Virus record (IMG/VR): IMGVR_UViG_3300025009_000346
Span: 1-26,369 of that record
DNA length: 26,369 nt
DNA from: a virus
Strand: one strand, 5' to 3'
Shown here: in pieces, positions 1-26,369 of the stretch
Position numbering within the stretch: the stretch's first letter is position 1
Layout: every line of letters begins with the position of its first letter
Translations under genes and position numbers: made by a program
The notes under the pieces: generated by a model
The model's input: the letters and a program-made list of their open reading frames with translations, nothing else
What the model was told of the DNA's origin: nothing
The model's database searches: none

Positions 1-2
1 TA

Positions 3-575
3 AAAGAAAAGAACATGCAAGAGGGTTATCAAACTCTTACGTCTAATCTTGAATCTCGTTTTGATAGTATTTTTTCTGATAAGGCAGATATCATTGCAAC
101 ATTTTATGTTGATCGACAAGTAAAAGATAACGAACTCACAAGTGCCAATCGCTACATTTATTTCCGTACTGATGGATTTGTGGATGCTGGAAGTCGTTTT
201 TCTAACATGCCAGAGCGCGTTCCTATGACTCCTGAGGATTATGTTGCCGCATTTGAACAGGGAGTAAAATCTTCCTTTACTGATAAAACAAGTGATTCAA
301 AAATCAAGAAAATGCAAGTAGAAGAAATTAAAGAACGTGAAACAAAATCGGAAGAATATGTTTCGAAAGCACAAACCGGAAGTGTTGAAGATGCTGAATC
401 TCTACATTCTGTAGACGATTATCGAAAACTAATTGAACAACGACTATCTGAATTAGATAAAGAATCGAAGAATCAAAAACGATTAGAATTAAAAGATAGC
501 AATGTTCCCCATAATTATAAGGACATTGAGGATATTGAAATTCTTAAGCGTATTCTTAAAATTGTTTCTCAGTAA
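3..575 (+). CDS. C-terminal part of a possible Sak4/RecA-like ATPase (5' end probably outside the window)
   Basis: The frame is open from the first base of the window and no ribosome binding site precedes the first ATG at 15, so the gene probably begins upstream. The visible part carries a stretch with RYIYFRTDGFVDAGSRF followed by PERVP and EGVKSSF. From memory this resembles the region after the ATPase core of Sak4-type phage single-strand annealing/recombinase ATPases. No Walker motif lies in the visible part, so the assignment is tentative. The last 80 residues are charged and probably helical (many K, E, D). It sits directly upstream of the zinc-finger, helicase and primase genes, which would fit a recombination/replication role. 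It could also be the end of an unrelated phage protein. Confidence 0.55.
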   Translation, partial: KEKNMQEGYQTLTSNLESRFDSIFSDKADIIATFYVDRQVKDNELTSANRYIYFRTDGFVDAGSRFSNMPERVPMTPEDYVAAFEQGVKSSFTDKTSDSKIKKMQVEEIKERETKSEEYVSKAQTGSVEDAESLHSVDDYRKLIEQRLSELDKESKNQKRLELKDSNVPHNYKDIEDIEILKRILKIVSQ

Positions 576-577
576 TC

Positions 578-596
578 TATAATATAGTGGTATAAT
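578..596 (+). promoter_or_regulatory. Two consecutive TATAAT -10-like boxes
   Basis: Perfect TATAAT hexamers lie at 578-583 and 591-596, just after the stop of the first gene and ahead of a strong hairpin. No good -35 box was found at 16-18 bases from either, so promoter activity is inferred from the -10 boxes and position only. In DNA this AT-rich such hexamers also arise by chance. Confidence 0.35.
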
Positions 597-610
597 GTGA
601 TGAGTTAGAA

Positions 611-647
611 TAAACTAGGGAAGAAGATTGTATTCTTCCCTAGTTTA
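611..647 (+). other. Perfect 15-bp hairpin in the leader of the zinc-finger/helicase/primase genes
   Basis: Left arm TAAACTAGGGAAGAA (611-625) is the exact reverse complement of the right arm at 633-647, with a 7-base loop. No T-run follows on the + strand, so it is not a classical intrinsic terminator. It lies between the -10-like boxes and the ribosome binding site AAGGA at 652-656. It could be a stabilising leader hairpin, an RNase processing site or a protein-binding site. Confidence 0.8.
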
Positions 648-671
648 GTAGAAGGACGATTATATAAAATA

Positions 672-1316
672 ATGGAAATTAAAACCACTCGTAAGTGTAA
701 GCAATGTAAATTAGAAATTGTTTTAGAAAATAAGGCTTCAGTTTATTTCAAGAAATCTCATTTTCATGATGAGTGTTTTATCTCTATGCTATTGAGTAAA
801 AAGAAAAACCCTCCTACAAGAGAAACAGCAATCGCTATATTAAATCAATTAAAACTAGAAAGTAATATCGTAATTTCTGAAATGATTACTAAAAATCATT
901 TATATAAATGGTTGCAAAAGTCTTATGACTTAGCGATTATTCCGGGTTTCTTTTTTCAAAGATTGGAAGAAGTTTACCAGGGAAGTTATAAAGGCTTATC
1001 TGAGGCAATTTCTCCTACAGATGTTTATTATATTTGGAGACATAAAAAAGATAAATTTGACCAAATAAATAATTATCAAAGTAAAAAAGGAAAGAATATT
1101 GTTGGTGTAAGTAGGTTGGCATATGATTTAGCTATTGTCATTTCCGAATATGATAGTTATAAGAAGTGGAAAGAGAAACAAGAAGTTGATAAAAAGATTA
1201 TCTGTGAACTAATCGGGCAAGAAAAAATAGATTACGATAAGATATTTGTAAAACCAGATAGGGAAGATGATTATATTATTGATGATAATGAGGAGGAATG
1301 CAAAATAAATGAGTGA
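672..1316 (+). CDS. Zinc-finger protein upstream of the replicative helicase
   Basis: A 214-residue protein with an N-terminal zinc-binding pattern: C9 and C12 in CKQC, then H30/H32 and C35 in HFHDEC. The remainder is lysine- and tyrosine-rich with a middle block around GFFFQRLEEVYQGSYKGLS and a very acidic tail. I do not recognise a named family. Similar zinc-finger proteins sit beside helicase genes in other phages, so a helicase-loading or replication accessory role is possible but unproven. The start has AAGGA at 652-656, about 15 bases away, an unusually long gap. Its stop overlaps the start of the helicase gene by 8 bases, which implies translational coupling. Confidence 0.8.
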   Translation: MEIKTTRKCKQCKLEIVLENKASVYFKKSHFHDECFISMLLSKKKNPPTRETAIAILNQLKLESNIVISEMITKNHLYKWLQKSYDLAIIPGFFFQRLEEVYQGSYKGLSEAISPTDVYYIWRHKKDKFDQINNYQSKKGKNIVGVSRLAYDLAIVISEYDSYKKWKEKQEVDKKIICELIGQEKIDYDKIFVKPDREDDYIIDDNEEECKINE

Positions 1317-2853
1317 TGGCATTTCTAATGTTCCCAATGAAATGATGTTTGTGGGTGCTTTGTTTCGCAAGCCTGATTTATATCTTGAATATGAGAGATT
1401 TATTAAATCGAAGTTCTACTTTACAGATGTTGTGTGCAAATTTTTTTATGAAGAAGGATTTTTAATTTATAAGAATAGAACGCAAACATTTACAGAAGTA
1501 TCTATTCAACTGTACATGAGTGAGGACAAAGATAGGCTTACAAAATTCAGGGAATATGGTGGATATTCAACCATAGAAACTTGGATGGAATTGGCTCAAA
1601 TCGAAGATATGCAGAATTATTTTAATGTTCTTCAGAAATTCGCCCTCATTCGAGAATATGAAAGAAAAGGTTTAAATACTGAGAGGTTTAGAAAGAGTAG
1701 AAAGTTTGAATCACTTACTCCGAAGCAGTTATATTTTAATATTAAGAAAACAGTAGATCAAATATTTACTGATATTTCTGGTGATCCTGATGTAGAAACA
1801 TTAAATTCATCTGTTACAGAAATGATTAATCAATATCTTGACAAGCCAGCAATGGGAGAAATAACGCCATTCTTTTCTTTCAATGATCTCTTTAGGGGTT
1901 TGAGAACGGGAACAGCAATGGGAATCGGTATGACTTCTAACTCTGGTAAAACCCGTTTTTTAACTAAGTTGCTCGGATATCTTACATTGGTTAGAAAAGA
2001 AAAATGTATGGTTTTACTTAATGAAATGAGTGTTGAAGATATTCGATTGGCACTTTTAACAACCTGTATTAATAATCCAGAATTTGTTGAAATACATAAA
2101 ATTGAACATCAAAAAGATGAGCGAGAATTAGCTTTAGGTTTATATCGAGATAACAAAGGAGAAATTATATATCGAAAAAGAGACGATATTACCGGAGAAT
2201 TCGTAGAAACTCACCAAGATTATATTAACAGGTTAATGAAAACCTCTTTAGATTATAATAAAGTTAGGGCTGTTGCACAGTGGATAGAAGAACAAATAGA
2301 TAATAAAATTTTTGTTATCGATGTTTCTACCGGATATACAGATGAAGATTTGGATGCGTATATTCGTAAGGCCGTAACAACTAAATCAATTCGGTATTTC
2401 TTTTATGATACCCTAAAAAACGAATTAGGAACCATTGGGGAATGGGCGGCATTAAAACAGACAACAACTAAACTGGCGGAATTAGCGAAAACTTTGCATG
2501 TATTTATTCTTGCTTCATTGCAATTGACAGATGATGTTAATTATATTGAACCGTTAGATTTGAATTCAATGAATATCGCCGCATCCAAAGGCTTAAAAAC
2601 AGTATTAACAAGTCTAACTCTTTGGAAAGAAATTGACAAGAAAGACTATAAGAGATACTTTTATATTCCCACTGATAATGTTGGTTGGGGAAAACAAATA
2701 GAGACAGATTTACCGGAAAACGATGATTCTAATGAAAGACTTTACTGCTGTGTGGTGGATAAAAATAGAGCGGGAGCAAAGGCTAAAATACTCTTTAGTG
2801 TTAATTTAAATACGAACAAATGGTCGGAGTTGGGTAGGATATTTAAAAAATAA
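1309..2853 (+). CDS. DnaB-like replicative DNA helicase
   Basis: A 514-residue protein with the two-domain layout of DnaB helicases: a helical N-terminal domain (about residues 10-120) and a RecA-like ATPase from about residue 185. The P-loop reads MTSNSGKT (about 208-215). The first glycine of the usual Walker A motif is replaced by methionine; DnaB proteins often have alanine there. The strand FVIDVS and the later LASLQLTDD are consistent with the DnaB core, the latter with the sensor strand. It would form the hexameric ring that unwinds the fork and partners the primase encoded 29 bases downstream. AGGAGG at 1291-1296 is the likely ribosome binding site; an in-frame stop at 1306 fixes the start. 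Overlap with the upstream gene suggests one operon. Confidence 0.88.
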   Translation: MSDGISNVPNEMMFVGALFRKPDLYLEYERFIKSKFYFTDVVCKFFYEEGFLIYKNRTQTFTEVSIQLYMSEDKDRLTKFREYGGYSTIETWMELAQIEDMQNYFNVLQKFALIREYERKGLNTERFRKSRKFESLTPKQLYFNIKKTVDQIFTDISGDPDVETLNSSVTEMINQYLDKPAMGEITPFFSFNDLFRGLRTGTAMGIGMTSNSGKTRFLTKLLGYLTLVRKEKCMVLLNEMSVEDIRLALLTTCINNPEFVEIHKIEHQKDERELALGLYRDNKGEIIYRKRDDITGEFVETHQDYINRLMKTSLDYNKVRAVAQWIEEQIDNKIFVIDVSTGYTDEDLDAYIRKAVTTKSIRYFFYDTLKNELGTIGEWAALKQTTTKLAELAKTLHVFILASLQLTDDVNYIEPLDLNSMNIAASKGLKTVLTSLTLWKEIDKKDYKRYFYIPTDNVGWGKQIETDLPENDDSNERLYCCVVDKNRAGAKAKILFSVNLNTNKWSELGRIFKK

Positions 2854-2882
2854 GGATTTCATAGTTCCACTTAAGGAGATAA

Positions 2883-3899
2883 ATGAATGCACACGATATT
2901 AAGCAATGGATTGTTGAAAATAAAAAGATTCCCGAACTTCTTGAGGATTTGGGTTGCCAGCACGTTAAGTATCACTCTGATAATTATATTACTTGCGCTA
3001 ATCCGCCTCCAGGTGATAATAAACAAGCGGTAACGGTATATCTACCCAATTTAAATGTAGTAAACTACACTCGTGATTTACCACAACCATCTGATATTTT
3101 TACTTTAGTTGAGTATTATAAAAATATAAATTTTTTCTATTCTTTAAGATATGTATGCGAATTATTTGGACTTGATTTATATAAGGACATAAATGCTGAT
3201 TTGCCAGAATCCTTGAAAATTACTAAAATGTTAAAGAGGATGAATTCTGGTGAAACTGAGAACGATCAAGATACTCCGATAAAAGTAATACCTGATTCAA
3301 TTCTTTCTTATTACAGACCATTTGTAAATGATTTTTGGTTGAAAGACGGTGTGCATTATGATGTACAGCGAGAATGGGAATTGGGGTACGATGAATATAC
3401 CAATCGAATAACAATTCCTATTCGTGATGAATTGGGTAATCTTTGTGGAGTAAAGGGTAGAATTTTTAAAAAAGAAATAACAGACGATGAATTAAAATAT
3501 TATTATCTTGAACCTTGTCCTCGTAGAAAGATATTGTACGGGTTGTATAAAACCTTTTCTTATATTAAAGAAAGTAATTGGGCATATATCGGAGAAGCAG
3601 AGAAATTCTGTCATCAGTTGTGGAGTTACGGCTATAAGAATTCAGTTGCTACTAGTGGTGATGAAGTGAGTGATACCCAAATTGAAAAACTAAGTAGATT
3701 AGGTGTACCTGTTTGTTTCGCATTTGATCAGGATATTACTCAAGAAAAAATTGAAAAAATAGCAAAAAGATTTATTGAAGGAATTGAGGTATGGGCAATT
3801 TACGATAAAGGTGGTATACTTGAAGCGAAAGAAAGCCCATCAGATAATCTGGAAAAGTGGAAACACTTAGTAAAAAATAATGTGTATAAGATTAGATAA
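2883..3899 (+). CDS. DnaG-like DNA primase
   Basis: A 338-residue protein. The centre matches the bacterial primase core: WELGYD (about 165-170), a conserved GNLCGVKGR segment, then a TOPRIM fold with GEAEKF (catalytic Glu about 238), the VATSGDEVSDTQIEKL segment, and FDQD (about 281-284) supplying the two metal-binding aspartates. The N-terminal 60 residues look like the DnaG zinc-finger domain (YITCANPPPGD), but the second cysteine pair is absent, so zinc binding may be lost. It is shorter than cellular DnaG (about 600 residues) and lacks an obvious C-terminal helicase-binding domain. It follows the helicase in the same operon, with AAGGAG just before the ATG. Confidence 0.87.
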   Translation: MNAHDIKQWIVENKKIPELLEDLGCQHVKYHSDNYITCANPPPGDNKQAVTVYLPNLNVVNYTRDLPQPSDIFTLVEYYKNINFFYSLRYVCELFGLDLYKDINADLPESLKITKMLKRMNSGETENDQDTPIKVIPDSILSYYRPFVNDFWLKDGVHYDVQREWELGYDEYTNRITIPIRDELGNLCGVKGRIFKKEITDDELKYYYLEPCPRRKILYGLYKTFSYIKESNWAYIGEAEKFCHQLWSYGYKNSVATSGDEVSDTQIEKLSRLGVPVCFAFDQDITQEKIEKIAKRFIEGIEVWAIYDKGGILEAKESPSDNLEKWKHLVKNNVYKIR

Positions 3900-3935
3900 A
3901 ACAAAAGTTTTATTTGTATAAAAAACTTGTTTTAT
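3896..3935 (+). terminator. Hairpin after the primase gene, possible terminator
   Basis: Nine bases spanning the primase stop codon (ATAAAACAA from 3896) pair with TTGTTTTAT ending at 3935. After a 2-base bulge, GTTTT pairs with AAAAC, leaving a short loop. The stem is AT-rich and the right arm contains its own T-run, so termination would be weak. The arms also contain two copies of the TTTTAT element listed separately, so the pairing could be a by-product of that repeat. Confidence 0.4.
3905..3935 (+). promoter_or_regulatory. Recurrent TTTTAT element, doublet upstream of 3957
   Basis: AAGTTTTAT at 3905-3913 and CTTGTTTTAT at 3926-3935, with TTTTAT cores 22 bases apart. These belong to the A-A-N-T-T-T-T-A-T family repeated upstream of small genes across the window: 4394, 4668, 4882/4903, 5294, 12382/12407, 12691, 14020, 15173, 17008 and 18188. 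Function unknown; possibly a phage promoter element, an operator or an A/U-rich translation enhancer. Confidence 0.45.
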
Positions 3936-3956
3936 TATAAGGAATAAAAAAATATT

Positions 3957-4382
3957 ATGCCAACGATGTGCGATAAATGTTTTTCAATTAGTGCAATGAA
4001 ATATTACAGTAAATGTAAATGCGCAGATAAAAAATGTAATGGTAGCATGATTGAAATCGATGAATTATTTTTGATTTCAATTTCAATTTTAAATAAAAAA
4101 GGCTATAGAACTACTTTTTGTTGTAGTGGTCATCCAGTAGAGCATAAAACAATATATAATCATTCATATATTTCATTTGATTCAAATATTTTATTGCCAA
4201 ATCTTCCTGTTGGTTTTAAATATGATGAAGATATAGACTGTAACATTAATGGTGATATAGTGATACGCAAGTTTTTTTCAGATTTAAATAATGATTCAAA
4301 AATCACAAAAGAATTGCTCATTACTGCAAAAGATGTTTTAGAGTGGGCAGAATCATTACCAGATGAAAAACATATTTTATAG
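3957..4382 (+). CDS. Cysteine-rich phage protein of unknown function (CCSGH motif)
   Basis: A 141-residue protein with N-terminal cysteines C5, C8, C20, C22 and C27 that could bind zinc, followed by the distinctive GYRTTFCCSGHP segment (about 49-60). From memory, that short GY.T..CC.GH block recurs in hypothetical proteins of phages and Gram-positive bacteria with no known function. No enzyme motif beyond these cysteines is visible. AAGGA lies at 3939-3943, about 13 bases from the ATG. It is the first of a run of small genes between the two replication blocks. Confidence 0.75.
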   Translation: MPTMCDKCFSISAMKYYSKCKCADKKCNGSMIEIDELFLISISILNKKGYRTTFCCSGHPVEHKTIYNHSYISFDSNILLPNLPVGFKYDEDIDCNINGDIVIRKFFSDLNNDSKITKELLITAKDVLEWAESLPDEKHIL

Positions 4383-4393
4383 GAATAAAACTA

Positions 4394-4402
4394 AAATTTT
4401 AT
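4394..4402 (+). promoter_or_regulatory. Recurrent AAATTTTAT element
   Basis: A copy of the repeated A-A-N-TTTTAT element, 9 bases before the AGGAG (4411-4415) of the next small gene. Confidence 0.35.
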
Positions 4403-4419
4403 ATTAAATTAGGAGAACA

Positions 4420-4662
4420 ATGAAAAATATATTACACTTTAAAACCCCCATAGATGAGAATGGCGACATATTAATTGATGTAAAAGAACTCAATAGACTT
4501 CTAATGTCGCTTAAAGAACGACTTGGAGATGAATATGTAATTATAGCTTCTCCCTGTAATGTTGCATTATTGAGCGTAGAAGATGTTTTATATAGTTTTA
4601 AAGCTAATGACGTTTCCATAGAAGATTTGAAAAATCTTATCGATTCTGTTTATAAAAAATAA
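4420..4662 (+). CDS. Small protein of unknown function
   Basis: An 80-residue, mildly acidic protein with no recognised domain. It starts with a beta-strand-like region (ILHFKTPID) and ends with helical segments (VEDVLYSF, IEDLKNLIDSVYKK). The start is well supported by AGGAG at 4411-4415. It belongs to the small-gene run and is preceded by the TTTTAT element. Confidence 0.7.
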   Translation: MKNILHFKTPIDENGDILIDVKELNRLLMSLKERLGDEYVIIASPCNVALLSVEDVLYSFKANDVSIEDLKNLIDSVYKK

Positions 4663-4667
4663 AAAGA

Positions 4668-4676
4668 AAGTTTTAT
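4668..4676 (+). promoter_or_regulatory. Recurrent AAGTTTTAT element
   Basis: A copy of the element ending two bases before the ATG at 4678. At this distance it cannot be a promoter for that start codon unless transcription starts downstream. This copy therefore argues for a role in mRNA or translation, or for chance. Confidence 0.3.
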
Positions 4677-4677
4677 T

Positions 4678-4881
4678 ATGTTACACGCAAATGCTTGTTA
4701 TCAAGACAATGGCACATATGAATTATATGTGGATGCCGTTGAAGAAATAAACGGTAAAAAAATATATCGAAGAGAAATTATAGAAGTGTTTCCTGACTTT
4801 CGTTCTTTGTGGCAATACTTAAATGATGATAGAAATAAGTATGATGTTGTGGGTATTTGTACGCCAATACCGTTTAAATAA
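4678..4881 (+). CDS. Small protein of unknown function
   Basis: A 67-residue protein with no recognised domain. The pattern is two strands, a helix and a strand (YELYVDAVEEI, RREIIEVFPDF, LWQYLNDD, VVGICTPIPF). The ribosome binding site is weak (AAAGAAAG upstream). It is spaced 15 bases from the previous stop and continues the tandem run of small genes. Confidence 0.65.
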   Translation: MLHANACYQDNGTYELYVDAVEEINGKKIYRREIIEVFPDFRSLWQYLNDDRNKYDVVGICTPIPFK

Positions 4882-4911
4882 AAGTTTTATTAAATAGAAC
4901 AGGAATTTTAT
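4882..4911 (+). promoter_or_regulatory. Recurrent TTTTAT element, doublet
   Basis: AAGTTTTAT at 4882-4890 and GAATTTTAT at 4903-4911. Their TTTTAT cores are 21 bases apart (two helical turns) and flank an AGGAA ribosome binding site. Confidence 0.4.
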
Positions 4912-5094
4912 ATGATGAATGATAATTTTAATCATGATGAATTTGAAAAATGGATTACTACAAATAAAAAAGAAATAAAGAAAGTTGTAGAACACTGGCT
5001 GCAACTTGTCGATGAACGAGGGTTATTAGAATTGTTTAAGTCGAATGATGAATATATAGATGTTTCAGACATTTGGCCTTCCAAAGAAAATTAA
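4912..5094 (+). CDS. Small helical protein of unknown function
   Basis: A 60-residue charged protein, probably mostly helical (EKWITTNKKEIKKVVEHWL). Two adjacent ATG codons (4912 and 4915) could serve as the start. AGGAA at 4901-4905 is 6 or 9 bases away respectively, which slightly favours the second. No family recognised. Confidence 0.65.
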   Translation: MMNDNFNHDEFEKWITTNKKEIKKVVEHWLQLVDERGLLELFKSNDEYIDVSDIWPSKEN

Positions 5095-5115
5095 ATAAAA
5101 TGAGGAATTTATAAA

Positions 5116-5268
5116 ATGGATGAAGAAAATGAATATGAACACGATGAATATAAATTGTGTTTAGATTACCTTTTATTTGAAGAAGAAGAATTTGATTCTA
5201 TAGAAATAGAAAACACTTTTGCATATATTTTCGATAAAGATGGAAAGTTTCACGGTACTGAGTATTAA
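5116..5268 (+). CDS. Tiny acidic protein (50 aa)
   Basis: ATG at 5116 follows GAGGA at 5102-5106 by 9 bases and is read for 50 codons to TAA at 5266. The product starts MDEENEYEHDEYKLC and ends with the strand FAYIFDKDGKFHGTEY. Acidic residues strongly outnumber basic ones. A similar FIFDK-GDF ending occurs in the tiny gene at 13842, so the two may be distant paralogues. No function known. Confidence 0.6.
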   Translation: MDEENEYEHDEYKLCLDYLLFEEEEFDSIEIENTFAYIFDKDGKFHGTEY

Positions 5269-5293
5269 TACTAGTTGTTTTTAAATGAAATAG

Positions 5294-5302
5294 AACTTTT
5301 AT
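5294..5302 (+). promoter_or_regulatory. Recurrent AACTTTTAT element
   Basis: A copy of the repeated element immediately upstream of the AAGGA (5303-5307) serving the next gene. Confidence 0.35.
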
Positions 5303-5314
5303 AAGGAAAGTAAA

Positions 5315-5599
5315 ATGATTATTAAAAAAACAAAAACAGTTAAAGTTGAAAAAACAACTCATGTTGTTTGTGATAAGTGCGGTAAGCAATATGGATTAGA
5401 TTATAGAAATCATGACAGTGGTAATGAGATTTGGGAAGCGCAAGAATTTCATCACATCAATTTTGTAGGTGGTTTTGCATCTGTGTTTGGAGATGGAACC
5501 AAAGTTGAGTGTGATTTGTGCCAGCATTGTTTACTTGAAATGATTGGTAATTTCTGTAGAAAAGACACTTCATTAAATGTATATTATGATGAAGATTGA
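5315..5599 (+). CDS. Small zinc-ribbon protein
   Basis: A 94-residue protein with a CDKC pair (C19, C22) and a CDLCQHC cluster (C66, C69, C72), a typical zinc ribbon. The central block EAQEFHHINFVGGFASVFGDG looks like a recurring family of small uncharacterised proteins in phages and bacteria, recalled from memory. No catalytic residues are evident; a DNA-, RNA- or protein-binding role is plausible. The start is well supported by AAGGA 7 bases upstream. Confidence 0.78.
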   Translation: MIIKKTKTVKVEKTTHVVCDKCGKQYGLDYRNHDSGNEIWEAQEFHHINFVGGFASVFGDGTKVECDLCQHCLLEMIGNFCRKDTSLNVYYDED

Positions 5600-5639
5600 T
5601 AGAATAATAATATAGTAATTGGAGAGAATATAAATTATA

Positions 5640-7385
5640 ATGAAATATAGACTAATTAATGAAGAACTAAACGATAAAAGAAAAGTTTTATCCATTACTG
5701 AAATTGTGCTGAAAAACAGGGGAATTGATGATCCTGAAGCATATTTGAATTTAGACGATACGGCACTTTATCATTTTAGTATGTTGAGTAACATCGATAA
5801 AGCCGTAGAAATGCTATTGAAGCACATAGGTAATAAAAGTGTTATTGGAATCATAGTAGATAGCGATTGTGATGGACAATGCTCTGCCAGTATGCTATAT
5901 CAATATCTTAAAGAAATCTATGATGATAATAATATCATATATTTTATTCATACAAAAAAACAGCATGGCATCAGTCCAGAAATAATTATTCCCGAAAGTG
6001 TAAAACTTCTTTTAGTGCCTGATGCGGGGAGCAATGATGTAATTCAATCTGAATTATTGTCTAAGCGAGGCATAGATATTATATCTCTCGATCATCATGA
6101 AAGAGAGGTCAAAGACAATCCATTTGCAATTATTGTTAATCCAAAATGGGATGACGAATATCCAAATTGGGAACTATCGGGTGGTGCTGTAGTATATAAA
6201 TTTCTGCAAGCTCTAGATTATGAATTGTGGGAAAATAAAGCAGATAAATATTTAGACTTGGTTGCATTGTCTCTCATTAGTGATAGTATGGATTTGCGTT
6301 CCCCGGAATCAAAACGATTGGTTGATAAAGGCTTGAGCAATATTCAAAATAAATTATTTACGGCATTAATTGAAAAACAAAATTATAGCATCGGTGGAAT
6401 TGTTAACATTATAAATATTCAGTTTTATATAACCCCACTAATTAACGGCATGATTCGAAGTTCCACTCTTGAAGAAAAAGAATTATTATTTAAAGCATTT
6501 TGTCAAATGGATGAAGAATTTGATTACAAGAAACGTGGTGAAACAGAAACAGTAAAAGAAGATATATATACAAGAGTGGCTAGATTATGTGTTAACAATA
6601 AAGCAAAACAGAATCGAGAAATTGATAAAAGTTTAGAAGAAATTATTCCTAAAATTGAAAGATTTGGTTGGGATAAAAATAAAATTCTTTTTGTAAACGC
6701 CGATGATTTAGATAATAGTTATACTGGATTGGTTTGTATGAAATTATCCTCTCAGTATTCCAAACCTTGTATTCTCCTACGAGAAACAAGTTGGAAACCC
6801 GGATACCTTGGAGGTAGTGGCAGAAATTACGATGGTTCTCCGATTGCTAATTTAAAAGATTTCATCCTGAGTACTGGATTATTTAGTATGGCGCAAGGTC
6901 ACGCGTCATCCTTCGGAGTTGAGATCGAAAAAGAAAATATCCGAAAGGCAATTGAAAAAGTAAATGAATTACTGAAGGATGTTGAATTCGAAACGCAATA
7001 TAAGGTGGATTTTGTTTTAGATGCACGAGAAGTCACAATTGAATTTGTTCGAGAATTAGATAAACTAAAAGATTATTGGGGCAACAACATTAAGGAAAGT
7101 TTAATTTGTGTTAAAAATATTTGTTTTAATACTAAAGACTTACAGATAATGGGCAAAGAATTGAATAGTTGGAAGTTCTCCATAAATGACGATGTGATGG
7201 CGATTAAATTCAAGTGTTCTGAAGATGATGAAATTTTAAAATTATCTAGTTCAGATTGGGGTGGAACAGACATTAAAATAAATTCAATTGGAAAATTAAA
7301 TTTTTCCAGTTACAATGGTATAATTACGCCTCAGTTAATTCTACTTGATTACGAAGTTGTTCAGATAAAGGATTGCACATGCTAA
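5640..7385 (+). CDS. RecJ-like single-strand DNA exonuclease (DHH family)
   Basis: A 581-residue protein with the DHH phosphoesterase motifs in order: DSDCDG (about 74-79, metal-binding aspartates), PDAGSND (about 127-133), LDHHE (about 150-154), the SGGAVVYKF block (about 180-188) and LISDSMDL (about 212-219). These match RecJ, the 5'-3' single-strand DNA exonuclease of recombination and repair, which uses Mn or Mg ions. Its middle section contains FGWDKNKILFVNADDLDNSYTG-like and GGSGRNYDGSPIANLKDF-like segments, as in the DHHA1 domain. The length is close to bacterial RecJ. The ribosome binding site GGAGAG (5621-5626) lies about 13 bases upstream. It overlaps the DNA polymerase start by 7 bases, linking the two in translation. 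Confidence 0.88.
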   Translation: MKYRLINEELNDKRKVLSITEIVLKNRGIDDPEAYLNLDDTALYHFSMLSNIDKAVEMLLKHIGNKSVIGIIVDSDCDGQCSASMLYQYLKEIYDDNNIIYFIHTKKQHGISPEIIIPESVKLLLVPDAGSNDVIQSELLSKRGIDIISLDHHEREVKDNPFAIIVNPKWDDEYPNWELSGGAVVYKFLQALDYELWENKADKYLDLVALSLISDSMDLRSPESKRLVDKGLSNIQNKLFTALIEKQNYSIGGIVNIINIQFYITPLINGMIRSSTLEEKELLFKAFCQMDEEFDYKKRGETETVKEDIYTRVARLCVNNKAKQNREIDKSLEEIIPKIERFGWDKNKILFVNADDLDNSYTGLVCMKLSSQYSKPCILLRETSWKPGYLGGSGRNYDGSPIANLKDFILSTGLFSMAQGHASSFGVEIEKENIRKAIEKVNELLKDVEFETQYKVDFVLDAREVTIEFVRELDKLKDYWGNNIKESLICVKNICFNTKDLQIMGKELNSWKFSINDDVMAIKFKCSEDDEILKLSSSDWGGTDIKINSIGKLNFSSYNGIITPQLILLDYEVVQIKDCTC

Positions 7386-9991
7386 AATATGTTTATGATC
7401 TAGAGGTATTCCCAAATTTTTTTTCTGCTACTTTTGTAAACATCGATAACGATAAAGAACAATTGGTTTTTGTTATTGCCCCAAAGCGCAATGACATTGA
7501 TTCTTTTTGTAAATTTTTAGATCAAGAGATGACATTGGTTGGCTTCAATAATTTGCTGTACGATGGTGCAGTAATGCATTTTATTACATGTGCATATCAA
7601 GAAGATCATAAAGTAAAACCCAAAAATTTACTTCCTCTTGTATTTGATTTTTCATCTAATATTATTAATCGCAATAGTTTCGTGTACGATGAGAATACTC
7701 GCAATCATCAAAAACCAGTAGATGTAAAATATAAGCAAATTGATTTAATGAAATTAATGGCTTTCGATAAATTAGGTGTAAGCCTAAAGCAAATCAGCAT
7801 TAATTTAATGTGGCACAAAGTACAAGATTTGCCTCTTCCATATGATCATTATGTAAAACCAGAAGAATATAATATTGTATTAGACTACAACTTAAATGAT
7901 GTTCTTATTACATTAAAATTATACAATTCTTTAACATCTCAGCTAGAATTGAGGGAAAGTTTAAGTGAAGAATATGAAGTAGATTTAATGTCTGCCAGCG
8001 ATAGTAAAATGGCAGATATTATTCTTGAAAATATTTACTGTAAAGAAATCGGTGTACAGCCGAAAGAAGTTAGAAATCTCAAAACCGAAAGAGATAGTGT
8101 TCGCATTGCAGATTGTTTGGGTAAAAATATTGAATTTAAAACAAATATTCTTAATCGAATTAAACGAGAAATTGAAGAAAAGATTGTTCATAAAGAGGAT
8201 AATTTTAAATATGGGAAAACCATAAAGTTTGCCAATGTAACTTATGAATTGGGTGTAGGTGGCTTGCACAGTGTAGATCAACCTGCCATTTTTAAAGCAG
8301 ATGAAAATATGCGTATAGTCGATAAGGATGTAGCTTCTTACTACCCATCTATCATGATTGTAAACAATCTTTATCCTGAACATCTCAGCCCAAAATTTGT
8401 AGATATTCTAAAGCGTATTACAAAAGAAAGACTAAAAGCTAAAAAATCAGGCAATAGAATTAAAGCTGACAGCCTCAAGATAGTTGTGAATTCCATTTTC
8501 GGAAAGTTAGGAAGTGATGTATACTGGCTTTATGATCCAAAGCAACTATTATCAGTTACAGTAAGTGGGCAATTGTACTTACTCATGCTCATTGAATCTC
8601 TTGTGCTAGAAGGGATTGAAGTTCTTTCAGCAAATACAGATGGAATCGTAACTCGTATTCCCAAGCATTTAGAAAATAAATGTGATGAAATTTGTAAATG
8701 GTGGCAAAACAAAACTGGATTTGTATTGGAAGATACTGAATATGTAGAATATTATCGAACAGATGTAAATAATTACTTAGTAATTAAGCCCGATAGGAAA
8801 ACAAAAGAAAAAGGTCGTTATCTAAAAAATATCGATTTAAAGAAAGCATACCGTCACCCCATTGTGCCAAAAGCACTTTATAATTATTTTGTAAATAAAA
8901 TTTCCATAGAAGAAACATTGCACTCTTCAACTGACATTTTTGAATTTTGCATATCTCAAAAAGTTGGAAAAGATTTTATATTGGAATATCACGCCAACGA
9001 TGGAATCACGAAATTACAGAAAAACAATAGATTTTATATTTCAAATGATGGCGGTAAACTAATTAAAAAGCGCATAGACAGCGATAAACAAATAGGGTTA
9101 TATGTAGGAGAAAATGTAACTATTTTGAATGATTATGAGGATTCTATTCTCATAGACACGCGTAATATAAATTATGAATTTTACATAAACGAAGTAAATA
9201 AATATATTTTAGAAGTAGAGAAGAACGAAGGAATAGAACCATTTTGTTTTGAAGATGAACCAGAAGGTTATATTTCACCTGAACATTTAGCTGAAAAAGA
9301 ACGAGAAGTGGTAATTAATTTCCTGAAAGGTATTAAGGGAATACCAGATAAACTAATAAATGATCTTACCTATATAAATAAACACTTCATAAACAATAAA
9401 GACTTTTTAGAGTTGCTAGTATATTGTGAAGATAATTCTTTAATGTCGTCTAGATTTCATGATCTTATTCTACTAGGATATTTTCACGAGTTTGGTAGTT
9501 CTAAGAAACAAATGAAAATATATGAAGAATTTAAAAAAGGAAAAAATAGATATACTAGAACATTATCCGAAAAATCAAAAGTGAAAAGATTAGAGGAACT
9601 GAGACTTTTATTTGACTTCACCTCAGATGATGAATATTCTATTCTGGAAAAAATTAAAAATGAAGTTAGTGTTACAGGGAATATTCGATCTGTCTGCAAT
9701 GTAGATAAGAGATATGCATATGTGCAGGACATTGATACTAAATATACTCCAAAAATTACTGTTTATCCGTTATCAACCGGCAAACAGCAAGTTCTAAAAG
9801 TATTCAAAAAAGTATTCAACGCTCATCCGTTTGCAATTGGAGATATCCTTTTATGCAAAGAATTCAAGAAAAGAAATTCTATGCGAAAAAACGATGCTGG
9901 CGAATGGGAAGAAGTTCCTGACAAATTTGATTGGTATTTAGAATCCTATTATGTTACAAAAGAAACGGACGAATTCATAGTACCATCTTAA
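7379..9991 (+). CDS. Family B DNA polymerase with 3'-5' exonuclease
   Basis: About 870 residues. Exonuclease motifs: YDLEV (Asp7, Glu9), GFNNLLYDG (about 55-63) and YNLNDVLIT (Tyr170, Asp174). Polymerase motifs: A, DVASYYPSIM (about 317-326); B, KIVVNSIFGKLG (about 367-378); C, ANTDG (about 418-422), with a single T-D-G in place of the common D-T-D. This is the replicative phage polymerase type that copies DNA and proofreads. After the thumb a long C-terminal extension follows, ending in a possible OB-like segment (YAYVQDIDTKYTPKITVYPL onward). I prefer ATG 7379 over TTG 7373 because AAAGG at 7367-7371 is 7 bases from the ATG but abuts the TTG. It overlaps recJ and precedes the RecD2-like helicase. 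Confidence 0.9.
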   Translation: MLKYVYDLEVFPNFFSATFVNIDNDKEQLVFVIAPKRNDIDSFCKFLDQEMTLVGFNNLLYDGAVMHFITCAYQEDHKVKPKNLLPLVFDFSSNIINRNSFVYDENTRNHQKPVDVKYKQIDLMKLMAFDKLGVSLKQISINLMWHKVQDLPLPYDHYVKPEEYNIVLDYNLNDVLITLKLYNSLTSQLELRESLSEEYEVDLMSASDSKMADIILENIYCKEIGVQPKEVRNLKTERDSVRIADCLGKNIEFKTNILNRIKREIEEKIVHKEDNFKYGKTIKFANVTYELGVGGLHSVDQPAIFKADENMRIVDKDVASYYPSIMIVNNLYPEHLSPKFVDILKRITKERLKAKKSGNRIKADSLKIVVNSIFGKLGSDVYWLYDPKQLLSVTVSGQLYLLMLIESLVLEGIEVLSANTDGIVTRIPKHLENKCDEICKWWQNKTGFVLEDTEYVEYYRTDVNNYLVIKPDRKTKEKGRYLKNIDLKKAYRHPIVPKALYNYFVNKISIEETLHSSTDIFEFCISQKVGKDFILEYHANDGITKLQKNNRFYISNDGGKLIKKRIDSDKQIGLYVGENVTILNDYEDSILIDTRNINYEFYINEVNKYILEVEKNEGIEPFCFEDEPEGYISPEHLAEKEREVVINFLKGIKGIPDKLINDLTYINKHFINNKDFLELLVYCEDNSLMSSRFHDLILLGYFHEFGSSKKQMKIYEEFKKGKNRYTRTLSEKSKVKRLEELRLLFDFTSDDEYSILEKIKNEVSVTGNIRSVCNVDKRYAYVQDIDTKYTPKITVYPLSTGKQQVLKVFKKVFNAHPFAIGDILLCKEFKKRNSMRKNDAGEWEEVPDKFDWYLESYYVTKETDEFIVPS

Positions 9992-9994
9992 CCA

Positions 9995-10023
9995 TTGACA
10001 CTATTCTAAAAATGTGATAAATT
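9995..10023 (+). promoter_or_regulatory. Sigma-70/sigma-A-like promoter for the RecD2-like helicase gene
   Basis: A perfect -35 hexamer TTGACA at 9995-10000, a 17-base spacer and a TAAATT -10-like hexamer (4 of 6 consensus). It lies between the polymerase stop (9991) and the helicase start (10094). The 5' leader would be about 65 bases. Quality is good for the -35, moderate for the -10. Confidence 0.5.
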
Positions 10024-10093
10024 TAAACCTATATAAATAAATAAAAGAAACGCGTATAGCACAATATTTAAATATAAATAAGGGATAATTGAA

Positions 10094-12352
10094 GTGACAG
10101 ATACCAATTTAAATGAAGGAACTCCTCTCGGAACAATTCTAGAATTTACAGGAACACCTACCTATGAAAAATATTTTTCTCAAGATTCATCCTGGGGTGC
10201 TTATGTAGTTAATACAGAAATAAATTTACCTCAATCTAAGATGTTTAGTCAGTACGACTTTCTAACCGACCAAACAATTACAATTGGATATCAAATCAAC
10301 CTAACTGGCAAAATGCAACAGTTAATTACAGGACTCCCATATACATTCAAAGCAAAACTAGATCATAATAAAAAATATGGATATTCTTACACTCCTATTT
10401 CTATTAGCCAAACTACACCTAAAACATTTGATGAACAAAGAAAATTCCTAGAAACCATCGTTACCCCACTTCAAGCAGATGCTTTACTTTCTGTTTATCC
10501 TAATATTGTAGAAGATACCATTGCTGGAAAAGAAATTGATTTGAATTTAACCAAAGGTATCAAAGAATTTACATGGGGTAAAATTCGAGAGAAAATTATC
10601 TCAAATTATGCCATTGCTGACATTCTAACTTTACTAAGCCCGTTGGGAATTTCTTTTTCTAAAATTCATGCTTTGGTAGGATTTGAGTCAAATGCAGAAT
10701 TGCTAAAGCAAACGCTATTAGATGATCCTTATATTATTACTCAGATTGATGGGATTTCTTTCAAGGGCGCAGATTCCATTGCACTTAAATTGAATCCTTC
10801 ACTTAAAGTTTCCAATAAAAGAGTTGTTTCATTTATAAAGAATTATCTCAGAGAAGTGGGTGATAATGATGGTCACACATGGGTAACTGTCAACGAACTT
10901 CAATTAGCAATTAAAGAGAATTTAATTGAGTGTGAAGATTTACTAGATAGCGTATTGAAAGAGGATGCGGAAAAAGAAGATAATGATTTTAGTAAACTAT
11001 TGCACGTAGAAGAAGATAAGATTGGATTAAAATATTATTGGTGGGTAGAGCAAGAGATTTGGAGAATGGTGGGTGAGATTGTTGATAGTGAACCTCTTGA
11101 TATTTCTCAAGAGGAGATAGATAATGGAATCTATAATGCTGAACAAGATCAAGGATTTAATTTTACTGAAGAACAAAAAGAATTATTAATAAGTGCCACT
11201 AAAAACAACTTCGTAATTATTACTGGAAAGGCAGGTGTAGGTAAAACAACACTATTACGAGGGTTACTAAACATTTATAAGAGCTATTCCATCGGAGCAT
11301 GTGCTTTATCGGCCAAAGCAAGTAAAAGGATTACCGAACTAACTGGTTTTGATGCTAAAACAATGCATAGAACTTTAGGTGCTGATGGAAGAGGTTTTGA
11401 ATTCAATTCATATAATAAATTATTTTATAATATTGTTGTATTAGATGAAGGTTCAATGGTAAACAACTATTTATACTATAGTTTATTAAGTGCCATTGAC
11501 ACGACTAAAACTAAATTTATTATTTCAGGAGATAGCGCCCAATTACCTCCTCTTGGGGCAGGAAATGCTTTTTCCGATCTTCTAGAAAAAGAAAATTTAC
11601 CATCATTAAAATTAACTAAGATTTTAAGACAGTCAGAGAACAGTGGAATCATTGTTGATTGTAACAAAATTAGAGACGGTATCAATCCGATAAAAAACTT
11701 TACTTTGAAAGAAGTTCACGGAGTAAATGAAGATATGTATTATATGTTCCGTGATAATAAAGAAGATTTGAATAGAATTGCAATAAATACTTATCTAAAA
11801 ACAATTCAAACTGTAGGAATAGATAATTGTTACATTCTAACAACTCGCAGAGAAGGTGCATTAAATAGTAGTCTAGAAATTAGTAAAAAAATACAAGAAA
11901 TACTAATCCCAGGTAGTGACGTTCCATCTATTCAATATGGAGAAAGTAGAATATTTAAATTAGGGGCAAAAGTAATTCACATTATTAATGACTATGACAC
12001 CATGACATTTAATGGTGATATGGGAACAATAAAAAAAATAAGCAAAGATACTGATGGTGAATATTTGGAGGTAGAATATCCTGAAAAAATTACTAAATAT
12101 TATAAACCAGATTTAAAGAAATTGGAATTGGCTTACGGATTGTCTGTACATAAATTTCAAGGGAGCGAGGCCAAAGTAATCATTGGAATTCTTGATAATG
12201 CTGGATATATGCTTCTTGATCGAACGATGCTATACACAATGTTGACTAGAGGTAAAGAAAAGGTTCTTTTGTTGGCTGAACCATATGCTTATAAAAAAGC
12301 GGTCAGTGAGGATAAGGGAAACAATAGGCAAACTTGGATGAAATTTTTGTGA
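10094..12352 (+). CDS. RecD2-like SF1B DNA helicase
   Basis: A 752-residue protein. The N-terminal part (about 1-115) resembles the OB-like region of RecD2, followed by a helical hairpin region (about 175-235, DGISFKGADSIA). The helicase core follows: Walker A GKAGVGKTT (378-386); Walker B VVLDEGSM (448-455, with Gly where DEAS or DEVS is usual); motif III SGDSAQLPPLGAGNAF (about 478-493); and near the end AYGLSVHKFQGSEAK (about 680-694) and YTMLTRGKEK. RecD2 enzymes unwind DNA 5' to 3' in repair and recombination; a phage copy may restart or process forks. The start is GTG at 10094, with AGGG 9 bases upstream, no in-frame ATG nearby and an in-frame stop at 10079. Confidence 0.87.
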   Translation: MTDTNLNEGTPLGTILEFTGTPTYEKYFSQDSSWGAYVVNTEINLPQSKMFSQYDFLTDQTITIGYQINLTGKMQQLITGLPYTFKAKLDHNKKYGYSYTPISISQTTPKTFDEQRKFLETIVTPLQADALLSVYPNIVEDTIAGKEIDLNLTKGIKEFTWGKIREKIISNYAIADILTLLSPLGISFSKIHALVGFESNAELLKQTLLDDPYIITQIDGISFKGADSIALKLNPSLKVSNKRVVSFIKNYLREVGDNDGHTWVTVNELQLAIKENLIECEDLLDSVLKEDAEKEDNDFSKLLHVEEDKIGLKYYWWVEQEIWRMVGEIVDSEPLDISQEEIDNGIYNAEQDQGFNFTEEQKELLISATKNNFVIITGKAGVGKTTLLRGLLNIYKSYSIGACALSAKASKRITELTGFDAKTMHRTLGADGRGFEFNSYNKLFYNIVVLDEGSMVNNYLYYSLLSAIDTTKTKFIISGDSAQLPPLGAGNAFSDLLEKENLPSLKLTKILRQSENSGIIVDCNKIRDGINPIKNFTLKEVHGVNEDMYYMFRDNKEDLNRIAINTYLKTIQTVGIDNCYILTTRREGALNSSLEISKKIQEILIPGSDVPSIQYGESRIFKLGAKVIHIINDYDTMTFNGDMGTIKKISKDTDGEYLEVEYPEKITKYYKPDLKKLELAYGLSVHKFQGSEAKVIIGILDNAGYMLLDRTMLYTMLTRGKEKVLLLAEPYAYKKAVSEDKGNNRQTWMKFL

Positions 12353-12373
12353 TATAATAATATAGTAATCACA
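12348..12373 (+). promoter_or_regulatory. Inverted repeat TGTGAT/ATCACA around a TATAAT box at the end of recD2
   Basis: TGTGAT (12348-12353) and ATCACA (12368-12373) are exact inverted repeats 14 bases apart, with further T/A pairing outside after one mismatch. The repeat spans the helicase stop codon and encloses a perfect TATAAT (12353-12358). It may be an operator over a promoter or a weak terminator hairpin. No -35 match was found at 16-18 bases. Confidence 0.35.
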
Positions 12374-12381
12374 TAAAAATC

Positions 12382-12415
12382 AAGTTTTATTTAAAAAATA
12401 AAAGCAGAATTTTAT
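12382..12415 (+). promoter_or_regulatory. Recurrent TTTTAT element, doublet
   Basis: AAGTTTTAT at 12382-12390 and GAATTTTAT at 12407-12415, cores 25 bases apart, upstream of the small gene at 12435. Confidence 0.4.
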
Positions 12416-12434
12416 GAACTAAGAAGGAGAAAAA

Positions 12435-12659
12435 ATGGAAGTTATTAATATTACTTTAAGTGTAAATTACGAAGGAGGAAGCGTAGCCGATATTGCAGAA
12501 AGATTATATTTGATTCTTTTGTCAAATAAATCTTTGAAAATTGATAAAGTCTCAGTGAATGGAAAGGGGATTGGCCTACCATTTTACGATGCCTTAAGTC
12601 GTCATGATGAAATCAATCTTGAACTAACCAGCATGGACAAAGTTATTGATAGATTTTAA
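12435..12659 (+). CDS. Small protein of unknown function
   Basis: A 74-residue protein, not recognised. It begins with a strand (INITLSVNYEGG), followed by a helix (VADIAERLYLILLS) and a strand (LKIDKVSVNG), a small alpha/beta pattern. AAGGAG at 12424-12429 supports the start. It is the first gene after the RecD2-like helicase and is preceded by the doubled TTTTAT element. Confidence 0.7.
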   Translation: MEVINITLSVNYEGGSVADIAERLYLILLSNKSLKIDKVSVNGKGIGLPFYDALSRHDEINLELTSMDKVIDRF

Positions 12660-12690
12660 TCAATAAAATGACGTTTCTATAATAAATCTG

Positions 12691-12699
12691 AAATTTTAT
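12691..12699 (+). promoter_or_regulatory. Recurrent AAATTTTAT element
   Basis: A copy directly abutting the AAGGAG ribosome binding site (from 12699) of the gene at 12713. A degenerate partner (TTCTAT) lies about 20 bases upstream. Confidence 0.35.
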
Positions 12700-12712
12700 A
12701 AGGAGCGTATAA

Positions 12713-12985
12713 ATGGCACTTAAAAAAGATTGGGATGAGCTTGAAAAGGGAGATTGGTATTTTATAAACGATGATACATATATTGCTGTTCAATATGGGG
12801 ATGATCGTTTTCTTGAAACATGTGTCTTGCCAATAAATAAAACCACTGGTAGAGCATCTTGGAATTGGAACAATAGCAAGGAGTCTCCAACCCTTCGACC
12901 ATCTATTGCCGTTTATGGAAATGGTAGAAATAATCCACCAACATGGCATGGATATTTAACAGATGGCAAATTGACTATTGCATAA
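12713..12985 (+). CDS. Small protein resembling the DUF6527-type phage family
   Basis: A 90-residue protein. The segment ESPTLRPSIAVYGN (about 57-70) followed by WHGYLTDGKL (78-87) resembles small phage proteins with a P-T-x-x-P-S-I block and a W-H-G/H-x-x-x-x-G ending. From memory these match the DUF6527 group, sometimes mislabelled ammonia monooxygenase. Unlike many relatives, the second half has no cysteines. Function unknown. AAGGAG stands 7 bases before the ATG. The structured element at 13016-13094 begins about 30 bases after its stop. Confidence 0.68.
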   Translation: MALKKDWDELEKGDWYFINDDTYIAVQYGDDRFLETCVLPINKTTGRASWNWNNSKESPTLRPSIAVYGNGRNNPPTWHGYLTDGKLTIA

Positions 12986-13015
12986 TTTCCACTTCTATGA
13001 TATATTAAATTCATC

Positions 13016-13094
13016 TAGTGGTTTCCACTATGAAAGAGGGCGCTTCTAAATTGCCAGTATTGGTGAAGTTACAGGTGTAACAAGAAGCGCCCTC
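13016..13094 (+). ncRNA. Candidate structured RNA: small hairpin plus GC-rich branched stem
   Basis: First hairpin: TAGTGG (13016-13021), TTT loop, CCACTA (13025-13030). It is followed by a perfect 12-bp GC-rich stem, GAGGGCGCTTCT (13036-13047) with its exact complement at 13083-13094. The 35 bases inside can form GCCA-GTAT-TGGT (13053-13064, one G-U pair) and GTTAC-AGGT-GTAAC (13068-13081), giving a three-way junction. No T-run follows on +, so it is not a simple terminator. A possible weak promoter lies upstream (TTGACT 12971-12976, TATGAT 12996-13001, 19-base spacer). I searched by eye for hammerhead, preQ1 and purine riboswitch cores and for tRNA features and found none. It may be a small RNA or a leader element for the gene at 13136. 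Confidence 0.5.
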
Positions 13095-13106
13095 GTTATG
13101 GTAAAT

Positions 13107-13126
13107 AAAAAAAAAAAAAAAAAAAA
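13107..13126 (+). repeat. Homopolymer tract of 20 A
   Basis: Twenty consecutive A residues between the branched stem and the ribosome binding site AAGGA (13125-13129) of the gene at 13136. The exact length could be a sequencing or assembly artefact and could vary by slippage. Confidence 0.85.
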
Positions 13127-13135
13127 GGATTCAAA

Positions 13136-13549
13136 ATGTATACCGATAAACTTAATGATTTTTTCAATGTTGTAGATCAATTAATTGAACTCAACAAACA
13201 AAATAGAAATACTACTGCTAAAAAATATTTAGATGAAATATCATATTTAAAACAGTATTGCACAATTATCGTGGACATAGGAAGGAATGTCGGTAAAACA
13301 ACTTATATAAGATCACGCGCAAAAGAAAATGATTTGATTATCGTTTCGAGCATGTTTTCTATTATTGGTACTAAGTCCCATCAGGAGATTTTATATAATC
13401 AAACTTCTTTTAGAAATAATGGCTATGAAACTATTTATATAGATGAGCCGAAACGGTGTTTTGCGGAATTGAATTTTGATGAATTTTTACAAAGAATTGT
13501 GAATTCAAAACTTGAACAAACAATTATTTGCTTAGGTACATGGAATTAA
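13136..13549 (+). CDS. Small P-loop NTPase-like protein
   Basis: A 137-residue protein with a clear Walker A motif GRNVGKTT (49-56) preceded by the strand TIIVDI, and a Walker B-like YIDEP (101-105). The distance between them and the small size indicate a minimal P-loop NTPase without the usual C-terminal sensor or arginine-finger region. It could be a stand-alone ATPase or the front part of a larger ancestral protein. I do not recognise the family. AAGGA lies 6 bases upstream of ATG 13136 and overlaps the end of the A tract, so tract length could affect translation. Confidence 0.75.
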   Translation: MYTDKLNDFFNVVDQLIELNKQNRNTTAKKYLDEISYLKQYCTIIVDIGRNVGKTTYIRSRAKENDLIIVSSMFSIIGTKSHQEILYNQTSFRNNGYETIYIDEPKRCFAELNFDEFLQRIVNSKLEQTIICLGTWN

Positions 13550-13581
13550 TTAATAAAATATAGTATTTATTAGGAGATACA

Positions 13582-13839
13582 ATGGAACAAAATCTACGAT
13601 TTGCCGCAACATATAGAGATGATATGTGGATAACTATACAATTTATGGAATTAAAAAAGGGAGATTTGTTCTATCTTTTTGAGCCTGATGGAACAAGAGT
13701 TTACGATGAAAATAGCAATTTAGTATTTCGAGCAGAAACAGACGCTTATTATAATAATAATAACATTGGAGCTATCCAATATACAATTCCTCGGCATGAA
13801 TTGAAACTTATTTCACAATCAGCGTGGAGCAATGAGTAA
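13582..13839 (+). CDS. Small phage protein of unknown function
   Basis: An 85-residue protein. The segment ELKKGDLFYLFEPDGTRV followed by FRAETDAY resembles a short beta-rich family in phages, recalled from memory, with no known function. GGAG lies upstream of the ATG. It is followed three bases later by the tiny gene at 13842, suggesting coupled translation. Confidence 0.72.
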   Translation: MEQNLRFAATYRDDMWITIQFMELKKGDLFYLFEPDGTRVYDENSNLVFRAETDAYYNNNNIGAIQYTIPRHELKLISQSAWSNE

Positions 13840-13841
13840 AC

Positions 13842-14009
13842 ATGGAAAAAACAAATCTTGAAAAAACAATGGGATTATTTGATGAATTAGGTATTGATTA
13901 TGGTTTTTTCGAATACGATGACTTCGATGAAATTGACATACAATCTTATCTGGTAGTTTTCATATTTGATAAACATGGTGATTTTATGGAAATCAATAAC
14001 TACGCTTAA
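13842..14009 (+). CDS. Tiny acidic protein (55 aa)
   Basis: ATG at 13842, two bases after the previous stop codon, read for 55 codons to TAA at 14007. The product begins MEKTNLEKTMGLFDELG, has an acidic centre (FFEYDDFDEIDIQ) and ends with VVFIFDKHGDFMEINNYA. The last part resembles the ending of the 50-residue protein at 5116. Its ribosome binding signal (GTGGAG, 13825-13830) lies in the end of the preceding gene. Function unknown. Confidence 0.6.
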   Translation: MEKTNLEKTMGLFDELGIDYGFFEYDDFDEIDIQSYLVVFIFDKHGDFMEINNYA

Positions 14010-14019
14010 ATAAAAAGAT

Positions 14020-14027
14020 AATTTTAT
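14020..14027 (+). promoter_or_regulatory. Recurrent AATTTTAT element
   Basis: A copy of the element directly before GGGAG (14028-14032), the ribosome binding site of the gene at 14039. Confidence 0.35.
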
Positions 14028-14038
14028 GGGAGAATATT

Positions 14039-14269
14039 ATGACTTCTAAAACAGATAAAAAAAGAAGAAAACAACTTTTATTACAACAAAAATTTCCCAA
14101 CGATTGTTTTTGTGATATTGATCATTCTTTCTCAGATGAAGAATTTATAGAAGAAAGATCATGGTATAATGAATTTCCCGTACTCGTGCCTCCCCGTTGG
14201 GAAACTAATAAATATTACAGATGTCCTATTTGTGGAAAAGAATACGCTGATTATGTATTAATAGCATGA
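14039..14269 (+). CDS. Small zinc-ribbon-like protein
   Basis: A 76-residue protein. A basic N-terminus (KTDKKRRKQLLLQQK) precedes C23/C25 (CFC) and the knuckle CPICGKEY (C62, C65), which together could bind one zinc. A nucleic-acid-binding role is plausible from the basic start, but no family is recognised. Its stop overlaps the next start in ATGA (14266-14269), so the two are translationally coupled. Confidence 0.72.
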   Translation: MTSKTDKKRRKQLLLQQKFPNDCFCDIDHSFSDEEFIEERSWYNEFPVLVPPRWETNKYYRCPICGKEYADYVLIA

Positions 14270-14511
14270 ATTTTATGAGTACATTATTAAAAAACAACTC
14301 CAAAAATGCAATAAAGTACTTCATTGTGAATAATGACAATATAGTAGCAGTTATATATGAGCATGAAGAATATGGACGAACAATGGTTATTGAAAAAACA
14401 GTAGATATAAATTGTGCCGTTGAAATATTCGAAAAGAATGGTGATAAGATGATAGATATGGATTTTCTTGAATATATTGCATCCATGCTACCTGTATATA
14501 AACCGAAATAA
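14266..14511 (+). CDS. Small protein of unknown function
   Basis: An 81-residue protein starting in the ATGA overlap with the previous gene. A second in-frame ATG (MNFM) is also possible. Strands (KYFIVNNDNIVAVIYEHEEYG) precede helices (VEIFEKNGDKMIDMDFLEYIASML). No family recognised. Confidence 0.62.
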   Translation: MNFMSTLLKNNSKNAIKYFIVNNDNIVAVIYEHEEYGRTMVIEKTVDINCAVEIFEKNGDKMIDMDFLEYIASMLPVYKPK

Positions 14512-14515
14512 CATT

Positions 14516-14680
14516 ATGGACATATTTGAAGAAAAGCCAAAAGTCAATCCCGCTAAAACTAAAAAACCCAACAAACAAAAAAGTAGTAATCATCGAGATA
14601 ATAAAACAGGCGCACATACTACAATTGGTGGCAGAGGAATTGTAGGAAGAATAAAGGATAAAAATAAAAATGGAAAATAA
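14516..14680 (+). CDS. Tiny basic protein (54 aa)
   Basis: I use ATG 14516, 5 bases after the preceding stop, because an earlier in-frame ATG (14468) lies deep in the upstream gene. The product is strongly basic and low-complexity: a lysine/proline/asparagine-rich first half (PAKTKKPNKQKSSNHR), a glycine-rich middle (IGGRGIVGR) and KDKNKNGK at the end. It is probably disordered and nucleic-acid-binding, but this is inferred from composition only. It overlaps the next gene by 11 bases. Confidence 0.55.
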   Translation: MDIFEEKPKVNPAKTKKPNKQKSSNHRDNKTGAHTTIGGRGIVGRIKDKNKNGK

Positions 14681-14987
14681 AACCTTAGATAAATGCGGAA
14701 ACAACATAGTCTCTGGTTGCTACATTGTATATGGACATAATCTAGGCCGATGTGCAGGGTTGAAATTTGGCAAAGTTTTAAAAGTAGAAGTCAACGAAGA
14801 TATTAATTTCTATTCCGGCAAAATAGAATATTATTACAAAATCTCAGTAATTGGCGTAGACGATGATTGGAACTTTCAAGAACCAAAACTTTCCAAAAAA
14901 GGAATCCTACAATTTCCTGAAAGAATTATCGTGTTGCCATTTGAAATGTTACCTGAATATGCTCAGAATTTATTAAAGGATGTTTAA
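14670..14987 (+). CDS. Small beta-rich phage protein (KOW/SH3-like look)
   Basis: A 105-residue protein. The start region VSGCYIVYGHNLGRCAGLKFGKVLKVEV, cited here as landmarks only (VYGHNLGRCAGL about 20-31), looks like a short SH3/KOW-type barrel, a pattern I have seen in small phage proteins of unknown function. A middle strand pair (YYYKISVIGVDDDW) and the ending IIVLPFEMLPEYAQNLL follow. It overlaps the basic gene upstream, and its stop lies one base before the next ATG. Confidence 0.68.
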   Translation: MENKTLDKCGNNIVSGCYIVYGHNLGRCAGLKFGKVLKVEVNEDINFYSGKIEYYYKISVIGVDDDWNFQEPKLSKKGILQFPERIIVLPFEMLPEYAQNLLKDV

Positions 14988-14988
14988 G

Positions 14989-15156
14989 ATGCATACTTAT
15001 AAAATCGAATATACTAACAACACCTCATATCTCATGGTAGCAGATAAATACGAATATGATGAAAAGCTAGATTGTTTTATGTTTTATAAATCTTGTAGTA
15101 AAAAAGCATTATTGATTGTGCCAAAAAGCAACGTTCTTTATATTGTGGTTAGATAA
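14989..15156 (+). CDS. Tiny beta-rich protein (55 aa)
   Basis: ATG at 14989 follows the previous stop by one base and reads 55 codons to TAA 15154. The product (starting MHTYKIEYTNNTSYLMV, ending LLIVPKSNVLYIVVR) is almost entirely beta-strand-like, resembling small barrel-shaped phage proteins. The likely ribosome binding site is AAAGGA inside the end of the preceding gene (about 14976-14981). Confidence 0.58.
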   Translation: MHTYKIEYTNNTSYLMVADKYEYDEKLDCFMFYKSCSKKALLIVPKSNVLYIVVR

Positions 15157-15172
15157 AAATATAATGAAAAAT

Positions 15173-15181
15173 AACTTTTAT
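15173..15181 (+). promoter_or_regulatory. Recurrent AACTTTTAT element
   Basis: A copy of the element upstream of the AAGG ribosome binding site of the metalloprotease-like gene. Confidence 0.35.
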
Positions 15182-15200
15182 TTAAAGGTAGGTAAAATTT

Positions 15201-15860
15201 ATGACCCAACTGGAAGAAATTATTACTTCGTTATACGATTTTAGGATAACGGACGATTGGGATGACATTAGAAAACAAGAAATATTTATTGGTATTTATG
15301 ATTTAAGCAATGCCCTTGAAGAACTAACAAAAATAAATGCAAGCATTATTTACAATCGTGTGTTTGGAGGAGTGGCTTTTAATATTAGCTACAGCCTTCG
15401 AGGAAATCTTGCCCATGCCTATGTAAACAGTATTTCCTATCAGCCTAATATTAAAATTATAGAAATAATTAGATTTTTAACTGTTCATGAATTATGGCAT
15501 GTGTTTGATATTCGTAATGCAATCTCTGTTAATTTTATTAAAGAAAGAGAAGGAGTTTATACACCATCGGGTAAATTTATAACAGGCTGGAATCCAATTA
15601 GGCAAGGTTATTATCGCGATGGTGGTATTGTTGCTCCTGACAATGGATATTTATCCGACAACTGGAAAAAAGGTTATAGAATCCACCCTCCAGAAATGTA
15701 TGAAGGTGGTAGAATTACAGAAGATTTAGCCGATATGTTAAGAAATTTTGTTTATAAATCTTTTGCCGCAAATGAAGCGGGGGAAACATTGAACAGATGG
15801 TTTGAAAATAAAATGATAATGTGGTTGAAGCCTTATTTGGATGTTGATGAAGAATCATAA
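15201..15860 (+). CDS. HEXXH metalloprotease-like protein
   Basis: A 219-residue protein. A zinc-protease signature VHELWHVFD (95-103) gives HELWH with two histidine ligands and a catalytic glutamate. The later ITEDLADML (about 172-180) could provide an acidic third ligand, as in gluzincin-type enzymes. Neither signal peptide nor membrane segment is seen, so an intracellular role is expected. I do not recognise a named family. Possible roles are cleavage of a host or phage protein, or a non-proteolytic zinc fold. AAAGG and GGTAGG lie upstream of ATG 15201. It stands between the small-gene cluster and the adenine methyltransferase. Confidence 0.72.
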   Translation: MTQLEEIITSLYDFRITDDWDDIRKQEIFIGIYDLSNALEELTKINASIIYNRVFGGVAFNISYSLRGNLAHAYVNSISYQPNIKIIEIIRFLTVHELWHVFDIRNAISVNFIKEREGVYTPSGKFITGWNPIRQGYYRDGGIVAPDNGYLSDNWKKGYRIHPPEMYEGGRITEDLADMLRNFVYKSFAANEAGETLNRWFENKMIMWLKPYLDVDEES

Positions 15861-15904
15861 ATAACTATAATTTATAATATATAAAGGAAAATTAAATATT
15901 TATA

Positions 15905-16558
15905 ATGTGGTCTTATTACGGAAGAAAAAAGAAAATTATTAAGAAATATCCTAAGCCTATTTATTCTAAAATCATTGAACCATTTGCAGGAACAGCAAGT
16001 TATGCTTATCAATATTGGGAAAACGATATTATTATTTGTGATATATATGAAAAAATCGTAAAAATATGGAAATATCTGCAACAAGCAAGACCGAGTGATA
16101 TATTGAAGTTGCCAGACGTTGAAAATGCAGAATATATCAAAGATAAGCATCAGTGGTTATGTGATGAAGAAAGATGGCTGATAGGTTTTTGTATAAATAA
16201 TGCTAGTCCAATGCCAAAACATACTGCCGGAAGAATGAATTTCAATTCTTGGAATAGAGATAAAAAATATATTTCTGAAAACTTATATAAAATCAAACAT
16301 TGGCAGATAGTTCAAGATGATTATCGCAATCTTAAAAATGAAATTGCTACTTGGTTTATAGATGCACCTTATCAATTTCAAAAGCTGTACGTTCACAATA
16401 AAATAGATTATAATAGTTTGAAAGATTATTGCTTATCTAGAAATGGTCAAGTAATTGTTTGTGAAAATTCAAGTGCTAATTGGATGGATTTTACGCCATT
16501 GGTAAAATTATCAGGACAGAGAACAAAAACGTTGGAAGTTATGTGGTATAGAGAATGA
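15905..16558 (+). CDS. D12-class DNA adenine methyltransferase
   Basis: A 217-residue protein. It opens with WSYYGRKKKII, the substrate/SAM-site start typical of Dam/D12 N6-adenine methyltransferases, then motif I IEPFAGTASYA (about 24-34) and motif IV FIDAPYQ (DAPY in place of the usual DPPY). It would transfer a methyl group from S-adenosylmethionine to adenine in DNA, likely to protect phage DNA from host nucleases or to mark it. It is shorter than Dam (about 270-280 residues), the middle target-recognition part being compact. The only Shine-Dalgarno-like AAAGG lies about 17 bases upstream of the ATG, unusually far. Confidence 0.78.
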   Translation: MWSYYGRKKKIIKKYPKPIYSKIIEPFAGTASYAYQYWENDIIICDIYEKIVKIWKYLQQARPSDILKLPDVENAEYIKDKHQWLCDEERWLIGFCINNASPMPKHTAGRMNFNSWNRDKKYISENLYKIKHWQIVQDDYRNLKNEIATWFIDAPYQFQKLYVHNKIDYNSLKDYCLSRNGQVIVCENSSANWMDFTPLVKLSGQRTKTLEVMWYRE

Positions 16559-16562
16559 GAAA

Positions 16563-16781
16563 ATGAAAAAATACATTATTCATCCCGGCTATATAGTATC
16601 TAAAACCGATAGACAAAGACATTATATCGGGGTTGCACAACTTATACATCTTTACAGGGTTAATCCAAAAGAATGTATTGCAAATGCAGATGATTTTTAT
16701 AAAGGATATAATCAAGCTGACTATATTCATTTGTATCCTCGATTCGATGGAGATTATACAATAAAAAATGAAAGAATATAA
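16563..16781 (+). CDS. Small conserved phage protein of unknown function
   Basis: A 72-residue protein starting 4 bases after the methyltransferase stop. It reads YIIHPGYIVSKTDRQRHYIG, then LIHLYRVNPKECI and YIHLYPRFDGDY. I recognise this layout (opening GY-S-x-x-D-x-x-R-H-I/F-x, then LYPR-DG) as a small phage family of unknown role. Overlaps the next gene by 14 bases. Confidence 0.72.
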   Translation: MKKYIIHPGYIVSKTDRQRHYIGVAQLIHLYRVNPKECIANADDFYKGYNQADYIHLYPRFDGDYTIKNERI

Positions 16782-17010
16782 GCATGTAATTTTTGATTTT
16801 CTTAAATTGGATAGGGATATAAACAAACTAGTTTATATATGCGCCGGTAAAACAGAAACGGGTATAGGTTTTGATTTAGGATTAGTTTGTTGGTATGAAC
16901 CTTGGAATCAATATGTTTATCAGGATACAAGTCATGGTTTTTATAGTGAAAGTTGTTTAATTGATATTGCTGATTTTGTGTCTAAAATCAATAGCAAAAT
17001 GAAAAAGTGA
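16768..17010 (+). CDS. Small protein of unknown function
   Basis: An 80-residue protein that overlaps the previous gene. Strands with many aromatics (LVCWYEPWNQYVY) are followed by a helical end (DIADFVSKINSKMKK). No family recognised and no clear ribosome binding site; translational coupling is likely. Confidence 0.6.
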   Translation: MKEYKHVIFDFLKLDRDINKLVYICAGKTETGIGFDLGLVCWYEPWNQYVYQDTSHGFYSESCLIDIADFVSKINSKMKK

Positions 17011-17016
17011 TTTTAT
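17008..17016 (+). promoter_or_regulatory. Recurrent TGATTTTAT element
   Basis: A copy of the element overlapping the preceding stop codon and abutting AAGGAG (17017-17022), the ribosome binding site of the TTG-started gene. Confidence 0.35.
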
Positions 17017-17031
17017 AAGGAGTAAATAAAA

Positions 17032-17364
17032 TTGTCTAACGAAGAATCTAGATTAAGAGCAATTCGAAAAAATTATGGATTTCAAAAAAGATATAAAAAT
17101 CATCTTTGCCGATATTGCAAACATCTTACTTATTGGGATTGGTATCGATGCAATGCAAAGAATTTTAAAATTTGGGATTATGGTATAATAGAAATATATA
17201 CTTTTATCAAAAATTATATAAAAGAAATTATTGAAATTCTTTCGTTAGAATATAATTTCCAACAGCGATATAAAGAATTCCTAAAACTTTTACCGGATAA
17301 ACCTATAAAACGTTGTAAGAAATACAAATATCAGTATAGAGATAAATTTTGGAAAGAAGAATAA
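17032..17364 (+). CDS. Small cysteine-containing protein, TTG start
   Basis: A 110-residue basic protein. I use TTG 17032 because AAGGAG at 17017-17022 lies 9 bases upstream. C26, C29, C40 and C95 form a split zinc-binding set (CRYCKH, YRC, KRCKKY). Similar four-cysteine small phage proteins are shorter; here about 50 helical residues are inserted between the third and fourth cysteine. Function unknown. Confidence 0.66.
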   Translation: MSNEESRLRAIRKNYGFQKRYKNHLCRYCKHLTYWDWYRCNAKNFKIWDYGIIEIYTFIKNYIKEIIEILSLEYNFQQRYKEFLKLLPDKPIKRCKKYKYQYRDKFWKEE

Positions 17365-17368
17365 AACA

Positions 17369-17584
17369 ATGACTAAGATAAATTCATGGCAATGTGATAT
17401 TTGCAAGAAAGAAATTAGACCAGGAGATTCGGAATATCTCAATAGCATGACCATAAATATTCTCATACCTCAAGCATCGATGTATTTTCCAGAAATACAA
17501 TATAATTTCAATGATGTTTGTATAAATTGCAGGGAACAATTAATTGTTGCTATTGATGATTTCCTACGAGAAAGTAAAACCTAA
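17369..17584 (+). CDS. Small zinc-ribbon protein
   Basis: A 71-residue protein with two cysteine pairs, CDIC (C9, C12) and CINC (C51, C54), forming a probable zinc ribbon around a strand-rich middle. Four bases separate it from the upstream gene. Function unknown; possibly a nucleic-acid- or protein-binding accessory. Confidence 0.7.
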   Translation: MTKINSWQCDICKKEIRPGDSEYLNSMTINILIPQASMYFPEIQYNFNDVCINCREQLIVAIDDFLRESKT

Positions 17585-17585
17585 A

Positions 17586-17846
17586 ATGAAAACCCCAATA
17601 AATTATGAATTAGATTATTCTAGCATGTGGGAAAACTGGCAAAATATTACTCACCCCAATGTTCCAGATTGGGTGTATAATATCTGGAAGAGATTTTGTT
17701 GCAAATATGGCTGGCATTTATTTGATGAAGTTGGTTCACCATCTGGACACATGCTATCTTGTGATGCTTGTGGATTGAGTATTCGGATTGATGATAATAA
17801 ATATCTAGAAGATACTTTTGAGTATTGGATGGATAATTTTGAATAA
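17586..17846 (+). CDS. Small zinc-binding protein
   Basis: I choose ATG 17586, the base after the preceding stop codon, over an upstream in-frame start that would lie inside the neighbouring gene. The 86-residue product has C38/C39, GWHLFDE, H55 and CDACG (C59, C62), a zinc-binding pattern I have seen in small phage proteins. The end is acidic. Function unknown. Confidence 0.68.
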   Translation: MKTPINYELDYSSMWENWQNITHPNVPDWVYNIWKRFCCKYGWHLFDEVGSPSGHMLSCDACGLSIRIDDNKYLEDTFEYWMDNFE

Positions 17847-17863
17847 GAATGGAGAAAAATAAT

Positions 17864-18178
17864 ATGTTGATAAACGCCCGTACTGCTAGAGCAATGGTAT
17901 TAGCATCAAGAGAAAAATTTTGTGAAAATTTTGAAACAGAACATTCTGAAATTGCTGAATGTTTAAATGACATAATCTCACATGCGGCTCAAGAAGGAAA
18001 ATATACCACCTTTTCAATTCCACTATCGTTTTTTAATGAAATTGAAGCAATTGTTATTTATGAAATGCAAACATATTTAGCCTATAAAGGATATGCTAGT
18101 AAAGGAATCTTTGTTGGTTCCGATGCGGAACCAATTAGTTGTTTATTGATTTCTTGGGATTATCAAGATATTCAATAA
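17864..18178 (+). CDS. Small phage protein of unknown function
   Basis: A 104-residue product from ATG 17864. GGAG at 17851-17854 is 9 bases before it, whereas the earlier ATG at 17849 would overlap that site and has none of its own. It begins with LINARTARAMVLASREKF and ends with a strand and ISW-type segment (ISCLLISWDY). This looks like a small phage family of unknown function. A helix-strand-helix arrangement is expected. Confidence 0.66.
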   Translation: MLINARTARAMVLASREKFCENFETEHSEIAECLNDIISHAAQEGKYTTFSIPLSFFNEIEAIVIYEMQTYLAYKGYASKGIFVGSDAEPISCLLISWDYQDIQ

Positions 18179-18187
18179 ATGAAAATT

Positions 18188-18196
18188 GAATTTTAT
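18188..18196 (+). promoter_or_regulatory. Recurrent GAATTTTAT element
   Basis: A copy of the element just before TGGAGA, the ribosome binding site of the exonuclease gene with a GTG start. Confidence 0.35.
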
Positions 18197-18209
18197 TGGA
18201 GAATAATAA

Positions 18210-18758
18210 GTGAACTATATAATATTCGATCTGGAAGCAACTTGCATAAAGGATAAATATAAAACCTTTCGAAACGAAACTATTGAAATTGGTGCTGTTA
18301 AAATTATTCAAAGAGAAAATGGACAATTAGAAATAATCGATACTTTTGATAAATTTATTAGGCCCAAACTCAATTTAATTCTTAGTAAATTCTGTAAAGA
18401 ATTAACCAGTATTCAGCAAGAGGATGTAAATTTTGCTCATTCATTTCCAACTGTAATTAACGAATTTAAAGAATGGATTGGAAATGAATACATGCTTTGT
18501 TCCTGGGGTTTCTATGATCAGAAGCAACTTGAAAATGATTCAATTTTATATGGATTGAATAGTTTCTGGACAAATAAACACATTAGCCTAAAACATCAAT
18601 TTCCTGATATAATGCAACTATCTAAACCTTGTGGATTAAATAAGGCATTAAAACTATCGGGCATATCGTTTGAAGGCACACATCATCGAGGAATTGACGA
18701 TGCTAAAAATATAGCTAAAATATTTTGTAAATATTTTAATTATTGGAAATTTGGTTAA
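18210..18758 (+). CDS. DEDDh 3'-5' exonuclease (ERI1/KapD-like)
   Basis: A 182-residue protein starting with GTG (GGAGA 7 bases upstream). It carries the three exonuclease motifs: I, IIFDLEATC (D7, E9); II, SWGFYDQ (D103); III, HHRGIDDAKN (H159, D163/D164). The YIIFDLEATC start and the spacing resemble the ERI1/KapD branch of the DnaQ superfamily, several of whose members trim RNA 3' ends; DNA is not excluded. Within the cluster it is followed by a vWA protein and an RNA ligase, hinting at an RNA-processing group. Confidence 0.8.
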   Translation: MNYIIFDLEATCIKDKYKTFRNETIEIGAVKIIQRENGQLEIIDTFDKFIRPKLNLILSKFCKELTSIQQEDVNFAHSFPTVINEFKEWIGNEYMLCSWGFYDQKQLENDSILYGLNSFWTNKHISLKHQFPDIMQLSKPCGLNKALKLSGISFEGTHHRGIDDAKNIAKIFCKYFNYWKFG

Positions 18759-18780
18759 TATATAAAAGGAGAAATTTACA

Positions 18781-19398
18781 ATGAACAATAATTTGACTGA
18801 AATCGTATTTATCTTGGATCGAAGTGGTTCTATGCAATCTCTTGTAGATGATACCATTGGAGGATTTAATTCATTCGTTGAAAATCAAAAGAAACTGCCG
18901 GGAGAAGCGCATCTTACCACTGTTTTATTTGATGAAATGTATGAGATTTTACATAATGGAGTTAATTTAAAATCCATCAACCCTCTCACGCGCACAGAAT
19001 ACTATGCTCGTGGTATGACTGCTTTATTAGATGCAATCGGCAAAACCATTAACACTGTTGGAGAAAGACTTTCCGATATGAATGAAAAAAATCGCCCTCA
19101 TAAAGTGATTTTTGTAATTACTACAGATGGTGCAGAAAATGCTAGTAAAGAATTTAATCAACAACAAATTAAATCCATGATTGAACATCAGACTAATAGA
19201 TATAATTGGGAATTTGTTTTTCTTGGCGCAAACATGGATGCAGTTAGTGTTGGCGATTCATATGGAATTACTCGTTCTGCAACCTATAGCGCCACATCCG
19301 AAGGAACAAAAAGTGTTTACGGTGTTGCATGTGCCTTTGTATCTAATTCTCGTCGTGATGCCGATGCTGATGAAAATTGGGCTGAAGGATTAGAGTAA
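18781..19398 (+). CDS. von Willebrand factor A (vWA) domain protein
   Basis: A 205-residue protein almost entirely one vWA domain. It has the metal-ion-dependent adhesion site DRSGS (13-17), RGMTALLDAIG in the middle (the MIDAS threonine) and ITTDGAEN near residue 119. No signal peptide or membrane anchor, so it is cytoplasmic. Such domains mediate metal-dependent protein-protein contacts and often accompany AAA ATPases, but no ATPase partner is adjacent. Its neighbours are an exonuclease upstream and an RNA ligase downstream. AAGGAG lies 9 bases before the ATG. Confidence 0.82.
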   Translation: MNNNLTEIVFILDRSGSMQSLVDDTIGGFNSFVENQKKLPGEAHLTTVLFDEMYEILHNGVNLKSINPLTRTEYYARGMTALLDAIGKTINTVGERLSDMNEKNRPHKVIFVITTDGAENASKEFNQQQIKSMIEHQTNRYNWEFVFLGANMDAVSVGDSYGITRSATYSATSEGTKSVYGVACAFVSNSRRDADADENWAEGLE

Positions 19399-19441
19399 TT
19401 AATAATAAAATAGTATTTTTATTTTTTGGAGTATAATAAAT

Positions 19442-20542
19442 ATGGATAGAAAATTAGCAAGTATTCAGTCAATCGTGGCATTAAACCCTATTCCTAATGC
19501 TGACAGAATTGAAAAAGCAACCATTTTAGGTTGGGAAGTAGTTGTAGCCAAGAAAGATGATTTTAAAGTTGGTGACTTAGTTGTTTATATTGAAGTAGAT
19601 TCCATTGTTCCAAACCGACCAGAATTTGAATTTTTGAAAGATAAAAAATTCAGAATCAAAACTATTAAATTAAAACAACAAGTTAGTCAAGGTTTAGTCA
19701 TGCCGTTGTCTATCCTGCCCAAAGGAAAATATAACAAAGGCGATGATGTAACTAAACTTTTAAATATTAAAAAATACGATCCTCAAGGTGATCTAGAGCA
19801 GAAATTGCTTAATGAAAAACTTGATCGCGATAAAAACAAACTATCTCGATTCCTATCTCGCTATCCCTGGTATCGTAAATTATTTAAATTTCTCCAACCT
19901 AAAAAATCCGGTTTTCCAAGTTTTATTAAAAAAACCGACGAAGATCGAATCCAGCTTTTTCCGGGGATTTGCGAAAGAGAAAAGGATACAATTTTTGAAG
20001 TAACTGAAAAATTAGATGGTCAATCTCTAACTTGTTTTCTAGTGAAAAACAATAAACGCTTTTTAGGTTTTGGAAAGAAGTATACATTTGGTGTTTGCAG
20101 TAGAAATCTTCTTCTAAATAAACCAGATAATAGTTCTTGGTGGACAATTACTAGACAACTTGATATTGAGAATGTTTTAATGAACCTTATTGGAAACGAA
20201 CAATACATTGTTCTTCAGGGAGAAATTATCGGGGAAGGCATTCAAGGAAACAAATATGGAATTAAAAAATATGATTTTTATGCATTCAATTTAATTTTTC
20301 CAAATAAAAAAACAAATAATTCTTTTGCCGCACATCTTCTATCATTATGGGGAATTAAATTTGTACCCGCTTTAGATAATAACTTCAATCTAAAGCCTAC
20401 AATTCAAGAAATGGTTGAATTCGCAAAAGGTAAATCTACCATTGCAGACACTCAAAGAGAAGGTGTAGTTGTTCGAAACTATGATAAAAATATTAGTTTC
20501 AAAGTTATCAATCCTGATTTTCTATTAAAATACGACGAATAA
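19442..20542 (+). CDS. RNA ligase, DraRnl/Rnl5-like
   Basis: A 366-residue protein. The N-terminal half (about 1-110) is an OB-like module (SIVALNPIPNADRIEKATI, then FKVGDLVVYIEVDSIVP), the accessory domain of the Deinococcus DraRnl type. A nucleotidyltransferase domain follows: motif I TEKLDGQS with the AMP-accepting Lys190; the GEIIGEGIQGN block (about 260-270); EGVVVRN (motif IV) and SFKVINPDF (motif V) near the C-terminus. These enzymes seal broken RNA strands, using 3'-OH and 5'-phosphate ends, with ATP. A phage ligase could counter host anticodon nucleases. GGAG is 10 bases before the ATG. Confidence 0.85.
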   Translation: MDRKLASIQSIVALNPIPNADRIEKATILGWEVVVAKKDDFKVGDLVVYIEVDSIVPNRPEFEFLKDKKFRIKTIKLKQQVSQGLVMPLSILPKGKYNKGDDVTKLLNIKKYDPQGDLEQKLLNEKLDRDKNKLSRFLSRYPWYRKLFKFLQPKKSGFPSFIKKTDEDRIQLFPGICEREKDTIFEVTEKLDGQSLTCFLVKNNKRFLGFGKKYTFGVCSRNLLLNKPDNSSWWTITRQLDIENVLMNLIGNEQYIVLQGEIIGEGIQGNKYGIKKYDFYAFNLIFPNKKTNNSFAAHLLSLWGIKFVPALDNNFNLKPTIQEMVEFAKGKSTIADTQREGVVVRNYDKNISFKVINPDFLLKYDE

Positions 20543-20559
20543 ATAAGGAGAAAATTATA

Positions 20560-20880
20560 ATGAATAGTAGTGAAGAATTAAGAGTTAAATTTTATAAAGT
20601 AATAAATGAATTTGATTTTAATCAAGTTGCAAAAGCTATGAAAGCCTTGGATTGGACTTGGGGTGGAAGCAGTCAACCTCCAACCATTGTGGAAATGGTA
20701 AGTTGTTGCTGGAATTTATTTGATGCATATTATGAAAATTTTTGTAAAAATGATGCAGAATATGCCGTTATTTCCAGTGGAGGATTTAAAGTTTCATTCC
20801 ATAGAGAAATAAGCAAGTATGACATTAAAGTTGTAGACCTAGAATTCGTTATTGAAGAAATGTCATCTTCTTATTTATAA
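20560..20880 (+). CDS. Conserved small phage protein of unknown function
   Basis: A 106-residue protein. FDFNQVAKAMKALDWTW near the start and ISSGGFKVSF near the end, with LEFVIEEM after it, match a pattern I recognise from phage hypothetical proteins. The core looks alpha/beta; no catalytic motif is seen. AAGGAG precedes the ATG by 9 bases. Confidence 0.74.
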   Translation: MNSSEELRVKFYKVINEFDFNQVAKAMKALDWTWGGSSQPPTIVEMVSCCWNLFDAYYENFCKNDAEYAVISSGGFKVSFHREISKYDIKVVDLEFVIEEMSSSYL

Positions 20881-20886
20881 AATGAA

Positions 20887-21480
20887 ATGATTGTTTTATC
20901 CTCTATGGTCGGAAAAAATGAAGATTTAATTCCCAATATTTTAGAAATATATGGTAAGAATGTAAAATCAATAACAGATTTGACTTACGGAAATGGCAAT
21001 TTCTGGAAGAAAGTAGATACTTCTAAATACGCCTTTTTTCCATCCGACATAAAAACAAATGGAATTGACTTTAGAAATTTGCCTCACGGTGATAATTCTT
21101 TTGATATGGTAGTATTCGACCCTCCTTATATGCACTCTTCTCCAACCCCAATTCGAGAAGATTTAGATAAAACATATAGAAATAACGATAAAGGAGGTTG
21201 GGGAGCGGAATACGTTTATAATCTTTACCGACAGGGAATGAAAGAATCCTATCGAATTTTACAACCCAAAGGAATCTTATTGGTAAAATGTCAAGATCAA
21301 GTGGAAAGTGGTAAAAATTATTTTGACCATATCGAAATTTATAATATAGCTACTAAAGAATTGGGTTTTCTGGCAGAAGATTTATTCGTTCTCACTAGAC
21401 AAGGCGTACCCATGATGCGCCACCCTTATCAACTTCATGCTAGAAAAAATCATTCTTACATGTGGATTTTTAGAAAATAA
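20887..21480 (+). CDS. DNA methyltransferase-like protein (DPPY)
   Basis: A 197-residue protein with a SAM-binding start TDLTYGNGNFWKKV (about 31-45) and the catalytic motif VVFDPPY (about 75-81), typical of N6-adenine or N4-cytosine amino-methyltransferases. A later helix (YNLYRQGMKESYRILQP) and GILLVKCQDQV fit the class fold. The aromatic ending (HSYMWIFRK) completes the strand. The target is not predictable from the sequence. No ribosome binding site is visible; the start lies 6 bases after the preceding stop, suggesting coupled translation. Confidence 0.76.
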   Translation: MIVLSSMVGKNEDLIPNILEIYGKNVKSITDLTYGNGNFWKKVDTSKYAFFPSDIKTNGIDFRNLPHGDNSFDMVVFDPPYMHSSPTPIREDLDKTYRNNDKGGWGAEYVYNLYRQGMKESYRILQPKGILLVKCQDQVESGKNYFDHIEIYNIATKELGFLAEDLFVLTRQGVPMMRHPYQLHARKNHSYMWIFRK

Positions 21481-21508
21481 ATAATAATAAAGGAGATAAT
21501 TTAATAAT

Positions 21509-21742
21509 ATGAGTACAATTTTAAACTACGGCGAATGGAAAGACTTACTAAAAAAGGGCATTGGAGATAAACAAATTCCAGATATTCTTGCATCTTGGCG
21601 CGAAGATAGAATTAAACTTCTTGAACAAATTACCACGCTAACTAATCAAGTCTCTGCATTTCAACAAAAAGAACTCGACAAAGGATTAGCAAACAAAGTA
21701 ACAAATACATTAAACGATGCTCGTAAAAGTAAACAACGATGA
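21509..21742 (+). CDS. Small coiled-coil-like protein
   Basis: A 77-residue protein, predicted helical: GEWKDLLKKGIGDKQIPDILAS then a heptad-like stretch (WREDRIKLLEQITTLTNQV). Ending basic (ARKSKQR). No family recognised. AGGAG lies 13 bases upstream. Its stop overlaps the following acidic gene in ATGA. Confidence 0.66.
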   Translation: MSTILNYGEWKDLLKKGIGDKQIPDILASWREDRIKLLEQITTLTNQVSAFQQKELDKGLANKVTNTLNDARKSKQR

Positions 21743-21915
21743 GTGATCAATTTATTCCAAATGAAGATACTGGCGATACTGGTGATATTGAAGCCTTCGA
21801 TAATGAATGTGAAGTATTTGATAAAGTATTTGATTATGATATTACAGAAGTAGAAGGCGCTGAATATGATTGGAATGAAAACGATTTAGACACTGAAATA
21901 TTAAATTATGACTGA
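21739..21915 (+). CDS. Very acidic tiny protein (58 aa)
   Basis: ATG 21739 lies in an ATGA overlap with the previous stop and reads 58 codons to TGA 21913. The product contains 21 Asp/Glu residues and only one lysine and no arginine (starting MSDQFIPNEDTGDTGDIE), giving a net charge near -20. Such proteins may mimic DNA, but this is composition-based inference only. The upstream neighbour is basic at its end. Confidence 0.58.
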   Translation: MSDQFIPNEDTGDTGDIEAFDNECEVFDKVFDYDITEVEGAEYDWNENDLDTEILNYD

Positions 21916-22078
21916 ATTTCAGAAGCATATAATCGAATTGGGAATACTAACATATCTGGATAAATCAGATAAACCTTGTTGGTGGACACATTATAATTTA
22001 TTATTGTTTACCAATGAACTATGTAGTTTTCGAAACAACGAAAAAGGATATATACGCAATGAAAATTATTGGTGCTAG
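21908..22078 (+). CDS. Possible tiny gene overlapping thyX start (56 aa)
   Basis: ATG 21908 overlaps the stop of the acidic gene by 8 bases and reads 56 codons to TAG at 22076, running 20 bases into the thyX coding region. The product begins MTEFQKHIIELGILTYL and contains CWWTHYNLLLF. It has a natural look up to about residue 40, but its last residues are encoded by the thyX ribosome binding region. No clear Shine-Dalgarno. Translation is uncertain. Confidence 0.35.
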   Translation: MTEFQKHIIELGILTYLDKSDKPCWWTHYNLLLFTNELCSFRNNEKGYIRNENYWC

Positions 22079-23768
22079 TTATGAAATTCTAACTCCTATT
22101 AACGGAGAAGAAATACTAAAATTTCTAGAGTTAGCGGGTAGAACATCTTATAAAAGCGAAGATCGAATTACGCCCGATTCCGCAAGAAAATTCATCAGTG
22201 CTATTATTAAAAGTGGTCATGAATCGGTTATTGAACATGTTATTGTTAGTGTAAGGATTATTTGTGACCGTGGTTGTTGCTACGACGATCAAACCAAAGT
22301 TCTTACTGAAAATGGATGGAAGTATTTTAAAGATGTAAGTGCAAATGACATTTTCTATAGCTTAGACGATAATGAAAATATTGTTAAAATAAAAGGAATT
22401 AAGAAAATAGAAATTTTATATAACGGTCAAATGCATCACTATAAATCTACACAAATTGATTTAATGGTTACACCAAATCATAATATGTGGGTTTTTGATT
22501 TTGATAAACGTTCCAATAAAACAAGAACTTGGAAATTTATTGAATCAAATCAAATGAATAATAAAAGATATGTATTTAATAAATCTGCCAAATCAAAACT
22601 CAATATTATTCAACCCAAGAAAATAAAAATTCCTGAAATATTTATTCCGCGTGGATTTTACAATAAGAAATATCCAGAATTAGAATTTGAATCTAATGCG
22701 TTTTGGGAATTAATAGGATGGTGGGTTACAGACGGATCAATAAATTATCCTAAAAATGGTAGTGGAAAGCGTTGTATTATTTCTCAAAAAAAAGAATTTG
22801 GCAGACAGAGAATTAAAGAATTACTCAAATCTCTAAACATTGACTTTTATGAGGAAGATGATGGATATCGTATTAATTGTCCTCAATTATTACGTTGGCT
22901 TGCCGATAATTTTTTAAGAAGTGGAGATACTCGAAAAAGTTATTATTGCAAAATTCCAAGATGGATGTTTAACCTTTCATCACTAGATATCGAAAATTTA
23001 TTGAAGGGAATTATTGGAGGGAATGGAACAAAGCATACTGGTGGAAAGGGATATCAAATTTATACTGGGAGTAAGGATTTTGCGGAAGATTTAGTTGAAC
23101 TTTGTTTGAACATTGGTTTAGCAGCAAATATTTATATTGTTCCACCAAAGAAAAGGTTATTTCCAGGTAGGAAAAATACTACCATGTGTCGAGAACAATA
23201 TGTTGTTTCTATTGTAACTACAACCAAACCCATGTTTGATAAAAGAGTTGCTTGTAGAAACGAAATTCAATATTCCGGCTATGTCTATTGTGTCGAATTA
23301 CCTCAATATCATCGATTATATGTTATGAGAAACGGTAAACCTGTTTGGTGTGGAAATTCACACGAATTGGTTAGACATAGAATCGCAAGTTATACTCAGG
23401 AAAGTAGCCGTTACTGCAACTACAGCAAAGCAAAGTTCGGTAAAGAAATTACGGTTATCAAACCCCTGGATTGGGAAGAAGATTCTTTGTCCTATCTCAT
23501 GTGGAAAGATGCTTGTGAAAATTGTGAAAGAAGTTATTTCATTCTACTCGAAGAGGGTGTGACCCCTCAACTGGCTCGAAATGTACTTCCACATTCTTTA
23601 AAAACAGAACTGTTTATGACGATGAATCTGAGAGAATGGAGGCATTTCTTCAAGGTGAGAACACCATCTGATGTTCACCCTCAAATGAGGGAAATTACAA
23701 TTCCAATGCTGAGAGAGTTTCAGGAAAGAATTCCTGTTATTTTTGATGATATTCTTATAAAGGAATAA
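22059..23768 (+). CDS. thyX: Flavin-dependent thymidylate synthase ThyX, interrupted by an intein
   Basis: The exteins join to about 209 residues of ThyX, which makes dTMP from dUMP using FAD, NADPH and methylene-tetrahydrofolate. N-extein (73 residues) begins MKIIGASYEILTPINGEE and contains GRTSYKSEDRITP and SGHESVIEH; C-extein (136 residues) begins SHELVRHRIASYTQESSRY, which is the ThyX signature, and ends with NLREWRHFFKVRTP. I start at ATG 22059 because homologues start M-K-I and AAGGA lies 10 bases upstream; an in-frame ATG at 22014 would add 15 residues with no ribosome binding site. Presence of ThyX, not ThyA, suggests independence from the host folate cycle type. Confidence 0.9.
   Translation: MKIIGASYEILTPINGEEILKFLELAGRTSYKSEDRITPDSARKFISAIIKSGHESVIEHVIVSVRIICDRGCCYDDQTKVLTENGWKYFKDVSANDIFYSLDDNENIVKIKGIKKIEILYNGQMHHYKSTQIDLMVTPNHNMWVFDFDKRSNKTRTWKFIESNQMNNKRYVFNKSAKSKLNIIQPKKIKIPEIFIPRGFYNKKYPELEFESNAFWELIGWWVTDGSINYPKNGSGKRCIISQKKEFGRQRIKELLKSLNIDFYEEDDGYRINCPQLLRWLADNFLRSGDTRKSYYCKIPRWMFNLSSLDIENLLKGIIGGNGTKHTGGKGYQIYTGSKDFAEDLVELCLNIGLAANIYIVPPKKRLFPGRKNTTMCREQYVVSIVTTTKPMFDKRVACRNEIQYSGYVYCVELPQYHRLYVMRNGKPVWCGNSHELVRHRIASYTQESSRYCNYSKAKFGKEITVIKPLDWEEDSLSYLMWKDACENCERSYFILLEEGVTPQLARNVLPHSLKTELFMTMNLREWRHFFKVRTPSDVHPQMREITIPMLREFQERIPVIFDDILIKE
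22278..23357 (+). mobile_element. Intein with LAGLIDADG homing endonuclease inside ThyX
   Basis: A 360-residue in-frame insert. Splicing block A starts CYDDQTKVLTENGW with Cys1 (22278); block B contains MVTPNHNMW; the C-terminal blocks include YVYCVELPQYHRLYVM and end VWCGN, followed by Ser+1 of the extein (23358). The penultimate residue is Gly rather than the usual His. Two LAGLIDADG-like helices: LIGWWVTDGSI keeps its Asp, whereas LLKGIIGGNGT has Asn at the second catalytic position. The insertion lies just before the RHR signature, a conserved functional site. The host gene would be intact only after protein splicing. Confidence 0.87.
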
Positions 23769-23773
23769 TGTAA

Positions 23774-23902
23774 ATGAATGAAAATAAAAGTTGCAATCAA
23801 GGGAATTTACAAATTAAATTTCACTGGCTAGGAATTGTATTTATTTTAAGTATGGTTTTTTATGGATGTGTTGCATGTGGTCTTACTAGATTTCTTTTTT
23901 AG
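23774..23902 (+). CDS. Tiny single-span membrane protein (42 aa)
   Basis: ATG 23774, AAGGA 9 bases upstream (23760-23764), read for 42 codons to TAG 23900. The second half is one hydrophobic membrane span (HWLGIVFILSMVFYGCVACG, flanked by R). The first 17 residues are polar. It could be a small membrane protein affecting the host envelope. No function known. Confidence 0.55.
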   Translation: MNENKSCNQGNLQIKFHWLGIVFILSMVFYGCVACGLTRFLF

Positions 23903-23913
23903 TAAAAATGGTC

Positions 23914-23942
23914 TTGACAAAATAATTGTTGCGTGATAATAT
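23914..23942 (+). promoter_or_regulatory. Strong sigma-70/sigma-A-like promoter
   Basis: Perfect TTGACA at 23914-23919, a 17-base spacer and TAATAT at 23937-23942 (4 of 6 consensus; both key A and T positions kept). It lies 39 bases ahead of the methyltransferase-like gene at 23981. Transcription by host RNA polymerase is inferred. Confidence 0.62.
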
Positions 23943-23980
23943 TTACATTAATTCATAATGCATAATATTAAAAGGATAAT

Positions 23981-24481
23981 ATGCCCCATAAACCGAAGAT
24001 CAATCAAATAGAAACACCAAACATTGTTCAAGGCAGAGATACTTTTCAAACTCCTAATTACGCAGTTGAGCTACTGATTCCCTTTATTCCCAAGCATATT
24101 AAATATGTTTGGGAATGCGCTTGTGGTGATTGTAAAATTTCAAATGTCCTTAAACAATATGGGTTTATCGTGAAATCAACTGATTTAAAATATGGTATAA
24201 ATTTTTTAAATGAATCATTTCCTTTTTCCAATGAATTTAAAAATGAATCTATGATTATTACGAATCCACCCTATTCTTTAAAACGTAAGTTTTATAATAA
24301 GTGTAAGGAACACGGTGTCTTATTCGCATTACTAATTCCCGCTGATTATTGTGGATGGTTAATTGATTCCATCCGTTGTGATGGTTCTGAAAAAATAATT
24401 CCAGATAGGCGCATTGATTATATTACTCCAACTGGAAAAAACGGAATGGAAGGTAGTTCATGTTTCACAGTCTATGGTTAA
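23981..24481 (+). CDS. Adenine methyltransferase-like protein, frameshifted at the end
   Basis: A 166-residue product. It reads DTFQTPNYAVELLIPFI, then a SAM-binding segment VWECACGDCKISNVL (about 43-57), STDLKYGINF and motif TNPPYSLKR, the NPPY catalytic motif of N6-adenine methyltransferases. The frame stops at 24479, giving SSCFTVYG. In the -1 frame from 24460 a coherent tail (FHSLWLTNGFQLGKSETFV) follows to TAG 24550. One extra T in TGTTTC would join the frames. So the gene is probably broken near 24463, or uses frameshifting, or has a sequencing error. AAGGA is about 4 bases before the ATG. Confidence 0.72.
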   Translation: MPHKPKINQIETPNIVQGRDTFQTPNYAVELLIPFIPKHIKYVWECACGDCKISNVLKQYGFIVKSTDLKYGINFLNESFPFSNEFKNESMIITNPPYSLKRKFYNKCKEHGVLFALLIPADYCGWLIDSIRCDGSEKIIPDRRIDYITPTGKNGMEGSSCFTVYG

Positions 24482-24552
24482 CAAACGGATTTCAATTAGG
24501 AAAATCAGAAACATTTGTAAGTTTAACAAATGAAATGAAAAAAAATATATAG
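24460..24552 (+). pseudogene. Out-of-frame C-terminal tail of the methyltransferase-like gene
   Basis: Read in the frame one base behind the main reading frame, this stretch gives FHSLWLTNGFQLGKSETF then LTNEMKKNI and TAG at 24550. It fits a missing C-terminus of the preceding protein, and ribosomal slippage of tRNA-Phe from TTC to TTT at 24463-24466 would also join them. An isolated ATG at 24460 exists without a ribosome binding site. Confidence 0.55.
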
Positions 24553-24579
24553 TTTATAATACATAAAGGAGATTTCACA

Positions 24580-24825
24580 ATGGCTAAAAATCCTAAAAAA
24601 GCAAAAAAAACATTCTGTATTATTTCAGATAACGATGGTCATAATTATATTTGCCAATCAGATAAGGTAGAAGAAGCTAAAGAATATTTTCAATTTGTCG
24701 AATCAGATATGGCAGATGATAAATTCGAGGAAGAACCAGAGTGGTTAATTTATGTCAATGGCCCTGTTAGCAAGGTGCATTTTACCCACTTTAGCATTGA
24801 AGAAAAGGAAAATAAAAGTTATTAA
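24580..24825 (+). CDS. Small conserved phage protein of unknown function
   Basis: An 81-residue protein. A basic start (MAKNPKKAKKTF) precedes ISDNDGHNYICQSDKVEEAKEYF, and WLIYVNGPVSKVHF follows. The SDNDGHNYI block is recognisable from small phage proteins, of unknown role. AAGGAG lies 8 bases upstream of the ATG. Confidence 0.74.
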   Translation: MAKNPKKAKKTFCIISDNDGHNYICQSDKVEEAKEYFQFVESDMADDKFEEEPEWLIYVNGPVSKVHFTHFSIEEKENKSY

Positions 24826-24826
24826 T

Positions 24827-25141
24827 ATGAATACCGATAATAAATATTACATTGTTACAATGTACCGATGGGGAGATAAAGACCTACGTTCCTATGTACT
24901 TGGTGTATACGACGATTTGGAATTAGCGACAAAGGAAGGAGAAATCGAAAGAACATTCCGTGGAAATAAGTATTCTCCCGAAATTGTTCACATGCAACTA
25001 AATGTTAGCGAAGGTGGTACAATACATAAATCTTTCAAAAATAATAAGAATAGTAATAATAGTAGTGGCATCCCATCTGCCGCTTCCCCTGATAATTCCC
25101 CATACTACTACCAATCTGAATTTTTTGATTGGTGTCCATAA
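24827..25141 (+). CDS. Small conserved phage protein with disordered tail
   Basis: I take ATG 24827, one base after the preceding stop, over an upstream in-frame start inside the neighbour. The first 65 residues form a folded part (YYIVTMYRWGDKDLRSYVLG, then EGEIERTFRGNKYSPEIVHMQL), matching small phage proteins of unknown role. The last 35 are Ser/Asn/Pro-rich (NSNNSSGIPSAASPDNSP) and probably disordered. A gap of about 17 bases separates it from the nearest AAGGA. Confidence 0.72.
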   Translation: MNTDNKYYIVTMYRWGDKDLRSYVLGVYDDLELATKEGEIERTFRGNKYSPEIVHMQLNVSEGGTIHKSFKNNKNSNNSSGIPSAASPDNSPYYYQSEFFDWCP

Positions 25142-25164
25142 ATTCGACAATTCGGCAATTCAAC
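25141..25164 (+). repeat. Three tandem 8-base repeats
   Basis: AATTCGAC, AATTCGGC and AATTCAAC follow each other directly at the end of the preceding gene (25141 is the last base of its stop codon). Short, imperfect and of unknown role; possibly binding sites or replication slippage. Confidence 0.55.
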
Positions 25165-25205
25165 AAGTAAGTTTATAAATTTATAATAAATAAGGAATAT
25201 ACAAC

Positions 25206-26153
25206 TTGAATAAGAAATTAAAAACCTACTATGAATTCGATGATGTTTTAGTCAAACCGATTCCTTCTTATGTAAATTCGAGGGATGATGTAGACATTTC
25301 AGTACGATTATCTGATAATTTTTCTCTAAAATTTCCTCTAATTGCATCCCCAATGCGGGAAATTGTAGATGCTAAATTTGCGGCAAAACTTTCAGACTTA
25401 GGAGGTATTGCTATTCTCCATCGTTTTTATGATACAGATGATGAAATGTATGCAGAAGCACAATCTTTGCAAGGCAAAAATTTTGGGGTTTCAATTGGAT
25501 TAAATGATGATAGGTATATTAGATTATTAGAATATAATCCTAAAATCCTGGTAATAGACATTGCTAATGGCTATCTCGAATCTCTTAATAGGTTTTGTGA
25601 AGAAGTAAAAAATTATATTGTAAAAAACAATTATGATACATTACTATGTTCTGGAAACGTATGCGATAGTAAAGGTGTAGACAATCTCAAAAATAATGGC
25701 GTAGATATTGTAAGGTTTTCAATCGGTTCTGGTAATTTATGTACAACTCGAAAAGTTACTGGAATTGGTATACCTATTGTTTCAGCATTGCAAGAAGTTT
25801 CCAATATTTCAGACATTATTATTTGTGCAGATGGTGGAATCAATTCTAGTGGTAATTTTGTCAAGGCAATTGTTGCAGGAAGTGACTTGTGCATGGCAGG
25901 TTCTATTTTTGGTAAAACCCACGAAAGCCCCAACAACGGATACATTTATGGAATGGCAAGTAAAAAATTAAATGAAAGAATGTATACTCGTATTAAATCA
26001 ATTGAAGGAATCGAAAAATCAATTGAAAAAGAATACTCCCTTGAAGAGTTTATAGATGAGTTTTCATTCGGAGTTAAGAGCGCAGCGACCTACTTAAACG
26101 CACGTAATCTGTATGAAATGTGGCTACACGGCGAATTTATTATTTTGAAATAA
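25206..26153 (+). CDS. GMP reductase/IMP dehydrogenase-like enzyme, TTG start
   Basis: A 315-residue single-domain TIM-barrel protein. YEFDDVLVKPIPSYVNSR (about 9-26) is the family start, followed by PLIASPM (44-50). The catalytic loop SIGSGNLCTTRKVTGIGIP (172-190) has the nucleophile Cys179. DGGINSSGNFVKAI and MAGSIFGKTHESP bind the nucleotide phosphate, and YGMASK follows. No CBS domains are present. The length and YGM-S-like ending favour GMP reductase (GMP to IMP), but IMP dehydrogenase (IMP to XMP) is not excluded. The start is TTG 25206 with AAGGA 9 bases upstream. Likely role: shifting purine pools during phage replication. Confidence 0.82.
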   Translation: MNKKLKTYYEFDDVLVKPIPSYVNSRDDVDISVRLSDNFSLKFPLIASPMREIVDAKFAAKLSDLGGIAILHRFYDTDDEMYAEAQSLQGKNFGVSIGLNDDRYIRLLEYNPKILVIDIANGYLESLNRFCEEVKNYIVKNNYDTLLCSGNVCDSKGVDNLKNNGVDIVRFSIGSGNLCTTRKVTGIGIPIVSALQEVSNISDIIICADGGINSSGNFVKAIVAGSDLCMAGSIFGKTHESPNNGYIYGMASKKLNERMYTRIKSIEGIEKSIEKEYSLEEFIDEFSFGVKSAATYLNARNLYEMWLHGEFIILK

Positions 26154-26183
26154 TAAATACAAAATAAAAAAGGAGAATTTATA

Positions 26184-26369
26184 ATGGATAAAAGGTTGTA
26201 TTCTGTAAAAAGTCATAATTTGGAAATGGTTAGCAATAGATCAGTTGTAACAAATAAAGGCCAAAACCTCGCTGTTTATGTAACCAAAGTAACCCTACTT
26301 GCAAGAAATTTATCTTTTGAACAAGCTAAGAAAATCCGAAACGAAAACAAATCTCTCAACGCGAGTATC
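26184..26369 (+). CDS. Small phage protein, 3' end cut by the window
   Basis: ATG 26184 has AAGGAG at about 26170-26175 and reads 62 codons to the window end without a stop. The visible start (MDKRLYSVKSHNLEM, then VYVTKVTLLARNLSFEQAKKI) looks like a small alpha/beta protein. Its end lies outside the window, so no function is assigned. Confidence 0.65.
   Translation, partial: MDKRLYSVKSHNLEMVSNRSVVTNKGQNLAVYVTKVTLLARNLSFEQAKKIRNENKSLNASI

Follow-up and report, generated by a model that had tools for sequence, protein, structure and literature searches.

A compact branched fold ahead of a small P-loop NTPase gene in an AT-rich phage, a putative structured mRNA leader

What does a GC-rich branched structure do in front of a small P-loop NTPase gene in an uncultured AT-rich phage? 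The structure lies in a 26,369-nt stretch of viral DNA (IMG/VR record IMGVR_UViG_3300025009_000346), all of which was analyzed and is referred to below as the window. The preliminary description, made from the sequence alone, offered four options, namely, a phage small RNA, a leader of the NTPase gene, a replication signal, and a decoy RNA, and proposed folding and an Rfam search as checks. On the + strand, positions 13010-13094 fold as RNA into a 5' hairpin, P0, followed 1 nt later by a three-way junction that consists of a 12-bp closing stem, P1, and two inner hairpins, P2 and P3.

13010..13034, + strand: P0, 5' hairpin; 6 bp (13016-13021/13025-13030) plus 4 bp (13010-13013/13031-13034) across a 2-nt bulge
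13036..13094, + strand: three-way junction closed by P1; z-score of -7.1 for the 81-nt core, top fold in the window, 0 of 200 simulations
13051..13066, + strand: P2, inner hairpin UUGCCA-GUAU-UGGUGA; 13051-13056/13061-13066, 6 bp including two G-U pairs, loop GUAU
13068..13081, + strand: P3, inner hairpin GUUAC-AGGU-GUAAC; 13068-13072/13077-13081, 5 bp, loop AGGU

P1 is a perfect GC-rich stem, GAGGGCGCTTCT/AGAAGCGCCCTC, at 13036-13047/13083-13094, and encloses 35 nt. The single-stranded joints of the junction are 3, 1, and 1 nt long, with a single A between P2 and P3. The perfect stem, its 35-base interior, and the two hairpins within it had all been recognized in the preliminary description, as had the 6 bp at the center of P0; however, that hairpin is longer than reported, with 4 extra pairs across the bulge. 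The inner pairs of P0 have probabilities of about 0.9 to 1.0.

This structured fold is real and far beyond chance. Its minimum free energy is -41.2 kcal/mol over 141 nt (z-score of -5.6) and -35.0 kcal/mol for the 81-nt core (z-score of -7.1), and in neither case was any shuffled sequence as good. The element has the most stable 120-nt fold among 1750 overlapping sliding windows on both strands. An inverted repeat of 12 bp containing 8 or more G or C residues is seen once in the window, and 200 simulated windows with the same dinucleotide makeup contained none, in agreement with the earlier remark that the GC-rich stem stands out from its surroundings. An inverted repeat necessarily gives a fold on the complementary strand as well; that fold is worse, with P2 cut to 3 bp and its G-U pairs lost, which makes the + (coding) strand the likelier RNA. 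TTATGGT, located beyond P1, is an alternative partner for the 3' arm of P0, and a switch between P0 and an extended P1 is possible, but when P0 is present this pairing accounts for only approximately 1 to 12% of the molecules. Two other ideas about the interior were discarded. A 9-codon leader peptide (TTG-CCA-GTA...) starting at 13051 behind AGAGGG was rejected on inspection by eye, because its would-be Shine-Dalgarno sequence is locked in P1 and there is no regulatory codon run. The P2 loop also resembles the nonanucleotide at which CRESS-DNA viruses are nicked, a likeness dismissed as chance.

The surroundings of the fold contain the following features.

12713-12985: DUF6527 gene, upstream of the element
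12971..13001, + strand: promoter-like pair, TTGACT (12971-12976) and TATGAT (12996-13001), 19-nt spacer
13107..13126, + strand: stretch of 20 A residues separating the junction from the ribosome binding site
13125..13129, + strand: probable ribosome binding site (RBS) AAGGA, judged from the sequence
13136..13549, + strand: small P-loop NTPase gene, 137 amino acids, PHROG 2586, weak match to Pfam AAA_14; the gene presumed to be under the leader

Thus, the element does lie downstream of a promoter-like pair and upstream of the RBS of the NTPase gene (AAGGA at 13125-13129, gene at 13136-13549), as first described. The promoter-like pair is present with the reported separation of 19 but is graded weak because of that long spacer, and the window holds 42 promoter-like matches of this quality against about 31 expected, concentrated in approximately 1.7 kb of noncoding sequence. 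From this weak match, transcription is predicted to start at about 13007-13009, 1 to 3 nt before P0. TTGACT recurs, by eye, as a -35-like box before an IMPDH-like gene in relatives. The ATG is found 41 nt 3' of the end of the stem, and the RBS is outside the fold and unmasked. No T-run follows the stem, where GTTATGGTAAAT comes next, and so the element does not qualify as an intrinsic terminator; a search of 12400-13800 on both strands found no terminator-like sites, and the initial judgment that this is not an ordinary terminator stands. The A-tract, which the preliminary description had missed, is the only homopolymer of at least 9 residues in the window. It exceeds the longest A-run (17) among the 200 simulated windows, and three related contigs, totaling about 326 kb, have no A or T run of at least 11 residues.

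With one exception, the genes called heuristically in the window lie on the + strand, and replication genes are located near the element. A PADLOC search of five nearby proteins found no defense family, and a tRNA search found no tRNA. NTPase and DUF6527 homologues are few and distant. The single NTPase homologue in IMG/VR (34% identity, on contig L001) has no structure upstream, which indicates that the pairing of the element with the NTPase gene is not conserved. In contig L001, TGA codons stand in frame at many sites that look like Trp positions (by eye), suggesting that it may come from a TGA-recoded phage. Elsewhere in the window, at 22014-23768, there is a thymidylate synthase ThyX frame, apparently with a LAGLIDADG intein.

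Searches for relatives of the element itself gave no homologue. Rfam has no credible match, either at the gathering threshold for the window or at E values up to 10 for 12960-13150, which extends the earlier failure to match a known ribozyme or riboswitch by eye. A nucleotide search of phages and plasmids returned only short chance matches. The exact stem is absent from IMG/VR, and its 22 matches in 84,980 GTDB genomes are in unrelated genomes and have different interiors, with no copy of the element among them. The loop-and-joint pattern has 4 matches in IMG/VR, none with the same fold. A covariance model built from the single sequence found only chance-level matches in the relatives; the top match in the contig search sits within a reading frame of 728 amino acids. 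As model, pattern, stem, and BLAST searches of IMG/VR relatives and of phage and plasmid records found no homologue, the element is considered an orphan.

The DNA polymerase (PolB) of the window shares about 32% identity with the polymerases of crAss-like phages and 70% with its counterpart in G003 (contig L013), an IMG/VR phage of 137.7 kb. G003 is syntenic with the window up to and including a RecD-like helicase, after which the gene content diverges, and it contains neither the NTPase gene nor the element. At this place, five more phages whose helicases are about 48% identical carry other genes (an IMPDH-like gene in 4 of them) and no such structure. Other leader-like hairpins are shared within the lineage. 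Positions 611-647 of the window form a 15-bp hairpin without a T-run, between a TATAAT-like box and an RBS, and its counterpart in G003, likewise of 15 bp and flanked by the same two genes (L013 2701-2741), has a largely changed stem sequence; the lineage thus retains leader hairpins. Further intergenic hairpins of G003 are located 20 to 80 nt before start codons and also lack T-runs. A cluster of repeated palindromes, GGTACGTAGTACC, is located at G003 30240-30326, within an intergenic gap. A TTTTAT(A/T)AGGAG-like string stands right at the Shine-Dalgarno sequence of many genes, both in the window and in G003; intergenic examples are found at 12693-12706 and 18190-18200 of the window and at L013 14945-15410.

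Two more distant PolB-related phages in IMG/VR, G008 and G009, encode RNAs of the Rfam family int-alpA, with two copies in the former and one in the latter.

L132 1501-1569 (G008 28161-28229): int-alpA RNA
L134 1501-1568 (G008 23260-23327): int-alpA RNA
L133 1501-1570 (G009 86705-86774), minus strand: int-alpA RNA

In all three copies, the branched fold is just 5' of the RBS of an open reading frame (ORF), and the two G008 copies are directly 3' of near-consensus promoters. Two of the downstream ORFs have a common C-terminal nuclease-like region (by eye) and the third has a subthreshold HNH match; these ORFs therefore likely encode homing endonucleases. In each copy, the second hairpin has a loop complementary to the 3' tail (UCCCUA/UAGGGA, CUCAAC/GUUGAG, and UCCUAA/UUAGGA), which suggests a covarying pseudoknot.

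Taken at roughly one chance in two, the favored reading is that 13010-13094 acts in cis as a structured 5' leader on the mRNA of the P-loop NTPase, where it would serve as a stabilizer or a translational operator. Among the four options of the preliminary description, this is the one that the layout favors, with a promoter-like pair, a predicted start before P0, no terminator, and an RBS and ATG that follow; the small RNA has no 3' end signal, and the replication signal and the decoy have no positive evidence. With transcription predicted to start 1 to 3 nt before P0, the 5' end of the mRNA would abut a hairpin. P0 would then shield the message from 5'-end-dependent decay, in which removal of pyrophosphate is followed by attack from nucleases of the RNase E or RNase J type, and the A20 tract would leave the RBS free of pairing and accessible. 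The three-way junction may be an operator to which a protein of the phage or of its host binds. Since the RBS is not sequestered, riboswitch-like masking is unlikely. The leader assignment is further supported by the strength of the fold and its preference for the coding strand, by hairpins of the 611-647 type without T-runs in the lineage and by the branched int-alpA RNAs in the equivalent slot of the PolB relatives; the weak promoter with its 19-nt spacer, the lack of an element homologue, and the nonconserved pairing with the NTPase gene speak against it.

None of five rival explanations has direct support. A free-standing, trans-acting phage sRNA, processed out of a longer transcript or ending near A20, is rather improbable: its compact branched fold would resemble that of int-alpA, an sRNA type in Rfam that is found in distant relatives, and the promoter-like pair upstream could serve it, but the 3' end has no terminator or T-run, an RBS and a start codon come immediately after, and there is no match to int-alpA. 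A-tracts can act as Hfq-type binding sites, a role that is putative for A20. Slightly less credit goes to an RNA processing or boundary signal, either an RNase III type site or a terminator without a U-tract, that would part the NTPase gene from upstream transcription. The element is indeed a long perfect stem between same-strand genes, and several intergenic hairpins of G003 similarly lack T-runs; however, 12 bp is short for RNase III, the T-run is missing, and the elaborate junction would be superfluous for either role.

Also considered was a signal at the level of DNA, for example a replication start, a single-strand initiation site, or a protein-binding site; the inverted repeat adjoins a 20-bp A-tract, the DNA strand folds too, and replication genes are near. 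Such a signal is improbable, as the GC skew is positive throughout with no turn at the element, the G-U pairs favor RNA, and the syntenic G003 has no such element. In phage HK022, the put sites are stem-loops that lie side by side where the transcript begins, and the pair of neighboring helical domains at the predicted start might similarly modify RNA polymerase as it leaves the promoter. Such a put-like antitermination RNA is very doubtful here, given that it has no conserved sequence for comparison, no Rfam match, and no terminator just downstream to overcome. Least credible is a foreign insert or an assembly artifact, that is, a host repeat or a misjoined stretch with a homopolymer. A GC-rich stem in an AT-rich phage, the odd A20, and the absence of the element from the nearest syntenic phage would fit such an origin, whereas the 22 stem matches in 84,980 genomes are unrelated, none being a copy of the element, and the downstream ORF and its RBS are intact.

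A structured phage leader is an already known kind of feature, and the sequence of this element is without known relatives. If the element is a leader, the window would add one more large AT-rich phage that opens an accessory message with a stable folded RNA. Taken alone, it is an orphan of modest general importance. The int-alpA RNAs of the relatives suggest that this slot can take different branched RNAs, in which case int-alpA, an sRNA in Rfam, could itself be tested as a cis-acting leader. A bolder proposal is that the element belongs to a new family of phage RNAs, compact and branched, that in this lineage occupies the slot that int-alpA fills in distant relatives, behind a promoter and before small accessory genes. 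Accessory genes would then be controlled during infection by the branched fold together with A20, acting either as a regulator bound by a protein or as a released small RNA; this is unlikely.

Among known systems, the prohead RNA (pRNA) of phage phi29 is a phage-encoded RNA with a three-way junction. The window element is likewise a phage-encoded three-way junction but has no Rfam match at any threshold, is not free-standing, and is located ahead of an RBS. It shares with int-alpA (RF02996), another phage RNA, a compact branched architecture of a closing stem that bears two hairpins and, for the copies in the PolB relatives, a place directly ahead of an RBS. Nevertheless, a search of the window record with this family gave no match at E values up to 10. 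The joints differ (3, 1, and 1 nt versus about 2, 5, and 2 nt in int-alpA), the GAAAAGC-type joint between the inner hairpins of int-alpA is replaced by the single A, and the AGGU loop does not pair with the tail, unlike the corresponding loop of the three int-alpA copies in the relatives. Unlike int-alpA, the window element has an extra 5' hairpin and an A-tract. The window element is therefore not int-alpA; the two have a layout in common but not a family.

As to function, secondary structure at the 5' end stabilizes bacterial mRNA by slowing the removal of pyrophosphate and 5'-end-dependent decay (PMC3997798). The 5'-terminal stem-loops of the ompA, papA, and aprE type (PMC3997798) place a hairpin at the 5' end of the message, a position that is only predicted here, and leave the RBS free, as in the window, where the hairpin is accompanied by a three-way junction and stabilization is putative. 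In phage T4, leader structures serve as protein-bound operators, a hairpin about 40 nt before the start in gene 43 and a pseudoknot in gene 32 (PMC3014915). The product of the window gene differs in being a small P-loop protein, the RBS lies outside the structure, and autoregulation is without support. As in these T4 operators (PMC3014915), however, the putative phage leader is structured, and the distance of about 40 nt in gene 43 compares with 41 nt in the window.
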